Source: Ornithinimicrobium faecis
GTDB lineage: Bacteria; Actinomycetota; Actinomycetes; Actinomycetales; Dermatophilaceae
Direction: 5' to 3'
DNA: 64,000 nt
Assembly (NCBI RefSeq): GCF_023923225.1
Contig: NZ_CP099489.1
Span: 1,116,001 to 1,180,000, forward strand
In this document: positions 1 through 64,000 of the stretch, piece after piece
Layout of the letters: the number at the start of each line of letters is the position of its first letter
Numbering within the stretch: the stretch's first letter is position 1
The notes under the pieces: model-generated
Seen by the model: only the letters and a program-made list of their open reading frames with translations
Told to the model about the DNA's origin: nothing
The model's database searches: none
Translations under genes and position numbers: made by a program

Positions 1-1651
1 GATCACTCCGCAGGGCTATGCCGCGGCTGTGCGGGGGCGCCGCGACGGTGTCGCCGGCCTCGATGCCACGGCCGTGTCGCGGCTGATGAGTGCCTATGAG
101 GACATCAAGGGTGAGCGTCACGTCATCGATTTCGAGGACGTGCTGCTGCTCATGGTCGGCATCCTGGACGCCCACCCGAAGGTCGCCGCGTCGGTGCGCG
201 ACCAGTATCGCCACTTCGTCGTGGATGAGTATCAGGACGTCAACCCCGTCCAGCAACAGTTGCTGGACCTCTGGCTGGGTGGCCGTGACGAGGTGTGTGT
301 CGTCGGTGATCCCGCGCAGACCATCTATTCCTTCACCGGTGCCTCGCCCAAGCACCTGCTGGAGTTCCCCCAGCGCCACCCCGATGCCGCGGTGGTCCGG
401 TTGGTGCGCAACTACCGGTCAACACCGCAGATCGTCCAGGTGGCCAACCTGGTGCTCGGCCCGGGGGCCCGCGGCGGAGTGGAGCTGCGTGCCCAGGGGG
501 AGCCGGGAGCGGTCCCCCAACTGACGGCATACCCCGATGATGTTGCTGAGGCCGCCGGGGTCGCGGCCGACATCCGGGCTCGCATCGGCGCGGGCACAGC
601 GGCCAGCGAGATCGCCATCCTGTTCCGGACCAACGCCCAGTCTGCGGCGCTGGAGTCCGCGCTGGCTGCCCAGGACGTGCCCTATCTGGTGCGTGGGGGC
701 GAGCGCTTCTTCTCCCGGACCGAGGTGCGCCAGGCGATCCTGCTGCTGCGTGGTGCAGCCCGCAGTGACACGGGCAACCGACCGCTCGGCGAGGCGGTGC
801 GCGACGTGCTCAGCGGAGCCGGCTGGAGTCCGCAACCCCCGACCGCGGGTGCAGCGAGCCGGGAGCGCTGGGAGTCGCTGGAGGCGCTCGCCAACCTGGC
901 CGACGACCAGGCGGCGCTCGAGCCGGACACCCGCATCCCCGGTTTCGTGACCGAACTCGACCGACGCGCCTCCGAGCAGCACGCCCCGACGGTGCAGGGC
1001 GTGACGCTTGCCTCGCTGCACGCGGCCAAGGGGCTGGAGTGGGACGCCGTCTACATCATCGGCGTCAGCGAGGGGCTGCTGCCGGTGTCGATGGCCGAGG
1101 GTGCTGAGCGCATCGAGGAGGAGCGCCGCCTGCTCTACGTCGGGCTCACCCGTGCCCGGCGCGAGCTCATGCTCAGCTGGGCCGCCGCCCGTGGCGCCGG
1201 TGGTCGTGCCGGTCGGCGCCCCTCGCGCTTCCTGCAGCCCGCGGGCCAGCTGCTGGGCCTGACCAAGGGTCCGCAGAGCGGGTCCCCGAAGCCAAAGACT
1301 CGCAAGCCCCGACGTCCCCGCACCTGCCGCACGTGCGGCGTCACGCTGGAGACAGCGGCCGAGCGCAAGATCGGTCGCTGCGACGACTGCCCGCCGACCT
1401 ATGACGAGGCGACTTTCGAGCGGCTGCGCGACTGGAGACTCGAGGTCTCCCGCGATCAGGAGGTGCCGGCCTATGTCGTCTTCACCGACGCCACGCTGAC
1501 CGCCATCGCTGAGTCGACACCTGACAGCACGGAGAAGTTGGCCGAGATCGCGGGCGTTGGTCCGCGCAAACTGGAGCTCTACGGCGACGAAGTGCTTGCT
1601 GTTCTTGCAGGTCAGGACGTCGTCCGGGATTCAAGCAAAGAATCTCATTAA
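1..1651 (+). CDS. uvrD2: ATP-dependent DNA helicase UvrD2, 5' end cut off by the window
   Basis: This is the C-terminal part of a superfamily 1A UvrD/PcrA-type 3'-5' DNA helicase acting in DNA repair. The frame is open from base 2, so the start and Walker A motif lie upstream of the window. Visible helicase motifs in order are VVDEYQDVNP (motif II), VVGDPAQTIYSFTG (III), VRNYRST (IV), SLHAAKGLEWD (V) and YVGLTRARREL (VI). A four-cysteine segment follows (CRTCG ... CDDC, near 1325-1390), then a C-terminal HRDC-like domain (about 1420-1620). The tetracysteine plus HRDC tail is the layout of mycobacterial UvrD2 rather than UvrD1. The stop codon TAA overlaps the promoter region of the whiB7 leader. 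Confidence 0.93.
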   Translation, partial: ITPQGYAAAVRGRRDGVAGLDATAVSRLMSAYEDIKGERHVIDFEDVLLLMVGILDAHPKVAASVRDQYRHFVVDEYQDVNPVQQQLLDLWLGGRDEVCVVGDPAQTIYSFTGASPKHLLEFPQRHPDAAVVRLVRNYRSTPQIVQVANLVLGPGARGGVELRAQGEPGAVPQLTAYPDDVAEAAGVAADIRARIGAGTAASEIAILFRTNAQSAALESALAAQDVPYLVRGGERFFSRTEVRQAILLLRGAARSDTGNRPLGEAVRDVLSGAGWSPQPPTAGAASRERWESLEALANLADDQAALEPDTRIPGFVTELDRRASEQHAPTVQGVTLASLHAAKGLEWDAVYIIGVSEGLLPVSMAEGAERIEEERRLLYVGLTRARRELMLSWAAARGAGGRAGRRPSRFLQPAGQLLGLTKGPQSGSPKPKTRKPRRPRTCRTCGVTLETAAERKIGRCDDCPPTYDEATFERLRDWRLEVSRDQEVPAYVVFTDATLTAIAESTPDSTEKLAEIAGVGPRKLELYGDEVLAVLAGQDVVRDSSKESH

Positions 1652-1656
1652 ATACG

Positions 1657-1686
1657 TTGCGCGTGGCTGAGAGCCGGGCGTACGGT
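1657..1686 (+). promoter_or_regulatory. Predicted whiB7 leader promoter with AT-rich upstream box
   Basis: A -35-like TTGCGC (1657-1662) and -10-like TACGGT (1681-1686) are separated by 18 nt. The stretch just upstream (about 1639-1655) is conspicuously AT-rich for this genome. Known WhiB7-dependent promoters carry an AT-rich block directly upstream of the -35, which the AT-hook of WhiB7 contacts, so autoregulation is plausible. The transcription start is not determined. Confidence 0.55.
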
Positions 1687-1754
1687 AGTTCCTGACCAAC
1701 CCGCCGGGGGTGACAACCGCGGGCCGAAGACTTGAGCGAGAGGAGGCGGACACG

Positions 1755-1946
1755 ATGGAGACCATGAACATCACCATGACTGGCAAGGCAGGCACCACAG
1801 GTGCACTGTGCCGTGATGCCGTCCGCGCTCCGTTCGGAGTCGCGCGGGATCGCGTCTGCACGGACACCATCGGCGGCGCCTTCGTCTCCGCCATCGCCAA
1901 CTCTGCCACCACTGTGGCGTTCCCCCTTCGCAGGGCCGTGGATTAG
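1755..1946 (+). CDS. Upstream ORF in the whiB7 leader (63 aa, candidate attenuation peptide)
   Basis: The 63-codon ORF begins at ATG 1755 with a near-consensus Shine-Dalgarno AGGAGG at 1741-1746, 8 nt upstream. It ends at TAG 1944-1946, 110 nt before the whiB7 ATG. The peptide starts METMNITMTGKAG and ends FPLRRAVD; no domain is recognised. Actinobacterial whiB7/wblC genes are known to have long leaders with translated uORFs that couple ribosome stalling to transcription attenuation, and this ORF sits in the right place for that role. Its stop codon lies in the loop of a small hairpin (CGTGG 1937-1941 with CCACG 1949-1953), next to the terminator-like stem. Regulatory function is inferred. 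Confidence 0.6.
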   Translation: METMNITMTGKAGTTGALCRDAVRAPFGVARDRVCTDTIGGAFVSAIANSATTVAFPLRRAVD

Positions 1947-1964
1947 AACCACGTAAACCCTCGC

Positions 1965-2001
1965 AGGCCGCGGAACCCCACAGAGGGATCCGCGGCCTTT
2001 G
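1965..2001 (+). terminator. Attenuator-type intrinsic terminator in the whiB7 leader
   Basis: A perfect 10-bp stem (AGGCCGCGGA 1965-1974 with TCCGCGGCCT 1989-1998) has an inner CCC/GGG pairing and is followed by TTTG. It lies after the uORF stop and before whiB7, so it would block whiB7 transcription unless an upstream alternative structure forms. Confidence 0.65.
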
Positions 2002-2055
2002 TGCATCTACAGCAGGTGACTGAAGTCGCTGGATCCTTGACCGAGGAGCCAAGCC

Positions 2056-2442
2056 ATGACTGATCAGGACCGGGCCAACGGCCCACACCGTCACTGCACA
2101 CCACGCGAGGAAGGGAACAGCGTGTCAACCCACGCAGGCGTCCAGAACGCCGACGACACCGAGGCCATGACCCCCTGGTTGATCGGGGGGACCACCGACA
2201 CCGAGGCCGAGTTGCCCTGCCGGGAGCACCCGGCGGACCTGTGGTTCGCCGAGCTGCCCGAAGAGGTTGAGGCAGCCAAAGCACTCTGCATCGACTGCCC
2301 GATCCGTGCGATGTGCCTGGACCAGGCGCTGCAGCGGCGTGAGCCGTGGGGCGTCTGGGGAGGGCAGCTCGTGCTGCAAGGAGTCGTGGTGGCACGCAAG
2401 AGGCCCCGCGGTCGTCCCCGCAAGAACCCCGTCGCCGCCTGA
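2056..2442 (+). CDS. whiB7: WhiB7-type redox-sensing transcriptional regulator
   Basis: WhiB7 binds an iron-sulphur cluster, partners with the primary sigma factor and activates intrinsic antibiotic resistance genes. The protein has the four WhiB cysteines (LPCREH, then CIDCPIRAMC), the EPWGVWGG turn and a C-terminal AT-hook RKRPRGRPRK that separates WhiB7 from other WhiB proteins. ATG 2056 has GAGGAG 8 nt upstream. An in-frame GTG at 2122, preceded by GAGGAAGGG, would give 106 aa, closer to the roughly 90-110 aa usual for the family, so the first 22 codons are uncertain. It lies directly downstream of uvrD2 as in mycobacteria, and expression is probably controlled by the uORF/attenuator leader. 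Confidence 0.92.
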   Translation: MTDQDRANGPHRHCTPREEGNSVSTHAGVQNADDTEAMTPWLIGGTTDTEAELPCREHPADLWFAELPEEVEAAKALCIDCPIRAMCLDQALQRREPWGVWGGQLVLQGVVVARKRPRGRPRKNPVAA

Positions 2443-2476
2443 GCGACGGACCCACAACATGTCAAGGAGAACCCAG

Positions 2477-2626
2477 ATGTATCACCTGATTGAAGAGCAG
2501 TTGGCCCGCTCGCGTCACGAGGAGCGGACCGCCAACCTGGAGCTGGAGCACCGGCAGAGCCTGACCAAGGGCCTGCGACCGACTGCTTCGCACCAGAACC
2601 ACCGGGCGCGCTTCCTGAGGCGGTGA
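2477..2626 (+). CDS. Small basic protein of unknown function (49 aa)
   Basis: This short ORF follows whiB7 by 34 nt. ATG 2477 is preceded by AAGGAGA (2464-2470) at good spacing; an alternative ATG at 2459 lacks a clear ribosome binding site. The product starts MYHLIEEQLARSRHEERT and is rich in Arg, His and Glu, with a predicted helical N-terminal half and a basic end (RARFLRR). It is probably co-transcribed with whiB7, because the next terminator is at 2679-2717. No function is recognised. Confidence 0.55.
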   Translation: MYHLIEEQLARSRHEERTANLELEHRQSLTKGLRPTASHQNHRARFLRR

Positions 2627-2678
2627 CACCGGCACGTGCCGGGGCGCATTGCCAAGCGCCGCCGCAGGAACACCCGCC

Positions 2679-2717
2679 GAGGCGGGGTCGACACACACCG
2701 TGTGCTGACCCCGCCTC
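2679..2717 (+). terminator. Intrinsic terminator after the whiB7 unit
   Basis: A perfect 11-bp stem (GAGGCGGGGTC 2679-2689 with GACCCCGCCTC 2707-2717) has further CACAC/GTGTG pairing inside and is followed by TTGTGTTGT. It lies between the whiB7 unit and the 3' end of the convergent gene at 2834. Confidence 0.7.
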
Positions 2718-2833
2718 TTGTGTTGTCTGGCAGGGGATCTCGACCCCCGTGCTCTGCAGGGTGAGCTCGCCCCCCGTGTTCTGCAAGGAGTTCGACCCGG
2801 TGTCGCAGGCTGTCGGTGCCAGGGCCACCCGTG

Positions 2834-3652
2834 TCAGGCTTGCGAGCAGTCGCAGTGCGGGTGCTGTTCCCAGACTCGGGTGCGCACGTCGGGCCACGGC
2901 AACGAGATCTGCCAGGAGACCCCGGAGGGGGAGCCCGTGGCCAGCGACTCCAGCGCGATCATGGCGACCAGCGAGGCGATGACCGAAACCTGACTCGCAG
3001 GAGCATCCACAGCCGGGGTGAGCTCCCTTGCGGGAGAGCTGATCTGGGTGAGGATGCGCGGCCAGGCGCTGTCGCGGTCTCGCCGGTGCAGGTCCAGACA
3101 GCGCAGGCAGGGCGAGCGCCCCGGCAGCACGAGCGGGCCGATGACCACCTCCTCATCGCGCAGCACGACGGGCAGGTGCGCAGTGCGGGCCAGCTGCCAG
3201 GTGCGCCCCTCGTCCGGAGCGATCGCATCCCGGGCGCACAGCACGGCCAGGTCCACCGTGTTGGGCGCAGGTTGTGCTGAGGGGTCCTCCAGCGCAACCA
3301 CATCGGTGGCTGAGAGCTCGCCGCGCAGGTGCTCGACAACCGAGCCCCGCCCACAGACACTCACGACGTGTTGACCCGAGCCGGGCACAGCAGCGGGGTC
3401 GACCAGCAGGCCGTGGCCCCGCAGGGCGGTGACGAGCTCCTCGACCCGGTCGAGAGGCACCCCGAAACGCTGGGCGAGGGAGACGTCGCGGCCTGTCCCT
3501 GACGTCCCGGCCAGAGACAGCAGCAGCTCGGTCTCCGGGTCGTTCAGGCCCGCCAGGACGATGCCGCTGTCTGGCGAGAGACCGAACTGGACCTCGCCGG
3601 CACCGCGACGCACCGGTCGCGCGGTGGGGCGGAGTCGCACCATGGGGGACAT
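2834..3652 (-). CDS. TOMM leader-peptide-binding / E1-like zinc protein, stand-alone
   Basis: The 272-aa protein resembles the E1-like partner proteins annotated as TOMM (thiazole/oxazole-modified microcin) precursor leader-binding proteins. The N-terminal ~90 residues look like a winged-helix/RRE-type segment (QRFGVPLDRVEELVTALRG). A glycine-rich VCGRGSVVEHL resembles a degenerate nucleotide-binding loop. Two cysteine pairs (CLRC near residue 182, and CDC at the C-terminus) would form a Zn site, and CLDLHRRDRD is characteristic of this family. No YcaO, precursor peptide or dehydrogenase gene is nearby. Its position beside whiB7 matches an uncharacterised conserved gene in the mycobacterial block, so a housekeeping role is more likely than peptide antibiotic synthesis. 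Function unknown. Confidence 0.7.
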   Translation of the reverse strand: MSPMVRLRPTARPVRRGAGEVQFGLSPDSGIVLAGLNDPETELLLSLAGTSGTGRDVSLAQRFGVPLDRVEELVTALRGHGLLVDPAAVPGSGQHVVSVCGRGSVVEHLRGELSATDVVALEDPSAQPAPNTVDLAVLCARDAIAPDEGRTWQLARTAHLPVVLRDEEVVIGPLVLPGRSPCLRCLDLHRRDRDSAWPRILTQISSPARELTPAVDAPASQVSVIASLVAMIALESLATGSPSGVSWQISLPWPDVRTRVWEQHPHCDCSQA

Positions 3653-3747
3653 GCCGCGACCCTGCCACGAGGCGCGAGTCGCGTGGTGGCGTTGTCCACA
3701 GGCCTCCGTCGGCCATCGACTGTCGCCTGGCTCAGTAGGCTCCCCGC

Positions 3748-4455
3748 ATGAGTCCAGTGAGTCAAACTCCTCAGGTCCTGGCGTTCGACACCTTCGGCAC
3801 CGTGGTCGACTGGCACACGGGCATCAGCACGGCCCTGGCCCGGGCGCTGCCCGACGTTGACGCCAGTGAGCTGGCGATTGCCTGGCGTGCCCGTTATGCC
3901 CCGGCCCTGGCGCGGGTCGAGGCTGGCACGGAGCCATGGACCGGCCTGGATGTTCTGCACGAGCGCAACCTGGTTGCGGAGTTGACGCAGCGGGACCTGC
4001 ACCTGGACGACGCGACGATCAGGGAGCTGGTGCTGGCCTGGCATCGCCTGCCGGCCTGGCCGGAGGTGCCCCAGGCGCTGGCCCGCCTCAAGGAACGATT
4101 CATCATCGCTCCGCTGAGCAACGGCTCCGTCGCCCTGCTCACCCACCTGGCCAAGCACGCCGGGCTGCCGTGGGATCTCGTGACCGGCAGCGACCTGTGG
4201 GGCCACTACAAGCCGGCGCCCCAGACCTACCTTGGCCTGGCCCGTCTGCTGGAGGTCGAGCCCGGCGAGATCATGATGGTGGCGGCTCACTTCCCGGACC
4301 TCGATGCGGCGAAGACGTTGGGGCTGCAGACGGCCTATATCGCCCGGCCCCTGGAGTTTGGCCCGGCTGGCAACGACACCACGCCCCGCCCCGAACATCC
4401 GTTGCACTGCACCGGGATTGACCACTTGGCGGACGTGCTGCTCGACGGCCACTGA
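3748..4455 (+). CDS. HAD-superfamily hydrolase, 2-haloacid dehalogenase type II-like
   Basis: The 235-aa enzyme is of the (S)-2-haloacid dehalogenase-like HAD group. Motif I is FDTFGTVVDW (nucleophile Asp14), motif II PLSNGS, motif III the Lys in GHYKPAPQTY, and motif IV AAHFPDLDAAKTLG. These would support hydrolysis of carbon-halogen or phosphate esters; the substrate cannot be told from sequence. A -10-like TAGGCT lies only 6 nt upstream of the ATG and no Shine-Dalgarno is seen, so the mRNA may be leaderless. It is transcribed away from the leader-binding-like gene and ends at a strong hairpin. Confidence 0.85.
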   Translation: MSPVSQTPQVLAFDTFGTVVDWHTGISTALARALPDVDASELAIAWRARYAPALARVEAGTEPWTGLDVLHERNLVAELTQRDLHLDDATIRELVLAWHRLPAWPEVPQALARLKERFIIAPLSNGSVALLTHLAKHAGLPWDLVTGSDLWGHYKPAPQTYLGLARLLEVEPGEIMMVAAHFPDLDAAKTLGLQTAYIARPLEFGPAGNDTTPRPEHPLHCTGIDHLADVLLDGH

Positions 4456-4548
4456 CACCGCGCTGGCGGGGTGCTGACCGGGCAGGGTGCTGACGCGGCG
4501 GCGGGCCCAAGAGGAACCGGTGGGGCGACACGGCGACCGGAAATGCCG

Positions 4549-4584
4549 CGAGGGCGGGTCGGTGCGGACACCGACCCGCCCTCG
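4549..4584. terminator. Bidirectional terminator hairpin
   Basis: A perfect 16-bp stem (4549-4564 with 4569-4584, tetraloop CGGA) lies between the convergent HAD gene and the zinc-ribbon gene. It can serve both strands. Confidence 0.65.
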
Positions 4585-4603
4585 AGCGGGGACTGCTAAC
4601 GGC

Positions 4604-4774
4604 TCAGCTGGAGGCCTTGCCGAGGATCCGGTTGAGGTTGGTGCCACAGACCGGGCACTTGCCCTTGGCCATGCGACGACCGTTGGTCTCCACGACGTTG
4701 CCCTCTGCCTCGCGCTTCTCCTTGCACTTCACGCAGTAGAACTCGCCCTGGTAAGTCTCGTTGGTCTCAGCCAT
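4604..4774 (-). CDS. DUF5679-type small zinc-ribbon protein
   Basis: The 56-aa protein has two CxxC pairs (YCVKCKEKRE and CPVCGTN), the pattern of the actinobacterial DUF5679 zinc ribbon. ATG 4774 is preceded by GAGGAG about 10 nt upstream, so the longer open frame starting at 4843 is not needed. These short proteins are often annotated as hypothetical; binding to nucleic acid or to a protein partner is possible but unproven. Confidence 0.8.
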   Translation of the reverse strand: MAETNETYQGEFYCVKCKEKREAEGNVVETNGRRMAKGKCPVCGTNLNRILGKASS

Positions 4775-4960
4775 GGTCACTCGCTCCTCAATGTTCCGCG
4801 GGCCGAAGCCCGACTGGTGCAGGTCGTCGACCTGCTTTTCCATTCCACCCTAGACGCACATGAGCACGAATCACGCAAAATCCGTGCTCAGCGCCTGCGT
4901 GTCGTGAACCTGTGGACAACCTCGACCGAGTGTCAGAAATCGGCGCTAGCGTGACCTCCC

Positions 4961-5545
4961 ATGACACACCGACCCTTCGATCACGGCACCCCAGGTCCGT
5001 CGCAGGCCTCTCGGCCACCGATCGAGATCCGTCGCAGCGCCCGCCGTCGGCGCACAGTCCAGGGACGGATGGAGGGCGACACGTTCGTGGTGTTGATGCC
5101 GACCGGGCTCAGCGCCGCGCAGGAGGAGGCGCACGTCGAGCACCTGCTGGGTCGGGTCCAGCGGGCGCAGGCCAAGCGGCGGCTCCAGACAGAGGATCTG
5201 ATGGGTCGCGCCCAGGATCTGTCCCAGCGCTATCTGGAGGGGAAGGCGCGACCGACCTCGATCCGCTGGGTCACCAACCAGCAACAGCGATGGGGCTCCT
5301 GCAGCCCAGCGTCGGGGGCGATCCGACTGTCCACCCTCATGGAGGGCATGCCAGCCTGGGTGGTCGACAGCGTGATCGTGCACGAGCTGGCGCACCTGAT
5401 CGAGGCCAACCACGGGCCGCGGTTCAAGGCCCTCGTGCACCGCTATGAGCGGTATGCCGAGGCGCACGTCTATCTCAAGGGTGTCGCCTTCGGCATGGGC
5501 CGGCCAGAGCTGGACTCGGGCTCTGACGCAGACCTGGAGGACTGA
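4961..5545 (+). CDS. YgjP/SprT-like M48-type metallopeptidase
   Basis: The 194-aa protein carries the zinc-protease motif HELAHLIEANHG (HExxH with a downstream His) and the YgjP/SprT-family box QRWGSCSPASGAIRL just before it. The N-terminal RRSARRRRTVQGR also fits the family. It is cytoplasmic, with no signal peptide or membrane segment. A -10-like TAGCGT ends 8 nt before the ATG, so it may be read from a leaderless transcript. It converges with the gene at 5645. Confidence 0.85.
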   Translation: MTHRPFDHGTPGPSQASRPPIEIRRSARRRRTVQGRMEGDTFVVLMPTGLSAAQEEAHVEHLLGRVQRAQAKRRLQTEDLMGRAQDLSQRYLEGKARPTSIRWVTNQQQRWGSCSPASGAIRLSTLMEGMPAWVVDSVIVHELAHLIEANHGPRFKALVHRYERYAEAHVYLKGVAFGMGRPELDSGSDADLED

Positions 5546-5585
5546 CGTGCTCCCGGGGCACGGTCGGACGGGCCGGACCCGTTGG

Positions 5586-5657
5586 CCGACTCAGTGCACC
5601 TCGCCGACTCAGTGCACCTCGCCGACTCAGTGCGCCTCGCCCACTTAGTCCCGCTCG
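5586..5657. repeat. 18-bp tandem repeat, three good copies plus one degenerate
   Basis: The unit CCGACTCAGTGCACCTCG occurs at 5586-5603 and 5604-5621, and at 5622-5639 with one change. A weaker copy at 5640-5657 contains the stop codon of the convergent gene. It fills the gap between two convergent genes and its role is unknown. Confidence 0.85.
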
Positions 5658-7108
5658 TCGCGCAGGAGTCGCTCGAGCTCCTCGTCCATGCTCGTGTCAT
5701 CCGTGTCGGTGCTGGTGGCCCGCTCGACGAAGCCCAGCGGGTCGTCGAGGTCCGCGGCGCGTGGGGCCAGGTCTGGGTGCGCCCAGGCCCGGTCGCGTGC
5801 GGCCGCCCCGGCCTCGGACTCCAACGCGGCCCACAGGTTGGCGGCGTCCCGGAGTCGGCGCGGACGCAGCTCGAGGCCGACGAGGGAGGCGAAGGCCTTC
5901 TCTGCCGGTCCGCCGGTCGCCCGACGGCGTCGCACGGCCTCGGCCAGCGCCTCGGTGTTGGGCAGGTGCGGGCTGCTGGCGCGGCCAGCGACAACATCCA
6001 CCCAACCCTCGACCAGCGCCAGGTAGGTCTCCAGCCGGGTCAGCGCGGCGCGCTGGGCCTGGCTCGGGTCGGGCGAGAACAGCGACCCGGCCACCGCCTC
6101 CTGCATGGCCTGCGGGTCGCTGGGATCCACCGAGCGCACTGCCGCCTCGATCCCCTCGGTGTCGAAGCGGATGTCGCGGGCATAGTCCTGCACGGCGGTC
6201 AGCAGCTGTGGACCCAGCCAGGGCACAGCGGCGAACAAGCGCACCCGGGCCGCCTCGCGCACGGCGAGATAGAGATGGACCTCGCCCGCGTCGACCCCCA
6301 GGCCCTCGGCGAAGGTGGCGACATTGGCGGGCAGCAGCGCGATCGTCTCGCCAGGGAGCAGGGGGAGCCCGACCTCGGTCCCCGAGACAGTCTCGGTGGC
6401 CAGGGTGCCGACCGCCTGACCGACCTGGGCGCCGAACATGCCAGAGCTCATCCGGCGCATCATCGGCTCGATCTGTCCCAGCAGCTGTCGGGGGTCCATG
6501 CCCTCGGGCAACCCGGGGATCTGGGGGAGCTCACCGTCGCCGAGATCGCGCAGCTGGTCCTGCATCGCCCCCGTCATCGCGGCAGACACGCCCGCGGCGA
6601 CGGGCTCGGTGAGCGTTTCCCACACCGGCATGCTCAGCTCGACCCACTCGGCCCGGCTCAGGGCACGCACACGACCCTCGGGCGGAGCCATGTCGGTGAC
6701 CTGGTCCAGCCACAGGTTGGCCACCTGCACGACCTGCTCGACGTCGCGGGCGGTGGACTCGGAGATGCTCTGGTCGCCGGCCTCGGACACGGCCCGGCGG
6801 GCGGCATCGGTCGCCACGCTCATGTTGACCGCGCTGCCGTCGTCGGAGCCGGACATCATGGCCTGGACCTGGGACTGGACCATCTGCATCATCGCCGGGT
6901 CGATGTCGCCGAGACCCATCGACTCCAGCTGTTGGCGCAGCTCCGGGGGGAGCTCGCCGCCGCCGAACATCGCTGCCAGCGGGTCCTGGGCACCCCCGGT
7001 CGGGGCGTCGCCCTTGTCGCCACTCCCGCGGAACCCGATCGGCTGGTTGGCGTCGCCGGTCTCGTCGTCACCAGCTCCGGGTGTTCCTGGGTTCTTCTCG
7101 TCCGACAC
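5645..7108 (-). CDS. Zinc-dependent metalloprotease-like protein (DUF2342 family)
   Basis: The 487-aa protein matches the DUF2342/zincin-like family conserved beside the PDZ-protease and UPF0182 genes in actinobacteria. The N-terminus (1-60) is acidic and low in complexity, followed by a Met-rich segment (MMQMVQSQVQAMM) and a mostly helical body. The place where homologues usually carry the zinc-site helix reads LAVREAARVRLFAAVPWL; my recollection is that relatives have His after REAA, so the site may be degenerate here. The start is GTG 7108 with AAGGGA about 10 nt upstream. The MoaE-region operon is divergent from it. Proteolytic activity is unproven. Confidence 0.78.
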   Translation of the reverse strand: MSDEKNPGTPGAGDDETGDANQPIGFRGSGDKGDAPTGGAQDPLAAMFGGGELPPELRQQLESMGLGDIDPAMMQMVQSQVQAMMSGSDDGSAVNMSVATDAARRAVSEAGDQSISESTARDVEQVVQVANLWLDQVTDMAPPEGRVRALSRAEWVELSMPVWETLTEPVAAGVSAAMTGAMQDQLRDLGDGELPQIPGLPEGMDPRQLLGQIEPMMRRMSSGMFGAQVGQAVGTLATETVSGTEVGLPLLPGETIALLPANVATFAEGLGVDAGEVHLYLAVREAARVRLFAAVPWLGPQLLTAVQDYARDIRFDTEGIEAAVRSVDPSDPQAMQEAVAGSLFSPDPSQAQRAALTRLETYLALVEGWVDVVAGRASSPHLPNTEALAEAVRRRRATGGPAEKAFASLVGLELRPRRLRDAANLWAALESEAGAAARDRAWAHPDLAPRAADLDDPLGFVERATSTDTDDTSMDEELERLLRDERD

Positions 7109-7265
7109 GGCTCGTCCCTTCCATTGGCTGTCTGCCCTTGCCCATCATGCCGGTCCTGAGAAGATGTTCTCTGCGGGACGCTCCGCACAGAGCGCTCCGC
7201 GAGGTCATCGATCACCGACATGATGCGCGAGACCTTCCTTAACGACACAACACGAGGAGCCGGTC

Positions 7266-8366
7266 ATGAGTTCCCAGTCTGGGCACTTTCGCTCTGGGCG
7301 GACAGCCGGCTCACTGCGCGTCGGGGTCACGCATGCGGGCTCGGGCCTGGGCAGTGCGATCGCCGCGGCGCTGAGCGCTGAGGGTCATCGGGTCGTGGGC
7401 CTGGACAGCCGGTCCGGCACGTCCACCGACGTGCAGTGGCGGCTCACCGACCTGACCTCGCCGCAGCTCGTGGACGCGCTGGGGGACGTTGACGCCGTCG
7501 TGCACCTGGCGCACGGGGTGGCGCTGTCCCGGGAGCTCGCCGAGGATCCCGACGCACGACGGGCCCGGATGATCCGGGAGGTGCAGACCCTCACCGTCGC
7601 CGCGGCCGCTGCTGGCGGGCGTCATCTGGTGGTGGTGACCAGTGCCATGGTCTATGGCGCCCGCCCCGACAACGAGGTGCCGCTGCCGGAGAGCAGCCCG
7701 CTGCGCTCGTCGGACGCAGAGGGGATGGTCGCCGACCTCGTCGATGTCGAGGAGCTGCTGGACAAGGCGCGCGAGATCCACCCGGGGCTGCGGGTCACCT
7801 CCGTGCGCCCAGCTGCCCTCGTGGGTCCGGGCGTGGACAGCATCATCACGCGACACTTCGAGGCTCCCCGGCTGCTGACCCTCAAGGGCTCGGAGCCGCG
7901 GTGGCAGTTCTGCCACATCGACGACCTGGGCAGTGCCCTGGTCACCGTGCTGGACAAGCAGCTCGGCCCGGTCGTCGCGGTGGGGGCGGAGGGCAGCCTG
8001 TCCCAGGAGGAGGTCGAGACGGTCTCGGGCATGCGGCACGTGGCGGTGGCTCCTGGCGCGGCCCACGGCGCTGCGGACCGCCTGCACCGCCTCGGCGTCC
8101 TGCCGCTGCCGGCCACCGACCTCGCCTATGTCTCTAACCCGTGGGTGATCGACCCCCGCCAGCTGAGGACCAACGGGTGGCGGGCGGCGCACGACAACAG
8201 TGCGGGTCTGAGCGCTCTGCTCGACGACGTGCGGGGGCACCACGCCCTGATGTCGCGGCGCGTGGAGCGCAAGGAGGCTGCTCTCGGCGCCGCCGGGGCA
8301 GCGAGCGCGGCCGTCGCCCTGATCGCCACGGCAGCACTGGTGCGCCGTCGGCGCAGGCGTCCGTGA
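7266..8366 (+). CDS. NAD-dependent epimerase/dehydratase (extended SDR), membrane-anchored
   Basis: The 366-aa protein is a Rossmann-fold extended short-chain dehydrogenase. The N-terminal nucleotide loop is VTHAGSGLGSAIAAAL, VVVTSAMVYG marks the active-site strand, and the later part resembles sugar-nucleotide epimerases. The canonical YxxxK is not clear, so catalysis is uncertain. The extreme C-terminus (GAASAAVALIATAALVRRRRRRP) looks like a membrane helix followed by a basic stop-transfer tail. ATG 7266 has GAGGAG upstream. It is first in a coupled operon: its stop overlaps the moaE GTG by 4 nt. Confidence 0.8.
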   Translation: MSSQSGHFRSGRTAGSLRVGVTHAGSGLGSAIAAALSAEGHRVVGLDSRSGTSTDVQWRLTDLTSPQLVDALGDVDAVVHLAHGVALSRELAEDPDARRARMIREVQTLTVAAAAAGGRHLVVVTSAMVYGARPDNEVPLPESSPLRSSDAEGMVADLVDVEELLDKAREIHPGLRVTSVRPAALVGPGVDSIITRHFEAPRLLTLKGSEPRWQFCHIDDLGSALVTVLDKQLGPVVAVGAEGSLSQEEVETVSGMRHVAVAPGAAHGAADRLHRLGVLPLPATDLAYVSNPWVIDPRQLRTNGWRAAHDNSAGLSALLDDVRGHHALMSRRVERKEAALGAAGAASAAVALIATAALVRRRRRRP

Positions 8367-8860
8367 CCAGGCCCGGCCCGGGGGAGCCTCAGGCTTCTGG
8401 TGGCTCCGTGGTGGATGATGGCGCGGTGAGTGGTGAGCAGCAGGCAGTCGTCCGGGTCGAGATCGTCGACTCTGGTCCCTCCGTCGACGAGGTGCTGGCA
8501 CAGGTGCAGCATCCGGCCGCGGGTGCGGTCGCGCTCTTCGTGGGGACGGTGCGTGACCACGACGGCGGACGCGAGGGCGTGGTGCGCCTGGACTACAGCG
8601 CCCACCCGGAGGCCGAGGCGCAGCTCAGGGAGGTGGCCCAGGAGGTTGCCCGTATGCCGGGGGTCGAGCGGATCGTGGCGGTGCACCGCCGCGGAGAGCT
8701 GGCTGTGGGAGACACCGCCGTGGTGTGCGCCGTGTCGGCCGCCCACCGGGCCGAGGCGTTCGAGGCCTGCCGCACCCTGATCGAGGAGCTGAAGTCGCGC
8801 GTGCCGATCTGGAAGAAGCAACAGTTCGAGGGCGGGTCGACCGAGTGGGTCGGCCTGTGA
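8363..8860 (+). CDS. moaE: Molybdopterin synthase catalytic subunit MoaE
   Basis: MoaE is the large subunit of molybdopterin synthase, which adds dithiolene sulphur to precursor Z in molybdenum cofactor synthesis. Family motifs include ALFVGTVRDHDGG, the HPEAEAQL helix, AVHRRGELAVGD and the catalytic-lysine region RVPIWKKQQF near the C-terminus. GTG 8363 overlaps the preceding stop (GTGA) and gives 165 aa; GTG 8426 would give 144 aa, closer to usual MoaE length, so the first ~20 residues are uncertain. No other moa genes are in the window. Confidence 0.9.
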   Translation: MTRPGPGEPQASGGSVVDDGAVSGEQQAVVRVEIVDSGPSVDEVLAQVQHPAAGAVALFVGTVRDHDGGREGVVRLDYSAHPEAEAQLREVAQEVARMPGVERIVAVHRRGELAVGDTAVVCAVSAAHRAEAFEACRTLIEELKSRVPIWKKQQFEGGSTEWVGL

Positions 8861-9999
8861 CCGACAAACACCGGGGCGGGGCCACGGTCCGGACGCCGAT
8901 CCAGCGACCGACCCACCCGCCGCACACCCGCATCGGGCTCGGCAGCGGGTTCCTGCTCGCTCTCGCCGTGCTGGCCGTGGTGGCCGTTGCCGCTCTCAAC
9001 CTGATCAGCGTCGACAAGGTGATCTATCGCCCCGCGGGCGTGCACGACACGTTGGGTGAGATGGGCGGCCAACCCGTCGTGCACGTGGAGGGTCTGGAGA
9101 CCTACGAGACCACCGGGACCCTGGACTTCCTGACCATCATCATCGACGGGGGCCCCCGCTCGACGGTCACCGCCTGGGACTGGTTGCTCGCCGAGATCAA
9201 CCCGGCAACCGACGTCTTCGACGCCGAGGACGTCTATCCGCCAGACGTCTCGGCCGAGGAGATCCAGGAGCAGAACGTCGAGCTGATGGCGCAGTCGCAG
9301 CAGGGCGCTGCCGTGGTGGCGCTGCGCGCCGACGGCATCGAGGTGCCCGAGGAGGTCAAGGTCGGCCAGATCGTCAAGGGGGCGCCGGCGGGGGAGACCC
9401 TCAAGGTCAACGACCAGATCCTGACTGTCGACGGCGAGGCCATCGACAACCCCGAGGCCGTGCGGGTCAAGCTGCAGGACCACGAGCCCGGCACCGAGGT
9501 CCCCTTCACGCTGCTGCGGGACGGTGAGGAGCTCGCGCTCGACGTCCCCACCGGAGAGAGCGAGCCGGACCCGATGGACCCCGATGCGCCACCGCGCACC
9601 GTCGTCGGTGTCTTCCTGGCCAGCGACTTTGACCTGCCCTACGAGGTCACCATCGATGCGGGCAACGTCGGCGGACCCTCCGCCGGGATGATGTTCTCGC
9701 TCGCCATCTACGACAAGATCACGAAGGGCCCGCTGACCGGCGGTCTCAACTTCGCTGGCACCGGAACCATCGCCTCCGACGGCACGGTGGGTGGCATCGG
9801 CGGCATCGTGCAGAAGATGCACGCGGCGGAGGATGTGGGCGTTGACTATTTCCTGGCGCCCGCAGCCAACTGCGACGAGGTCGTGGGCCGCATCCCCGGA
9901 GATCTGGACGTCATCAGCATCGAGAACTTCACCCAGGCCAGGGACATCGTCGAGGGACTGGGGCAGGGTGCGGACCTCGACCTGCCGCGCTGCGGCTGA
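8857..9999 (+). CDS. PDZ domain-containing Lon-type membrane serine protease
   Basis: The 380-aa protein has one N-terminal membrane helix (about residues 25-45, LLALAVLAVVAVAALNL), an extracellular region, a PDZ domain (about 160-235, KVGQIVKGAPAGETLKVND) and a C-terminal Lon-type proteolytic domain. The catalytic Ser lies in GGPSAGMMFSL and the catalytic Lys in IVQKMHAAED. It matches the mycobacterial Rv3194c/YlbL class of secreted PDZ proteases. The GTG start overlaps the moaE stop by 4 nt. It converges closely with the PPA1309-family gene. Confidence 0.9.
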   Translation: MTDKHRGGATVRTPIQRPTHPPHTRIGLGSGFLLALAVLAVVAVAALNLISVDKVIYRPAGVHDTLGEMGGQPVVHVEGLETYETTGTLDFLTIIIDGGPRSTVTAWDWLLAEINPATDVFDAEDVYPPDVSAEEIQEQNVELMAQSQQGAAVVALRADGIEVPEEVKVGQIVKGAPAGETLKVNDQILTVDGEAIDNPEAVRVKLQDHEPGTEVPFTLLRDGEELALDVPTGESEPDPMDPDAPPRTVVGVFLASDFDLPYEVTIDAGNVGGPSAGMMFSLAIYDKITKGPLTGGLNFAGTGTIASDGTVGGIGGIVQKMHAAEDVGVDYFLAPAANCDEVVGRIPGDLDVISIENFTQARDIVEGLGQGADLDLPRCG

Positions 10000-10011
10000 T
10001 CAGGGCGTCAA

Positions 10012-10530
10012 TCAGTTGCTGAGGGTGGCGCGCAGCGCCTCGATCAGGCCCGGGGCGATGTCCTTGCCGATGGCCACGGCGTCGTCGGAGTCGTGCTCGC
10101 GCTGACGCAGCAGGCAGACGGACTCCCCGGAGCGCAGCACGGCCGCCAGGAGGCGGACGTCGCGGCGGGCCGGGTGGTTGGCCAGGGCCTCCGTGGCCTC
10201 GGTCGAGTTCAGGGGGAGGTCTCGCTCCGCCTCCGGGGGGACCACGATCCGCTCCAGGGCCAGTGCCGCACCGTCGACGGCGTCCGGCCAGCCCAGGGTG
10301 CCGAGCAGCGACTCGATGCTGGACGTCTTGAGCAGGCCCTCCTGCTCGACCGAGGTCAGCCCCTCCGGTGGAGCGGACTCCAGCTCAGCGCGCAGGGTGG
10401 GCTCGGCCTCCATCAGGGAGTCGGTGCGGACCAGGGCAAACAGGCGGGGAGCCTGGTCCCAGCCCAACCTGGCAACGTGCCGCTCGGTGTCGGCGGCGGC
10501 CTTGGTGAGGATCTCGGTGAAGTCGGGCAC
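10012..10530 (-). CDS. PPA1309 family protein
   Basis: The 172-aa cytoplasmic protein belongs to the actinobacterial PPA1309 family, which has no known function. It begins GTG 10530 (MPDFTEILTKAAADTERHVARLGW) and contains PRLFALVRT and ERIVVPPEAERDLP, both typical of the family. No catalytic motif is visible. It is divergent from the UPF0182 gene, the same pairing seen in related genomes. Confidence 0.85.
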   Translation of the reverse strand: MPDFTEILTKAAADTERHVARLGWDQAPRLFALVRTDSLMEAEPTLRAELESAPPEGLTSVEQEGLLKTSSIESLLGTLGWPDAVDGAALALERIVVPPEAERDLPLNSTEATEALANHPARRDVRLLAAVLRSGESVCLLRQREHDSDDAVAIGKDIAPGLIEALRATLSN

Positions 10531-10717
10531 CTCGCCATGGTGCCACCTGCGAGCGGCGCGCTGGGACGTGGGAGGTGCGCCTCGGCATACCGGTGTCCTT
10601 GAGCCGCCAGGTCACAGAACGTGACCTGGACGCGGTTTCTCGCAGGGTGCTGGGTTAGCGTTGGACAACACCAGACGTGGGCAGCCGGGGCAACCGGCGA
10701 TGAGGAAGCGGGTAGCA

Positions 10718-13700
10718 GTGACTGAGCGGGATGGCACGACTCCGGAGGAGCCGGCCGACGACTCGGCCAAGATGCCCAGGGACCCCTGGGAGAGGGGTGG
10801 CGGCGACCCGTTCGGGATGGGCGGCCGCGGGGACGACTCGAAGACCCCAGAATCCGGTCCTGGTGGGGGTGGCAAGGGTGGCGCCCGACCGCCCGCCAAG
10901 GGAGGCCGCGGCCGGTTCCTGCCCACGGTCCTGATCCTGGTTGCTGTGCTGACCGGGCTCACCTGGCTCGCCCAGTTGTGGACCGAGTTCCTCTGGTATG
11001 AGTCGGTCGGCTATCGCAGCGTGCTGACCACCCGGTTGCTGACGCAGGTGGCGCTGTTTGTGGGCGCCGGCCTGATCACCGGGCTGCTGGTCTGGTCCTC
11101 GTTGCACCTGGCCTACCGCAACCGCCCGATCTATGCCCCGAGCAGCCCGGAGCAGATCAACCTGGACCGCTATCGTGCCGCGCTCGACCCGGTGCGCAAG
11201 CTGGTCTTCATCGGCGCCCCGATCCTGCTCGCCCTGTTCGCCGGATCCGCGATGGCGGCACAGTGGCAGACCGTGCTGCTCTGGCTGAACCGGCAGCCCT
11301 TCGGCGTGACCGACCCGCAGTTCAACATCGACGTGGGCTTCTTCGTCTTCACCATGCCCTGGCTGAACGTGCTGGTCAGCTTCGCGACCCTGATCCTGGG
11401 GCTCGCGATCATCGCCGCGCTGATGGTGCACTACATCTACGGCGGCGTGCAGCTGCAGGGACCGGGGGACAAGACCACCCCGGCCGCCCGGATCCACCTG
11501 TCCATCCTGCTGGCCCTGATCGTGGGCGTGCGGGCGCTCGCGTTCTGGTTGGAGCGCTACGGACTGGCCACGGCCGAGCACGGCCGCATGACCGGCATGA
11601 CCTACACCGATGTCAACGCGGTCCTGCCCACGCGTGGTGTGCTGGCGATCGCCGCGATCCTGTGTGCACTGCTCTTTCTGTCCACCATCTGGACCCGCAA
11701 CTGGCGCCTGCCGCTGATCGGTCTGGCCGGACTGGTGGTCATCGCACTGCTGGTCGGTGGTGCCTATCCGGCACTGGTCCAGTCGCTGCGGGTGAAGCCC
11801 TCCGAGGCCCAGCTGGAGGAGCCGTTCATCCAACGCAACATCGAGTCGACACTGGCGGCCTACGACCTCGAGAGCACAGAAGTCACTGACTACGAGGCCG
11901 AGACCGAGGCGACGGAGGGACAGCTCCGCGAGGACGCGGACACCGTGCCCGGCATCCGCATCGTCGACCCCGCGATCGTGTCCGACACGTTCCGCCAGCT
12001 GCAGGGCTTCCGCAACTACTACCAGTTCCCGGACGCCCTGGACGTCGACCGCTACGAGGTCGACGGGGAGTCCGCCGACACCGTGGTCGCGGTCCGTGAG
12101 CTGCGCCTCGATGGCATTCCGGCCGCCCAGCGCAACTGGGTCAACGACCACACCGTCTACACCCACGGGTTCGGGCTGGTCGCCGCCTACGGCAACCAGC
12201 GCAGCGAGGACGGCGAGCCGATCTTCTACCAGCGCAACATCCCGCCGGTGGGTGAGCTGGGCGACTTCGAGCCGCGCATCTACTTCGGGGAGCACTCCCC
12301 GTCCTACTCAATCGTCGGTGCTCCGGACGGCGCCACGCCGCGCGAGCTCGACTTCCCCGACAGCGCCAACACCTCCGGTGAGACGCGCAACACCTACTCC
12401 GGCGGCGGGGGCGTTGACATGGGTTCGTTCCCGCGTCAGCTCGCCTACGCGATCAAGTATCGCCAGGTCGAGATCCTGCTGTCCGACAGCGTCGGCGCGG
12501 AGTCACGGATGATCGACCACCGCGAGCCGCGCGAGCGGGTCGAGCGGGTCGCCCCGTGGCTGCGGCTGGACGGCAACCCCTACCCGGCCGTGGTCGACGG
12601 ACGGGTCAAGTGGATCGTCGACGGCTACACCACCTCCTCGCAATACCCCTACAGCGAGCTCGAGGCGCTCGGTGAGGTGACCACCGACTCGCTGGTGGCG
12701 TCCTCGCAGAACGTGCAGTCCATCGGTCAGGGCGACGTCAACTACATCCGCAACTCGGTCAAGGCGACCGTCGACGCCTACGACGGCGAGGTCACCCTCT
12801 TCGCGTGGGACGAGGAGGACCCCCTGCTCAAGGCCTGGTCGTCCGCGTTCGACAACACCGTGCAGCCGATGTCGGAGATCAGCGGTGAGCTGATGAGCCA
12901 CCTGCGCTATCCCGAGGACCTGTTCAAGGTGCAGCGCGAGGTCATGGGCAAATATCACGTCGACACGGCGGAGGCCTTCTTCGGTGGTCAGGACTTCTGG
13001 GAGGTCTCGGCCGATGAGAGTGCCGCCGGCGACACCAACGTGGCGATGCCGCCCTACTACCTGAGCATCGCGATGCCGGGCCAGGATGAGCCGACCTTCT
13101 CGCTGACCAGCACCTACATCCCCGGTGGCGAGCGGCAGAACCTGGTCGGTTATCTCGCGGTCGACGCCGATGCCGGCAGCACCGCGGGAGAGAAACGTGA
13201 TGGCTATGGGCAGATGCGACTGCTCGAGCTGCCACGAGACTCGACGGTGACCGGGCCCGGACAGTTCCAGAACGAGATCGAGACGTCCAACGCCAACTCC
13301 GAGGCGTTCAACCAGACCCTGTCGCAGTTCCTCACGCTGAACCGGACGGCCGGTTCGGAGGTGGAGATCGGCAACCTGCTCACGTTGCCCGTCGGTGGCG
13401 GCATGCTCTATGTCGAGCCCGTCTACGTCCGTGCCTCGGGTGGCTCGTCCTATCCGTTGCAGCGACTCGTGGTCGTCTCCTTCGGCAACCAGCTCGCCTG
13501 GTCCGACACCCTGGACGGGGCCCTGGACGAGCTGTTCGGCGGAGACTCCGGCGCCACCGCGGCAGACGAGGGGACCGGGACCGACGAGCCGATCGAGGAC
13601 CCGGTGGTCCCGCCCGTCGAGGGCGAGGAACCCCCAGGGGACGACGAGGAGCAGACCGAGCAGCCGCCCGCCGACGGCGAGGAGCCGACTGGCGACCTCG

Positions 13701-13897
13701 CGGACGCGGTGGCCGACATCCAGACGGCCTATGCCGACGGTCAGGAGGCCCTGCGCAACAGCGACTGGGAGGCCTACGCGGAGGCGCAGCAGCGCCTGGA
13801 CGACGCGATCGCCCGCGCTGTCGAGCTGGCACCCGAGGGTGGGTCCGTCAGCGTGGACCCGACAGACGACAACAGCGGGGCCACCGCAACCCCGTGA
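10718..13897 (+). CDS. UPF0182 family integral membrane protein
   Basis: The 1059-aa protein matches UPF0182, a large conserved actinobacterial membrane protein of unknown function. After a low-complexity Gly/Asp-rich cytoplasmic N-terminus (about 60 aa) there are about seven membrane helices in the first third, for example TVLILVAVLTGLTWLAQLW and GLAGLVVIALLVGGAYP. A large extracellular domain follows, and the C-terminus is acidic and Pro/Glu-rich before a short helical end. GTG 10718 has GAGGAAG about 10 nt upstream; ATG 10700 is an alternative. Confidence 0.9.
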   Translation: MTERDGTTPEEPADDSAKMPRDPWERGGGDPFGMGGRGDDSKTPESGPGGGGKGGARPPAKGGRGRFLPTVLILVAVLTGLTWLAQLWTEFLWYESVGYRSVLTTRLLTQVALFVGAGLITGLLVWSSLHLAYRNRPIYAPSSPEQINLDRYRAALDPVRKLVFIGAPILLALFAGSAMAAQWQTVLLWLNRQPFGVTDPQFNIDVGFFVFTMPWLNVLVSFATLILGLAIIAALMVHYIYGGVQLQGPGDKTTPAARIHLSILLALIVGVRALAFWLERYGLATAEHGRMTGMTYTDVNAVLPTRGVLAIAAILCALLFLSTIWTRNWRLPLIGLAGLVVIALLVGGAYPALVQSLRVKPSEAQLEEPFIQRNIESTLAAYDLESTEVTDYEAETEATEGQLREDADTVPGIRIVDPAIVSDTFRQLQGFRNYYQFPDALDVDRYEVDGESADTVVAVRELRLDGIPAAQRNWVNDHTVYTHGFGLVAAYGNQRSEDGEPIFYQRNIPPVGELGDFEPRIYFGEHSPSYSIVGAPDGATPRELDFPDSANTSGETRNTYSGGGGVDMGSFPRQLAYAIKYRQVEILLSDSVGAESRMIDHREPRERVERVAPWLRLDGNPYPAVVDGRVKWIVDGYTTSSQYPYSELEALGEVTTDSLVASSQNVQSIGQGDVNYIRNSVKATVDAYDGEVTLFAWDEEDPLLKAWSSAFDNTVQPMSEISGELMSHLRYPEDLFKVQREVMGKYHVDTAEAFFGGQDFWEVSADESAAGDTNVAMPPYYLSIAMPGQDEPTFSLTSTYIPGGERQNLVGYLAVDADAGSTAGEKRDGYGQMRLLELPRDSTVTGPGQFQNEIETSNANSEAFNQTLSQFLTLNRTAGSEVEIGNLLTLPVGGGMLYVEPVYVRASGGSSYPLQRLVVVSFGNQLAWSDTLDGALDELFGGDSGATAADEGTGTDEPIEDPVVPPVEGEEPPGDDEEQTEQPPADGEEPTGDLADAVADIQTAYADGQEALRNSDWEAYAEAQQRLDDAIARAVELAPEGGSVSVDPTDDNSGATATP

Positions 13898-13904
13898 CGG
13901 TGGT

Positions 13905-13931
13905 GGAGGGGCCGGGTGACCCGGCCCCTCC
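13905..13931 (+). terminator. Hairpin after the UPF0182 gene
   Basis: A 12-bp perfect stem (13905-13916 with 13920-13931) closes on a 3-nt loop, 8 nt after the UPF0182 stop. There is no U-run, so termination efficiency is uncertain. Confidence 0.55.
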
Positions 13932-13981
13932 GCATACCGGCGGTTTGGGCGCCGTGCCCTCCGGCTGGTAGATTTGCTCCT

Positions 13982-14014
13982 TGCGTGCGCGCTGATAGGT
14001 CGTGCGCGCATGCA
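13982..14014 (+). promoter_or_regulatory. Hairpin in the rpsT leader
   Basis: TGCGTGCGCGC (13982-13992) can pair with GCGCGCATGCA (14004-14014), 10 of 11 positions. It lies in the ~150-nt leader after a -10-like TAGATT near 13970. It may be a leader control element for ribosomal protein S20, but no known class is recognised. Confidence 0.35.
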
Positions 14015-14119
14015 GCACAACCCTCACGTGACTCAAGCAAGGGTGTCCCCACGCCCGGTCCCGAGTTGCGTGTGTCGCCCTCAACGACACACATCCGACC
14101 AAGCAGGAAGAAACTCTTC

Positions 14120-14380
14120 GTGGCAAACATCAAGTCCCAGATCAAGCGCATCAAGACCAACGCCAAGGCGACCGAGCGCAACCGCGCCAACAAGGCCGAG
14201 CTGCGCACCTGGCTCCGCAAGTTCCGTGAGGCACACGCCGCCGGTGACGCCGAGGCCACGCAGACCGCTCTGCGGGACGCGTCGCGCAAGCTGGACAAGG
14301 CCGTCTCCAAGGGCGTCATCCACAAGAACCAGGCCGCCAACAAGAAGTCGGCGATGGCCAAGAAGGCCGCCTCCCTCTGA
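14120..14380 (+). CDS. rpsT: 30S ribosomal protein S20
   Basis: The 86-aa, Lys/Arg/Ala-rich helical protein is S20, which binds 16S rRNA early in 30S assembly. It begins [14 protein letters not shown] at GTG 14120, with AGGAAG upstream, and contains the family segment [20 protein letters not shown]. It is monocistronic between the UPF0182 hairpin and a strong terminator. Confidence 0.97.
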
Positions 14381-14417
14381 GGCTCCTTAAGCACTGACGC
14401 CTGATGGCGTCGCACTG

Positions 14418-14457
14418 ACACGAGGGCGTCCACCCAACCGGGTGGACGCCCTCGTGT
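14418..14457. terminator. Strong terminator after rpsT
   Basis: A perfect 18-bp stem (14418-14435 with 14440-14457) with loop AACC is followed by TGTGCTG. It separates rpsT from the convergent PQQ-dehydrogenase gene. Confidence 0.8.
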
Positions 14458-14508
14458 TGTGCTGCCGGTCGCCCCTGCGCGCTGGAGGCGGCAGGGGCGA
14501 CCGCGCTG

Positions 14509-17190
14509 CTACTTGATCACCCGCACCGTCGCGGTCGACGTCAGTTGCTTCTGCTCTCCATCGTGGATGAAGTTGGCTGACAACGTGAGCTCGACGTCAC
14601 CCTCAGGGACGTTGTTGTCCAGCGCCGCCTTGTCGAACTGGACGACGAGCTTCTTGCCGGCGCCCCGGACGTTTGCTGCCTCGACGGGTGTCTCGGACAG
14701 CGGCGTCTGCAACTGCGCCCCACCGTCGTAGTGGTAGCCGGCCGGCACGTCGAACATCGCCGTCACCGTGCCGTGCACCCCGGTGAACTGACCCGTCCCG
14801 GATCCGAGCCGCAGCGTCGAGGAGGGGAACCGCAGGGCTCCCGGCTGGTCCGTCGGCTCGAGATACACCTCGATCTTGCCGACGGGGCGCGGGTCGGTGC
14901 AGTCGTTGAAGAAGTAGTCCCCGGCCCGGTCGAAGGTGTGCTCGTAGGACTCGCCCGGCTGCAACCGTGGGTTGAACTCTCCCTCGAAGAACTGCGTCGC
15001 GCAGTGCTCCAGCTGGTTCGGGAAGTTCGGGAAGGTCTCGGCGCCCGGGTTCAGGAAGGTCACCGTGGAGCCCACCTCCACCCGCAGGTGGGTGGGGTCC
15101 ATGCCGGCCTGGGATGTGCTGTCCTGCGAGGACGCGGAGTCGGACCGGTCCGAGCGCGCGAGGAGGACGGTGTTGTCCACCTCGGATCCCTCGACGGCAT
15201 CACCCTGGACCGGACGGCGGATGCTGAGCGGAGCAGTGTTCGGACCCTCCTGGCTGCCTGAGGCAGTCGTGTAGTCACCGCCGAGCTTGAAGGCCCACAG
15301 AGAGTCGCCCTGCGTGACGGAGCCGCCGTAGGGGTTGGTGGCTCCCGCAGCCATCACGGCGACATACTGCTCGCCGCCGACCTCGTAGGTGATCGGCGCC
15401 GACGCGATGCCCGAGCCGGTCTGGAACTCCCACAGGACGTCACCGTCGGTGGCGTCCAGTGCGAGCAGCCGACCATCGATCTGGCCGGCGAAGAGGAGAT
15501 CGCTGGCGGTCGTCAGGGGGCCCTGACCGTGTGACATGTCGGTGCCCAGGTGGTTGGTCCACGTCTGCTCGCCGGTTGAGGCGTCGTAGGCGAGGATGCC
15601 GCCGGTCTGGTACTGGCCGATCGCGCGCTGACCGTTTGCGCTGGCGCCGTTCCAGTGGGCGACCGGGTTGGTGCCGTAGGGGAAGTAGACCATGTTGGTG
15701 CTGTGGCTGTAGGACTGGTTCGACCAGTCGCCGCCACCGTTCTGGCTGGTGGTCGACAGGATCGGCAGGTCCCACTGCGGGTCATACATGCAGCCCTGGC
15801 GGTGGTCCTGCCCCTCGGGGTAGGTGAGGAACGGCTCGTCCGCCTTGACATAGCTGTCCGGGTTGAAGACCAGGTTGCCGTCCTCGTCGGGCTGGTAGCC
15901 GTTGTAGTTGGGCACGGCCCGCCACGGGTCGCCCGGGATGTTGTCCGCGTCGAGCTTCTCCCAGACCAGGCACTCGGGGAGCAGCCGCTCCTCGGGGAAC
16001 GGCTGGGTCTCTGAGTGGTGCTGGCGGGAGTCGGTGATCATCTCCTTCTCGATCACGGGGAGCACTGACGTGCCGTTGGTGCGGTCGAGCACGAACTGGT
16101 GGCCCGACTTGGTGCCGTAGAAGAGGACCTTGCGCGTCGCGCCGTCGACCTCGATGTCAGCCAAGGTCGGCGGGTGGACGTTGTCCATGTCCCAGACATC
16201 GTGGCGAATCGACTGGTAGTGCCACTTGTAGTCACCGGTGGTCATGTCCACCGCCACGAGGGTGGTCGAGAACAGGTTGTCGCCCGGCCGATCAGAGCCG
16301 TCCTGGGAGCTGGTGCAGCTGCGGGCGTTGCCGAACGTCATGTAGTACATGCCGAGTTCGGGGTCGACCGAGCCGTGCATCCACGGGGTGGAGCCACCCT
16401 CGAGGGCGCAGTCGGTCCCGTCCGCCAGGATCGGGCCCCACGTGGCACCGGCATCGACGGAGTTGCCGTTGACATCGGTGAAGACCGTCCCGCGGTTGGG
16501 GCCCCCGAAGAAGTGCCAGAGGTGCGAGCCGTCGTCCGCATCGAGGGCGACCACCGCGGCCCGGTCGCCGTTTGCTGCGTGCGCATAGACGATGCCGTCG
16601 TGATAGACCGTTGCGACGCGGTCCACGCGACCGAGGTTCTCGCCATTGGGCCCCTCGACCTGCGCGACCCACGCTTGTTCACCGGTCTCCTGGTCGAGTG
16701 CGACAGCCCGGTTGCCGCTGGCCAGTGTGTAGACCCTGCCGTCGCCGGCGGACACCCCGCGGCGCGTGCCCGACGTGTCGAAGTCTTCCGGCTCCCACTT
16801 CCACTCGGCCTCGCCGGTCTTGCCGTCGACCGCGATCACGCCACCGCTGGGGGTGTCGGTGTAGATGACGCCGTCGATGGCGATCGGTGTCGTCTGCTGC
16901 CCGGTGTCGTCCGAGGCTGGAGCGACCGCTGAGACGTGGGTCTGCCAGGCCGGCCCGAGCTTCTTGAGATTCTGCTGGTTGATCTGGGTCAGACCCGAAT
17001 AGTGCTGATTTCCCAGATTGCCCCCAACGTTGGGCATATCTGCTGTTGTCGGTTCCACGGCCGACACTGCGTCGGGTGGGGCGTTTTCGGGGGGAGCTCC
17101 GAGGCCCGTGGCGGGGTAGGTGGCCAGCGAGAGCGCCAACACCGTCCCGAACACCACCGTCGTCTGCCTCTTGGTCAGAGGTATGCGCAT
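14509..17190 (-). CDS. Secreted PQQ-type quinoprotein dehydrogenase with fused cupredoxin-like domain
   Basis: The 893-aa protein starts at ATG 17190 (AAGGAG 10 nt upstream) with a signal peptide ending near TGLGAP. The body is an eight-bladed-type PQQ propeller with W-motif repeats such as GEAEWKWEP, GEQAWVAQV, GSHLWHFFG and GDVLWEFQTG. HDVWDMDNVHPP matches the catalytic-Asp WDxD segment of quinoprotein alcohol dehydrogenases. No vicinal Cys-Cys and no haem c motif (CxxCH) are seen. The C-terminal ~220 residues include a cupredoxin-like unit (VEVGSTVTFLNPG to DYFFNDCTDPRPVGKIEVY) with a Cys but without the usual following His and Met. It would oxidise an alcohol or polyol outside the cell; the substrate and electron acceptor are unknown. 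No pqq genes are in the window. Confidence 0.82.
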   Translation of the reverse strand: MRIPLTKRQTTVVFGTVLALSLATYPATGLGAPPENAPPDAVSAVEPTTADMPNVGGNLGNQHYSGLTQINQQNLKKLGPAWQTHVSAVAPASDDTGQQTTPIAIDGVIYTDTPSGGVIAVDGKTGEAEWKWEPEDFDTSGTRRGVSAGDGRVYTLASGNRAVALDQETGEQAWVAQVEGPNGENLGRVDRVATVYHDGIVYAHAANGDRAAVVALDADDGSHLWHFFGGPNRGTVFTDVNGNSVDAGATWGPILADGTDCALEGGSTPWMHGSVDPELGMYYMTFGNARSCTSSQDGSDRPGDNLFSTTLVAVDMTTGDYKWHYQSIRHDVWDMDNVHPPTLADIEVDGATRKVLFYGTKSGHQFVLDRTNGTSVLPVIEKEMITDSRQHHSETQPFPEERLLPECLVWEKLDADNIPGDPWRAVPNYNGYQPDEDGNLVFNPDSYVKADEPFLTYPEGQDHRQGCMYDPQWDLPILSTTSQNGGGDWSNQSYSHSTNMVYFPYGTNPVAHWNGASANGQRAIGQYQTGGILAYDASTGEQTWTNHLGTDMSHGQGPLTTASDLLFAGQIDGRLLALDATDGDVLWEFQTGSGIASAPITYEVGGEQYVAVMAAGATNPYGGSVTQGDSLWAFKLGGDYTTASGSQEGPNTAPLSIRRPVQGDAVEGSEVDNTVLLARSDRSDSASSQDSTSQAGMDPTHLRVEVGSTVTFLNPGAETFPNFPNQLEHCATQFFEGEFNPRLQPGESYEHTFDRAGDYFFNDCTDPRPVGKIEVYLEPTDQPGALRFPSSTLRLGSGTGQFTGVHGTVTAMFDVPAGYHYDGGAQLQTPLSETPVEAANVRGAGKKLVVQFDKAALDNNVPEGDVELTLSANFIHDGEQKQLTSTATVRVIK

Positions 17191-17266
17191 TGCCGATATC
17201 TCCTTGGTTGGAACGACGGGCAGACGTTCGCCCGTCTCGCCCACGAGCCCGCAGGCGCGCAATCGG

Positions 17267-17285
17267 TGGTCCACCTAATGGACCA
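17267..17285. promoter_or_regulatory. Operator-like palindrome, site A (probable IclR-family site)
   Basis: TGGTCCACCTAATGGACCA is an exact inverted repeat (7-bp arms, 5-nt centre). It lies 76 nt upstream of the PQQ-dehydrogenase start. Related sequences occur at 17413 and 21519, beside the other genes of the island. Confidence 0.65.
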
Positions 17286-17412
17286 ATGGAACCGACTGAT
17301 GGTTTGCCACCGTAACGGTGAGCCGGCTCGCTGGCAACCCCTTCAGTGGCGCAGGGCCTCTTGTCTCGACGCTCACCCCCTGTTACGGTTTCGGTCCATC
17401 GAGTGGCCTACA

Positions 17413-17431
17413 TGGTCCACCTAGTGGAATT
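17413..17431. promoter_or_regulatory. Operator-like sequence, site B
   Basis: TGGTCCACCTAGTGGAATT matches site A in its first 10 positions and in the TGGA of the second arm. It ends 11 nt before the ThuA-protein start, where a bound repressor would block initiation. Confidence 0.6.
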
Positions 17432-17442
17432 GAGGAATGGGC

Positions 17443-18426
17443 ATGAAACTGAAATCGCTCAGCATTCCGGCCGTTGTGGCCACCCTGATTCTCGGCGCGA
17501 GCGGCGGCGCTGTGCTGACGGGAAACAACGGGAATGGCAACGGCAATGGCAATGGAAACGGCGGTCCGAATGGCGTCAAGGCCGCCATCTACACCGATGG
17601 CATCAGCGACTACGGTGTCGAGCGCGGCACAGATGCGAGCCTCTACAACGACTGGGGCAATGGTTGGAGCGAGGGCGAGACACCAAGCGTCCTGATCTAC
17701 AGCCACACTCCGGGTCCGCGGCACGCCCACCTCGGGGATCGCCTCGACCCCGGGTTGAATCCGCCCCTGAACGAGTCCAACGTCGCCCAGGCGAACCTCA
17801 AGGAATGGCTTGAGGCCGAGGGCGTCGAGGTGAGTTGGACCGAGGATGTCGGCCAACTGTCCCGGCTCGGTGGTTACAACGGGGTGATCGCACTCAGCGC
17901 CAACCGCGATGCCTATGACGACGCGGCGCAGAACTCACTGAAAAAGTTTGTGCGTGGTGGTGGCGGCTTTGTCGGCATCCATAATGCCTTCGGTGCCGAA
18001 TACAACTGGCCGTGGTACGAGGGTCTGCTGGGTGGCGCGAACTTCTACGATCACGGCCCCAACCGCGAGGGCACCGTCGAGACGGTGAACCGCAAGGACG
18101 TCTCCACCGAGAACCTTCCCCGCGAGTGGGGATACAAGGACGAGTGGTACAACCTGGTTCCCTTCCCCAGCTATGTCAACGTCCTCGCCAAGGTTGACGC
18201 GGAGACCAGCGACCCAGGGCGGGACTCCGGCCACCCGGGTCACGGTGACAATCACCCGGTCAGCTGGTGCCACTACTACGACGGTGGCAAGTCCTGGCTC
18301 ACCACGTTGGGACACGATGTGAACACCTGGACCGACGCGGAGTTCGAGGGCAGCGAGTACTTTAAGGACCACGTGGTCAACGGCACCCTGAGCGCCATCG
18401 GTGTGAAGTCGTTCTGCCAGTCCTGA
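17443..18426 (+). CDS. Secreted ThuA-domain protein
   Basis: The 327-aa protein has an N-terminal signal peptide (MKLKSLSIPAVVATLILGAS), a short Asn-Gly tract (NGNGNGNGNG), then a ThuA-like glutamine-amidotransferase-fold domain. Visible features are VLIYSHTPGPRHAH, the strand GVIALSANRDAYDD and FVRGGGGFVGIHNAFG. ThuA proteins take part in trehalose and other sugar catabolism, often beside sugar oxidoreductases, but their chemistry is poorly defined. ATG 17443 has GAGGAA 8 nt upstream; ATG 17437 is also in frame. It is divergent from the PQQ dehydrogenase, with operator-like sites at both promoters, which suggests they act together outside the cell. Confidence 0.8.
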   Translation: MKLKSLSIPAVVATLILGASGGAVLTGNNGNGNGNGNGNGGPNGVKAAIYTDGISDYGVERGTDASLYNDWGNGWSEGETPSVLIYSHTPGPRHAHLGDRLDPGLNPPLNESNVAQANLKEWLEAEGVEVSWTEDVGQLSRLGGYNGVIALSANRDAYDDAAQNSLKKFVRGGGGFVGIHNAFGAEYNWPWYEGLLGGANFYDHGPNREGTVETVNRKDVSTENLPREWGYKDEWYNLVPFPSYVNVLAKVDAETSDPGRDSGHPGHGDNHPVSWCHYYDGGKSWLTTLGHDVNTWTDAEFEGSEYFKDHVVNGTLSAIGVKSFCQS

Positions 18427-18443
18427 TCACCGCCAGAAGGCCT

Positions 18444-18478
18444 GGGCGGGGCCCTGCGATCACCGCAGGGCCCCGCCC
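18444..18478. terminator. Bidirectional terminator
   Basis: A 15-bp perfect stem (18444-18458 with 18464-18478) lies between the ThuA gene and the convergent lyase gene. A 15-bp direct repeat containing CAGCTCGGTC follows at about 18525-18554. Confidence 0.7.
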
Positions 18479-18556
18479 ATCGGTCTGTCGGGGGCCGCAC
18501 GCTCTGTCAGACGGCCGCCCAGTCAGGGACAGCTCGGTCAGGGGCAGCTCGGTCTG

Positions 18557-19366
18557 TCAGGAGGCGGGGCCGGTGTAGGTCGGCAGGATGCTCGGCGGGA
18601 TGGGCCCCTTGATGCGGCCGCCCTGCTGGGTCTGCTCCCAGGCGTGGGCCAGGATGCCAGCAGACCGGCCGAGCACGAACAGGCCCCGGGCGAGCTCCGG
18701 GGGGACGCCGAGCTCGCCATAGATCATCGCGGTGACCCCATCGACATTGATGGGCACCGGCGTGGTGCGGCCCTCGTTGAGAATGCTCTCGACCGCCAGT
18801 CCGGCGTCCACGTGCAGGCCACGGATGTCGTTTGTGCTGCGCGCCTCCCGCAGCAACTCCAGGATCGGCTCCCGTCGTGGGTCCACAGGGTGGAACCGGT
18901 GCCCGAATCCGGGCAGATAGCGGGAGCGTGCCTGCCACCGCTGCACCACAGACCTGGTCACGGCCAGGAGGTCCTCGCCGGACCCCTCGTGCTCCTCGAC
19001 GATCTCGTTGAGCAGCTCCACGCACTGCTGACCGGCTCCTCCGTGCACGTCGCCAAGCACATTGATGCCGTTGGCGACGGCACTGTTCAGGCCCACACCG
19101 CAGGTCGCGGCCATCCGTGCCGAGGCGATGGAGGGCGCCTGTGGGCCGTGGTCCACCGAAGCGACCAGTGCCGCCTCGAGCAACCGGTGCTGTCCCGGGG
19201 TGGGGAAGGTGCCGGAGACAAGCATCCAGACGACCTCGGTGAAGCTGTGCTCCCGCAGCAGGTCTCCGATGGGGTTGCCGCGCAACGAGATGCTGCCGGG
19301 CGCGATGTTGCTGATGTCTGTTGCCCACCACCCGGCGACCGCGCCGGTGGGGTCGACCTCGTTCAC
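18557..19366 (-). CDS. Citryl-CoA lyase / citrate synthase-like protein
   Basis: The 269-aa protein has the citrate synthase fold of stand-alone citryl-CoA lyases and the C-terminal ATP-citrate-lyase domain. Visible features include the active-site-like DVHGGAGQQC and YLPGFGHRFHPVDPR segments and a C-terminal GPIPPSILPTYTGP. The reaction is probably aldol/Claisen cleavage of an acyl-CoA such as citryl-CoA or a related 3-hydroxy dicarboxyl-CoA. GTG 19366 overlaps the CoA-transferase stop (GTGA), so the two proteins are translationally coupled and probably act in sequence, activation then cleavage. The exact substrate is unknown. Confidence 0.78.
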   Translation of the reverse strand: MNEVDPTGAVAGWWATDISNIAPGSISLRGNPIGDLLREHSFTEVVWMLVSGTFPTPGQHRLLEAALVASVDHGPQAPSIASARMAATCGVGLNSAVANGINVLGDVHGGAGQQCVELLNEIVEEHEGSGEDLLAVTRSVVQRWQARSRYLPGFGHRFHPVDPRREPILELLREARSTNDIRGLHVDAGLAVESILNEGRTTPVPINVDGVTAMIYGELGVPPELARGLFVLGRSAGILAHAWEQTQQGGRIKGPIPPSILPTYTGPAS

Positions 19367-20589
19367 TGGACCTGCTCCGAGGTCTTCAGGGTGCGGTCTG
19401 GGTCGGTCGGTGGGTTGACGGTCGCGGAGCCGCTCCACTCGAGGAGGGCGTCGTTGTGTTCGCCCAGGATGGGCGGTGCGGACCGGGGTCCCAGGCTCTC
19501 CCCGTCGAACAGGACGCCATTGCTCATCACGGTGAGCACTCGATCGGGGTGCCCCGGGAAGTCGAGGTCGTGCAGGAAGTCACGCACGGCCAGCTGTGGC
19601 AGGGACAGGGCGCCGGGGACGGAGAGGATCCGTGCTGCCGGGACGCCGATCCCGTTGAGGGTCTCCTCCCACTCCGCAGCTGTCCGGGCGGCCAGTCCGG
19701 CGTTCACGGCAGCGTTGAGCGCGACGCGGTTTTCCTTGCGGGCCTCGCGCTCGGTGAACCGGGGGTCCTCCACCAGCTCGGGCTGGCCAATCGCCTCACA
19801 CAGGGACACGAATTGTTGCTGCTGGTTGGCGGAGATGTTGAGTGGACCGTCGGCGGCGTCGAACGTGCCGGACGGTGCGGCGGTGAAGTTCTGGTTGCCC
19901 AGCGGGCTGGGCTCGATCCCGGCGCCGAGGAAGTTGCTCACGGCCCACCCCATGGTCGACAGCGAGGCCTCCAGCATGGAGACGTCCAGCGTGGCACCGA
20001 CCCGGTTGCCATCGGCGTCCCGGGGGGCCAGGGAGGCGCAGATGGCGAGGGCCGCCATCATGCCGCCCACGGAGTCAGCGATCGGGAAGCCGACCCGCAG
20101 GGGGGCGGTCTCGGTCGTGCCGGTGATGCTCATGATGCCGGAGAGGCCCTGGATGATCTGGTCGTAGGCCGGCCGCTGGCTGAGCGGGCCGTCCTGCCCA
20201 AAGCCGGAGACAGCGCAATACACGAGGCTCGGGTTCCTGGCCCGCAGTTCGTCGGCCCCCAGGCCCAGGCGAGACATCACCCCGGGCCGGAAGTTCTCGA
20301 CCACGACATCGGAGCGCGCGACCAGGCCCAGGAACACTGACTTGTCGTCCGGGTCCTTCAGGTTCAGCTCCACCGATTTCTTGCCGGCGTTCTGCGCGAG
20401 AAACGACACGCCGAGGCCCTGCCCGTTCAGCGTGGCATCGGCCCCCAGGGATCTGGCCAGGTCGCCGCTGCCGGGCTGCTCCACCTTGATGACCTCGGCC
20501 CCCAGCAGGGCGAGGTGATAGGTGCAATAGGGTCCGGCGAGGACGTTGGTCAGGTCGAGGACACGTATGCCGTCAAGTGGGCGAGCCAT
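19363..20589 (-). CDS. CaiB/BaiF family III CoA-transferase
   Basis: The 408-aa enzyme is a family III CoA-transferase, which moves CoA between carboxylic acids through an enzyme-bound aspartyl anhydride. The N-terminus LDGIRVLDLTNVLAGPYCTYHLALLG is diagnostic (quoted in parts: LDGIRVLDLTNVLAGP and YCTYHLALLG). SVELNLKDPDD follows, and the likely catalytic Asp lies near VVVENFRPGVMSRLG/CAVSGFGQDGPL. ATG 20589 has GGAGGT 9 nt upstream. It lies 51 nt after the IclR gene and is coupled to the lyase gene, so all three probably form one operon. Confidence 0.9.
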   Translation of the reverse strand: MARPLDGIRVLDLTNVLAGPYCTYHLALLGAEVIKVEQPGSGDLARSLGADATLNGQGLGVSFLAQNAGKKSVELNLKDPDDKSVFLGLVARSDVVVENFRPGVMSRLGLGADELRARNPSLVYCAVSGFGQDGPLSQRPAYDQIIQGLSGIMSITGTTETAPLRVGFPIADSVGGMMAALAICASLAPRDADGNRVGATLDVSMLEASLSTMGWAVSNFLGAGIEPSPLGNQNFTAAPSGTFDAADGPLNISANQQQQFVSLCEAIGQPELVEDPRFTEREARKENRVALNAAVNAGLAARTAAEWEETLNGIGVPAARILSVPGALSLPQLAVRDFLHDLDFPGHPDRVLTVMSNGVLFDGESLGPRSAPPILGEHNDALLEWSGSATVNPPTDPDRTLKTSEQVQ

Positions 20590-20640
20590 GAGCGATGGAC
20601 CTCCGAGGTGGTCGGGTGGGACGAGGGGGCAGGCGGCGGG

Positions 20641-21447
20641 TCAGGTGTTCGCGCGCAGGGGGTGATCGATCCCGAGCTTGCTCATCGCCTCGGCCGCGTC
20701 AGCAAGCGTGCTGGCCAGTCCGGGGACCCGGTCGTCGGTGAACCGCACGGTGGGTCCGCTGAAGGTCAGCGCGGCCACCACCTGACCGTGAGCGGACCGG
20801 ACCGGGGCGCCCACCGCAGACAGTCCCTGCTCGCGCTCCCCGTGGCTCACCGCAAAGCCGAGCGTGCGGACCTGCTCGATGTCGGCCAACAGGCTCTCCA
20901 GGGTCGGCGCGCCGGGGTGCGCCTCGGCATACAGGCTCTCCACGATGCTCGGGTCCGACTGGCTGAGCAGGATCTTGGAGGAGGCACCCGAGGTGAGGGG
21001 CAGCTGGTCGCCGATGCGCACTACGTGCCGCAGCGGCAGGGGGCTCTCTTCCTGCGCCACGCAGATGCGGGTGCGTCCGCGCCGGATATACAGATTGACC
21101 GTCTCCTGCTCGGCCGCGACAAGTTCCTTCATCACCTCGCGTGCCTGCGGGGGCAGCTCCCAGGCCTGGTTGGCTGCGAAGGCCCAGCGCCACAAGCCCG
21201 GGCCGGGGACGTATCCCCTGCTGGTCGAGGCCAGCAGGCCCTCGGTCTCCAGCGTGAAGAGCAATCGGAGCACTGTCGTCTTGGCCAGCCCGCTGGCCTC
21301 CACGATCTCGGAGATGCTCCGCGGCCGGTTCGAGCCGTTGGTGAACTGGCCCATGATGTCCAGGGCGCGCGTGACGCTGCGCACGGTCTGGTGACTCGCG
21401 CTCTGGTCGACCTCCAGGTCGACCACGTGGTCTGGGTTCTCGCTCAT
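20641..21447 (-). CDS. IclR-family transcriptional regulator
   Basis: The 268-aa protein has an N-terminal winged helix (about 18-75, SISEIVEASGLAKTTVLRLLF) and a C-terminal IclR effector domain (VRIGDQLPLTSGASSKILLS, GYAVSHGEREQG-like segment). It is the only regulator in the island and is divergent from the aldehyde dehydrogenase gene. Operator-like repeats lie in the intergenic gap, so it probably controls both directions and the PQQ/ThuA pair as well. The effector is unknown. Confidence 0.9.
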   Translation of the reverse strand: MSENPDHVVDLEVDQSASHQTVRSVTRALDIMGQFTNGSNRPRSISEIVEASGLAKTTVLRLLFTLETEGLLASTSRGYVPGPGLWRWAFAANQAWELPPQAREVMKELVAAEQETVNLYIRRGRTRICVAQEESPLPLRHVVRIGDQLPLTSGASSKILLSQSDPSIVESLYAEAHPGAPTLESLLADIEQVRTLGFAVSHGEREQGLSAVGAPVRSAHGQVVAALTFSGPTVRFTDDRVPGLASTLADAAEAMSKLGIDHPLRANT

Positions 21448-21509
21448 CGGATCAATTCACCCCTTGCGGTTTTGGCTGACGCTGGATACGTTAACATCAG
21501 TCCACACAA

Positions 21510-21537
21510 TGGTCCAGATGATCCGCCTAGTGGTTTG
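21510..21537. promoter_or_regulatory. Operator-like sequences, site C, in the IclR/ALDH divergent promoter
   Basis: A half-site TGGTCCA (21510-21516) precedes TGATCCGCCTAGTGGTTTG (21519-21537). The latter aligns with sites A and B around the shared core TCC-CCTA-TGG. It ends 10 nt before the aldehyde dehydrogenase ATG. Confidence 0.6.
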
Positions 21538-21547
21538 AGAGGGTTCG

Positions 21548-23071
21548 ATGGTCGTTCTAACCGAGACCGGGGAGCGCACAGAGCAGGAGCCGTTCCTGGT
21601 GCGCTGCTTCGTGCGTGGCAACTGGCAGGACACAGCGCAGACGGCTGAGCGCCACGGCCCGTATCACCGGCGCGTGGTGACGGTCACGTCGCAGGCAGAT
21701 GCGGCTCTGGTGGACGAGGCGGTGGACGCAGCAACAGCCGGTCGCTCTGCCGTGGCCACCATGTCGCCCTCGGACCGGGCTGATGTCCTGGAGCGGGCCG
21801 CTGACCTGACCGACGAGCGGTCCGAGCAGATCGCCGAGCGCCTCGCGCTCGAGCTCGGCAAGCCGGTGCGCGACGGCCGCGGTGAGGCCCTGCGGGTCGC
21901 CGCAACCTTCCGCATCGCGGCTGCAGAGACCCGGCGGCTCGGCGGCAGCGTGCTCCCGGTCGAGGGATGGCCGCTGGGGCGCGGCAGCACCGTCCTGACC
22001 CGCAGCACGCCGGTCGGCGTCGTCCTGGCGATCACGCCATTCAACGCACCCGCAAACCTGTTGGCGCACAAGCTCGCTGCGTCTTTCGCGGCCGGCAACT
22101 CGACGATCATCAAGTCGCCGCCCCAGGCGCCGGCGTCCACCGCCATCGTGGTCGAGATCGCACTGGATGCCGGCGTGCCACCCGAGGCTCTGCAGTTGTT
22201 GCACGGCGGCGCCGACATCGGTGCCCAGCTGTGCGAGGCGCCGGGCATCGGTGCGGTGGCCTTCACCGGGTCGGCGGCAGCGGGAGCGGCCGTGGCCCGG
22301 GCGGCCGGGCCCAAGCGCACCGTGCTGGAGCTCGGGGGCAACGCCGCCACCATCGTCCACGTCGACGCCGACGTCGCCCAGGCGGCGGCTGCCTGTGCGC
22401 GCACCGGCTACAGCAACTCAGGGCAGTCCTGCATCTCGGTCCAACGCGTCTATGTGCACCGTTCCAGGTTCGACGAGTTCGTGGCGGCGTTCACCGAGCA
22501 CGTCAATGCCCTCGTGGTCGGCGACCCGTTGGATCCAGCCACCGAGGTCGGCTCCATGGTGGATGACGATGCGGCAGTCCGCGTCGCGAGCTGGGTGCAG
22601 GAGGCACAGACCGAGGGTGGGACCGTGCCGACCGGGGGAGTGCGGACCAACGCCACCGTCACACCGGCCGTCGTCCTCGACCCTCCCGCGAGTGCCAAGG
22701 TTGTCCGTGAGGAGATCTTCGGCCCGGCCGTCGTCGTGCTCGGCTATGACGACCTGGACGCCGTCGTCCAGGAGTGCAACGAGAGCCGCTATGGCTTGCA
22801 GGCCGGACTGTTCACGCACGATGTGGGCACCGTCTTTGACCTGTGGCGTCGCCTCGAGGTCGGTGCACTGGTGATCAACGGCCCGTCCAACCACCGCCTC
22901 GACCACATCCCCTTCGGCGGGGTCAAGGACTCGGGGATCGGCCGTGAGTCGCCCGCCTTCATGATCGAGGACTTCATGACGACCTCGACTCTGCACCTGC
23001 GTGGCATCAGCCTCTGGAGCGAGTCCGCGTCCAGCGCCACCCCACACCGCAACGAGCAGGAGACCTCATGA
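21548..23071 (+). CDS. NAD(P)-dependent aldehyde dehydrogenase
   Basis: The 507-aa enzyme is of the ALDH superfamily. The catalytic Cys lies in GQSCISVQRV, the general-base Glu in LELGGNA, the coenzyme motif is VAFTGSAAAG, and ITPFNAPANL and SPPQAP are also conserved. The CISVQRV subgroup includes lactaldehyde-, phosphonoacetaldehyde- and sulphoacetaldehyde-type dehydrogenases. It overlaps the next gene by 4 nt (ATGA), so the product of the TPP enzyme is a natural candidate substrate. The start at ATG 21548 has GAGAGGG upstream. Confidence 0.9.
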   Translation: MVVLTETGERTEQEPFLVRCFVRGNWQDTAQTAERHGPYHRRVVTVTSQADAALVDEAVDAATAGRSAVATMSPSDRADVLERAADLTDERSEQIAERLALELGKPVRDGRGEALRVAATFRIAAAETRRLGGSVLPVEGWPLGRGSTVLTRSTPVGVVLAITPFNAPANLLAHKLAASFAAGNSTIIKSPPQAPASTAIVVEIALDAGVPPEALQLLHGGADIGAQLCEAPGIGAVAFTGSAAAGAAVARAAGPKRTVLELGGNAATIVHVDADVAQAAAACARTGYSNSGQSCISVQRVYVHRSRFDEFVAAFTEHVNALVVGDPLDPATEVGSMVDDDAAVRVASWVQEAQTEGGTVPTGGVRTNATVTPAVVLDPPASAKVVREEIFGPAVVVLGYDDLDAVVQECNESRYGLQAGLFTHDVGTVFDLWRRLEVGALVINGPSNHRLDHIPFGGVKDSGIGRESPAFMIEDFMTTSTLHLRGISLWSESASSATPHRNEQETS

Positions 23072-24864
23072 CCGTCGACGTCAGTTCCAACAGCCCGACG
23101 ACGGAGGCGACGAACGCTCCGAACACACCGGGCACGGGAACGACCGGGGCGCACCTGCTGGTGCGGCAGCTCGAGGACTATGGCGTGGAGTTCATCTTCG
23201 GACTCTGCGGCCACACCAACATCGCCTTCCTCGACGCCCTCGCCGAGAGCTCCATCGACTTCATCACCTTCCGGCACGAGCAGACGGCCGCGCACGCGGC
23301 CGACGGCTATGCCCGCGAGTCGGGCAAGCCCGGGGTCGTGCTGACCCACGTCGGGCCCGGCATGATGAACGCCGTGACCGGGGTGGCCAGCGCGGCCATG
23401 GATTCGGTGCCGCTCGTGGTGATCAGCGGTGACATTCCTTCCTACTATCTCGGTCGGCACCCGCACCAGGAGGTCAACCTCCACAACGACGGCGATCAGA
23501 GCGCGATCTACCGCCCCTTCGTGAAACGTGCCTGGACCGTTCACCGCGTCGAGGACCTCTCCCGATTCGTCGAGCGTGCCTTCTGGACCTCCACCACCGG
23601 GCGCCCGGGTGCCACGCTGGTGAGCGTCCCGATGGACATGTTCTCCCGGGAGGTGGCTGGCGACGTCCCCGCACTGCCTCCACCGCCGCCCGCGCAGGCC
23701 GTCCCGGAAGGGGTGGGTCGTCGCATCGCAGAGAACCTGGCCGCAGCAACCAACCCCGTCCTCTACATCGGTGGTGGGGTCAACTCAGCCGACGGCAGAG
23801 GCGCAGTGCTGTCGGTGGCTGAGCACCTCGACATACCGATCATCCACTCCCTCATGGCCAAGGGCGCCATCGCCGACAGCCACCCGCTGGTGGCCGGTAT
23901 GCCCGGGTTCTGGGGTGCGGAGCTGACCAACCAGCTCACCCGTGATGCGGACCTGGTCCTCGCCGTCGGCACCCGGTTCGCCGAGACCGACGCGAGCTCG
24001 TGGGACGGTGAGTCGACCTGGTCCTTCCCGCCGAGCCGACTGATCCAGATCGACCTCGACCCGGCCGAGATCGGGCGCAACTATCCCGTCGAGCTCGGGG
24101 TGGTGGCCGACGCGACGCAGACGCTCGCAGCCGTGGCGGCCGCCCTGACCGACGTCGCTCCCGACGGACGCGACCGTCCCGAGCTGCGGGCGCAGATCGC
24201 TGACAGCCGGGCCGAGGTGTTCTCCCGGATCACCAGTGCGGCTGACTCCGACCAGATGCCGTTGCGACCCCAGCGCATCCTGGCCGACCTGCGGGCTGCG
24301 GTCCCGGCCAACACGGTCCTGGTCACCGACGTCGGGTGGAACAAGAACGGCATCGCACAGTGCTATGAGTTGCCCGCGGAGGGACGTTTCATCACGCCGG
24401 GCGGCTCCTCCACGATGGGGTTCGGACCGGCTGCGGCCCTCGGCGTGCAGGTTGCGTCTCCGGACCGGCCGGTGGTTGCCCTGATCGGTGACGGCGGTCT
24501 GAGTGCACAGCTGGCGGCCCTGCCGACAGCGGCCGAGCGCGCCCTGCCGGTGATCTTCGTCGTGATGAACAACGCCTCCCACGGGACGATCTCGGATCTG
24601 CAGAGCTCGAGCTACGGCCGCAGCTATGGGTGCGATTTCCGTGACCGGGAGGGTCAGCCCTACTCACCCGACTTCGCAGCCCTGGGCATCTCCTGCGGGC
24701 TGGATGGCTATCGCGTCGAACAACCGGAGGACCTGCAGAAGCACCTAGAGAGCGCCCTGAAGAACCGCCGTCCGGCCGTGATCGACGTGCCGATGGTGAA
24801 CGAGCCGGTCCCCACCCCGGGGCACTGGAACATCAAGGACATCTACCGAGGCGACTTCGCCTGA
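23068..24864 (+). CDS. Thiamine diphosphate-dependent enzyme, acetolactate synthase/2-oxoacid decarboxylase family
   Basis: The 598-aa protein has the three-domain layout of the POX/AHAS family: an N-terminal Pyr domain with catalytic Glu in FRHEQTAAHAADGYAR, a central domain, and a C-terminal PP domain with the metal/ThDP motif GDGGLSAQL...NN. The first ~25 residues are Thr/Asn-rich and likely disordered. Members decarboxylate 2-oxoacids or ligate them, and this one cannot be assigned. Coupling to an aldehyde dehydrogenase suggests decarboxylation of a 2-oxoacid to an aldehyde that is then oxidised. A weak hairpin (about 24875-24896) separates it from the TRAP genes. Confidence 0.85.
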   Translation: MTVDVSSNSPTTEATNAPNTPGTGTTGAHLLVRQLEDYGVEFIFGLCGHTNIAFLDALAESSIDFITFRHEQTAAHAADGYARESGKPGVVLTHVGPGMMNAVTGVASAAMDSVPLVVISGDIPSYYLGRHPHQEVNLHNDGDQSAIYRPFVKRAWTVHRVEDLSRFVERAFWTSTTGRPGATLVSVPMDMFSREVAGDVPALPPPPPAQAVPEGVGRRIAENLAAATNPVLYIGGGVNSADGRGAVLSVAEHLDIPIIHSLMAKGAIADSHPLVAGMPGFWGAELTNQLTRDADLVLAVGTRFAETDASSWDGESTWSFPPSRLIQIDLDPAEIGRNYPVELGVVADATQTLAAVAAALTDVAPDGRDRPELRAQIADSRAEVFSRITSAADSDQMPLRPQRILADLRAAVPANTVLVTDVGWNKNGIAQCYELPAEGRFITPGGSSTMGFGPAAALGVQVASPDRPVVALIGDGGLSAQLAALPTAAERALPVIFVVMNNASHGTISDLQSSSYGRSYGCDFRDREGQPYSPDFAALGISCGLDGYRVEQPEDLQKHLESALKNRRPAVIDVPMVNEPVPTPGHWNIKDIYRGDFA

Positions 24865-24925
24865 ACCGCAGGGGGCGGGCTGACCTCAGCCCCGCCACCG
24901 ACCCACCCCACAAGGAGTGATCACA

Positions 24926-25963
24926 ATGAAGTGTTCCACGCACCTGCGCGGCATTGCCGGGCTCAGCATCGTGGCGCTGGCCCTGACGGCATGCTCGGGC
25001 GACAGCGAAGCCGGCGAGACATCCGGCGAGGCAGGAGGCGACGGAGGTGGCGGGGAGACCGTCACCCTGTCGCTCGCGCACAGTTATGCAACCAACCACC
25101 CGCACCAGACGTGCGGCGCCGAGCTCGTCAAGGAGCAGGTCGAGGGCGCCGACGTCGGCCTGGAGATCGAGATCTTCCCGGACAGCACCCTCGGGGGTCA
25201 CGCCGAGAGGTTCGCGTCCGTGGTCTCCGGCGACATCGACATTGACATCCAGGGGCCGTCCGAGATCTCCGCGACGTTCGAGCCGGTGGGTGTGCTCGAC
25301 GCGGCCTACGCCTTCGACGACGCGGACCACCTGTTCAGCTTCTTCGAGTCCGATGCGGGTGTTGAGCTGGGTGAGCAGATCATCGAGGGCAGCGGAGCGC
25401 GGATCCTCGCCCCGTGGTATTTCGGCATGCGGCACTTCACGTCGAACACGCCGCTCAACACCCCGGAAGACTTCGACGGCCTGCGGATGCGGTTCCCCGA
25501 CACCCCACAGTTCCTGCAGAACGCCGAGGCGCTCGGTGCATCCCCGACCTCCGTCGCGTTCGAGGAGGTCTACATCTCCCTGCAGCAGGGAGTCGTCGAT
25601 GGTCAGGAGAACCCGATCCCCACGATCGACTCGCTGGCCCTGCCCGAAGTCCAGTCCCACCTCAACCTCACCGGCCACATGGTTGGCATCCACATGATCG
25701 TGATGAACGAGGAGAAGTGGCAGTCCCTGGACGGTGACCAGCAGGAGACCCTGCAGTCCGTCTTCCAGGAGGTCCGCGACACCAACCGCGGCTGCATCGA
25801 GGACGCAGAGAACGAGCTGGTCGAGCAGTGGGAGGCCGAGGGCACGATGGAGATCGTCGAGCCGGACGTCGAGGCCTTCCGGACCAAGGCCGAGGAGTTC
25901 TTCACCAGTGAGCTCGACGGCGAGAAGCTCGAGCTCTACCAGACGATCCGCGACCAGGCCTGA
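24926..25963 (+). CDS. dctP: TRAP transporter solute-binding lipoprotein, DctP family
   Basis: The 345-aa protein begins with a lipoprotein signal (ALTACSGD) and a Gly/Glu-rich linker. It continues as a DctP-type TRAP receptor, with the conserved Arg region DGLRMRFPDTPQFLQNAEALG that binds a substrate carboxylate and VYISLQQGVVDGQENP. ATG 24926 follows AAGGAG (24912-24917). The TRAP system is Na+/H+-driven and usually imports organic acids, which fits the enzymes upstream. A strong hairpin after this gene would allow more receptor than permease. Confidence 0.92.
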   Translation: MKCSTHLRGIAGLSIVALALTACSGDSEAGETSGEAGGDGGGGETVTLSLAHSYATNHPHQTCGAELVKEQVEGADVGLEIEIFPDSTLGGHAERFASVVSGDIDIDIQGPSEISATFEPVGVLDAAYAFDDADHLFSFFESDAGVELGEQIIEGSGARILAPWYFGMRHFTSNTPLNTPEDFDGLRMRFPDTPQFLQNAEALGASPTSVAFEEVYISLQQGVVDGQENPIPTIDSLALPEVQSHLNLTGHMVGIHMIVMNEEKWQSLDGDQQETLQSVFQEVRDTNRGCIEDAENELVEQWEAEGTMEIVEPDVEAFRTKAEEFFTSELDGEKLELYQTIRDQA

Positions 25964-25968
25964 CCACT

Positions 25969-26011
25969 CTCCCGCCGCGGGAGGGTCCCTGAGACCCTCC
26001 TGCGGCGGGAG
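25969..26011 (+). terminator. Attenuating terminator between dctP and dctQ
   Basis: The arms 25969-25987 and 25993-26011 pair at 18 of 19 positions with loop CCTGA, followed by CGAGTTTG. It probably reduces readthrough into the permease genes. Confidence 0.65.
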
Positions 26012-26049
26012 CGAGTTTGCCCCCGACACTCAACCGTGAGGAGCGATGA

Positions 26050-26595
26050 ATGACCGCACCTACCCCTACGGCTTCCGGCGCGCGCACCCTGCCGCGCAGG
26101 TTGGTCCGCGTCCTTGACCTCGCAGAGCAGACCGTCGGTGCCATCTGCCTCGGTGTGATCCTGGTGCTGGTCTCGATCCAGGTCGTCCAGCGGGTCACCA
26201 CGGGGGGCAGTTGGGTGTGGTCAGGGGAGTTTGCCAAGTACGCCATGGTCTGGTTGACCTTCATCCTGGCCGCCCATCTGCTGCGCACCGACGGGCACCT
26301 CAAGGTCGACGTCATCGAGCAGTGGTTGACACCCCGGGGCGAGCGCATCATGACCCGGATCACTGACGGCCTCATCGCCGTCTCCTGCTGGGGGCTCGTG
26401 TGGGCAGGGTGGGGCCTGCTCACGGCACCCTTCCTGGGCTCGGCGCCAGCTTCCGGCGTGCCCCTGGTGATCGTGTATGCCGGGCCGGTGGTCGGGCTGG
26501 TCCTGATCGCACTCACAGCCACCTGGTTCGCCATCGTCGGGCGCTCGCCAGAGGATCAGTCCGATGAACAGCAGCTTCCAGAAGGAGTTCTCTAG
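26050..26595 (+). CDS. dctQ: TRAP transporter small permease, DctQ family
   Basis: The 181-aa protein has four predicted membrane helices, for example AICLGVILVLVSIQVVQRV and the C-terminal GLVLIALTATWFAIVG, and the family segment GEFAKYAMVWLTFILAAHLLRTDGHLKVD (quoted in parts: GEFAKYAMVWLTF and LRTDGHLKVD). It is the small membrane subunit that pairs with DctM. The ATG has GAGGAG upstream, and it lies 2 nt from dctM. Confidence 0.92.
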   Translation: MTAPTPTASGARTLPRRLVRVLDLAEQTVGAICLGVILVLVSIQVVQRVTTGGSWVWSGEFAKYAMVWLTFILAAHLLRTDGHLKVDVIEQWLTPRGERIMTRITDGLIAVSCWGLVWAGWGLLTAPFLGSAPASGVPLVIVYAGPVVGLVLIALTATWFAIVGRSPEDQSDEQQLPEGVL

Positions 26596-26597
26596 AG

Positions 26598-27860
26598 ATG
26601 GCCATGATCCTTCTCGCGGTGGCCGTGGTGGTCCTGCTGTTGCTCCGGGTGCCGGTTGCCTTCGCGATCCTCGGACCCTCCGTGGTCTATCTCGTGACGA
26701 CCGGGTCCTCCCTGGAGCTCGGTCTGCGCACGGCGATCAACGGCGTGGACAGCTGGCCCCTGTTGGCCGTCCCGCTCTTCGTCCTGCTCGGCGTGATCGC
26801 CAACCACGCCGGCATCGCGGACCGGCTCTTTGACTTTGCACTGGCTCTGCTCGGCCGGGTGCGCGGCGGACTGGCCTACGTCAACATCGGTTCCAGTGTC
26901 GGGTTCTCCTGGATGAGTGGCTCGGCCCTGGCGGACGCGGCCGGACTCGGCTCGGTCCAGGTTCCAGCGATGCAGAGGGAGGGCTACCCAGCACGGTTCG
27001 CAGTGGGGCTCACCGGCGCCTCGAGCCTCATCTCGCCCGTCATGCCACCGAGCATTCCCGCGGTCGTCTTCGCGTCGGTCGCGGGTGTCTCCACCGGGGC
27101 CCTGTTTGCGGCGTCGGTCCTGCCCGCTTTCCTCATCGCTCTCGGTCTGGTGATCTACGTCTGGTTCTGGGCGCGTCGCCAGACCTTCCTGAAGACCCAG
27201 GCCTTCCGCTGGCAGGTCGTGCTCGCGACCGGCAAGCGAGCCGTGGCCGGTCTGCTGACACCGGTCCTGGTCATCGGCGGCATCCTGGGTGGCTTCTTCA
27301 CGCCGACTGAGGCGGCTGCTGCTGGCTGTGTCTACATGTTGGTCCTCGGGTTCGGCTATCGCACGCTCAGGGTCCGTGACCTAGCGCCGGTGCTGCGCAA
27401 CGCGGCCGTGACCTCGGCAGCCATCATGGTGATCATCGGAGCCACCTCCCTGCTCGGATGGATCCTGGCCAAGGAGCAGGTCCCGAGTGCGATCGCCCAG
27501 TGGATGACCGGGCTCACGGACAGTCCGACGGTCTTCCTGCTCCTGGCGGTGGGCCTGCTGATCGTGCTCGGCGCGATCATGGAGCCGACGTCGGCCCTGG
27601 TGCTGAGCGTTCCCATCCTGTTGCCGGTCGCCAAGACCTTCGGGATCGACCCCATCCACTTTGGCGTGATCGTGGTCCTCACGCTGATGATCGGTCTGCT
27701 GACACCGCCAGTGGGTCCGGTCGCCTTCGTGCTGAGCTCGGTCACCAAGATCCCCGTGCGTGAGGTGTTCCGGGGGTTGCTCCCCTTCATGGTGCCACTG
27801 GTCAGCGTCGTGATCCTGCTGGTGTTCTTCCCCGGCCTGATCTGGACTCCTGAGTTGTAG
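26598..27860 (+). CDS. dctM: TRAP transporter large permease, DctM family
   Basis: The 420-aa integral membrane protein is the transport subunit of the TRAP system, with about twelve helices. Conserved features are AVPLFVLLGVIANHAGIADRLF-type text near residue 55 (PLFVLLGVIANHAGI), SSVGFSWMSGSALADAAGLG, MPPSIPAVVFA and a C-terminal GLLTPPVGPV. AAGGAG lies about 10 nt before the ATG, inside the dctQ end. It closes the ALDH-TPP-TRAP operon. Confidence 0.94.
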   Translation: MAMILLAVAVVVLLLLRVPVAFAILGPSVVYLVTTGSSLELGLRTAINGVDSWPLLAVPLFVLLGVIANHAGIADRLFDFALALLGRVRGGLAYVNIGSSVGFSWMSGSALADAAGLGSVQVPAMQREGYPARFAVGLTGASSLISPVMPPSIPAVVFASVAGVSTGALFAASVLPAFLIALGLVIYVWFWARRQTFLKTQAFRWQVVLATGKRAVAGLLTPVLVIGGILGGFFTPTEAAAAGCVYMLVLGFGYRTLRVRDLAPVLRNAAVTSAAIMVIIGATSLLGWILAKEQVPSAIAQWMTGLTDSPTVFLLLAVGLLIVLGAIMEPTSALVLSVPILLPVAKTFGIDPIHFGVIVVLTLMIGLLTPPVGPVAFVLSSVTKIPVREVFRGLLPFMVPLVSVVILLVFFPGLIWTPEL

Positions 27861-27898
27861 GTCTGCGCGACCGGCCAACTCGATCCTTGAGTGGCGCT

Positions 27899-27972
27899 GC
27901 GCTCGGTGGACCTTTGTCTCAGGCGCTGGCGCGCTCGGTGGGTCCGTTTCTCAGGCGCTGGCGCGCTCCGTC
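27899..27972. repeat. 32-bp repeat, core GCGCTCGGTGG, 2.3 copies
   Basis: The core GCGCTCGG occurs at 27899 and 27931, with GCGCTCCG at 27963, a period of 32 bp. The linking text resembles CCGTTTCTCAGGCGCTGG. It lies between dctM and the convergent CoA-binding gene and shares core and period with repeats at 31279 and 58894. Confidence 0.75.
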
Positions 27973-28423
27973 AGAAGCCGTTGGGGGTGGAGTATTCGAT
28001 CTTGGGGCAGGTGTCCATCACGACGCTGAGCCCGGCGTCCTTGGCCCGCTGGGCGGCGTCCTCGTCGATCACGCCGAGCTGGAGCCACAGGGCGGTGATG
28101 CCCAGGCGCTCGGCCTGCTCGATCGCCTCGTCGACGACGGCGCCGACGCGCTGGGAGTTCACGAAGCAGTCGACCACGTCGACGGTCGTGCCGTCGGGGA
28201 TGTCGGACAGCGAGGCGTAGGCCTTCTCGCCGAGCGTGGCCTCAGCGCGCGGGTGCACCGGGATGACGCGGTGGCCGAGTGTCTCCTGCAGGAACCTGGC
28301 GACGCCGTAGGCAGTGCGGGAGGTATTGGCCGACAACCCCACCACCGCCCAGGTTGCCGACGTGTGCAGCAGCCGGGTGATGACGCTGTCGTCGTTGCGG
28401 TGCAGTCGACGTGTCTCGGTCAT
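27971..28423 (-). CDS. CoA-binding domain protein (YccU/succinyl-CoA-synthetase-alpha-like)
   Basis: The 150-aa protein is a single Rossmann CoA-binding domain. Features are WAVVGLSANTSRTAYGVARF, VIPVHPR, VDVVDCFVNSQRVGAVVDEA and ALWLQLGV, and the family's C-terminal cysteine lies in MDTCPKIEY. These small proteins bind CoA, but their function is unknown. ATG 28423 is preferred over longer extensions, which would run into the divergent F420-type gene. Confidence 0.88.
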   Translation of the reverse strand: MTETRRLHRNDDSVITRLLHTSATWAVVGLSANTSRTAYGVARFLQETLGHRVIPVHPRAEATLGEKAYASLSDIPDGTTVDVVDCFVNSQRVGAVVDEAIEQAERLGITALWLQLGVIDEDAAQRAKDAGLSVVMDTCPKIEYSTPNGF

Positions 28424-28504
28424 ACCCCCAGTATCGCGCGTCAGGCCAGCCAATGCACACGCCCCGGGTGGGCACCGACGAAACCACCGGCATACGTTGG
28501 GTCC

Positions 28505-29524
28505 ATGCGCTTCGGAATCTTTGTGCCCCAGGGCTGGCGGATGGACCTGCACGGAATCGAGCCGGCCGACCAGTGGCAGACGATGCGGGACCTCGCGGTC
28601 CGCGCGGACGAGCACCCCGAGTGGGAGTCGCTCTGGGTCTATGACCACTTCCACACCACGCCAGAGCCCTCGCAGGACCCGTGCCATGAGGCCTGGACCC
28701 TCATGGCAGCCATCGGAGCTGTCACTTCGCGCGTGCGCCTCGGGCAGATGTGCACGTGCATGAGCTATCGCAACCCGGCCTATCTGGCCAAGGTTGCCGC
28801 GACGGTCGACATCGTCAGTGGTGGCCGCACAGAGATGGGCATCGGGGCGGGCTGGTATGAGCACGAGTGGCGTGCCTACGGCTACGGCTTCCCGCGGGCG
28901 GGTGAGCGCCTGGCGCGGCTGCGTGAGGGCGTCGAGATCTTCCGGCAGGCCTGGACGACGGGCTCGGCCACCCTCGACGGAGAGCACTATCAGGTCGACG
29001 GTGCCCTGGTGCACCCGCGACCGCTGCAGGGCACCAGCCTGCCGGGCTCGGAGGCCAACGGGATCCCGATGTGGATCGCCGGTGGTGGCGAGAAGAAGAC
29101 GCTGCGCATCGCCGCGGAGTATGCCGACTACACCAACTTCTCCGGTGACCTCGAGGGCTTCACGCACAAGTCCGAGGTGCTCGCCGGCCACTGCAAGGAC
29201 ATCGGTCGCGACGTCGACAGCATCGTGCGCAGCTCCAACTACAACACCGCCATCGGTCGGGACGAGGCCGAGGTCGAGGAGCGTCTGGCCTGGCTGCGCA
29301 ACCACCTGATCATCACCGGGCAGTCTGAGGACAAGGCCGACGCCGCCGTGGCAAGCATGCGCAAGCAGCCTGCTGTCGGCACCCCGGAGCAGATCGTGGA
29401 GAAGATGGGCACCCTGCGTGATGCGGGCCTGGGCTACTCCATCCACTACTTCGCCGAAGCGGCCTGGGACACCTCCGGTATCGAGCTCTTCGAGTCCGAG
29501 GTCATCCCCGCACTCGCCGGGTGA
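28505..29524 (+). CDS. LLM-class F420-dependent oxidoreductase
   Basis: The 339-aa TIM-barrel luciferase-like protein begins MRFGIFVPQGW. It has the family segments VYDHFHTTP, GQMCTCMSYRNPAYLAK, IVSGGRTEMGIGAGWYEHEW and MWIAGGGEKKTLRIAAEYAD, which resemble actinobacterial F420-dependent enzymes rather than FMN ones. The substrate is unknown. A -10-like TACGTT ends 6 nt before the ATG and no Shine-Dalgarno is visible, so it may be leaderless. Confidence 0.87.
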   Translation: MRFGIFVPQGWRMDLHGIEPADQWQTMRDLAVRADEHPEWESLWVYDHFHTTPEPSQDPCHEAWTLMAAIGAVTSRVRLGQMCTCMSYRNPAYLAKVAATVDIVSGGRTEMGIGAGWYEHEWRAYGYGFPRAGERLARLREGVEIFRQAWTTGSATLDGEHYQVDGALVHPRPLQGTSLPGSEANGIPMWIAGGGEKKTLRIAAEYADYTNFSGDLEGFTHKSEVLAGHCKDIGRDVDSIVRSSNYNTAIGRDEAEVEERLAWLRNHLIITGQSEDKADAAVASMRKQPAVGTPEQIVEKMGTLRDAGLGYSIHYFAEAAWDTSGIELFESEVIPALAG

Positions 29525-29560
29525 GCTGGGCTGGCCTCAGCCGCAGCCGCAGCCGCAGCC

Positions 29561-30385
29561 TCAGCGGTGCAGGGGCCAGGTGGCGCCAGCGGTGAAGACC
29601 GCCCACACCAGGACCGCGGTGACGGCCATCACCGCGACGTCGAGGACACCGACCCGCAGATAGGCCAGGCGGATCCGTCGCCCGTCGGGGTGCTGCGTGG
29701 CATAGGTGAACCCGCGCGTCTCCAGGGCCTCGACGGTGGTGCGCACCGAGGCGGCGGTGTTGAGCATGATCGGATAGAACGCCCGCACCGCCATGCTCAC
29801 CCAGTGCACCACCACCCGCCAGCCCAGGATGCCCGGGTGCTGGGGCGGCGCGGACCGCAGGCGGTAGCCGTCGAAGACGGTGGTGTACTCCTCCACCAGG
29901 ATCGGCAGCATCCGGTAGCCATAGGAGACGCCGAAGCACAGCAGCGCCGGCGCCCGCAGCGAGAGCAGCGCGTCGGAGAGCTTCTCCGGGTCGAGGGAGA
30001 CGAAGGCCGCCATGCTCGCCATCGACACGGCGCCGAGTTTGAGGTTGAGGGTCATCAGCGCGGCCAGGGTGTCCAGGTTGCCACCGAACAGCAGGGCCGC
30101 GGCGAAGGTGTAGATCACATCGAAGCCGAGCCCGATCACGAACAGGCCCAGGATGAGGGGCCCGACGCGCGCCAGGATGACCGCGACGATGCCGAGCAGG
30201 AAGAGCCCGGCGAGCACCGTGATGTTGTGGGTCAGCCACGGCACGACGGCCAGCACGGCATACCAGAACAGGACGATGCGTGGATCCATCCTGGAGAACA
30301 GTCCGCCACGGGTGCTGTAGGCCGTGCGGAGCAGCTCGAGCTTGATCCACTCGACGGACAGCACGTCACGCTGCTGGCGGGCCAT
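29561..30385 (-). CDS. ECF transporter transmembrane T component
   Basis: The 274-aa protein is an EcfT-type subunit with about five membrane helices near the N-terminus (IVLFWYAVLAVVPWLTHNI, VLAGLFLLGIVAVILARV) and a C-terminal one. The cytoplasmic coupling region with paired Ala-Arg-type helices is represented by ALETRGFTYA. The ATG shares one nucleotide with the ATPase stop (TGATG). It is the last gene of the operon HAD-S-AA'-T. Confidence 0.88.
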   Translation of the reverse strand: MARQQRDVLSVEWIKLELLRTAYSTRGGLFSRMDPRIVLFWYAVLAVVPWLTHNITVLAGLFLLGIVAVILARVGPLILGLFVIGLGFDVIYTFAAALLFGGNLDTLAALMTLNLKLGAVSMASMAAFVSLDPEKLSDALLSLRAPALLCFGVSYGYRMLPILVEEYTTVFDGYRLRSAPPQHPGILGWRVVVHWVSMAVRAFYPIMLNTAASVRTTVEALETRGFTYATQHPDGRRIRLAYLRVGVLDVAVMAVTAVLVWAVFTAGATWPLHR

Positions 30386-32214
30386 CAGCCGCTCACCACA
30401 GCGGGAGTATGCCGAGCGTCCGCCAGGTCGGCGGCCGTCCGGTCCGCGGGGGGCTGGGTCTGCGACGGGGCGTCGTGCGGGGTGCACCGCGCCACGAACT
30501 CCTCGACGTCCAGCGGCGCCGGCCGCAGGCCGAGAGCGGTGCCCAACTGGGTGATCTGCGGCGGCACGAGCCGGGCGCGGGCGACGATGTCGGGCTGGGA
30601 GAACAGGTCGCGCGGGCTGAGGTCGGCCAGCACCTGCCCCTGATCGAGCACGATGACCCGGGTGGCCCAACTGGCGACGAGTTGCATGTCGTGGCTGGCG
30701 ACGACGGCGCAGCGCAGCGACCCGGACAGCGCCGCGAGGGTGGCGATCATGTCGTCGCGGCTGCTGATGTCCAGGCTGGAGGTCGGCTCGTCGAGGAGCA
30801 ACAGGTGGGGGCGCATCGCGAGCCCGATGGCCAGGCTGCCGCGCCGCTGCTGCCCGCCCGAGAGCGACCGACCGTCCGCCTCGGCGTGCTCGCTCAGCCG
30901 CACCTGGGCGAGCACCTGCTCGACGGTCTCAGCCGCGCCGGGCAGCTTGCGCCCGATCGGGAACATGCCCACGTCCTTGCGCAGGCTGTCCTGCAGGAAC
31001 ATCTCCTGGGGGTGCTGATAGAGATAGGCCACCCGGTCGGCCATCCGGACGGCCGAGTGGTCGCGGGTGTTGTGACCCTCGATCTCGACCTCGCCCGAGC
31101 GCGGCACGATCAGCCCGGTGAGCAGCTTCAGCAGGGTCGTCTTGCCGGCGCCGTTGCTGCCGACCAGAGCGACGCGCTCGCCCTCGTGCAGCTCCAGCGA
31201 GAGATCCCGCAGCACCGGGTTGAGCCGCCCACTGACGCTGCGATAACCGTGGGTGACGCGGTCCAGCCGGGCAACCACGCGCTCGGTGGGGGTGACTTTG
31301 GGCAACACCGTGCGCTCGGTGGGGGTGATTTTGGGCAACACCGTGCGCTCGGTCGGGGTGGCTGCGGGACCGGCGGAGGTGTCGAGCACCCGGTGACGTC
31401 GGATCGCCGCTGCGGCCTCGGTCACCGTCAGGGGTGTCTCGGGGATCCCCAGGAGAGTCGCGGCGCGCACCACGGACGGAGCCGGGATGCCGTGTGCCGC
31501 AAGGTCGGACGAGCGGGTCATCGCCTCCCGGACCGGCAGGTGCCACACGGGTGCGCCGCCGGCCACGAGGACCACCGATCGGGCGAACTCGGCGATGAAC
31601 TCCGGGTGGTGCTCGATGGTGACGATCGTGATGCCCTGCTCGGTGTTGAGCCGGGCCAGCTGCTCATAGACAGCACGGGCCCGGGCGGGGTCCAGCTCGG
31701 CTGCGGGCTCGTCCACCACGATGGTGCGCGGGCGCAGTGCCAGCACCGACGCCAACGCCGTCAGGTGGGCCTGACCTCCAGAGAGCTGCCAGACAAACCG
31801 GTCGGAGAGCTCGCTGATGCCGAGCAGCTCCATCGCCTCACGGGAGCGCTCGGCGTGGTCGGCCAGACCGAAGTTGATCGGGCCGAACGAGATCTCGTCG
31901 CGCACGGTCGGGCGGACCAACTGGTTCTGGAAGTCCTGATAGACGTAGCCGACCTGCGTGGACAGCTCCCCGACGGTGCTCTCCCAGGTGTCCTGTCCAT
32001 CGACGCGGACCTGGCCATAGAAGTCGCCATTCCAAAAGTGCGGGACCAGGCCGTTGAAGGTCTTGCACAAGGTGGTCTTGCCCGAGCCGTTGCCGCCGAC
32101 GACCGCCACGAAGTCGCCCTGCTCAATGGTCAGGTTCAGGTCGTGCAGGGTGTCGTGGTCCGCACCGGGATAGCGGAAGGAGAGGTCACGGACCTCGATG
32201 GCGGGCGTCGGCAT
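30385..32214 (-). CDS. ECF transporter ATPase, two fused ATP-binding domains
   Basis: The 609-aa protein carries two complete ABC ATPases. Domain 1 has Walker A GGNGSGKTTLCK, signature LSGGQAH and Walker B TIVVDEPAAELD; domain 2 has GSNGAGKTTLLK, LSGGQQRRG and LLLLDEPTSSLD. It thus serves as both EcfA and EcfA'. The linker (about residues 285-315) contains an 11-residue unit PTERTVLPKIT repeated 2-3 times, which at DNA level is the 33-bp repeat family also found in intergenic regions. It powers uptake through the S component encoded upstream. Confidence 0.93.
   Translation of the reverse strand: MPTPAIEVRDLSFRYPGADHDTLHDLNLTIEQGDFVAVVGGNGSGKTTLCKTFNGLVPHFWNGDFYGQVRVDGQDTWESTVGELSTQVGYVYQDFQNQLVRPTVRDEISFGPINFGLADHAERSREAMELLGISELSDRFVWQLSGGQAHLTALASVLALRPRTIVVDEPAAELDPARARAVYEQLARLNTEQGITIVTIEHHPEFIAEFARSVVLVAGGAPVWHLPVREAMTRSSDLAAHGIPAPSVVRAATLLGIPETPLTVTEAAAAIRRHRVLDTSAGPAATPTERTVLPKITPTERTVLPKVTPTERVVARLDRVTHGYRSVSGRLNPVLRDLSLELHEGERVALVGSNGAGKTTLLKLLTGLIVPRSGEVEIEGHNTRDHSAVRMADRVAYLYQHPQEMFLQDSLRKDVGMFPIGRKLPGAAETVEQVLAQVRLSEHAEADGRSLSGGQQRRGSLAIGLAMRPHLLLLDEPTSSLDISSRDDMIATLAALSGSLRCAVVASHDMQLVASWATRVIVLDQGQVLADLSPRDLFSQPDIVARARLVPPQITQLGTALGLRPAPLDVEEFVARCTPHDAPSQTQPPADRTAADLADARHTPAVVSG
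31275..31360. repeat. 33-bp repeat inside the ECF ATPase gene
   Basis: The core GCGCTCGG occurs at 31279, 31312 and 31345, a period of 33 bp, with linking text GTGGGGGTGATTTTGGGCAA. The period is a multiple of three and the reading frame stays open, giving an 11-residue peptide repeat in the interdomain linker. Confidence 0.85.
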
Positions 32215-32223
32215 ACGGGGTCC

Positions 32224-33150
32224 TCAGCCGCGTGGGGTGCGTCGTTCGGTGGTCCGCTGGCTGGCGCGGAACAGGACGACGGAGACGATCAGGACCACCA
32301 GGACCGCGCCGGCACCGACCCAGATGAAGTTGTCGCCGAACCGGTCGAGGAAGTCGGGCTCCCAGGCGCCGGGTGCCAGGTCGAAGGCCTCCATGAAGGC
32401 CAGACCGAACGAGGCCAGGGCCAGCAGGACGAAGGCGGCCACGAAGGTCGCGTTCTTCGGTGCGTTGCCGGGGATCGGCTCACCGGGCACACGGGGGCGC
32501 AGGCCCATCAGGGGCTCGATCTTGCCGTGCAGTTGGGGGATCAGCCACATGGCCGGGATGGCGCCGAGCAGGATGCCGCTCATCACGATGTCCACGCCGA
32601 AACCGATGGTCTCCAGGGCCAGGACCGACTCAGGCAACCCCTCGACATACTCCGCGTCCTCCACGCCGATCCACACCTTGCTCAGGTCGACGGCGGCCGA
32701 GAGCAGCTTGTCGATCACCACGACCATGACTGCGGCAGTGAAGATCTGGGCGCGGTTGCGCGGGTTGCGCACCATCGAGCCGGCGATATAGATCGCCAGG
32801 AACATCTGGATGTAGCCCTCGAGCTCGGCGAGCCCGGAGAAGTCGCCCATCAGCAGGTCGGTGAAGATGATCTCGCCGAGCGGCGCGCCGAGGGCGGCCC
32901 AGAGCGGACTGAACAGCGCCGCGACGACCAGCGGCACGAAGACCATGTAGGAGACCGAGATGTCGACCGGCCCCAGGGTCACGTCAGGGATGACCTCCAG
33001 GATGATGTTCGCCAGCCCAAACAGTGACATGGACAGCACGAAGATCATCAGCTTCTGCGGCGTGGACAGCTCATAGGTGCGGACGGAGTCGACGGTGCCG
33101 CGCAGGGCGCCGCGGCGCTGCTGGCTCTCGGGGGTGTGGGTGGTGCTCAT
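32224..33150 (-). CDS. ECF transporter S component, substrate unknown
   Basis: The 308-aa membrane protein has about six helices in the substrate-binding part (FVLSMSLFGLANIILEVIP, VFVPLVVAALFSPLWAALGAPLGE quoted in parts: VFVPLVVAALFSPLW, AALGAPLGE) and extra C-terminal helices. The position between HAD and ATPase genes identifies it as the substrate-capturing subunit of an ECF vitamin/micronutrient importer. It is longer than usual S components (about 170-220 aa). No riboswitch was seen; a LacI repressor probably regulates it. The start overlaps the HAD stop by 1 nt. Confidence 0.85.
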   Translation of the reverse strand: MSTTHTPESQQRRGALRGTVDSVRTYELSTPQKLMIFVLSMSLFGLANIILEVIPDVTLGPVDISVSYMVFVPLVVAALFSPLWAALGAPLGEIIFTDLLMGDFSGLAELEGYIQMFLAIYIAGSMVRNPRNRAQIFTAAVMVVVIDKLLSAAVDLSKVWIGVEDAEYVEGLPESVLALETIGFGVDIVMSGILLGAIPAMWLIPQLHGKIEPLMGLRPRVPGEPIPGNAPKNATFVAAFVLLALASFGLAFMEAFDLAPGAWEPDFLDRFGDNFIWVGAGAVLVVLIVSVVLFRASQRTTERRTPRG

Positions 33151-34811
33151 CAGGCAGTCCTTTGCGTGTCAGGGGTGTGCTCGGGAGTGGGGTATGCCGT
33201 GGCGTGCGGTGGGTGGTCGAGGGTGGCGGTCAGCAGGGGGATGAGGTCGGCGGGGGAGTCAATGAGGTCGGTGACCAGGCCGGTGTCGAGGGCGCGTTGC
33301 AGCGTCTCGTTGCTGCCCTTGCCACCGCGGGTCAGCACGCGGCGGCCGATGCCAGCGATGTGCGCGGCGACGCCGTCGGTGCGAGCCTGGTCGCCCAGGA
33401 ACCAACTGGCGCTCGCCGGGGCGTCGACCATCGACAGGGCCTCACGGATCAGGGCGACATCGGGCTTGCGGCGGCCCACCTCGTCGGAGAAGACATAGCC
33501 ACTGATCAGTGGCTCCAGCCCGTGACCGACCAGGCGCTCGCGCACGCCGCGCCCGCTGACCGTGTTGGAGACGAGCACGACGGGGATGCCCTGGTCGCGG
33601 CACCACTCCAGCAGTGCCTTCATGCCCTGGCGGAGGGTGTGCTCGGCCTTGACGGTGTACCACCGGTGCATCAGGTCGTGGGCGTGGGCGCGCAGGACGG
33701 CGCGGACCCGCTCGGGAGCGTCGGCGCCAACGTGGTCGGCCCAGAGGACGGCTGGCCCGGGCTGCGGCACCTCCTGGGCCCCGTCCAGCAGGTGCTTGGT
33801 GGCCCGATAGCTCGCCACGCCGTCCCGGACCATGGTCGTCGCGGTCTCGGGGCTCAGCTCGAGCCCGCCGGTGCTGAGCAGATCGGAGAGGTGGGCGCCC
33901 AGGACGGCCGCTGCGTCCGGGTCACTCTGCGACGTGGAGACGACGCCGCCGTGGTCCAGGAGGAGGGCAGTCGGCGGCGCGCCGCGCCCGGTCCTGGAGG
34001 GGCGGGACGGTGCTGGTTGGCGCACGGCAGTCTCCCTGCTGGCCCGCAGGGTGGCGAGCACACCCTCCGGGGTGGCGAACGTCCCGTCCGCCTGGGCGGT
34101 GACCGCGAACGGCGGGTTGTCGGTGTGCCGGGTCCTGGTGACCAGGACGGCAGCCACTCCGGCGCGGCGACCGACGACCACGTCGCGGTCCTGGGTGTCG
34201 CCGACATACCAGCAGTCGGCCGGCGTCAGGCCGAGCGCCTGGGCCGCCAGGTCGATCATCCCGGGGTGGGGCTTGCGGATCCCGACCTCGTCGGAATAGA
34301 CCTGCACGGCGAACCGGTGGCCCAGACCGAGGTCGTCCAGGATCCGCCGGTGATGGCGACCGCTGTGGGCGTTGCTGACGATGCCGATCGGGATGCCACG
34401 GGCCGCACACTCCGAGAGCAGCTCCGGGATCCCGGGGCGCAGGTGGTGCTCGCTGATCCGGTCGCCCATCACCTCCAGGATCTCCGGGGCGTGGCCCACC
34501 AGGATCGCCCGCGCCGCGTCCGGCAGGTCCGCGGCGAGGAAGTCGCCCACGATCTCCCGGTGGCTGAGCTCGCGCGGCTCCGGCCTGCGGCTCGAGGCGT
34601 TCTTCCAGGCCTTCAACGCCGTCAGCGCCGCGTCCAGGGAGGCCCGCAACTGGTCCGTCGGGACCGGCTGGCCGGCCCGGTCCAGGAGCCCCGCCAGGTG
34701 GGTGACGACCTCCGCACGCCCGGTCGGGCGCTTGGCGGTCTCGATGATCACCCCGCCAAAGTCGAGCAGCATCCCACGGGGCGCGGGCAGGGAGACGGGA
34801 GCATTCGGCAT
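33150..34811 (-). CDS. Tandem HAD-superfamily hydrolase (two fused HAD domains)
   Basis: The 553-aa protein contains two successive HAD phosphatase-like domains. The first (about 10-265) has motif I LLDFGGVIIE, motif II IVSNAHSGRHH, Lys in GIRKPHPGM and motif IV WYVGDTQDRDVVVG. The second (about 285-545) has LLLDHGGVVS, VSNTVSGRG, GRRKPDVALI and WFLGDQARTDGV. In both, the usual second Asp of DxD is replaced by Gly (DFGG, DHGG), as in epoxide-hydrolase/YihX-like HADs. It begins at ATG 34811 and leads the ECF operon, so it may dephosphorylate or cleave the imported compound. The substrate is unknown. Confidence 0.82.
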   Translation of the reverse strand: MPNAPVSLPAPRGMLLDFGGVIIETAKRPTGRAEVVTHLAGLLDRAGQPVPTDQLRASLDAALTALKAWKNASSRRPEPRELSHREIVGDFLAADLPDAARAILVGHAPEILEVMGDRISEHHLRPGIPELLSECAARGIPIGIVSNAHSGRHHRRILDDLGLGHRFAVQVYSDEVGIRKPHPGMIDLAAQALGLTPADCWYVGDTQDRDVVVGRRAGVAAVLVTRTRHTDNPPFAVTAQADGTFATPEGVLATLRASRETAVRQPAPSRPSRTGRGAPPTALLLDHGGVVSTSQSDPDAAAVLGAHLSDLLSTGGLELSPETATTMVRDGVASYRATKHLLDGAQEVPQPGPAVLWADHVGADAPERVRAVLRAHAHDLMHRWYTVKAEHTLRQGMKALLEWCRDQGIPVVLVSNTVSGRGVRERLVGHGLEPLISGYVFSDEVGRRKPDVALIREALSMVDAPASASWFLGDQARTDGVAAHIAGIGRRVLTRGGKGSNETLQRALDTGLVTDLIDSPADLIPLLTATLDHPPHATAYPTPEHTPDTQRTA

Positions 34812-34906
34812 ACGGCAGGGGTCCTGTCGGGGAGGGCGGCTGGAACCAACACCACCGACGCTAGGGAGGGGGAGTGGCCGCGTGACGGTCCCGAAGTGAA
34901 CGCCAC

Positions 34907-34942
34907 TGGAACGTTCCATGCTGCGGCCTGGAACGTTCCAGG
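34907..34942. promoter_or_regulatory. Two perfect LacI-type operators
   Basis: TGGAACGTTCCA (34907-34918) and CCTGGAACGTTCCAGG (34927-34942) are perfect palindromes with a central CG, typical of LacI-family sites. Their centres are 22 bp apart, two helical turns. They lie between the divergent LacI gene and the HAD-ECF operon. Confidence 0.85.
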
Positions 34943-34995
34943 AACGGGGGCCGAAAGATCGCCTGCGGGCGGCCGGGGTGTGCTGTGCTGGCCGG

Positions 34996-35994
34996 GTGCC
35001 ACCCACCCGCCGTCCCACGATCATCGATGTGGCGGCTGCTGCCGGTGTCTCCAAGTCGCTGGTCAGCCTGGCGCTGCGGGCCGAGCCGGGGGTGAGCGAG
35101 GCGACGCGGGCCCGGATCCTGCACGCCGCCGAGGACCTCGGCTATCGCTCCAACGTGTGGGCCCGCAACCTGGTGCGCGGGGGCGAGAACCTGATCGGTG
35201 TGCTCATCACCGACCTGGGCAACAGCTATCACACGGACGTCGTGCTGGGGCTGGAGGAGGCCGCCCAGGAGCAGGGTCTGAGCGTGATGGTGGCGCACGG
35301 CATGCGCAGCACGGAACGCCTTGTGGCACAACTGCATCGGCAGCTTGCGCTGGGAGTCGCGGCGGTGGTCGTGGTCAGCTCGTGGCTGCCACCGGACCTG
35401 CTGGAGGCCTCAGCGCGAGCGGCGCCGCTGGTCGTGGTCGGGCGGCTGCCGGTGGCGGTCCCGGGGCTGGACACGATCAACAACGACGACGCCGCAGGCA
35501 CCCGGTTGGCGGTTGAGCACCTGGTGGGTCTGGGGCACGAGCGGATCGCGCATCTCGGGATCTCCAACCGGCCTGCGGCACAACAGCGCCGGGCTGCCTA
35601 TGCGACAACGATGCGTGACCGTGGGCTGGCTGAGCACATCGTGGTGGTCGGGCCCGACGACGTCACCGAGGGGGTCGCGACCCTGCTGCGCGCCACCGCC
35701 CGCGCCGACGGGACCGGGCCCACCGCGGTCTTCGCGTCCAACGACCTGGGGGCCTCGCGGGTGCTGGACGCCGCCATCGACCGGGGGCTGGGGGTGCCTG
35801 GAGATCTCGCTGTCGTGGGCTATGACAACAGCACGCTGGCGCGCACCGTGCGGCCGCGGCTCACCAGTGTCGACCAGCCGCGCGCCGACATGGGGCGGCT
35901 GGCACTCAGGTTGGTTGTCGAGCGGCTCGAGGGCCGGGTCGAGCCCCGCCACGAGGTGGTCGCCCCACGGCTCGTCGTGCGTGGGTCCACCTAG
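34996..35994 (+). CDS. LacI-family transcriptional repressor
   Basis: The 332-aa regulator has an N-terminal LacI helix-turn-helix (IIDVAAAAGVSKSLVSLALR) and a periplasmic-binding-protein-like effector domain (NLIGVLITDLGNSYHTDVV, NNDDAAGTRLAVEHLVGLGH, AVFASNDLGASRVL, VVGYDNSTLA). GTG 34996 is preferred because it places the HTH at the usual distance from the start. It is divergent from the HAD-ECF operon with two consensus palindromes between, so it most likely represses that operon and itself. The effector is unknown, probably a sugar or nucleoside-like compound related to the transported substrate. Confidence 0.9.
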   Translation: MPPTRRPTIIDVAAAAGVSKSLVSLALRAEPGVSEATRARILHAAEDLGYRSNVWARNLVRGGENLIGVLITDLGNSYHTDVVLGLEEAAQEQGLSVMVAHGMRSTERLVAQLHRQLALGVAAVVVVSSWLPPDLLEASARAAPLVVVGRLPVAVPGLDTINNDDAAGTRLAVEHLVGLGHERIAHLGISNRPAAQQRRAAYATTMRDRGLAEHIVVVGPDDVTEGVATLLRATARADGTGPTAVFASNDLGASRVLDAAIDRGLGVPGDLAVVGYDNSTLARTVRPRLTSVDQPRADMGRLALRLVVERLEGRVEPRHEVVAPRLVVRGST

Positions 35995-36060
35995 TTTGGG
36001 GACTCGGACCCGCCGAGCCGGTGTGTTTGGCGGGGCGTCGGACTGCCCTGTCGCGTGTGC

Positions 36061-36468
36061 TCAGACGGGCTCGACGCGCAGCGTGCAGGCGATGGCTGCT
36101 GCGCTGAGCATCGCGTCGACGGAGGGCCCGGCGAGATACTTGCGGGTCAACTCGGCGTCGATCGCTGCCTGCACGGGGTCGTCGCCTGGGACGTAGGTGG
36201 TGCTCACTGGCTCGCGGGGCAGGTCCAGGGCTGCGGCCCGGTCCTGCTCAGCGAGGTGGCCGTCGCCCATCGCGAGGGCCGCGGGGCGGCCCGCGAGGAC
36301 GTGGCGATACCACCACGAGTCCGGGCCGAAGGCGGAGCGCAGATAGGGCACCCCGTCCACCACGACAGACCAGATCGGGGTCGCGATCGGCGAGCCGTTG
36401 GCCCGAGTGGTCACGATCGCGACGACGTCGGCCTCATCGAACAGGTCAACTGCAGTGTCAAAGCTCAT
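36061..36468 (-). CDS. DUF2255 / pyridoxamine-5'-phosphate-oxidase-like split-barrel protein
   Basis: The 135-aa protein has the FMN/F420-binding split-barrel pattern: VAIVTTRANGSPIATPIWSVVVDG followed by YLRSAFGPDSWWYRHVLAG (quoted in parts: VTTRANGSPIATPIW, SWWYRHVLAG). Length and motifs fit the actinobacterial DUF2255 family. Ligand and reaction are unknown. A long inverted repeat lies 55-140 nt upstream of its start. Confidence 0.78.
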   Translation of the reverse strand: MSFDTAVDLFDEADVVAIVTTRANGSPIATPIWSVVVDGVPYLRSAFGPDSWWYRHVLAGRPAALAMGDGHLAEQDRAAALDLPREPVSTTYVPGDDPVQAAIDAELTRKYLAGPSVDAMLSAAAIACTLRVEPV

Positions 36469-36523
36469 GCTGGGGCAGCGGTCGCGCCGCTCTCGGCATT
36501 CCCGCCCATGGCCTGGCGGACAT

Positions 36524-36609
36524 CCAAACAGGCAACGTCAGAACCGTTCGAGCAAACGTGCAAGTCAGCGGCCTGCGCTTCCCCACGTCTGCTCACGTTG
36601 CCTGTTTGG
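36524..36609. repeat. Long inverted repeat, 15-bp perfect arms
   Basis: CCAAACAGGCAACGT (36524-36538) and ACGTTGCCTGTTTGG (36595-36609) pair perfectly across a 56-nt interior that contains further CAGA/TCTG and ACGTG/CACGT pairings. It lies between the 3' end of the biotin carboxylase gene and the promoter of the DUF2255 gene. It could be a terminator, a regulatory fold or a small palindromic mobile remnant. Confidence 0.75.
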
Positions 36610-36658
36610 GTGCACGGTCTCGCCGCTCAGGGGACCAGCTAACCCCTGCACAAAGTGG

Positions 36659-38431
36659 TCAGTCCTTGAGCTCGCAGATGGCCGCGCCGTTGCCGACGGT
36701 CTGACCGACCTCGGCCGACAGCGCGGTGACTGTTCCCGCCTTGTGGGCGTTGATCGGCTGCTCCATCTTCATCGCCTCGAGCACCACGACCAGCTCGCCC
36801 TCGGCGACCTGCTGGCCCTCCTCGACGGCGATCTTGACGATGGTGCCCTGCATCGGAGCGGTGACCGCATCGCCGGAGGCGGCTGCGGCGCCACCGCCGG
36901 AGCGGGAGCGCTTGGGTGCCTTCTTGCGAGCACCGGCGCCGTTGCCACCACCGAGCGACAACCCGCCCGGCAGCGAGACCTCGAGGCGCTTGCCGCCGAC
37001 CTCGACGATCAGGTTCTGGCGCTCCTCGGGCTCGGTGTCGGTGTCGGCGCTGGGGCCGGAGTAGGGCTCGATCTGGTTGTCGAACTCGGTCTCCATCCAG
37101 CGGGTGTGCACTGTGAACGGGGTGTCCGGGTCCTCGGGGGCGAACGCCGGGTCCTCAACGACGGCCCGGTGGAAGGTGAGTGCGGTCGGCATGCCCTCGA
37201 CGACGAACTCGGCGAGCGCACGGCGGGACCGGGCCAGCGCCTCCTGACGGTCGCGGCCGGTGACGATCAGCTTGGCCAGCATCGAGTCGAAGGCACCAGC
37301 GACCACGTCGCCCTCCTCGACGCCGGAGTCCAGGCGCACGCCCGGGCCGCTGGGCACGCGATAGGTCAGCACGGAGCCCGGTGCGGGCAGGAAGCCTCGG
37401 CCCGGGTCCTCGCCGTTGATCCGGAACTCGAAGGAGTGGCCGCGGATCTCGGTCGCGTCATAGCCCAGCTCCTCGCCGTCGGCGATGCGGAACTGCTCGC
37501 GCACCAGGTCGATGCCGGTGACCTCCTCGGTGACCGGGTGCTCGACCTGCAGGCGGGTGTTGACCTCGAGGAAGGAGATCGTGCCGTCCTGGCCGACGAG
37601 ATACTCACAGGTGCCGGCCCCGACATAGCCGGCTTCCTTCAGGATCGCCTTGGAGGCGCGGTCCAGCTCGGCGCGCTGCTCCTCGGACAGGAACGGTGCC
37701 GGGGCCTCCTCGACCAGCTTCTGGTGACGGCGCTGCAGCGAGCAGTCCCGGGTGGAGACGACCACGACGTTGCCGTGCTGGTCGGCCAGGCACTGGGTCT
37801 CCACGTGGCGCGGCTTGTCCAGATAGCGCTCGACGAAGCACTCGCCGCGCCCGAAGGCAGAGACGGCCTCGCGGACAGCGGACTCAAACAGCTCGGGGAT
37901 CTCCTCGATGGTGCGGGCGACCTTCAGCCCGCGTCCGCCGCCTCCATAGGCCGCCTTGATCGCGACCGGCAGGCCGTGCTCCTTGGCAAAGGCGATGATC
38001 TCGTCGGCGTCCTCGACGGGGTCATTGGTGCCGGGCACGAGCGGGGCGCCAGCGGTGGTGGCGATGTGGCGAGCCTTGACCTTGTCGCCGAGGGAGTCGA
38101 TCGCCTCGGGGCCGGGGCCGATCCAGGTCAGCCCCGCGTCGATGACCGCCTGGGCGAAGGACGCGTTCTCGGCCAGGAAGCCGTAGCCCGGGTGCACCGC
38201 GTCGGCGCCGGCCTCTTTGGCGACCTCGATCAGTTTCTCCTGCACCAGGTAGGAGTCCCCGGGGGTGCTGCCGCCCAGCGCGTAGGCCTCGTCGGCCACC
38301 TTGACGTGCAGTGCATCACGGTCTGGCTCGGCATAGACGGCCACAGACCCGAGACCGGCGTCCTTGCAGGCGCGGGCGATGCGGACGGCGATCTCGCCGC
38401 GGTTTGCGATAAGGACCTTGCTGATCGGCAT
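36659..38431 (-). CDS. accA: Acyl-CoA carboxylase alpha chain (biotin carboxylase + BCCP)
   Basis: The 590-aa biotin-dependent carboxylase subunit has an N-terminal biotin carboxylase ([20 protein letters not shown]-grasp loop [28 protein letters not shown]) and a C-terminal biotinyl domain with the biotinylation Lys in [10 protein letters not shown] Pro/Ala/Lys-rich linker (about 490-515) joins them. It matches actinobacterial AccA3-type proteins, which supply carboxybiotin to several carboxyltransferase subunits such as the one at 50898. ATG 38431 starts at the standard position ([13 protein letters not shown]). Confidence 0.95.
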
Positions 38432-38530
38432 GGGGTCACACTAATGCCACGCCGTATGCCGGGTGCTGGCGGACCCGGACAACGGTCGCCTCGGGTGTCG
38501 CTCGGCCGGGGACGCGGAGTCAGGGCGTGA

Positions 38531-39274
38531 TCAGGGCGTGATCAGGTCGGGCAGGGCCGAGGCGGCCCCTCGGATGTGCGCCTCCACCAGGTCGGCGGCC
38601 AGGTCGCCGCGCCCCTCGGTGATGGCCTGCAGGATGCCGTGGTGCTCGCTGCGCAGGGTGGCGGCCATGCCTTCCCAGTCCTCCACCTTGCGGAAGGCTT
38701 CCAGGTGACGCGAGCGCAGCGACGCGCGGATCGCCTCGGTCAGGTTGGCGAACAACCTGTTGTCCCCGGCCTGGGCGATGGCGACGTGGAAGTCGGTGTC
38801 GGCGTCGTTGAAGGCCTCCCGGCTCAGCCCCTCGGTGTCCATCACGCTCAGATGGGTCCGCACGGGATCGAGGTCGGCGGCGGCGGCGCGCTCGGCCGCC
38901 AACGCAGCGCTCGAGCGCTCCAGCAGGATGCGTGCCTCCACCACCTCGTCGATGCGGAAGTTTGCGAGCTCGACATGCAGGCGGAGCAGCCGGGTGAGCG
39001 CCTCACTCGGCATCGCTGCGATGAAGGTGCCGGCGCCCCGGCCCGAGCCCACGCTCGAGCGCAGCACGCCGTGGCTCTCCAGCACACGGACCGCCTCACG
39101 CACCCCAGCGCGACTGACCTGCAGCCGGGTGGCGAGATCGCGCTCAGAGGGGAGGGGGTCGCCGACGGTCAGTGTGCCCGCCATGATCTGATCCTCGATC
39201 GCCTCGATGACCAGCTCGTGGGTGCTGTTGCGGGTGACCGGCCCCCACTGTGGCGCCTTCTCGCTTGTCGTCAT
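38531..39274 (-). CDS. GntR-family regulator (FadR/LldR type) of lactate genes
   Basis: The protein (247 aa from ATG 39274) has an N-terminal GntR winged helix (LPSERDLATRLQVSRAGVREAVRVLE, quoted in parts: LPSERDLATRLQVSRAG) and a C-terminal FCD ligand domain with metal-binding residues (ARILLERSSAALAAERA, DTDFHVAIAQAGDN, SEHHGILQAI). Earlier ATGs at 39289 and 39343 are possible; ATG 39274 has GAGG about 10 nt upstream. It is divergent from the lactate permease, and a perfect FadR-type operator lies between. It is likely an LldR-like repressor that L-lactate releases. Confidence 0.9.
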   Translation of the reverse strand: MTTSEKAPQWGPVTRNSTHELVIEAIEDQIMAGTLTVGDPLPSERDLATRLQVSRAGVREAVRVLESHGVLRSSVGSGRGAGTFIAAMPSEALTRLLRLHVELANFRIDEVVEARILLERSSAALAAERAAAADLDPVRTHLSVMDTEGLSREAFNDADTDFHVAIAQAGDNRLFANLTEAIRASLRSRHLEAFRKVEDWEGMAATLRSEHHGILQAITEGRGDLAADLVEAHIRGAASALPDLITP

Positions 39275-39375
39275 GTGGTCCAACCTCATGGTGGTCGTGT
39301 CCTGCAGTGGTCTGAGTAGTTGTAGCACACGAGATTTCCCCAAGTTTTTTCTCTTGAGTTTTTTTCGCCAGGGTC

Positions 39376-39428
39376 TTGACGGCGCACTGGCCCCGGCCCT
39401 ACTCTCGACTTAGTGGTCAGACCACTAA
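39376..39428 (+). promoter_or_regulatory. Lactate operon promoter and GntR operator
   Basis: A good sigma-70-like promoter (TTGACG 39376-39381, 18 nt, TACTCT 39400-39405) is followed directly by the perfect palindrome TTAGTGGTCAGACCACTAA (39410-39428). This contains the FadR-family core TGGT-N3-ACCA. A related half-palindrome (AGTGATCGACCACT) follows at about 39428-39441. Confidence 0.85.
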
Positions 39429-39508
39429 GTGATCGACCACTAGCAGTTCACACTCAACATCAACGGCGATGAGCACCCGGCAGAGCCGTCCGCACACCTG
39501 GAGGCGAT

Positions 39509-41197
39509 ATGTACACGCCTGATCTGGCGCCCATCGCAGGGAGTCTGTTGTGGTCCTCGCTCGTGGCGCTCCTGCCACTGGTGACCATCTTTGTGACGCT
39601 TGGGGCGCTGCGGTGGAAGGCCCACTGGGCCGGACTCGCAGCTGTCGTCGTTGCCGCTCTGGTCGCCATCGCCGCCTATGGCATGCCGATCCACCTGGTC
39701 GGGCTCTCGGCCACGCAGGGGTTCGCCTTCGGACTGTTCCCGATCATGTGGATTGTGGTCAACGCCATCTGGCTCTATGAGCTCACGGTGCGGTCCGGTC
39801 GCTTCGACGATCTGCGTCTGGTCATTGACGCCATCTCTGACGACCCCCGGGTGCAGGCGATCATCATCGCCTTCTGTTTCGGCGGGCTGCTCGAGGCCCT
39901 GGCTGGCTTCGGAGCCCCGGTCGCCATCACGGGAGTCATGCTGATGGCCGTCGGGTTCACCGCGATGCGGGCCGCGAGCGTGGTCCTGATCGCCAACACT
40001 GCCCCCGTGGCCTTCGGGGCGATCGCGATCCCGATCATCACCGCCGGCAACCTCACCGGCATCGACTATCAGCACATTGGCGCCATCGTCGGACGGCAGG
40101 CCCCGTTCCTGGCGTTATTCGTCCCGCTGTTCCTGGTGCTGCTCGTGGATGGCAAGCGGGGCGTGAAGCAGCTCTGGCCCCTGGCCCTGACCGTCGGCGG
40201 CGCCTTCGCGGTGGCGCAGTTCGTCTCCTCGAACTGGCTGTCGGTGGAGCTCACTGACATCGTTGCCTCCTTGGCAGGCCTGGCCGCAGCGGTCCTGATG
40301 CTGCAGGTGTGGAAGCCACAGGGTGGACAGGACGCGTTGGCCAAGATGCAGGCGGAGCGCGAGCACGAGAGCGCCGACCCGGTCACACCCGACGGTGCCT
40401 CCGGTGGTGGCGTGGCCACGGCGCAGCGCATCAGCGTCGCGCTGACCCCGGCCCGGGTCTTCCTGGCGCTCTTCCCCTATCTCCTGGTCGTTGCCATCTT
40501 CTCCGTGGCCAAGTTGTGGAGGCCGTTGAGCGACTGGTTGAGCACGACCGACGTGAAGATCCCGTGGCCGGGCCTGGACGGCAACATCTCCACGGCGGCC
40601 GGCGAGCTCTCCACGAGCACTGTCTACGGCTTCCAGTGGCTCTCCTCGCCCGGCACGATGTTGCTGATCGCGGGCATCGTGGTGGCCCTGGTCTACAAGA
40701 TGTCCGCAGCAGACATGGTCGGCGTCTATCGCGAGACGCTGGTCAAGCTCCGCTTCGCGATCCTGACGGTGGGCTTCGTGCTCGCCCTCGCCTATGTCAT
40801 GAACCAGTCCGGACAGACCATCACGATCGGCGCCTGGATCGCCGGCACCGGTGCGGCCTTTGCCTTCTTCTCACCCATCCTGGGCTGGTTGGGCACCGCG
40901 GTCACCGGCTCGGACACCAGCGCCAACGCTCTCTTCGCGACACTGCAGCAGGCGGCCGCAGAAAAGGCGGGCCTCGACCCGGCCCTGCTCGTCGCGGCCA
41001 ACACCTCCGGCGGCGTGGTCGGCAAGATGATCAGCCCGCAGAACTTGACGATCGCGGCAACGGCCGTGGGGCTGGTCGGGCGCGAGTCGGACATCTTCCG
41101 CAAGGTCATCTGGTGGAGCCTGGGGATGCTGGCGGCCGTGTGTCTGCTGGTCGGACTGCAGTCCACCGTCCTCTCGTGGATGGTGCCGACGCTATGA
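39509..41197 (+). CDS. lctP: L-lactate permease
   Basis: The 562-aa integral membrane protein is of the LctP/LldP lactate permease family (proton symport of L-lactate, D-lactate or glycolate). It has about 12-14 helices and family text such as [22 protein letters not shown] (quoted: [16 protein letters not shown]), [37 protein letters not shown] and [17 protein letters not shown]. It is the first gene after the GntR operator and is followed by lldD 72 nt later. Confidence 0.95.
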
Positions 41198-41268
41198 CCC
41201 GGCTCGAGAGCCCCGCACCCCTCATCCTTGAGACAGCTCCGTCCCACACCACGAAGGAGACGACCAGC

Positions 41269-42531
41269 ATGGTCCAGCGACAGGTCCCCAAGCCCTCCGA
41301 GATCTTCGAGTTGATGAAGTTCAAGAAGGTCGAGCTCAACGGCAAGCGACGCCGTCTGCAGTCTGCTCAGACGATCGATGACCTGCGGGCGATCGCCAAG
41401 CGCCGCACGCCGGCCGCGGCCTTCGACTACACCGACGGCGCGGCGGAGGGCGAGATCTCCCTGGCTCGCGCGGTGCAGGCCTTCGAGGACGTGGAGTTCC
41501 ACCCGGCGATCCTCAACGACGTCTCGGACGTGAACACCTCGACGACGGTGCTGGGTGACACCTCGGCGCTGCCGTTCGGCATCGCCCCCACTGGCTTCAC
41601 CCGGCTGATGCAGACCGAGGGCGAGATCGCCGGCGCCGGAGCAGCCGGTGCGGCTGGGATCCCGTTCACGCTCTCCACGCTGGGCACCACCTCCATCGAG
41701 GATGTCAAGGCGGCCAATCCGCACGGCCGCAACTGGTTCCAGCTCTATGTGATGCGTCAGCGGGAGATCTCTTACGGGCTGGTCGAGCGTGCCGCCGCCG
41801 CTGGCTACGACACGCTGTTCTTCACCGTCGACACCCCGGTGGCCGGTGCCCGGCTGCGGGACTCGCGCAACGGCTTCTCCATCCCTCCGCAGATCTCCCT
41901 CGGGACCGTGGCCAATGCCTCCGTCCGCCCCTGGTGGTGGTGGGACTTCCTGACCACCCCCAAGCTGGAGTTCGCCTCCCTGTCGCAGACCGGCGGCACG
42001 GTGGGCGAGCTGCTCAACTCGGCGATGGACCCCTCGATCAACTTCGAGGACCTCGCCGAGATCCGGGCGATGTGGCCGGGCAAGCTGGCGATCAAGGGCG
42101 TGCAGACGGTGTCGGACGCCAAGAAGCTCACCGACCTCGGGGTCGACGCGATCCTGCTGTCCAACCACGGCGGCCGCCAGCTGGACCGTGCGCCGGTGCC
42201 CTTCCACCTATTGCCCGATGTGGTCCGCGAGGTCGGTCAGGACACGGAGATCATGGTGGACACCGGCATCCGCAATGGTGCCGATGTCGTCGCCGCCCTT
42301 GCGCTGGGGGCGAAGTTCACCCTGATCGGTCGTGCCTATCTCTACGGCCTGATGGCCGGCGGGCGCGAGGGCGTCGACCGGACCATCGAGATCCTGGCCG
42401 ACCAGGTCCGCCGCACCATGCAGCTGCTGCAGGTGCGCACGGTCGAGGAGCTCAACCCCTCGCACGTCACCCAGCTGACGCGCTTCAACCGCCTGGACTT
42501 CGAGACCAGGGCAGTCACCCCGCGCACCTGA
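41269..42531 (+). CDS. lldD: FMN-dependent L-lactate dehydrogenase LldD
   Basis: The 420-aa alpha-hydroxy-acid dehydrogenase oxidises L-lactate to pyruvate and passes electrons to quinone at the membrane face. FMN and substrate motifs include [39 protein letters not shown], the catalytic His in [11 protein letters not shown], and [22 protein letters not shown] 41269 has GAAGGAG (41253-41259) 9 nt upstream. An in-frame ATG at 41194, overlapping the permease stop, is less likely. It is encoded with its permease under one GntR operator. Confidence 0.93.
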
Positions 42532-42545
42532 GCGCCCCACATACC

Positions 42546-42597
42546 GCCCGTCACTGGTCGCCGGCTGCCCGGGAGAGCGCGGCTACCGGTGACGGGC
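42546..42597 (+). terminator. Terminator-like hairpin after lldD
   Basis: GCCCGTCACTGGT (42546-42558) pairs with ACCGGTGACGGGC (42585-42597) at 12 of 13 positions across a 26-nt loop with internal GC pairing. Confidence 0.55.
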
Positions 42598-42637
42598 ACC
42601 TTCACCCGGGCGTAAGAGATGGGCAGGAGGTGGCGCC

Positions 42638-42695
42638 ATGATGGTCCTCGTCACCGGGGCCAGCGGATTCCTCGGATCGCGCGCGGTGACCCGCC
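42638..42695 (+). pseudogene. 5' remnant of an NAD-dependent epimerase gene
   Basis: An ATG with a strong AGGAGG upstream (about 42624-42629) opens MMVLVTGASGFLGSRAVTR, the diagnostic first strand and GxxGxxG loop of an SDR/NAD-epimerase. After about 19 codons the sequence runs into the 3' end of the convergent alpha/beta hydrolase gene and no further SDR motifs appear in any frame. The rest of the gene has been lost. Confidence 0.65.
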
Positions 42696-42699
42696 AGGA

Positions 42700-43416
42700 T
42701 CAGGCGTCGAGCAGATGGCGGGCCACCGCCGCGATGGCTCGGGTGACGGCCGTGCGGCCGTCCTCGGTGGGCTCCTGGGAGTCGAACCCGTGGTCTCCGT
42801 CTGGGACAGTGAGCTCGTCCAGGTCGGCGCGAGCAGCCCGGGCCGCCGCCAGGAAAGCCTGCTGCCCGGGCACGAAGTCGGGGAACTCCTGGCCCACGGT
42901 GGTCACCACGAGACGGTGGCCGTCGAGCGCGGCCACGGCCTCCTCGCGGGAGGGCCACGGGGCGAGGGGCTCTGACTCCAGGAACGGATACGTCAGCGCC
43001 AGCAGGTCGAACCGGTCGGCGTGCTCGGCGAGCAGCGCGAGGGCCAGCGGTCCGCCGGCCGAGAAGACCCAGAACGCGGCCCGGTCGCTGTCGACCTCCG
43101 GCCGGGCCGTGGCCGCGTCCAGGGTGCGCACCGCCTCTGCGAGGGCCTTGGGATAGTCAGGACCGTTGCTGAGGTCGTGGTCCATCACGACTGCCGCCAC
43201 GCCACGGGCCACCAACGCCCCGGCATAGCCCTCGAACACCGGCCACCCCCGCGGCCCGATCTCCGGGGGCTCGCGCAGCATGCCCGGCACGAGCACGACG
43301 ACCGGGAACGGCCCCGGACCGTCGGGCAGATACAGGTCGGCGTGGTCGGTCAGCACCTCTGACGCGCCGGAGGTCACGTCGAGGATGAACGGGTTGAGAT
43401 AGCCGGGACGGTGCAC
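42700..43416 (-). CDS. Alpha/beta hydrolase, dienelactone-hydrolase-like
   Basis: The 238-aa alpha/beta hydrolase starts at GTG 43416, preceded by GAAGGA at good spacing; an upstream in-frame GTG at 43455 is an alternative. The oxyanion strand is PVVVLVPGM, the nucleophile elbow WVFSAGGPLAL has Ser in the SxGG form, and the likely acid and His lie in VPDGDHGFDSQ. It probably hydrolyses an ester or lactone; the substrate is unknown. It has overrun the remnant epimerase gene at its 3' side. Confidence 0.8.
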   Translation of the reverse strand: MHRPGYLNPFILDVTSGASEVLTDHADLYLPDGPGPFPVVVLVPGMLREPPEIGPRGWPVFEGYAGALVARGVAAVVMDHDLSNGPDYPKALAEAVRTLDAATARPEVDSDRAAFWVFSAGGPLALALLAEHADRFDLLALTYPFLESEPLAPWPSREEAVAALDGHRLVVTTVGQEFPDFVPGQQAFLAAARAARADLDELTVPDGDHGFDSQEPTEDGRTAVTRAIAAVARHLLDA

Positions 43417-43536
43417 GGGTTGCTGTCCTTCGGTCGGGGAGACGGTCCCCTCCACCGTGCCTGCGTGGCCGACCTGGTGTCGAGTTCTTTTCCCGGTGTG
43501 GGGGACTGACCCGTTGTCGAGGGCTGCGCCCGCCGG

Positions 43537-44742
43537 TCAGCCGCGGGGGAGGGTGCCCAGCCCCTCGATGAGGCGGTCGATGTCGGACTCGTTGGTGTAG
43601 GGCGCCAGCCCCACGCGGACCCCGCCCTCAGCGCCCAGGCCCAGGTGCTGGCTGGTCTCCCAGGCATAGAAGTGGCTGGCCGGAGCGTTCACGCCGAGGT
43701 CTGCCAGGTGCTGGCGGATCACCTGGTTGCCGACCCCGTCGATGGTGAACAGCAGGGTCGGGGTGCGGCGTGTGGCGTTGCTGTGGACCCGGACTCCCGG
43801 GAGTTCGCGCAGGGCCGGCTCGAGACGCGCGAGCAGCCGGTCCTCGTGCCCCTCCAGTGCGGTGTATGCCGTGGTGAGCCGCTCCCTGCGGGCGCCAGTC
43901 TGGCCGGGGACCAGATCGGCGAGAAAGTCCACCGCGGTGGTGGTGCCGGCCAGCAACTCGTAGGGGAGTGTCCCGAGCTCAAAGCGCTCGGGCACCTCGT
44001 CGGTGGACGGCAGCAGCTTGGCCGGGTGCAGCGCCTCCAACGTCTCAGGGCGCGCGGCCAGCACGCCGCAGTGCGGCCCGAGGAACTTGTAGGGCGAGCA
44101 CACCCAGAAGTCCGCGCCCGAGGACTCCAGGTCCGGCAGCACGTGGGCCGTCGAGTGGACCCCGTCGACATAGAACTGCGCTCCGACGCCGTGCACCAGC
44201 TCCGCGAGCGCCGGCAGGTCAGGGCGGGTGCCGATCACGTTCGAGGCCGCCGTGATGGCAACCAACACGGTCCGGTCCGACAGCGCGGCCGACAGGTGCT
44301 CGGGTGTGAGCTCACCCGTCGCGGGGTCGAAGTCTACCCAGGCGAGGGAAGCACCCGCCTGCTCCGCGGCATACACCCACGGACGCACATTGCAGTCGTG
44401 GTCCAGGCGGCTGACCACCACCTCGTCCCCTGGACCCCAGCCCGCGGCCAGTGTGCGGCTGAGGTGGAAGGTGAGCTCGGTCGCCGAGCGGCCGAAGACC
44501 ACGCCACGGGGGTCCGCGCGGAGGAGGTCGGCCATCGCCTGGCGGGCCTCGGCGACGATGCCCTCAGCCCGTTGCTCGGCGGCGGTCACGGTGCCCCGGT
44601 TGGCGACGGCCGCGGTCAGCGTCTCCGCGACCGCCCGGGCGACCGGCTCGGGGGTCTGAGTGCCGCCGGGACCGTCGAAGTGGGCCGCGCCCTCGCGTAG
44701 GGCCGGGAAGTGGGAGCGGATCGTGTCGACGTCATAACTCAT
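43537..44742 (-). CDS. Class V aminotransferase, cysteine-desulfurase-like
   Basis: The 401-aa PLP-dependent protein is of the cysteine desulfurase-like subgroup. It has MADLLRADPRGVVFGRSATELTFHL (quoted: GVVFGRSATELTFHL), DHDCNVRPW, the PLP-phosphate strand FYVDGVHSTAHVLPDL and the Schiff-base Lys in CSPYKFLGPHCG. This subgroup often lacks the mobile active-site Cys loop of IscS/SufS, so true cysteine desulfuration is uncertain. ATG 44742 has AGGA upstream. Confidence 0.88.
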   Translation of the reverse strand: MSYDVDTIRSHFPALREGAAHFDGPGGTQTPEPVARAVAETLTAAVANRGTVTAAEQRAEGIVAEARQAMADLLRADPRGVVFGRSATELTFHLSRTLAAGWGPGDEVVVSRLDHDCNVRPWVYAAEQAGASLAWVDFDPATGELTPEHLSAALSDRTVLVAITAASNVIGTRPDLPALAELVHGVGAQFYVDGVHSTAHVLPDLESSGADFWVCSPYKFLGPHCGVLAARPETLEALHPAKLLPSTDEVPERFELGTLPYELLAGTTTAVDFLADLVPGQTGARRERLTTAYTALEGHEDRLLARLEPALRELPGVRVHSNATRRTPTLLFTIDGVGNQVIRQHLADLGVNAPASHFYAWETSQHLGLGAEGGVRVGLAPYTNESDIDRLIEGLGTLPRG

Positions 44743-44896
44743 GACCAGATCCTGCCAGCACCCCCTAGTGTGAGATTGCCCGGCAGCCGGTGTCGCATTC
44801 GGCCCTCGCCGTTCGTGGAGAGGGTGACGGCGGCCATCCGGGCCGCCGGTCACCGGGAGCCTGTGGGCACTGGTGCGAAGTGAGAGGAGTCGGCGA

Positions 44897-45280
44897 ATGA
44901 CGCAATATCTGATCGCGTTTAACGACGAGTGGGTCCCGGCCCACACGGGGGAGGAGCTGCGCGCCAAGAGCGCGGCCTCGCTGGCGGTGACCGAGGCGAT
45001 GACGCAGGCGGGCGTGTTCGTCTTCGGTGACGGGGGCCTCGACGCCTCGACCGCCCTGTGCAGCGTCGCGGCGCGCGACGGCGAGCCGGTCTTCACCGAC
45101 GGCCCCTTCGTCGAGACCAAGGAACACCTCGGTGGCTTCTGCGTCATCGAGGTGGCCGACGATGAGTCCGCACGGCACTGGGCCGGGCGGCTCGCCGTCG
45201 CCCTTGACTGGCCCCAGGAAGTGCATCGCTTCCCCAGCCGTGCCGAGATCCTGGGCGCCGACGACCGCTTGGAGGACTGA
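44897..45280 (+). CDS. YciI/DGPF-family protein 1
   Basis: The 127-aa ferredoxin-like-fold protein of the YCII-related family contains the DGPF signature (VFTDGPFVETKEHLGGFCVIEV). ATG 44897 is preceded by GAGGAG. It lies 3 nt before a paralogue and is followed by an ECF sigma factor, the gene set known for the ECF42 (DGPF-associated) sigma group. Function within that set is unknown. Confidence 0.9.
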   Translation: MTQYLIAFNDEWVPAHTGEELRAKSAASLAVTEAMTQAGVFVFGDGGLDASTALCSVAARDGEPVFTDGPFVETKEHLGGFCVIEVADDESARHWAGRLAVALDWPQEVHRFPSRAEILGADDRLED

Positions 45281-45283
45281 GCC

Positions 45284-45670
45284 ATGCCCCGCTACCTGCT
45301 GTCCGTGTTCGGCGCGGCCGAGCAGACCGAGTTCGGCGGCTATGGCTCCCCGGAGGAGATGGTGCAGGCGTTCGCCGACACCGGAGCGTTCAACGACCGG
45401 CTCGAGCGCGAGGGGGTCCTGGTCTTCGTCGACGGTCTGCAGCCCGCCGTGACCGCCACCACGGTCGACGGCCAGGGTGAGCGGCCGGTGATCCTCGACG
45501 GGCCCTACCTGGAGACCAAAGAGCACCTGGGTGGTTTCTGGGTCGTCGACGTGGCCGACCTCGACATTGCGCTTGGCCTGGCCGGCGACGCATCACGGGC
45601 CTGTCGCGGCAGGGTTGAGGTCCGGCCCTTCCACACGCAGGACACGGTCTCCGACCTGCACCGGTCGTGA
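45284..45670 (+). CDS. YciI/DGPF-family protein 2
   Basis: The 128-aa paralogue of the preceding gene has VILDGPYLETKEHLGGFWVVDV (DGPY in place of DGPF). The two share the C-terminal strand-helix layout but differ over most surface residues. Its stop overlaps the sigma factor GTG by 4 nt. Confidence 0.9.
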   Translation: MPRYLLSVFGAAEQTEFGGYGSPEEMVQAFADTGAFNDRLEREGVLVFVDGLQPAVTATTVDGQGERPVILDGPYLETKEHLGGFWVVDVADLDIALGLAGDASRACRGRVEVRPFHTQDTVSDLHRS

Positions 45671-46914
45671 CTTCCTCCTCCCTCGAGGAGACCCTCACCC
45701 GCGTCCACCACGAGGAGTGGGCGCGGGTGGTGGCCACCCTGGCCCGCCGGTTCGGGGACCTCGACGTTGCCGAGGAGGCGGCGGCCGAAGCATTTGCCGC
45801 CGCGGTCGAGCGGTGGCCGACTGACGGCATACCGCCCCATCCCGGCGGCTGGCTCACCACCACCGCCACGCGCAGGGCGATCGACCGGCTGCGCCGGGAG
45901 TCCCGGCGCGACGCGAAGCACCAGGCGGCCCAGATGCTGTATGCCGACAGTCCCCCTGAGCGCACCGGTCCGGTCGAGGACGACCGGCTGCGACTGGTCT
46001 TCACCTGCGCCCACCCAGCTCTGGCGATGGAGGCGCGGGCGGCGCTGACGCTGCGCCTGATCGGCGGTCTGACGGTGCCCGAGATCGCCGCGGCCTTCCT
46101 GGTGCAGGAGCGGGCGATGGCGCAGCGGATCACTCGGGCCAAGGCCAAGATCAGGGCAGCCCACATCCCCTATCGGGTGCCGTCGTCCGCCGACATCAGC
46201 GAGCGGCTGTCCGGGGTGCTGGCGGTGGTCTATCTGGTGTTCAACGAGGGCTATCTGGCCAGTGGCGGTCAGGACGCGCTGCGGGTCGACCTCAGCGACG
46301 AGGCGATCCGGTTGGGGCGGCTGCTGCACGAGGTGCTGCCGGAGGAGGGCGAGGTCGCCGGGCTGCTCGCGCTGATGCTGCTCACCGATGCCCGCCGGGC
46401 GGCGCGTGTCTCGGCGTCTGGCGAACTGGTGACGCTTGAGGAGCAGGACCGTGCTGCGTGGGATCGTGCGCTGATCGCCGAGGGGCACGCCCTGGTGCGT
46501 GAGCGCCTGGCCGCGGTGGCCGCCGGGGGAGGGCGTCCGGGGCGCTATCAGCTGCTCGCCGCGATCAGTGCTGTGCACACGAATGCGCCGTCGGCCCGGG
46601 ACACGGACTGGTCCCAGGTCGTCGTCAACTATGACCAACTCGTGGCGGTCGATCCGTCGCCGGTGGTGCGGCTCAACCGTGCGGTCGCTGTGGCCGAGCT
46701 CGACGGGCCCTCGGTCGGCCTGGCCGAGGTGGAACGGCTCGCCGACGTGCTGGACTCCTATCACGCCTTCCATGTCGCCCGGGCCGAGTTGCTGCGCCGG
46801 GTGGGGCGCAGTGCGGAGGCTCACACGGCATACGGTCGGGCGATTGCGCTCAGCGGCAACCCGGCCGAGGTCGCCCACCTGACCCGGCGGCAAGGTCAAC
46901 TCACGCGAGGGTGA
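45667..46914 (+). CDS. ECF sigma factor, ECF42/DGPF-associated type
   Basis: The 415-aa sigma factor is much longer than typical ECF proteins (about 200 aa). It has region 2 (ARRFGDLDVAEEAAAEAF, GWLTTTATRRAIDRLRRE), region 4 (LRLIGGLTVPEIAAAFLVQE, MAQRITRAKAKIR), and a ~220-aa C-terminal DUF6596/TPR-like extension (VLAVVYLVFNEGYLASGG, VVNYDQLVAVDPSPVVRLNRA). No anti-sigma gene is adjacent, as expected for the ECF42 group, where the C-terminal extension is needed for activity. GTG 45667 is coupled to the DGPF gene. Confidence 0.9.
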   Translation: MTSSSLEETLTRVHHEEWARVVATLARRFGDLDVAEEAAAEAFAAAVERWPTDGIPPHPGGWLTTTATRRAIDRLRRESRRDAKHQAAQMLYADSPPERTGPVEDDRLRLVFTCAHPALAMEARAALTLRLIGGLTVPEIAAAFLVQERAMAQRITRAKAKIRAAHIPYRVPSSADISERLSGVLAVVYLVFNEGYLASGGQDALRVDLSDEAIRLGRLLHEVLPEEGEVAGLLALMLLTDARRAARVSASGELVTLEEQDRAAWDRALIAEGHALVRERLAAVAAGGGRPGRYQLLAAISAVHTNAPSARDTDWSQVVVNYDQLVAVDPSPVVRLNRAVAVAELDGPSVGLAEVERLADVLDSYHAFHVARAELLRRVGRSAEAHTAYGRAIALSGNPAEVAHLTRRQGQLTRG

Positions 46915-46935
46915 GCCGAGCACGGCTCGAGCGGC

Positions 46936-47763
46936 TCAGACCAGGGAGACCTTGCTGCGCCAGGAGCGCACGGTCCGCCAGAGGAGCGCGGCGGCGACGA
47001 GGGCCAGGGCCGGGATGATCCCCAGGGGCATCACGTCCTGCGGGTTGCTTGACGTCAGCTCGCTCAGCGGTGCATAACTCACGATCCCGAGGGCCCCACC
47101 GTCGACGGCCCCGATCCCGAGCGGGACGACGAGCAGGCCGACCAGCGTGACGAGCTGGGCGCCGACATAGACAGCAAGCCACATCAGCACGGGGCCGCCG
47201 GCACCGAGCCGGTTGAGGGGCTCCTCGCTGCCGATGGAGACGGCGAAGTAGTACTGCACCGGCCAGATGAGCACGCCCAGTGCCAGGGCCAGGATCAGCC
47301 CGACGATGAGCTGCCAGATCGGCACGGTCTCGAGGAGGCCGGACCAGAAGTCCGCGAAGGCGACGAACGGGTTGAGCTCGGGATAGCCCATCCCGCGGGC
47401 GGTGCCGGGCCAGGCCAGGGCGCCCAGGATCAGCACGCCCACGATCGCGCCGAGGGTCGCGGTCCAGACCCAGAGCAGCTTGGCGCGGAAGATTGTGGGG
47501 CCGGGCACCGGCAGGGTCTGCGTGAAATAGCCGGCCCGGCCATAGCTGGAGCGCCAGTAGTCCGCGGCCAGCGCGAGCTGGACCGCCGGGACGAGCGCCG
47601 CGATGGTGACGATCACGGCATACGCCCCGATCGTGGAGATCAGCGGCCACCGGGTGGCCGCCAGGACCGAGCCGAGCACGACCAGGACCACGGCGACGCC
47701 GGCGATGGCGGCGAGCATGCTGCGCGTGCGCAGCCACTCGTGCTTGAGCAGGGTGGCAGTCAT
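46936..47763 (-). CDS. ABC transporter permease of the YtrA-regulated system
   Basis: The 275-aa membrane protein has about six helices, for example SMLAAIAGVAVVLVVLGSVL, WTATLGAIVGVLILGALAW and GLILALALGVLIWPV. No strong family motif is visible. The ATG overlaps the ATPase stop by 4 nt (ATGA), and with the GntR regulator it resembles the YtrA-type cell-envelope-stress ABC systems. It converges with the sigma factor gene. Confidence 0.85.
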   Translation of the reverse strand: MTATLLKHEWLRTRSMLAAIAGVAVVLVVLGSVLAATRWPLISTIGAYAVIVTIAALVPAVQLALAADYWRSSYGRAGYFTQTLPVPGPTIFRAKLLWVWTATLGAIVGVLILGALAWPGTARGMGYPELNPFVAFADFWSGLLETVPIWQLIVGLILALALGVLIWPVQYYFAVSIGSEEPLNRLGAGGPVLMWLAVYVGAQLVTLVGLLVVPLGIGAVDGGALGIVSYAPLSELTSSNPQDVMPLGIIPALALVAAALLWRTVRSWRSKVSLV

Positions 47764-48470
47764 CGGTACACCTTCCGGAAGATCTGGTCGAGACTCGCGC
47801 CGTGCTCGGCGCGCAGGTCATCGACCTCGCCGCTGAGCATGACCTGGCCCTGGCGCATCATCACGACCGAGTCGAGGAGCGCCTCGAGGTCGTGCACCAG
47901 GTGGGTGGAGATCAGCAGCAGGGACTCCTCGGAAAAGTTGCGCAGGATCCCGTCCAGGATCGTCTGGCGCGCTGCCGGGTCGACCCCCGAGATGGGCTCG
48001 TCGAGCAGGAAGACCCGGGCATCGCGCGACATGGCCAGGGCGATCTGCACCTTCTCGCGCATGCCCTTGGACATCGCCTTGAGCCGCATGCTCTCCTCGA
48101 GTCCGAAGAAGCCGATGAGGTCGCGGGCCTTGTCGACCTGGAAGTCGGGGAAGAAGTCGCTGTAGAGGTCGAGGCAATAGCCCGCCCGTGCGCCGTCGGG
48201 CAGGAAACTGACGTCCGGCAGGAACGAGGCGAGCGCCTTGGACTGCGGGCCGGGCGCGTGACCGGCGATCCGCACCTCACCGGTGTAGTCCGCGAGGACG
48301 CCGGCCAGCACCTTGAGCAGTGTGGTCTTGCCGCAGCCGTTCTCGCCGAGGAGGCCGATGACCTGGCCCGGGGCGAGGTCGAGATCGAGGGCGTGCAGTG
48401 CCGTGACGTCGCCGTAGGTCTTAGTCAGGCCACGCACGTGGATCAGGTCCGGTGCTGGTTGCTCCGTCAT
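47760..48470 (-). CDS. ABC transporter ATP-binding protein of the YtrA-regulated system
   Basis: The 236-aa ATPase has Walker A GLLGENGCGKTTLLK, a signature MSKGMREKVQIALAMSR (KGMREK in place of the usual SGGQ, as in YtrB-like ATPases), Walker B VFLLDEPISGVD and the H-loop STHLVHD. ATG 48470 lies 1 nt from the regulator stop. It probably forms an exporter with the downstream permease. Confidence 0.93.
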   Translation of the reverse strand: MTEQPAPDLIHVRGLTKTYGDVTALHALDLDLAPGQVIGLLGENGCGKTTLLKVLAGVLADYTGEVRIAGHAPGPQSKALASFLPDVSFLPDGARAGYCLDLYSDFFPDFQVDKARDLIGFFGLEESMRLKAMSKGMREKVQIALAMSRDARVFLLDEPISGVDPAARQTILDGILRNFSEESLLLISTHLVHDLEALLDSVVMMRQGQVMLSGEVDDLRAEHGASLDQIFRKVYR

Positions 48471-48471
48471 G

Positions 48472-48867
48472 TCAGGCCCGTCCGGTCTCGGTCTGGTCGT
48501 AGTCGTGGTCATGCTGGTCCCACCTCTCGTCGATGAGGGCTCGTGCCTGGGTGCGCTGCATGCCGAACCCGCGGGCCCGGCTGACGAAGTCGTCAGCCGC
48601 CTCCCTGGCCAGCTCGGCGCGCAGTGCGTTGATGCGGTCCTCGTCGGAGGTGACGAAGCGGCCGGCCGTCCGCTCGGAGCGGGCCAGCCCCTGTCGCTCG
48701 AGCTCGGCGAGGGCGCGCTGGATCGTGTTGGGGTTGACGCCGAGGTCGACCGCGAGCTCGCGGACACCGGCCACCCGGGCTCCGGCGGCCCAGTCACCGA
48801 CGACGATCCGTCGGGAGAACTCGGCCACCAGCTGGACCCAGATGGGGGAGGCGGTGTCGAACTGCAC
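48472..48867 (-). CDS. GntR-family regulator, YtrA subfamily
   Basis: The 131-aa protein has an N-terminal GntR winged helix (PIWVQLVAEFSRRIVVGDW, LAVDLGVNPNTIQRALAELE) and only a short C-terminal helical dimerisation tail, the YtrA layout. GTG 48867 has AAGGAG 4 nt upstream. It is first in the regulator-ATPase-permease operon, and a 34-bp palindrome covers its promoter, consistent with autorepression. Confidence 0.9.
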   Translation of the reverse strand: MQFDTASPIWVQLVAEFSRRIVVGDWAAGARVAGVRELAVDLGVNPNTIQRALAELERQGLARSERTAGRFVTSDEDRINALRAELAREAADDFVSRARGFGMQRTQARALIDERWDQHDHDYDQTETGRA

Positions 48868-48880
48868 GGTGCTCCTTGGC

Positions 48881-48914
48881 GTGTCACTGTATTAAGTGCT
48901 TAGTACAGTGACAC
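48881..48914. promoter_or_regulatory. 34-bp palindromic operator of the YtrA-type regulator
   Basis: The 17-nt arms match at 15 positions. The outer 11 bp (GTGTCACTGTA with TACAGTGACAC) are perfect, and the centre holds TTAAGTGCTTAG. It lies 14-47 nt upstream of the regulator GTG and includes -10-like TACTAA/TAATAC sequences on the minus strand. Confidence 0.8.
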
Positions 48915-48942
48915 ATCAGAGGGCGCACGTCAAGCCCCCAAA

Positions 48943-48996
48943 AAATAGGGAGGTTTCGTACGGGCTGGAGCAAGAAATAGGGAGGTTTCGTACGGG
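48943..48996. repeat. Two copies of a 22-bp unit at 32-bp period
   Basis: AAATAGGGAGGTTTCGTACGGG occurs at 48943-48964 and 48975-48996 (the latter within a run ending in GGGG). The reverse complement resembles the 31-bp unit at 49065 around CGTACGAnACCTC, so the two arrays face each other. Confidence 0.85.
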
Positions 48997-49064
48997 GTCA
49001 GTCGTGCCCGGTGCGAGCGGTGGGGTCGAGGCCGGTGCGCGAGGCCCCAATGAAAGGTCGGCGA

Positions 49065-49178
49065 GGGCGTACGAGACCTCTATCAAGTTCCGGGTGGGCG
49101 TACGAGACCTCTATCAAGTTCCGGGTGGGCGTACGAGACCTCTATCAAGTTCCGGGTGGGCGTACGAGACCTTTATCT
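49065..49178. repeat. 31-bp tandem repeat, three identical copies plus a partial
   Basis: Identical 31-bp units occupy 49065-49095, 49096-49126 and 49127-49157; the core is CGTACGAGACCTCTATC. A fourth copy (49158-49178) is degenerate and includes the stop codon of the MerR gene. There are no spacers, so this is not a CRISPR array. Confidence 0.92.
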
Positions 49179-49616
49179 TTTTGCGGGGAGGCGGGCGAGG
49201 TCTTCCTGGCAGCGGCGCTGGAGCTCGTCGAGCTCGGCGAGGGAGTCCTCGATGTCGCGGCGCCGGCTCTCCAGGTCTGCCCTGCGGTCGTCGATCTGGG
49301 ACAGCAGATAGCGCAGCTGGCCCGCCTCGCCGGGGTGATCGTCATACATGTCGATGATCGTGCGGATCTCCTCGAGCGGGAACCCGATGCGCCGGCCGCG
49401 CATGATCAGCGCCAGGCGGATCCGGTCGCGGCGGTGATAGAGCCGCTGCGTGCCGCGGCGCTCGGGGGAGATCAGGCCCAACTCCTCGTAGTGGCGCACG
49501 GCACGGTGAGTCACGTCGAACTCGTCCGCGACCTCCGCGATCGTCCACGTGGCCGACTCGGCTCCTGACTCGGCTCCTGACTCTGGGCCCGACTCCGCTG
49601 CCTGCGCACTTGTCAT
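49173..49616 (-). CDS. MerR-family regulator of acyl-CoA catabolism
   Basis: The 147-aa protein has a MerR N-terminal helix-turn-helix (WTIAEVADEFDVTHRAVRHYEELGL, quoted in part: EVADEFDVTHRAVRHYEE), the RLYHRRDRIRLALIMRGRRIGF wing region and a C-terminal coiled coil (DRRADLESRRRDIEDSLAEL). The first ~22 residues are a repeated Glu-Ser-Gly/Ala tract encoded by a 12-bp DNA repeat. It is divergent from an acyl-CoA dehydrogenase and resembles LiuR/PsrA-like MerR regulators of branched-chain acyl-CoA breakdown. Its stop codon lies in the 31-bp repeat array. Confidence 0.85.
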   Translation of the reverse strand: MTSAQAAESGPESGAESGAESATWTIAEVADEFDVTHRAVRHYEELGLISPERRGTQRLYHRRDRIRLALIMRGRRIGFPLEEIRTIIDMYDDHPGEAGQLRYLLSQIDDRRADLESRRRDIEDSLAELDELQRRCQEDLARLPAKR

Positions 49617-49630
49617 AGCACCCCATCGTG

Positions 49631-49658
49631 CTTTACGTTTACGTCAACGTCAAGTAAG
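49631..49658. promoter_or_regulatory. MerR/LiuR-like operator
   Basis: The segment TTTACGTTTACGTCAACGTC with flanking AAGTAAG lies between the divergent MerR and acyl-CoA dehydrogenase genes. Read on the minus strand it gives TTGACGTTGACGTAAA, close to the LiuR-type motif TTGACGT-N2-ACGTnAA. Confidence 0.55.
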
Positions 49659-49695
49659 CGCTCATCCCCAGTTCCACCCGAGAGGCCGGCCACCG

Positions 49696-50880
49696 ATGTT
49701 CGAACTCAGCAGTGACCACGAGGACTTCCGTCGACTCGTCCGCGACTTCGCGGAGGCCGAGATCGCCCCGCACGTCGAGGAGTGGGACCGCGACAGCCAC
49801 TTCCCGGTCGAGCTGATCCCCAAGATGGGTGAGCTCGGTCTGTTCGGGCTCGAGGCGCCCGAGGAGTTCGGCGGCGCCGGGATGGGCCACGAGGGCTTCT
49901 CCTACCTGTGTGTCGCCATCGAGGAGCTGGGCCGGGTCGACCAGGCCATGGGCATCACCCTCGAGGCCGGTGTCGGGCTGGGCATCAACCCGATCCAGAC
50001 CTATGGCTCCCAGGAGCAGAAGGAGCGCTGGCTCCCGGACCTGCTGGCCGGCAAGGCCCTGGCTGGCTTCGGGCTGACCGAGCCCGAGGCCGGCTCGGAC
50101 GCCGGTGCCACCAAGACTCGCGCAGTCCTCGAGGGCGGCGAGTGGGTCGTCAACGGCGCCAAGTCCTTCATCACCAACTCCGGCACGGACATCACCTCGG
50201 TCGTCACCGTGACCGCCAAGACCGGTGAGCTGCCCGACGGCCGCCCCGAGATCAGCGCGATCATCCTCCCGAACGGCACCGACGGCTTCATCGTCGAGCC
50301 GCCCTATCGCAAGCTCGGCTGGCACATCTCGGACACGCACGGCCTGACCTTCGAGGGTGCCCGGGTGCCCGAGGCCAACCTCCTCGGTGAGCGTGGCCAG
50401 GGCTTCAAGCAGTTCCTGAAGACCCTCGACGACGGTCGCATCGCGATCGCCGCGCTCGCGGTCGGTTGCCTGCAACGGATGCTGGAGGAGACCACGCGCT
50501 ACAGCCAGGAGCGCCTCGCCTTCGGCAAGCCGATCGCGACCTATCAGGGTGTCTCCTTCCAGGTCGCCGACATCGCCGTGATGACCGAGGCGGCCCGCAT
50601 GCTGACCTACAAGGCGGCCTGGCTGCGCGAACAGCAGGCTGCCGGCAAGCGCTCGGTCGCCGAGGTGAAGCAGGCCGCAGCGATCGCGAAGCTCTATGCG
50701 ACCGAGTCGGCCGTGACAGCAACCCGGATGGCCACGCAGGTCTTCGGCGGCAACGGCTTCATGGAGGAATACCCCGTGGCCCGCTTCTATCGGGACGCCA
50801 AGATCCTGGAGATCGGCGAGGGCACCTCCGAGGTGCAGCGCATGCTGATCGCCCGTGGCCTGGGCCTGCCGGCCGCCTGA
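49696..50880 (+). CDS. Acyl-CoA dehydrogenase
   Basis: The 394-aa FAD enzyme of the acyl-CoA dehydrogenase family introduces a 2,3-double bond into acyl-CoA. Features are GFGLTEPEAGSDAG, FITNSGTDI, GWHISDTHGLTFEGARVP (quoted in part), QVFGGNGFMEEYPVARFYRD and the C-terminal IGEGTSEVQRMLIARGLGLP. Context with a LiuR-like regulator and a carboxyltransferase suggests a branched-chain (isovaleryl-CoA-type) substrate, but sequence alone does not settle this. Confidence 0.93.
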   Translation: MFELSSDHEDFRRLVRDFAEAEIAPHVEEWDRDSHFPVELIPKMGELGLFGLEAPEEFGGAGMGHEGFSYLCVAIEELGRVDQAMGITLEAGVGLGINPIQTYGSQEQKERWLPDLLAGKALAGFGLTEPEAGSDAGATKTRAVLEGGEWVVNGAKSFITNSGTDITSVVTVTAKTGELPDGRPEISAIILPNGTDGFIVEPPYRKLGWHISDTHGLTFEGARVPEANLLGERGQGFKQFLKTLDDGRIAIAALAVGCLQRMLEETTRYSQERLAFGKPIATYQGVSFQVADIAVMTEAARMLTYKAAWLREQQAAGKRSVAEVKQAAAIAKLYATESAVTATRMATQVFGGNGFMEEYPVARFYRDAKILEIGEGTSEVQRMLIARGLGLPAA

Positions 50881-50897
50881 CCGGGACACCTGACACC

Positions 50898-52499
50898 ATG
50901 GCTGGCATGACACCGCAGTCCGAGTCCGGGCAGGCACCCTTCGCTGACTCCTCCGAGGGGACCGACGCCCGGGTGGGAGACGTCCGCGCGCGGTTCGCCT
51001 CGGCATACCAGGCCTCGCAGGCACCCTCGGAGAAGGCGCGCGCCAAGCTCGACTCCCAGAACAAGCTCTTCGTCCGCGACCGCATCGCCCTGCTCTTCGA
51101 CGAGGGGTCGTTCGTGGAGGACGGGCGCTATGCCAACGCCATGGCGACCGGGCTGCCCGCCGACGGTGTCGTGACCGGCCGCGGCGAGGTCGACGGGCGC
51201 CCAGCGATCGTGGTCGCCAACGACCCGACCGTCAAGGCCGGCTCGTGGGGTGCGCGGACCGTCGAGAAGATCATCCGCGCGACCGAGTCGGCGCTGCGTG
51301 AGGAGATCCCGATCTTCTGGTTCGTCGACTCCGCCGGCGCGCGGATCACCGACCAGGTCGACCTGTTCCCCGGCCGCCGTGGTGCGGGCCGCATCTTCCA
51401 CAACCAGGTCGCCCTCTCCGGCAAGGTCCCGCAGATCTGTTGCCTGTTCGGGCCCTCGGCCGCCGGCGGTGCCTACATCCCCAGCTTCACCGACATCATC
51501 ATCATGGTCGAGGGCAACGCCTCGATGTATCTCGGCAGCCCCCGCATGGCGGAAATGGTTGTGGGAGAGAAAGTCTCGCTGGAGGAGATGGGCGGTGCCC
51601 GGATGCACTGCACCGTCTCCGGCGTCGGCGACCTGCTCGCCTCCGACGACACCGAGGCCATCGAGCTGGCCAAGCTGTACTTCTCCTATGTGCCCGACAA
51701 CTGGCGCACGCCCACACCGCGCTATGTCGGCGAGGAGCCTGCCACCCCGCTCACCCGGCACACCGTCCCCGAGGCGGAGTCGCTGCCCTTCGACATCCGC
51801 GAGGTGATCGACGGGCTGGTCGACGACGACAGCTTCTTTGAGATCAAGCCGCTGTTCGCCGCCGAGCTGGTCATCGGCTTCGGCCGGATGGCGGGGGAGA
51901 CCGTCGGCATCGTGGCCAACAACTCCGCGGTCAAGGGCGGCGTGCTGTTCACCGACTCCGCGGACAAGGCGACCCGGTTCATCTGGCTGTGTGACGCCTT
52001 CGGGATCCCGCTGATCTATCTGGCCGACGTCCCGGGCTTCATGATCGGCTCGGAGGTCGAGCGCGGCGGCATCATCCGCCACGGCGCCAAGATGGTCTCC
52101 GCCGTGTCCGAGGCGACCGTCCCGCAGTTCTGCATCGTCGTGCGCAAGGCCTATGGCGCGGGTCTGTATGCGATGGGCGGGCCCGGGTTCATGCCGGACG
52201 CGACCCTCGCGCTGCCGACCGCCAAGATCGCCGTGATGGGCCCCGAGGCGGCCGTGAACGCGGTCTATGCCAACAAGATCGCCGAGATCACCGACCCCGA
52301 GGAGCAGGCGGCGTTCGTCGCGGCCCGCCGCGCGGAGTATGAGGAGGACGTCGACCTCGAGCGGCTCGCCGCAGACCTGGTCATCGACGGCGTCATCGAG
52401 GCCGACGCGCTGCGCGACGAGTTGCTGCACCGGCTGCGCTACGCAGCCCGCCGCGACCGGCACTTCTCCTCCCGGCACCGGGCTGTGCCGCCCGTCTGA
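50898..52499 (+). CDS. Acyl-CoA carboxylase carboxyltransferase (beta) subunit
   Basis: The 533-aa AccD-type protein has N- and C-terminal carboxyltransferase domains of the crotonase fold. Features include VVANDPTVKAGSWGARTVEK, the acyl-CoA oxyanion region FVDSAGARITDQVDLFPGR, CCLFGPSAAGGAYIPSF, and in the C half VGIVANNSAVKGGVLF and YLADVPGFMIGSEVE. It transfers CO2 from biotin, presumably supplied by the alpha chain at 36659, to an acyl-CoA such as 3-methylcrotonyl- or propionyl-CoA. It starts at ATG 50898, 17 nt after the dehydrogenase; ATG 50907 is also in frame. Confidence 0.92.
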   Translation: MAGMTPQSESGQAPFADSSEGTDARVGDVRARFASAYQASQAPSEKARAKLDSQNKLFVRDRIALLFDEGSFVEDGRYANAMATGLPADGVVTGRGEVDGRPAIVVANDPTVKAGSWGARTVEKIIRATESALREEIPIFWFVDSAGARITDQVDLFPGRRGAGRIFHNQVALSGKVPQICCLFGPSAAGGAYIPSFTDIIIMVEGNASMYLGSPRMAEMVVGEKVSLEEMGGARMHCTVSGVGDLLASDDTEAIELAKLYFSYVPDNWRTPTPRYVGEEPATPLTRHTVPEAESLPFDIREVIDGLVDDDSFFEIKPLFAAELVIGFGRMAGETVGIVANNSAVKGGVLFTDSADKATRFIWLCDAFGIPLIYLADVPGFMIGSEVERGGIIRHGAKMVSAVSEATVPQFCIVVRKAYGAGLYAMGGPGFMPDATLALPTAKIAVMGPEAAVNAVYANKIAEITDPEEQAAFVAARRAEYEEDVDLERLAADLVIDGVIEADALRDELLHRLRYAARRDRHFSSRHRAVPPV

Positions 52500-52531
52500 T
52501 CGCCGGCGTGGAATAGCGCGACCGCCGCAGC

Positions 52532-52554
52532 GTTGAAATCGATGACGATTCAAC
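52532..52554. promoter_or_regulatory. Dyad upstream of the LLM oxidoreductase
   Basis: GTTGAAATCG and CGATTCAAC flank ATGA and pair with one bulge. It lies in the only gap (101 nt) between the AccD gene and the LLM gene and may be an operator, for example MarR-type, with a separate promoter. Confidence 0.35.
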
Positions 52555-52600
52555 CAAGCGGCGGCCACGAGGCAGCCGCACCAGGAAGGGCGCCCCGCCG

Positions 52601-53689
52601 ATGACCAGCGACACCACGCAGACCAGCACCGCAGCCGGCCCGGAGCTCGAGTTCGGGCTGGACACCTTCGGCGACATCCCGGAGGACGACAACGGCACCC
52701 TGCTCACACACGCGGACGCGATCCGTCAGGTGGTCGCCGAGGGCGTGCTCGCCGACGAGGTCGGCGTCGACGTGTTCGCCCTGGGTGAGCACCACCGCTC
52801 CGACTTCGCCATCTCCAGCCCCGAGATGGCCCTGGCGGGCATCGCGACGCGGACCGAGCGCCTCAAGCTCGCCTCCGGCGTGACCGTGCTGTCCTCGGAC
52901 GACCCCGTGCGGGTCTTCCAGCGGTTCGCCACCCTGGACGCCCTCTCGAACGGCCGCGCGCAGGTCATCCTCGGTCGTGGTTCGTTCACCGAGTCCTTTC
53001 CGCTGTTCGGCTACGACCTGGCCGACTATGACGTGCTGTTCGAGGAGAAGATCCAGCTCTTCGCCGAGCTCCTCAAGGAGGAGCCGGTCACCTGGCAGGG
53101 CACGACCCGCGCCGCGCTCACGGATGCCGACGTCTTCCCCAAGACCGACTCCGGGCACCTGGACACGTGGGTGGGCGTGGGAGGCTCGCCCCAGTCGGTG
53201 ATCCGCGCGGCGACCTACGGTCTCCCCCTGATGCTCGCCATCATCGGTGGCCCCGCCCAGCGGTTCGCTCCGTATGTCGACCTCTATCGGCGGGCTGCGG
53301 GGCAGTTCGGCACCACGGCACACCCGGTCGGCATGCACTCGCCGGGCTTCGTCGCCGACACCGACGAGGAGGCCGCTGAGATCCTCTGGCCGCGCTTCAA
53401 GGTGAGCCGGGACCGGATCGGCGCCTCACGTGGCTGGCCGCCGGTCACCCGAGCGGCCTTCGACGGCGAGATCGCGGAGGGCTCGCTCTATGTCGGGTCC
53501 CCCGAGACGGTGGCCCGGCGCATGGCGCAGGCAGTCAGTGCCCTTGACGTCGGTCGCTTCGACATGATCTACACCACCGGCAGTGTGCCCACCTCAGCGC
53601 GGCTGCGCTCCGTGGAGCTCTACGGCCGCGAGGTCATCCCGCGGGTGCGCGAGCTGCTCGCCGCTCAGCGGGGCAAGGAGTCTGCGTGA
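52601..53689 (+). CDS. LLM-class flavin-dependent oxidoreductase
   Basis: The 362-aa bacterial-luciferase-like monooxygenase has [34 protein letters not shown] (quoted in part: [15 protein letters not shown]), [18 protein letters not shown] and [18 protein letters not shown]. These match the FMN-type subgroup used by actinobacterial alkanal-like monooxygenases. The substrate is unknown. Its stop overlaps the next GTG by 4 nt (GTGA), so it is coupled to an F420/NADP reductase-like protein that could supply reduced cofactor. Confidence 0.9.
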
Positions 53690-54327
53690 GCACGGTCGGC
53701 ATCCTGGGCGCGGGCAAGGTCGGCATCGTCCTGGCCAAGCTTGCGACCCAAGCGGGCCACGACGTCGTCATCGCCGGCTCGGGTGATCCGGCGAAGATTG
53801 CCCTGACGATCGAGGTCCTGGCGCCTGGTGCCGTCGCGACGACCGCGGCCGAGGCTGCTCTGAAGGGCGACGTGGTGATCCTTGCCCTCCCGCTGAGCAA
53901 GCACCACACGATCCCGCAGGACGCCCTGGCCGGGAAGCTGGTCCTGGACGCGATGAACTACTGGTGGGAGGTCGACGGGGTGCGCGACGACTTCGTCTCG
54001 ACCAGCCAGATCGTGCAGGAGTTCCTGCCGGACTCCCGCGTCGTCAAGGCGTTCAACCACATGGGCTATCACGACCTTGAGGACGAGGCCGGACCAGCGG
54101 GCTCCGCCGACCGCAAGGCCATTGGGATCGCGGGTGACGATCGCGAGGACCTGGCGGTCGCGGCGAGCCTCGTGCGCGATCTGGGGTTCGACCCGGTCGT
54201 GGTCGGGCCACTCGAGCGGGGTGTCGTGCTTGAGCCCGGCGCGCCAGCCTTCGGGGCCAATGTCGGTGCCGCAGCACTCCGGGCGATGACCGGCCACGAG
54301 CCCGCCCAGGGGCAGTCAGTTTCGTAG
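53686..54327 (+). CDS. NAD(P)-binding F420-reductase-like oxidoreductase
   Basis: The 213-aa protein has an N-terminal Rossmann motif [18 protein letters not shown] and the F420-dependent NADP reductase-like layout ([43 protein letters not shown]). It may reduce NADP with F420H2 or act on a related cofactor. Coupling with the LLM gene suggests they form a two-component system. F420 specificity cannot be shown from sequence. Confidence 0.85.
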
Positions 54328-54374
54328 CGAGCCAGCGGACCCCTGAGCGGCGTGAGGGAGGCGATATCTCGCCA

Positions 54375-54662
54375 TCAGCCTGCCGAGTGACCCTGCGCTG
54401 CGTGTGCGCCGAGTTGGCTGATGAAGTCCTCGAGGTTCTCATCGGCAACGTCGTCGTAACGTCCGGCTGAAAGATCGGCCCAACCACTGTCGGCAGCATC
54501 ACGCAATGCGGAGACCTTGGCAGCGTCCTCTGCCTCCTGCCGCTCCAGGAGCCGGAGCCCGGCGCGCAGCACCTCATTGGCATCCTGATAGCGTCCGGAG
54601 GACACCAGCGCCTCGACGAACTCGTGCTGGTGCGGACTCAGGACAACATTCCTCGTGGCCAT
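54375..54662 (-). CDS. parD: ParD-family antitoxin without adjacent ParE
   Basis: The 95-aa ribbon-helix-helix protein begins MATRNVVLSPHQHEFVEALVSSGRYQDANEVLRAGLRLLE (quoted in part: FVEALVSSGRYQDANEVLR), characteristic of CC2985-type ParD. ATG 54662 has a perfect AAAGGAGGT upstream. The C-terminal part (GRYDDVADENLEDFISQLG) should bind the toxin, but only 47 nt separate its stop from the convergent gene and no ParE reading frame exists on either side. Confidence 0.85.
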   Translation of the reverse strand: MATRNVVLSPHQHEFVEALVSSGRYQDANEVLRAGLRLLERQEAEDAAKVSALRDAADSGWADLSAGRYDDVADENLEDFISQLGAHAAQGHSAG

Positions 54663-54693
54663 CTCTAACACCTCCTTTGGCAGTTAGGGCGAG

Positions 54694-55119
54694 TCAGCTG
54701 GGCTCGGGGTCGTCCCCGCGTGCCCAGGCGATCGCGATCAGCTGGCGCAGGACGTCCAGGTCGACGTCGTCCAGGCGCTTGACGTAGACGCAGCCCGCAC
54801 CCTCGGTGTAGGTGCCGAGCCGCGGCAGCAGGGCGGCACCCTCCGGCAGGTCCTTGAGTCCGTAGTGCGAGAGCTGCGCCCTGCGGGGTGAGAACCCGGT
54901 CCGCGGCCAGGTGCCCCGGGTGCGGGGATTCGCCGGGGAGATGTAGCGATAGCTCCCGTAACCGACCAGCGACGGACCCCACAGCACGGGATCGGTGCCG
55001 GTCACGTCACGGAAGATCTCGGCCAGCGCCAGCCCGTCCTCGCGCCTGCGGGCGGGCTGCGCCGCCTCCAGAAAGGTCTGCACGTCGGCGTCCGTCGGGA
55101 CAGTCTTCTGCTCGCTCAC
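54694..55119 (-). CDS. DUF1801 domain protein
   Basis: The 141-aa protein belongs to the DUF1801/YdhG family, with PARRREDGLALAEIFRDVTG, PVLWGPSLVGYGSYRY and SHYGLKDLPEGAALLPRLGTYTEGAGCVYVKRLDDVD (quoted in part: GCVYVKRLDDVD). The Trp-Gly-Pro and Cys/Lys near the C-terminus are conserved in the family. Function is unknown. Confidence 0.85.
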   Translation of the reverse strand: MSEQKTVPTDADVQTFLEAAQPARRREDGLALAEIFRDVTGTDPVLWGPSLVGYGSYRYISPANPRTRGTWPRTGFSPRRAQLSHYGLKDLPEGAALLPRLGTYTEGAGCVYVKRLDDVDLDVLRQLIAIAWARGDDPEPS

Positions 55120-55155
55120 CCCGTCATTGTCGTCCCAGACCTGGTATGCCGTGGG

Positions 55156-56013
55156 TCAGGGGGTCTCGTACCTCGCCTCGACGACGGCCTGCTCTGCGCC
55201 CTCGCTCGCTGCGGCGTTGTCCACCCGCAGTGTCAACACGTCGCCGCTCTCGGAGTCTTCGTAGGTCACGATCGTCGATCCGGCAGCCCCCTCGGCGCCG
55301 GTCTGGGCCCAGTCTGGCCCGCCGCCGTCGCCCAGGATGTGCACGACCTCATCGGTGCCCAGCTGCGCCATGGTGTCCTGGTCGCCGGATCCCCAGGCAA
55401 CCACAAGAGCGTCGGCATAGGCCGCTGGCTCGGTGGGCAGGCCGGGCTCGTCCCCGGCCGTGGTGAACTTCGCCTGCACGACGGCCTGCTCGGCTCCCTC
55501 GCTGGCAGCGGCGTTGTCCACTCGCAGGGAAAGGGTGTCGCCGGTCTCGGAGTCCTGATAGGTCACCGCTGTCGATCCAGCGGCTCCCTCGGAGCTGACC
55601 TGTTGCCAGTTCGGGCCGCCTCCGTCGCCGAGGATGTGCACGACCTCCTCGGTGCCCAGTTGCGCCATAGTCTCCTGGTCGCCAGATCCCCAGGCGACCA
55701 CGAGAGCGTCGGCATAGTCGACCGGGACGGTCGGGATCCCGGCTGCTGCGCTGCCATCGTCATCGGCCGGATCTGTCTCCTCGGCCGGATCTGTCGGCCC
55801 GGCGCTGTCCTCGGCTGGCTCTGTCGCCCCTGCGCTGTCCTCGGCCGGCTCGTCGGCGGTGTCCTGTGCCGCGTCGTCCGGCGGATCGCTCTGCTCGCTG
55901 GCCGACTCGTTGGGGAGCACCTCGGGCTCCTCCTCATCCCCTCCGCAGCCGGCGAGGAGCACGGCAAGCGTGGTGGCTGCGACGATCGTGCTGCTGGTCC
56001 GGCGGCTCTTCAT
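55156..56013 (-). CDS. Repeat lipoprotein with two near-identical domains
   Basis: The 285-aa predicted lipoprotein (lipobox LLAGCGGDEE) has an acidic Asp/Glu/Pro/Ala linker with SAGxTEPAED-like repeats (about 30-95). Two tandem ~90-residue domains follow, each with YADALVVAWGSGDQ, MAQLGTxEVVHILGDGGGP, SEGAAGST, VTYxDSExGD and LRVDNAAASEGAEQAVV. The domains differ at few positions, so the duplication is recent or kept uniform. ATG 56013 has GGAGG upstream. No function or fold is recognised; it is anchored at the outer face of the membrane. Confidence 0.8.
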   Translation of the reverse strand: MKSRRTSSTIVAATTLAVLLAGCGGDEEEPEVLPNESASEQSDPPDDAAQDTADEPAEDSAGATEPAEDSAGPTDPAEETDPADDDGSAAAGIPTVPVDYADALVVAWGSGDQETMAQLGTEEVVHILGDGGGPNWQQVSSEGAAGSTAVTYQDSETGDTLSLRVDNAAASEGAEQAVVQAKFTTAGDEPGLPTEPAAYADALVVAWGSGDQDTMAQLGTDEVVHILGDGGGPDWAQTGAEGAAGSTIVTYEDSESGDVLTLRVDNAAASEGAEQAVVEARYETP

Positions 56014-56091
56014 GGTGGCCCTCCGTCTCGAGTGAGCGTTTTCGGACATAGGAGAAACGCATCGGACAGGGTGAAACGTTCCAAGCCCCCG

Positions 56092-56514
56092 TCAGGACAT
56101 CGCTGCCAGTGCTCTCTCGGCTGCGGCGCGGACGCGCGCATTGGTGTCCTCTCGCAGCTCGGCGGTCTCACCGGTGAGGCCGCTGAGGCCGTGGGCACGC
56201 ACCACCTTCAGCCCCATCTCGCGGACCCGCCAGTGCTCGTCCGCCAGAGCTGCCGCGATCGCCTCGAGCGCACCGTCGTCCCAGACATAGAGCAGCCCAC
56301 GGGCGCCCCAGACCCGCCGCCAGTAGGGTGCCCAGTCCTCGGTGCCGCCCAGCCACGCCAGGTCCGGGTCGTCAGAGCGTTCCTGCCCCAGGATGAGACG
56401 AGCGCACCAGTCGACCACTCGCTCCTCGCCCAGCGCCCCGGCGGCGGAGGCGAGCAGCACCCGCGGGTGCGCCCCACGCGGGGGACCCGCAGGTCTCTGC
56501 CGGCCACACGTCAT
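56092..56514 (-). CDS. HEAT-repeat-like protein coupled to Maf
   Basis: The 140-aa protein has a helical Ala/Arg-rich pattern with DGALEAIAAALADEHWRVRE and ETAELREDTNARVRAAAERALA, resembling HEAT-type repeats. ATG 56514 overlaps the Maf stop by 4 nt (ATGA). Enzymatic motifs are absent; it may be a scaffold. Function is unknown. Confidence 0.7.
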   Translation of the reverse strand: MTCGRQRPAGPPRGAHPRVLLASAAGALGEERVVDWCARLILGQERSDDPDLAWLGGTEDWAPYWRRVWGARGLLYVWDDGALEAIAAALADEHWRVREMGLKVVRAHGLSGLTGETAELREDTNARVRAAAERALAAMS

Positions 56515-57155
56515 ACGGTCGATCGCAGTGTGTGCCAAGGGATCTCGAGCTCGCCGAGCAGATCGCGCAGCACGGGCAGGCTCACGCCGACGACTGCGTG
56601 AAAGTCGCCCTCGATGCCACGCACATAGGGACCGCCGAGGCCGTCCACGGTGAACGCACCGGCCACCCTCAGGGGCTCACCGGTGGCAACGTAGGCGTCG
56701 ATCTCCTCATCGCTGAGGTCGGCGAAGTGGACCAGGGTGGAGGCGGTGGCGCCGACGGTGCCCGCGGTCCCTCCCGCGTCGGCGTCTCGCTGGTCGACGA
56801 GCCAGTGGCCGGTGTGGAGGGTGCCGGAGCGCCCTCGCATCTTGTGCCAGCGACTGGTGGCCTCGGCCGCGTCGGCGGGCTTGCCGTGGATCTCACCGTC
56901 CAACTCCAGGACCGAGTCGCAGCCGAGCACCACGTCGGCCTCCGGGGCGTTCGAGGCCACGTCCTCGCACTTGGCCCTCGCCAGCAACAGCGCGAGGTCA
57001 GCCGCCTCCAGTGGATGACCTGCAGCCTGCTCGGCTGCGGCCTGAACGGCCGGCTCGTCGACCGAGGAGACGATCACCTCGGGCGCAACGCCTGCAGAGC
57101 GCAGGGTGCTGAGGCGGGCGGGGGAGGCGGAGGCGAGGACAAGGCGTGTCGGCAC
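56511..57155 (-). CDS. maf: Maf-family nucleotide pyrophosphatase
   Basis: The 214-aa protein hydrolyses non-canonical nucleoside triphosphates (dTTP/UTP-type specificity in Maf proteins). It begins LVLASASPARLSTLRSAGV, with the catalytic acidic segment DVVLGCDSVLELDGEIHGKP, the WHKMRGRSGTLHTGHWLVD region (quoted in part) and VDGLGGPYVRGIEGDF. Length matches the family. It is followed by a coupled HEAT-like gene. Confidence 0.92.
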   Translation of the reverse strand: MPTRLVLASASPARLSTLRSAGVAPEVIVSSVDEPAVQAAAEQAAGHPLEAADLALLLARAKCEDVASNAPEADVVLGCDSVLELDGEIHGKPADAAEATSRWHKMRGRSGTLHTGHWLVDQRDADAGGTAGTVGATASTLVHFADLSDEEIDAYVATGEPLRVAGAFTVDGLGGPYVRGIEGDFHAVVGVSLPVLRDLLGELEIPWHTLRSTV

Positions 57156-57182
57156 GGACCCACGGTAGTCCCCGTCACAGAC

Positions 57183-58289
57183 TCAGGGACGCGCGGACGG
57201 GGTGAGGGTGTCGAGGCGATTGCCCTGTGCATCCACCTCGAACAGGGTGCTGCCGGGGGGCACCTTCGCCCACGCAAAGCGTGTCTCACCGTCACTGGAC
57301 TCGCCATGACGGACCACGGCTGGTGGACTGTCCGCTGGGGTCTCGACCGCGAGGTCGACACCGTCGCGCAGGAGCGCAAGATGCTCGTAGGTGCCGTCAT
57401 CGTGCTCGGCGCCGATCGAGCCGCCGAGGTCGCCGACCTCTGCGTGCCCGTGCTCCTCGGTCGCGCCGGGCAACCAGAGATTCCAGGACCCCTGCAGGGC
57501 CTGCGCGACCAGGGGCACCTCCTCACCGGGATCGCTGTCGAAGGTGACGACGTCGTGGACGTGCAGCCACTGCACGTGTCCGGTCCCCGAAGGATCGGTC
57601 CAGGCCACCCCCAGGGTCTGCGCAAGGTCTGCTCCGGCATGAGCCGCATAGGCCTCCAGGGCGGTGCCCGGCAGAGGTTCCCGCTGCACCTCTGGCGAGG
57701 CACCCCGGCTCAGGAAGCGCAGGTCGGTCACGTCCGCCCCCACCACCCCGAAGTGCAGGGTGTCCCTCTCGCTGAGTGTCACGAGGCCCGGCTGCAGGCG
57801 CTCGCCGTGCTGCAGGGCAGCAAGGTCGTCAGCTGCGTACTGGGCGGGTGCCTCGACATGAGTGAGGCGGCCTGTCTCGCCCAGCAGAGCGAAGGCCACG
57901 CGTGAGACGTCTTCGCTGCAGGTGTCCAGGGCCACCACAGTCTCCCCCTCGGGAGCGGAGGGCCACACGGTGACCGGCACCTCGGCATACGAGACCGAGT
58001 CGAGGTTGATCTGGGTGGTGCCGTCCTCGCCGGTTGTGATGCCCTGACAGGCACTGAGCCACGGGGCGGCCGGCAACACGCCGAGCGGCCCCGGGGTGAT
58101 CCCGGTGCCCCACAGTGCGCAGACCCCGACCGCTGCCGCAGCGAGCCCGGCAGTGATGCCGCGACGGGTGCGGCGCCGGCGGTCCACCCGCTGCACGGAG
58201 GTGAGCACCTGGTCGACGTCGAGCTGCAGGTCGGGAGGGGAGGGCACGGAGCGCAGCGCATCCCCCAGGTCGTGCTCGTTGGTGATCAT
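57183..58289 (-). CDS. Membrane protein coupled to SigE-type sigma factor (anti-sigma-like)
   Basis: The 368-aa protein has a cytoplasmic N-terminus (~38 aa, LDVDQVLTSVQRVDRRRR), one membrane helix (GITAGLAAAAVGVCALWG) and a large extracellular domain of unknown fold. It overlaps the sigma factor gene by 4 nt (ATGA) and has the topology of an anti-sigma or sigma-linked regulator, though the usual zinc HxxxCxxC motif is missing. Similar pairs occur in many actinobacteria with SigE-family sigma factors. Confidence 0.75.
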   Translation of the reverse strand: MITNEHDLGDALRSVPSPPDLQLDVDQVLTSVQRVDRRRRTRRGITAGLAAAAVGVCALWGTGITPGPLGVLPAAPWLSACQGITTGEDGTTQINLDSVSYAEVPVTVWPSAPEGETVVALDTCSEDVSRVAFALLGETGRLTHVEAPAQYAADDLAALQHGERLQPGLVTLSERDTLHFGVVGADVTDLRFLSRGASPEVQREPLPGTALEAYAAHAGADLAQTLGVAWTDPSGTGHVQWLHVHDVVTFDSDPGEEVPLVAQALQGSWNLWLPGATEEHGHAEVGDLGGSIGAEHDDGTYEHLALLRDGVDLAVETPADSPPAVVRHGESSDGETRFAWAKVPPGSTLFEVDAQGNRLDTLTPSARP

Positions 58290-58810
58290 CGGATCCCCTC
58301 ATCAATGGTGGCGAAATGCCCTCGGAGACTGGCCAGCCCACGGGCAGCCGTGCTCTTGACGGTCCCCACGGCGATGTCGAGCTGGTCCGCGACGGCCGCC
58401 TCGGACTGGTCGCAGTAGTAGCGAAGGACGACGACTCGCCGCTGCTGCTCGGGCAGTCGGGCCAGGGCGGCCATGAGCTCCTGCTGGTCGACGACATCAT
58501 CGGCCAGGTGTCGGGGAGGAGCCTGGGGCACGGGCGCTGCCTCCGGCTCGGTGGTGTGGTCGACCAGCACCTCGCGGCGTCGCTTGCGCCAGGTGTCGCG
58601 CTGCTGGTTGACCAGGACCGTGCGGGTGTAGGCCATCGCCTCGTTCGGACGCACCCTGGCCCAGGCCGTGTAGGTCTTGGTCAGGGAGGCCTGCACCAGC
58701 TCCTTGGCCTGCTCGACGTCGCCGGTGATGAACCACGCGATGCGCAGGAGCTCCGGGCTCGCCCGCTGGACGAACGCGGTGAACTCCGCATCGCGCCGTC
58801 GCTTGCTCAT
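58286..58810 (-). CDS. SigE-family ECF RNA polymerase sigma factor
   Basis: The 174-aa sigma-70 factor is of the SigE (SACE-type) ECF family: region 2 FTAFVQRASPELLRIAWFITGD and region 4 LPEQQRRVVVLRYYCDQSEAAVADQLDIAVGTVKS (quoted in parts: LRYYCDQSEAAVADQLD). ATG 58810 has GGAGGA upstream. It is followed by the coupled membrane gene. A 33-bp repeat array lies upstream at 58891. Confidence 0.9.
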   Translation of the reverse strand: MSKRRRDAEFTAFVQRASPELLRIAWFITGDVEQAKELVQASLTKTYTAWARVRPNEAMAYTRTVLVNQQRDTWRKRRREVLVDHTTEPEAAPVPQAPPRHLADDVVDQQELMAALARLPEQQRRVVVLRYYCDQSEAAVADQLDIAVGTVKSTAARGLASLRGHFATIDEGIR

Positions 58811-58890
58811 CCCGTCTCCTCCGCCTGGTTCACACACCCCCTACGTGGCAGGTGCCCACAAGGTTGCCTCATGGCGAGGATTCGCTGGCC

Positions 58891-59011
58891 GACGCGCTCG
58901 GTGGGGGTGATTTCTCGCCACACGATGCGCTCGGTGGAGTTGTGGGGGACAACACGACGCGCTCGGTGGGGGTGAATTCTCGCAACACGACGCGCTCGGT
59001 CGATAGAGAGG
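58891..59011. repeat. 32-33-bp tandem repeat upstream of sigma factor gene
   Basis: The core GCGCTCGG occurs at 58894, 58927, 58959 and 58992 (periods 33, 32, 33). The linking text is like GTGGGGGTGAATTCTCGCAA and CACGAC. It fills the 205-nt gap between the sigma factor start and the convergent-side WYL gene end. Confidence 0.88.
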
Positions 59012-59015
59012 GAGG

Positions 59016-59987
59016 TCAGGTGAGGCTGCTGGCGCCCGTTGACACCCCGCGAGCGACGCGGGTGGCGATCTGCTCGAAGGCCTGCGTCAGCTCCGGCGGG
59101 CCGAGCACCTCGAAGTCGGCCTCGAACAGCAGCAGCCAGGCGGCCAGGGAGCCGTAGGACCATGAGCCGATTTCGACGCGGCAGCTGTCCGCTGTCAGCG
59201 CGGTGACCGTGCCCTGGTCCAGGCCCAGCCAGCGGGCCACGTCTCGGGCCGGGGCGTGCAGGATCACCGAACCCTGCGCGGGCCAGGTCCGGTTCTCCGC
59301 GAAGGGGCTCAGCAGCGCATCGACCTGCTCGTCGGTCAGCTCGCGCGGGGTGAATCGCGGCCCCACCGGGATCTTGGGGGTCAGCCGGTCCAGCCGGAAG
59401 GTCCGCCAGGCGTCGCGGTCGAGATCCCAGGCCACGACATACCAGCGCCGTCCCCAACTGACCAGGCGGTGCGGCTCGGTGTCCCGACGAGTCTGTGCCC
59501 CGTCCTTGGCGGTGTAGTCGAAGCGCAGCCGCTGGTGGTCGCGGCACGCCCGGCCGACCTCGAGCAGGACCTCGCCGTCGACCGACTGCTGCTGCGATCC
59601 GCCGCGCAGCGCGGTCACCTGCAGCGCGTCCACCCGGTGCCGGAGCCGGGCGGGCATCACCTGGCGGATGGTGGCCAGCGCCCGCAGTGCCGCCTCCTCG
59701 ATGCCGGAGATGCCGCTCGTGGCGGTCTGCAGCGCGACGGACACCGCGACCGCCTGCTCGTCGTCGAAGAGCATCGGCGGCAGGTCCGCGCCCGGGGCCA
59801 ACCGATAGCCGCCGGCCGGGCCCTTGGTGGTCTGCACCGGATAGCCCAGCTCGCGCAGCCGGTCCACGTCGCGGCGCACCGTGCGCGGTGTCACCTCCAG
59901 CCGCTCGGCGAGCGCCATCCCGGGCCAGTCCCGCCTGGACTGCAGCAGTGACAGCAGGGTCAGCAGTCGTCCCGATGGTGTCGTCAT
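59016..59987 (-). CDS. WYL-domain transcriptional regulator
   Basis: The 323-aa regulator has an N-terminal HTH_11 winged helix (GMALAERLEVTPRTVRRDVDRL), a central WYL domain (RLRFDYTAKDGAQTRRDTEPH and GRRWYVVAWDLDRDAWRTFR, quoted in part) and a WCX C-terminal region. WYL domains bind nucleic acids or small ligands. It is divergent from a DrrA-type exporter, with a dyad in between, and probably regulates it. Confidence 0.9.
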   Translation of the reverse strand: MTTPSGRLLTLLSLLQSRRDWPGMALAERLEVTPRTVRRDVDRLRELGYPVQTTKGPAGGYRLAPGADLPPMLFDDEQAVAVSVALQTATSGISGIEEAALRALATIRQVMPARLRHRVDALQVTALRGGSQQQSVDGEVLLEVGRACRDHQRLRFDYTAKDGAQTRRDTEPHRLVSWGRRWYVVAWDLDRDAWRTFRLDRLTPKIPVGPRFTPRELTDEQVDALLSPFAENRTWPAQGSVILHAPARDVARWLGLDQGTVTALTADSCRVEIGSWSYGSLAAWLLLFEADFEVLGPPELTQAFEQIATRVARGVSTGASSLT

Positions 59988-59998
59988 GTCTTCAATAG

Positions 59999-60039
59999 TA
60001 GAGACGGTAGAGGACAGAAACTGACCTCCACCGTCTCTA
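59999..60039. promoter_or_regulatory. Dyad between WYL regulator and ABC exporter
   Basis: TAGAGACGGTAGAGG (59999-60013) and CCTCCACCGTCTCTA (60025-60039) are inverted at 14 of 15 positions with an 11-nt spacer. It lies in the 87-nt divergent promoter region and is the probable WYL operator. Confidence 0.75.
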
Positions 60040-60074
60040 ACGTGGTGTGGGTCGAATCAACCACTGGAGGCGCC

Positions 60075-61082
60075 ATGATCCACGCAGCAGGACTCACCAA
60101 GGACTTCACGATCGGACGCCAGGAGATCGTCCATGCCGTCCGCGGCATCGACCTGCGGGTCGAGGAGGGTGAGGTGGTCGCCCTGCTCGGTCCCAACGGG
60201 GCGGGCAAGACCACGAGTATGCGGATGCTCACCACCCTCATCGAGCCCACCTCGGGCACGGCAAAGGTCGCCGGGTATGACGTGGCACGGCAGCCCGCCC
60301 AGGTGCGCAAACACCTCGGTTATGTCGGCCAGGGCAACGGTGCCGGACACACCCAGCGCGTGGGGGACGAGCTCTATGCCCAGGGCGTCATCTACGGCCT
60401 GGACCGCCGGACCGCGCGCTCGCGGGGCACCGAGCTGCTGGAGGCCCTGGACCTGCGCGGGATGCACAAGCGCAAGGTCACCGATCTCTCAGGGGGACAG
60501 CGGCGCCGGCTCGATGTCGCGATGGGCCTGGTCCACGCACCGCCGCTGCTGGTGCTGGACGAGCCCTCGACGGGTCTGGACCCGCAGAACCGGGCCAACC
60601 TCTGGGAGCACATCACCCGGCTGCGCACCGAGCACGCCATGACGGTGCTGCTCAGCACCCACTATCTGGACGAGGCGGACACGATGGCAGACCGGGTCGT
60701 GATCGTGGACCACGGGCAGGTCATCGCCGACGACACCCCGGAGGCACTGAAGAGCCAGCACGCCGCGGACCGGCTGACCGTCACCACCACCGGGGAGGCT
60801 GCGGCCCGGACCCTGGCGGAGGTCGTCGGCCGGTGGGCTGCCACCACCCAGGTCGAGGTCACCGGACCCGTCGTCACCGCGACGATCACCCACGGCGCCG
60901 CGCGGGTCAGCGAGCTGGTGCACGCCGCAGACGACGCGGAGCTCCAGCTCACCGAGGTCCAGGTGCGCCGCCCGACGCTCGACGACGTCTTCCTCACCCT
61001 GACCGGGCGGAGTCTGCGCGAGGCCAACCAGACCGGCACCGACGACACCCCCGCCCACGACGCCACGGAGGTGGCGGCATGA
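60075..61082 (+). CDS. ABC exporter ATP-binding protein, daunorubicin-resistance (DrrA) type
   Basis: The 335-aa ATPase has Walker A LGPNGAGKTTSMRM, signature LSGGQRRRLDVAMG, Walker B LLVLDEPSTGLDP and the H-loop STHYLDEAD. The C-terminal ~90 residues after VIADDTPEALK form the DrrA-type regulatory domain. ATG 60075 has GGAGG 4 nt upstream. It overlaps the permease start by 4 nt; together they likely export a hydrophobic drug or lipid. Confidence 0.92.
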   Translation: MIHAAGLTKDFTIGRQEIVHAVRGIDLRVEEGEVVALLGPNGAGKTTSMRMLTTLIEPTSGTAKVAGYDVARQPAQVRKHLGYVGQGNGAGHTQRVGDELYAQGVIYGLDRRTARSRGTELLEALDLRGMHKRKVTDLSGGQRRRLDVAMGLVHAPPLLVLDEPSTGLDPQNRANLWEHITRLRTEHAMTVLLSTHYLDEADTMADRVVIVDHGQVIADDTPEALKSQHAADRLTVTTTGEAAARTLAEVVGRWAATTQVEVTGPVVTATITHGAARVSELVHAADDAELQLTEVQVRRPTLDDVFLTLTGRSLREANQTGTDDTPAHDATEVAA

Positions 61083-61936
61083 CCATGGCGACCCAAACCC
61101 AGAACCCAGGCCCCGGAGGACGAGACATGACCACCCAGACCCAGCTGTCGGCATACGACCTCGTGGCGGAACGCCGCTCGTTTGTCAGTGACACCGGCAT
61201 CGTGCTCATGCGCGAGCTGCGACCGATGCTGCACGACCCGTTCTCCGTGCTGTTCAGCCTGGTCCAGCCGATCTTCTTCCTGGCGCTGTTCGGGCCGCTG
61301 CTGTCCGGCAACCTCGGTGGGGGCGTCCCAGGCGGTGATGTGTGGCAGTGGTTCGTCCCGGCGATCCTGGTGATGACCTCGCTCTTTGGCTCCTCGGTGG
61401 TCGGCTCCAACCTGCTCTATGAGATGCAGACTGGCGCCCACGAGCGGATGCTGGTCACGCCGCTGAGCCGGTCTGCTCAGCTGGTCGGACGCGCGCTGAA
61501 GGAGATCGTCACGCTCCTCGCGCAGGCGGCACTGATCGTGCTCGTCATGCTGCCGTTCGGGTTCACCCTCTATCCGGTCGGGGCCGTCCTGGGGCTGGCG
61601 CTGCTCGGCGTCCTCGGAGTCGGGTTGGGCTCGCTGAGCTATGCGCTGGCGATCGCCGTCCGCAAGCAGGACTGGATGTTCTGGGTGGTGCAGCAGACCG
61701 TGCTCTTCCCGGTGATGATCCTGTCCGGGATGCTGCTGCCGCTGGACGGCGGGCCGGGCTGGATGCGGGCGTTGTCGAGCGTGAATCCACTGACCTATGT
61801 CGTGGAGGCCGAGCGCGCCCTGTTTGCCGGTGACCTGGCCAACACCGACGTCCTGTGGGGTGCCGTCGCGGCTGGTCTGACGGCCCTCATCGGGCTCACT
61901 GTGGGGATCCGCGCCATGCAGGGCAGCGCCGGCTGA
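61079..61936 (+). CDS. ABC-2 type permease (DrrB type)
   Basis: The 285-aa membrane protein has about six helices with an ABC-2 signature: a conserved YEMQTGAHERMLVTPLSRSA motif and the LLPLDGGPGWMRALSSVNPLTY segment (quoted in part: WMRALSSVNPLTY). ATG 61079 has GGAGGT 7 nt upstream and overlaps the ATPase stop; ATG 61127 with GGAGGA is an alternative start. Confidence 0.9.
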   Translation: MTMATQTQNPGPGGRDMTTQTQLSAYDLVAERRSFVSDTGIVLMRELRPMLHDPFSVLFSLVQPIFFLALFGPLLSGNLGGGVPGGDVWQWFVPAILVMTSLFGSSVVGSNLLYEMQTGAHERMLVTPLSRSAQLVGRALKEIVTLLAQAALIVLVMLPFGFTLYPVGAVLGLALLGVLGVGLGSLSYALAIAVRKQDWMFWVVQQTVLFPVMILSGMLLPLDGGPGWMRALSSVNPLTYVVEAERALFAGDLANTDVLWGAVAAGLTALIGLTVGIRAMQGSAG

Positions 61937-62013
61937 TCCGCTCGTGGGCGATGTGGCGTGCGCGGGTGTCCCTGTGCTAGACACGAGGGCTGTCTGCAGG
62001 GAGGGGAACTGTC

Positions 62014-62814
62014 ATGCGCTGGAATCTGCCAACTCGACTTCACTGGCTCGGGATGATCATCTTCGGGGTGATCTTTGCCGCGCTCGGGGTCGGTGCAGCG
62101 GTCCTGGCGATCGCGGTCATGACCGAAATGGCCGACCGTCTCGCGTTCGCGTTCGGCGCCGTGCTCTGTCTCGTGGTGGGCGGCATTGCCCTCTTCTTCG
62201 CGCCCCGTGCCAAGCGCGAGATGGGCACGAAGCTCACTGATCTGCGGCCGGCCGCCCCGGAGCAGGTCGCCACGGATCCGGAGAAGCCGTGGCCGCTCGC
62301 CGCGGTCGCGTCGGAGTTGGCCTATGCCCTCCGGGAGACGCCCTACGTCGTGGCGCACAACGACGAGGTGATCCAGGTGAACTGGGACCTGCAGGACAGG
62401 TCCTGGTGGGTGGCGGCCCAGAAGAACGGCACCACCCGCGCCTTTGAGACCCGCCTGGTCATGGCGGGTCCGGGCAAGGTGACCCGCACGGATCACTATC
62501 TCGCCCTCGACTGGCAGGCCGGGGTGCCGGTCCTCGGCGCCGCGACGGGCAGCAGCAGTGGCGGTCGCGTGTGGCGTTATGAGAAGCGCATCGAGTTGGG
62601 CACCAGTCGTGAGGGCGTCACCAAGCCGGTCGACTACACCTTCAACACGGCCGACCTGAACGAGCCGCTGCAGGTGGTTCTCGACCGTGCCGGATGGATC
62701 AAGCCCACGCTGGGCGCCGAGGCCAAGGGTGCCCTCATCGTGGGGTTGATCGGTGCCTCCGCGATCCCGTTGGTGCCGCTGGCCTTCCTGATCAAGTGGT
62801 GGCTGGATCGCTGA
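62014..62814 (+). CDS. Hypothetical membrane protein
   Basis: The 266-aa protein has two N-terminal membrane helices (LGMIIFGVIFAALGVGAAVL, AFAFGAVLCLVVGGIALFF) and a C-terminal one (GLIGASAIPLVPLAFLIKW). Between them is a ~150-aa soluble region with EVIQVNWDLQDRSWWVAAQ, the pattern of a PH-like or lipocalin-like beta domain. No family is recognised. The ATG has GGAGGGG upstream. Confidence 0.7.
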   Translation: MRWNLPTRLHWLGMIIFGVIFAALGVGAAVLAIAVMTEMADRLAFAFGAVLCLVVGGIALFFAPRAKREMGTKLTDLRPAAPEQVATDPEKPWPLAAVASELAYALRETPYVVAHNDEVIQVNWDLQDRSWWVAAQKNGTTRAFETRLVMAGPGKVTRTDHYLALDWQAGVPVLGAATGSSSGGRVWRYEKRIELGTSREGVTKPVDYTFNTADLNEPLQVVLDRAGWIKPTLGAEAKGALIVGLIGASAIPLVPLAFLIKWWLDR

Positions 62815-62885
62815 GTCACGGGACCAGCCGGGTGGGTGGTCAAAACCCCTGCACAGTGTCAGTCGTCCGGTCTAGCGTGACTGGC

Positions 62886-63440
62886 ATGACGACTGAGCCG
62901 CACGAGACGACAGGATCCACCGAGCGCGAGACTCTCATCGAGATCTATGACGATCAGCGGCGCAACCTGCTGATCGCCATGCGTGGGCTTACCGAGGAGG
63001 CGGCCCGCACGCGGAGCACCTCGAGCCAGCTCACGCTGGGCGGGCTGCTCAAGCACGTCACGCTGAATGAGCAGGGCTGGATCACCACCATCACCCAGGC
63101 CGATCCCGAGGCAGTGTTCGACATGGAGGCTGCCGCCCATGCTTACGAGCTCACCGGAGACGAGACGTTCGAGCAGTGGCAGGCCGAGTTCGCAGCGCAG
63201 GCCGAGCGCACCAACGCTTTCATCCGCGAGGTCCCCGACCTGGACGCGGCGATCCCGCTGCCCAAGGCTCCGTGGGACCCCGAGCCCGGGCAGCAGAGCG
63301 TGCGCCGCATCCTGCTCCACATGTTCCGCGAGACCGCCCACCACAGCGGTCACGCCGACATCATCCGCGAGGAGCTGGACGGTGGCAACACCACGATGAC
63401 GTTGGCGCACGACGCAGGAATGACCTTCGGCGAGGGCTGA
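62886..63440 (+). CDS. DinB-family protein
   Basis: The 184-aa four-helix protein belongs to the DinB/YfiT-like family, with metal-binding histidines in LLKHVTLNEQGW and the ETAHHSGHADIIREELDG segment (quoted in part: HHSGHADIIREE). DinB proteins act as thiol-S-transferases or metal-dependent enzymes with low-molecular-weight thiols such as mycothiol. A -10-like TAGCGT ends 7 nt before the ATG with no Shine-Dalgarno, so it is possibly leaderless. Confidence 0.88.
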   Translation: MTTEPHETTGSTERETLIEIYDDQRRNLLIAMRGLTEEAARTRSTSSQLTLGGLLKHVTLNEQGWITTITQADPEAVFDMEAAAHAYELTGDETFEQWQAEFAAQAERTNAFIREVPDLDAAIPLPKAPWDPEPGQQSVRRILLHMFRETAHHSGHADIIREELDGGNTTMTLAHDAGMTFGEG

Positions 63441-63470
63441 TCGGCGTGGTGCGGGCCACGACGGTCGGCG

Positions 63471-64000
63471 TCAGGAGAAGCCCAGGAAGACCGCGGCCAC
63501 CCACAGCAGGCCTGGCACCAGCACAGCGCGCTGAGCGGTGCCGGTCGAGGGTGAGTCCTCGTGCCAGCCGCGTTGGAAGGCAGCCAGCGCCGCCATCAGC
63601 ACGATTGTCACCAGGACTGCTGCGACGGTCCATGCGACCCCGGGCAGCGCGAAGGCGGAGACGACCGAGATGACCGGCAGGGCGAAGAACACGAGCGCAC
63701 CGGCGCCGTCATGAAGTGAGTGCGCGGCGGAGAACTCTGTGGGGTCCTCGTCCTGGGCGCCCGGCGGATAGCCGCGCATCGGGTCCATCGGGATGACGGA
63801 AACCACCAGACCGAGTCCGAAGATGGTCAGCACAAGGCCCAGCATCCGGTGGTCCCCGGAGATGAGCAGCCCGACGGCGCCTGCGGTGATCGCGGCCCCG
63901 CACACCAGGAAGTTGGCGCGCTGGAGCCAGCCCCGCGGTCCCAGGGCAAGTGCGCTCACCGTGTGCCGGGTGGGGGAGTAGCCCGGTCGTGTCGCTCCGT
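63471..64000 (-). CDS. DUF998 membrane protein, 5' end outside the window
   Basis: The frame stays open to the window edge. The text YSPTRHTVSALALGPRGW matches the first conserved block of DUF998 proteins, so the apparent GTG at 63959 is probably internal. About five membrane helices are visible (VCGAAITAGAVGLLISG, LVLTIFGLGLVVSVIP, VFFALPVISVVSAFALP, VLVTIVLMAALAAF and a C-terminal one), with a loop SAAHSLHDGAGALVFF typical of the family. Function is unknown. Confidence 0.8.
   Translation of the reverse strand, partial: GATRPGYSPTRHTVSALALGPRGWLQRANFLVCGAAITAGAVGLLISGDHRMLGLVLTIFGLGLVVSVIPMDPMRGYPPGAQDEDPTEFSAAHSLHDGAGALVFFALPVISVVSAFALPGVAWTVAAVLVTIVLMAALAAFQRGWHEDSPSTGTAQRAVLVPGLLWVAAVFLGFS

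Follow-up and report, generated by a model that had tools for sequence, protein, structure and literature searches.

A 64,000-nucleotide stretch of the Ornithinimicrobium faecis genome, referred to here as the window, contains a cluster of ten genes that encode a secreted quinoprotein, a ThuA-domain protein, a regulator, four putative catabolic enzymes and a TRAP transporter. All ten genes were recovered from open reading frames and Pfam/NCBIfam profile matches where the initial annotation had placed them (Table 1). Two of the gene starts require comment. The ORF of the PQQ dehydrogenase (PQQ-DH) spans 14509–17274 on the minus strand, with the ATG at 17190 being the likelier start, since a signal-peptide-like stretch follows it. 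Similarly, the longest ORF for CitL opens at 19438, with a probable GTG start at ~19366 that abuts the caiB stop codon.

Table 1. Genes and operator-like sites of the cluster, in window positions.
Feature	Position	Strand	Evidence
PQQ-DH, secreted quinoprotein (PQQ) dehydrogenase	14509..17190	-	PF01011, 263 bits
Operator, perfect inverted repeat TGGTCCA-N5-TGGACCA, upstream of PQQ-DH gene	17267..17285		16.9 bits, matrix rank 2
Operator, weaker second copy, just 5' of ThuA gene	17413..17431		7.1 bits, rank 12
ThuA-domain protein, secreted	17437..18426	+	PF06283, 151 bits
CitL, citryl-CoA-lyase-like (citrate synthase fold)	18557..19366	-	NF004864, 382 bits (cut-off 261)
CaiB, class III CoA-transferase	19363..20589	-	PF02515, 388 bits (gathering score 23.3)
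IclR-family regulator	20641..21447	-	PF09339 and PF01614
Operator 1, IclR/ALDH divergent promoter	21498..21516		21.2 bits, rank 1 (best in window)
Operator 2, IclR/ALDH divergent promoter	21519..21537		15.6 bits, rank 3
ALDH, non-acylating-type aldehyde dehydrogenase	21548..23071	+	PF00171, 449 bits
TPP enzyme, GHT motif	23068..24864	+	three TPP Pfam domains
DctP, TRAP solute-binding lipoprotein	24917..25963	+	TIGR00787, 188 bits (cut-off 175)
DctQ, TRAP small permease	26050..26595	+	PF04290
DctM, TRAP large permease	26598..27860	+	TIGR00786, 367 bits (cut-off 268)

Several proteins of the cluster score below the cut-offs of named families. PQQ-DH reaches 270 bits against the PQQ alcohol dehydrogenase model TIGR03075 (cut-off 480), and its C-terminal extension has no Pfam match; the IclR-family regulator reaches 126 bits against the BhcR profile (cut-off 350). 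The ThuA-domain protein has zero matches in an NCBIfam profile search, all seven NCBIfam matches of CaiB are below cut-off, and the same is true of the matches listed for ALDH (25 of 45) and for the TPP enzyme (25 of 55). CitL shares the HGGA, GHR and NVDG motifs with the citryl-CoA lyase of the reductive TCA cycle (6hxp); the name is an annotation (NF004864), and citryl-CoA cleavage is a putative activity.

Operator-like sequences had been claimed for the promoters of the cluster, and these are real. We trained a matrix on 30 sites from IclR/ALDH intergenic regions in other genomes, with the window and locus L031 excluded. Its three top-ranking positions in the window all belong to the cluster; the highest-scoring site elsewhere reaches 12.1 bits, and the copy at 17413 is only twelfth. 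With a consensus drawn from the site at 17267, allowing ≤3 mismatches, there are two matches in the window (17267 and 17413) versus 0.00 in 100 shuffles, although this test is partly circular, because the consensus comes from one of the sites it finds; the matrix from other genomes is less so. A genome-wide regulon defined by the bare palindrome TGGTCCACNNNGTGGACCA was dropped, since there was no enrichment over a reversed control (144 versus 223 per strand), and the other-genome matrix was used instead. The IclR protein would probably control all three promoters through this one operator.

The genes of the cluster also travel together. We compared 37 TPP-positive and 43 TPP-negative loci, all selected through CitL. 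CaiB, IclR, ALDH, the TPP enzyme and CitL are all present in each of the 32 long TPP-bearing loci (32/32). Among 396 actinobacterial genomes, the TPP enzyme and CitL are found in the same three, and in a TPP-centered plasmid search, the three records with >50% identity (H1–H3 of 68) all carry CitL and CaiB (L116, L117 and L112). Co-occurrence and the operator matrix together mark the gene groups as one conserved unit, as had been suggested, and the gene set is apparently undescribed.

PQQ-DH is found in 22 of the 37 TPP-positive loci and a ThuA relative in 21, versus none of the 43 TPP-negative loci for either. ThuA proteins often accompany PQQ-type sugar dehydrogenases, and PQQ-DH is missing from the examined stretch of 15 TPP loci. 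Both points would fit a cluster of two separate units, with PQQ-DH and ThuA serving extracellular oxidation of a sugar or alcohol, and the IclR-CaiB-CitL and ALDH-TPP genes acting on an unrelated acid. We consider this improbable, given the restriction of PQQ-DH and ThuA to TPP loci, the sharing of operators in the window and in eight of nine scanned PQQ-DH loci (L031, L076, L032, L036, L047, L049, L060 and L077, but not L150), and the co-directional row IclR-CaiB-CitL-PQQ-ThuA-PqqBCE in L075 and L077. In favor of the ring-opening route proposed below, L033, L058, L082 and L086, which all lack PQQ-DH, have a Zn-dehydrogenase between their ALDH and TPP genes. PQQ-DH of the window has an HDVWDMD signature, and HDxWDxD occurs in 25 of 26 PQQ-DH ORF rows (one row being the window's own fragment) and in 6zcw. 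An Asp two residues past the catalytic Asp is a mark of lanthanide-type PQQ dehydrogenases, and the secreted quinoprotein is, from its sequence, possibly lanthanide-dependent. PqqC is apparently absent from the genome, so PQQ-DH would need PQQ supplied from outside.

Uptake of an acid by the TRAP transporter had been proposed as well. DctP, DctQ and DctM are indeed present in the window, but several kinds of transporter serve the loci, TRAP among them: of the 37 TPP loci, 29 have Liv-type ABC genes and two have TRAP genes. Relatives of DctP in the PDB include sialic-acid binders.

The role of the TPP enzyme is central to any interpretation of the cluster. One fold is common to all TPP decarboxylases, and the GHT motif is present in 119 of the 120 best homologues of the window enzyme. 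Its His49 occupies the position of His28 in Azoarcus cyclohexane-1,2-dione hydrolase (CDH, 2pgn). A His at this position is found in 43 of 43 rows of the window family, in the six distant plasmid homologues retrieved and in 7/7 sequences of IolD, the ring-opening enzyme of myo-inositol breakdown, versus 0/14 other TPP enzymes. Because this residue is shared by CDH and IolD, the window enzyme is likelier to hydrolyze a C–C bond of a cyclic 1,2-dione than to decarboxylate a 2-oxoacid, the activity assigned in the initial annotation, which is left unsupported. The resemblance to CDH is partial: identity is 26%, the catalytic Glu and Gln116 are kept but are common to other TPP enzymes, and His31, His76 and Asn484 are replaced by Ile, Val/Leu and Ile (MAFFT alignment, with one gap at the last column). 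Against the IolD profile TIGR04377, the enzyme scores 215 bits (curated cut-off 715) and is the top match in its genome. However, across 38 genomes, enzymes that are acetolactate-synthase-like by motif score about the same; whole-profile similarity is thus not discriminating and was dropped as support, leaving the residue argument.

Decarboxylation would require that the TPP enzyme act on an imported 2-oxoacid, e.g., 4-carboxy-4-hydroxy-2-oxoadipate from aromatic ring cleavage, with ALDH then producing citrate or a homologue to be split by CaiB and CitL. The enzyme does belong to the decarboxylase/acetolactate-synthase superfamily, and the later steps would keep the same order. Moreover, CitL/CaiB pairs occur in fitting company: a RraA/LigK-like gene is present in 12 of the 43 TPP-negative loci; in Methylobacterium nodulans, a second CitL/CaiB pair lies beside lactonase-like genes, an acetolactate-synthase-family enzyme and SSADH; and in Diaphorobacter, the pair lies beside aromatic-type genes, e.g., for a FAD monooxygenase and fumarylacetoacetate hydrolase. 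(The M. nodulans enzyme was rejected as a member of the window family, scoring 838 against the acetolactate synthase cut-off of 509 and lacking the GH motif.) Nevertheless, we regard decarboxylation as unlikely, since the position-28 His is specific to CDH and IolD in the comparison above, the RraA-like gene is found in 0/37 TPP loci, and CitL would be unnecessary for plain citrate.

The late order of the initial annotation, aldehyde oxidation followed by CoA activation and C–C cleavage, is backed by a gene replacement. Genome G378 carries a QuiC-like gene adjoining the TPP gene, CitL and PQQ-DH, and a single CoA-acylating-type ALDH occupies the place of ALDH and CaiB, with no CaiB found within the 19.9 kb examined. 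This replacement suggests the order TPP enzyme, aldehyde, acyl-CoA, CitL, and ALDH is proposed as a candidate semialdehyde dehydrogenase. The reverse order, in which CaiB and CitL first free a 2-oxoacid that is then decarboxylated by the TPP enzyme and oxidized by ALDH, is complete on paper with the same enzyme list. It is very improbable in view of G378 and of the rows in Azospirillum and Agrobacterium in which ALDH accompanies CitL and CaiB with no annotated TPP gene in the stretch. Among TPP-negative CitL/CaiB loci, 24 of 43 have a gene for the tricarboxylate transporter TctA nearby, versus 0/37 TPP loci. An association of Tct with TPP-less CitL/CaiB is expected if CitL and CaiB act on a hydroxytricarboxylate. 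Comparison of the CitL active site between TPP-linked (42 rows) and Tct-linked (24 rows) proteins revealed no clear difference, which we read as the two groups probably having the same product class.

The neighborhoods of related loci point to a substrate, which the initial annotation had left unnamed; its conserved unit and late order are supported, its decarboxylation is not. Quinate/shikimate-type genes lie near 12 of the 37 TPP loci versus one of the 43 TPP-negative loci, with QuiC-like genes at 9/37 versus 0/43 and AroE-like genes at 7/37 versus 0/43. In Azoarcus KH32C, a co-directional row comprises genes for an HPPD-like protein, a QuiC-like barrel, CaiB, CitL, the TPP enzyme, shikimate dehydrogenase (by annotation, below NCBIfam cut-offs) and aroD (above cut-off); no ALDH gene was found nearby, although genes may be missing from the table used. 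The QuiC-like proteins of relatives score 543, 457, 156 and 131 bits, far below the QuiC cut-off of 1200, and an MFS protein in a related locus is below the shikimate-transporter cut-off. The QuiC- and AroE-like neighbors may alternatively reflect protocatechuate formation next door.

A different alicyclic substrate with a tertiary hydroxy-carboxylate, or a precursor of one, would keep the ring-opening logic and make the quinate-type genes ecological neighbors. Quinate/shikimate-type genes are absent from the examined stretch of 25 of the 37 TPP loci, and TPP relatives with the same His adjoin a FAD enzyme grouping with ketosteroid/4-oxocyclohexanecarboxylate dehydrogenases (though below their cut-offs), a gene annotated as scyllo-inosose 3-dehydrogenase, or HisD-like genes. 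We consider such a substrate rather unlikely, given that shikimate dehydrogenase and aroD directly follow the TPP gene in Azoarcus and that QuiC-like genes recur at TPP loci, in G378 immediately beside the TPP gene.

With confidence a little short of even, we interpret the island as a system for ring-opening catabolism of a hydroaromatic acid with a tertiary alpha-hydroxy-carboxylate, most likely quinate. Somewhat more tentatively, we propose a non-aromatic quinate/shikimate degradation in which dehydroquinate gives a cyclic 1,2-dione, the ring is opened by the TPP enzyme, and (4-hydroxy)homocitryl-CoA is formed and split by the lyase. The proposal draws, by comparison, on gene conservation, shared operators, the His signature and the statistical link to quinate/shikimate-type genes; the substrate, the dione step, the products and regulator binding are parts that we infer. 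PQQ-DH would oxidize quinate to 3-dehydroquinate outside the cell, and the TRAP transporter would import this keto acid. The dione would arise by dehydration or a second oxidation; the dehydration might be catalyzed by a QuiC-like TIM barrel in some relatives and perhaps by ThuA in the window. Like IolD, the TPP enzyme would cut between the two carbonyl carbons, leaving a carboxylate and, on the CH2 arm beside the tertiary carbinol, an aldehyde. Oxidation of this aldehyde by ALDH would yield a hydroxytricarboxylate, which would be homocitrate after a loss of water and 4-hydroxyhomocitrate otherwise; CaiB would make its CoA thioester, and a retro-Claisen split by CitL would give acetyl-CoA and 2-oxoglutarate (or 4-hydroxy-2-oxoglutarate).

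The proposed route resembles several known systems in part. In the myo-inositol (IolG-IolE-IolD) pathway, a dehydrogenase, a cyclic 1,2-dione and a ring-opening TPP enzyme follow the same scheme, and IolD shares a G-H-x-N motif with the window enzyme. However, that pathway continues through IolB, IolC and IolJ rather than ALDH, a CoA-transferase and a lyase, and it includes IolE, whereas the window cluster has no IolE-like or QuiC-like dehydratase. As proposed here, semialdehyde oxidation is the next step after CDH, although the CDH substrate is cyclohexane-1,2-dione and not a quinate-derived dione. The QuiABC/QsuABCD hydroaromatic pathway has counterparts in the PQQ-type dehydrogenase and in AroE-, AroD- and QuiC-like genes of neighboring or related loci, but it ends in protocatechuate and does not involve the TPP enzyme, CaiB or CitL. 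QuiC dehydroshikimate dehydratase was not found above cut-off in this genome (best match 26 bits), though a divergent dehydratase could escape the model, which is above cut-off in 0/14 control genomes. Lastly, CitL has the fold and catalytic motifs of 6hxp, but the partner of that lyase is citryl-CoA synthetase, whereas here CitL goes with CaiB, a class III CoA-transferase, and with genes proposed for ring cleavage.

Plants contain the acids quinate and shikimate in abundance, and the aerobic route described for their degradation goes, to our knowledge, via protocatechuate. In open-licence PMC literature, our searches found no paper combining quinate with citryl-CoA lyase and no ring-opening quinate pathway. 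If the proposed route is correct, an alicyclic ring would be converted straight to acetyl-CoA and 2-oxoglutarate, bypassing aromatic ring cleavage and oxygenases. It would also give a function, as ring-cleaving hydrolases, to a whole TPP family that databases often label acetolactate synthase, provide an orphan citryl-CoA-lyase family with a substrate class, and account for the presence in Gram-positive bacteria of a secreted quinoprotein that is possibly lanthanide-dependent.

All ten genes that the initial annotation had described for the cluster were recovered as ORFs and by profile searches: those for the PQQ dehydrogenase (PQQ-DH), ThuA, CitL (citryl-CoA-lyase-like), CaiB (class III CoA-transferase), IclR, the aldehyde dehydrogenase (ALDH), the TPP enzyme, and the TRAP proteins DctP, DctQ and DctM. 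The nearest named relative by way of CitL, Ornithinimicrobium sp. F0845 (locus L031), has the same ten genes, encoding proteins that are 73 to 90% identical. The automatic names of PQQ-DH, CaiB, ALDH and the TPP enzyme tell little, because none of the four passes a curated NCBIfam cut-off among the matches listed (25 of 45 for ALDH and 25 of 55 for the TPP enzyme). CitL passes the cut-off of the NCBIfam citryl-CoA lyase model, with 382 bits against 261.

The groups of genes also occur together in other genomes. We called gene presence by tblastn, with thresholds of our own, at the loci (L-numbers) of the best 80 of 379 CitL relatives from named genomes. A TPP gene is present at 37 of these loci and absent from 43, and each of the 32 TPP-positive loci that span 17 kb or more has CaiB, IclR and ALDH beside CitL. 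ALDH is found at 36/37 TPP-positive versus 3/43 TPP-negative loci, PQQ-DH at 22/37 versus 0/43, ThuA at 21/37 versus 0/43, a Liv-type ABC transporter at 29/37 versus 0/43, TRAP at 2/37 versus 0/43, and TctA at 0/37 versus 24/43, in a sample that was picked by CitL, includes some short contigs, and contains related, non-independent species, so that p-values for these contrasts give rough guidance at most. Samples picked without CitL agree with these loci. Among 396 actinobacterial genomes, the TPP enzyme (E up to 1e-120, best three candidates per genome scored) and CitL (E up to 1e-50, best six) are both confined to the same three, i.e., the window genome (G000), G196 and G378; and among 68 plasmids matched by the TPP protein, all three with >50% identity (H1–H3) carry CitL and CaiB (L116, L117 and L112). 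Of 31 genomes from the genus, 2 carry the TPP gene, a distribution that suggests gain by transfer.

The proposal that the groups share operator-like sequences is borne out by a matrix built from other genomes. The source was 36 IclR/ALDH intergenic regions of related loci, 31 of which keep an AACGTA block; the matrix was trained on the site beside this block in 30 regions, with L031 left out, and was symmetrised. The three highest-scoring places in the 64 kb window all belong to the cluster (see table). In ten loci scanned, sites of 14 to 21 bits precede PQQ-DH or ThuA, places outside the training set, in L031, L076, L032, L036, L047, L049, L060 and L077; L033 lacks PQQ-DH, and the scan of L150, the G378 locus, gave no high-scoring site before its PQQ-DH. 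The regulon looks local, since the bare palindrome has no genome-wide enrichment. The presumed binder of the predicted sites is the IclR protein.

Coordinates of the features discussed
Feature	Sequence	Position	Remark
Window	O. faecis NZ_CP099489.1	1116001-1180000	single-contig genome, 4.62 Mb
Ten-gene cluster	window	14509-27860	
PQQ-DH C-terminal extension	window	about 14512-15270	in ~890-aa form; no Pfam hit
Operator-like site	window	17267	19 bases, perfect inverted repeat; matrix rank 2
Weaker copy of the 17267 site	window	17413	
Operator-like site	window	21498	matrix rank 1
Operator-like site	window	21519	matrix rank 3
Ornithine-cyclodeaminase-family gene	L150	4960-5943	GntR-like regulator beside it

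The named homologues of the TPP enzyme are annotated as acetolactate synthases, acetohydroxyacid synthases or TPP-binding proteins. We aligned the family with cyclohexane-1,2-dione hydrolase of Azoarcus (CDH; PDB 2pgn), seven proteins above the curated cut-off for IolD, the TPP ring opener of the myo-inositol pathway, and 14 other TPP enzymes. The column of CDH His28 holds His in 43/43 family rows (counting the window protein twice, and with L031 and L143 probably one genome), in 7/7 IolD proteins and in 0/14 other TPP enzymes, which have Gly (12), Asp (1) or Ser (1). CDH His28 appears to correspond to standard position 28, which affects decarboxylase activity in PDC and BAL (PMC3534367); an H28A/N484A double variant of CDH is reported to couple pyruvate with ketones (PMC12247030). 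The motif [F/V]-G-x-C-G-H-[T/S]-N occurs in 119 of the best 120 homologues, with P0100 missing the pattern, and the His is kept in 6/6 distant homologues (34 to 37% identity) fetched from the 68 plasmid records. Whole-protein similarity places the window enzyme no closer to IolD than to acetolactate-synthase-like enzymes, and the family has lost further residues characteristic of CDH. For these reasons, the TPP enzyme may be likened to CDH and IolD in its way of working, but not in family membership. Ring opening by this enzyme is, in our judgement, rather probable.

The rows around distant homologues vary. In M. nodulans, the row comprises ALDH, TPP, Liv ABC and a sugar-isomerase-like TIM barrel, at whose position Neorhizobium has a hypothetical protein; Rhizobium Q54 has an FAD enzyme of the ketosteroid/4-oxocyclohexanecarboxylate dehydrogenase group (below those cut-offs), ALDH and a TIM barrel; and in Haladaptatus an annotated inosose 3-dehydrogenase lies beside the TPP homologue. 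On the plasmids of Rhizobium CIAT894 and Arthrobacter StoSoilB3 (L156 and L157), HisD-like dehydrogenases adjoin GH-motif TPP enzymes, as does an annotated chloro-dihydroxycyclohexadiene-carboxylate dehydrogenase in StoSoilB3; these two rows are further uncharacterised modules. Taken together, the distant rows may belong to a broader group of modules that open rings, a reading that does not account for the HisD cases.

Evidence on the order of the late steps comes from G378, where a stretch of 19.9 kb contains a QuiC-like gene, TPP (51%), CitL (56%), PQQ-DH (75%) and a TRAP transporter; in this stretch, neither CaiB nor a window-type ALDH was found. The gene immediately upstream of CitL, in the same orientation, encodes an aldehyde dehydrogenase that best matches the CoA-acylating families SauS (445 bits, cut-off 600), AdhE and acetylating acetaldehyde dehydrogenase. 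Because a single acylating-type enzyme here replaces ALDH and the CoA-transferase, the gene content suggests that the acyl-CoA cleaved by CitL is formed directly from an aldehyde. An ornithine-cyclodeaminase-family gene adjoins this cluster. On Azospirillum and Agrobacterium plasmids (L113, L114 and L115), IclR, ALDH, CitL, CaiB and an FAD oxidoreductase stand in a row, so ALDH is again grouped with CaiB and CitL; these stretches have no annotated TPP gene and represent another CitL/CaiB pathway. The L113 oxidoreductase is TcuA-like (353 bits versus a cut-off of 369 in Azospirillum oryzae); Liv ABC genes accompany the Azospirillum row, and an aconitase gene lies near that of Agrobacterium larrymoorei. 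In Azoarcus, no ALDH is annotated within reach of the cluster row. We hold with good confidence that aldehyde oxidation is followed by CoA activation and then carbon-carbon cleavage. Of the order first proposed, the late steps stand, given the G378 replacement, whereas 2-oxoacid decarboxylation by the TPP enzyme is disfavored by a His28 shared with CDH and IolD.

CitL/CaiB pairs also occur in rows with other chemistry, so the pair is a reusable end module whose presence alone names no substrate. All three examples are on plasmids. The M. nodulans row (L164) has a DASS symporter and lactonase-like amidohydrolases, with an acetolactate-synthase-family enzyme and SSADH further on; the Diaphorobacter row (L166) has fumarylacetoacetate hydrolase, FAD monooxygenase, cupin and VOC genes; and CitL of Roseibium (L165) is adjoined by alcohol dehydrogenase and SSADH. 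Such rows slightly raise the alternative that the TPP enzyme decarboxylates a 2-oxoacid before ALDH, CaiB and CitL act, and slightly lower the quinate ring-opening reading; in view of the histidine, we still regard decarboxylation as unlikely. Two other alternatives, a different alicyclic substrate and two separate units side by side, were reduced a little to keep the sum of the probabilities at one. Among CitL loci without TPP, RraA/LigK-like and 2-hydroxyacid-dehydrogenase-like genes occur in L042, L045, L046, L048, L052, L057, L072, L081, L090 and L108, their products possibly acting on the 2-oxoacid product. A gene for an AroK-AroB-like fusion (shikimate kinase/dehydroquinate synthase, below cut-offs) lies near CitL in L034, L039, L050, L058, L069, L082 and L086, mostly acidimicrobial or unclassified actinomycete MAGs, possibly as a mere housekeeping neighbour.

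Since the catalytic motifs of citryl-CoA lyase are conserved in CitL, its predicted substrate should be a 3-hydroxy-3-carboxy-acyl-CoA. We infer that a ring giving rise to such a compound must bear a tertiary hydroxy-carboxylate, quinate and dehydroquinate being the common ones. QuiC-like genes occur at 9/37 TPP-positive versus 0/43 TPP-negative loci, AroE-like genes at 7/37 versus 0/43, shikimate-transporter-like MFS genes at 5/37 versus 1/43, and at least one of the three at 12/37 versus 1/43; the AroE example is above a shikimate dehydrogenase subfamily cut-off, and the QuiC-like and MFS examples are below theirs. Azoarcus KH32C has a co-directional row of HPPD-like, QuiC-like barrel, CaiB, CitL, TPP, shikimate dehydrogenase and aroD genes, with aroD above its cut-off and the HPPD-like, QuiC-like and shikimate dehydrogenase proteins below theirs. 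A dehydratase of the QuiC type eliminates water from a 3-keto-4,5-diol, taking H from C4 and OH from C5. Acting on dehydroquinate, such an enzyme would yield a 3,4-dione, in analogy to IolE on inosose; a split between the carbonyls would leave an aldehyde on the C2–C3 arm, oxidation and CoA transfer would give homocitryl-CoA, and CitL would release acetyl-CoA and 2-oxoglutarate. If no dehydration took place, 4-hydroxy-2-oxoglutarate would be formed instead of 2-oxoglutarate. The weakest point is the dehydratase: no gene of the QuiC/IolE kind was found in the window cluster, and the best QuiC match in the genome scores 26 bits. As the substrate, quinate is evenly poised, and the quinate ring-opening reading as a whole is tentative, falling just short of that.

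The first oxidation appears in several forms. Among the 37 TPP loci, PQQ-DH is present at 22, a Zn-dehydrogenase at 6, both at 1 and neither at 10, as expected if each enzyme yields one and the same ketone. The Zn-dehydrogenase gene sits between ALDH and TPP in L033, L058, L082 and L086; the protein is of the threonine-dehydrogenase-like group, and its match to scyllo-inosose 3-dehydrogenase (109 to 120 bits, cut-off 450) is not its best. ThuA accompanies PQQ-DH; the two PQQ loci without it (L049 and L150) have a QuiC-like gene, a number too small to build on. The C-terminal extension of PQQ-DH looks cupredoxin-like, apparently without a full set of copper ligands. HDxWDxD, which we take to be the motif of lanthanide-dependent quinoproteins, is present in 25/26 PQQ-DH ORF rows (including the window, L031, L076, L032, L036 and L117; L049 was missed by the pattern), as well as in 6zcw, and is readable in L150. 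PQQ synthesis genes occur at a minority of TPP loci (PqqC 9/37, PqqE 9/37, PqqB 8/37). The PqqC model matched the genome of L077 and 0/14 standard control genomes; with it, PqqC was not found in G000, which encodes a PQQ-type dehydrogenase, in G018, or in the genomes of L031, L076 and L032. The organism of the window therefore probably depends on external PQQ, likely from other microbes, and its catabolic cluster with shared operators is real, conserved and apparently undescribed.
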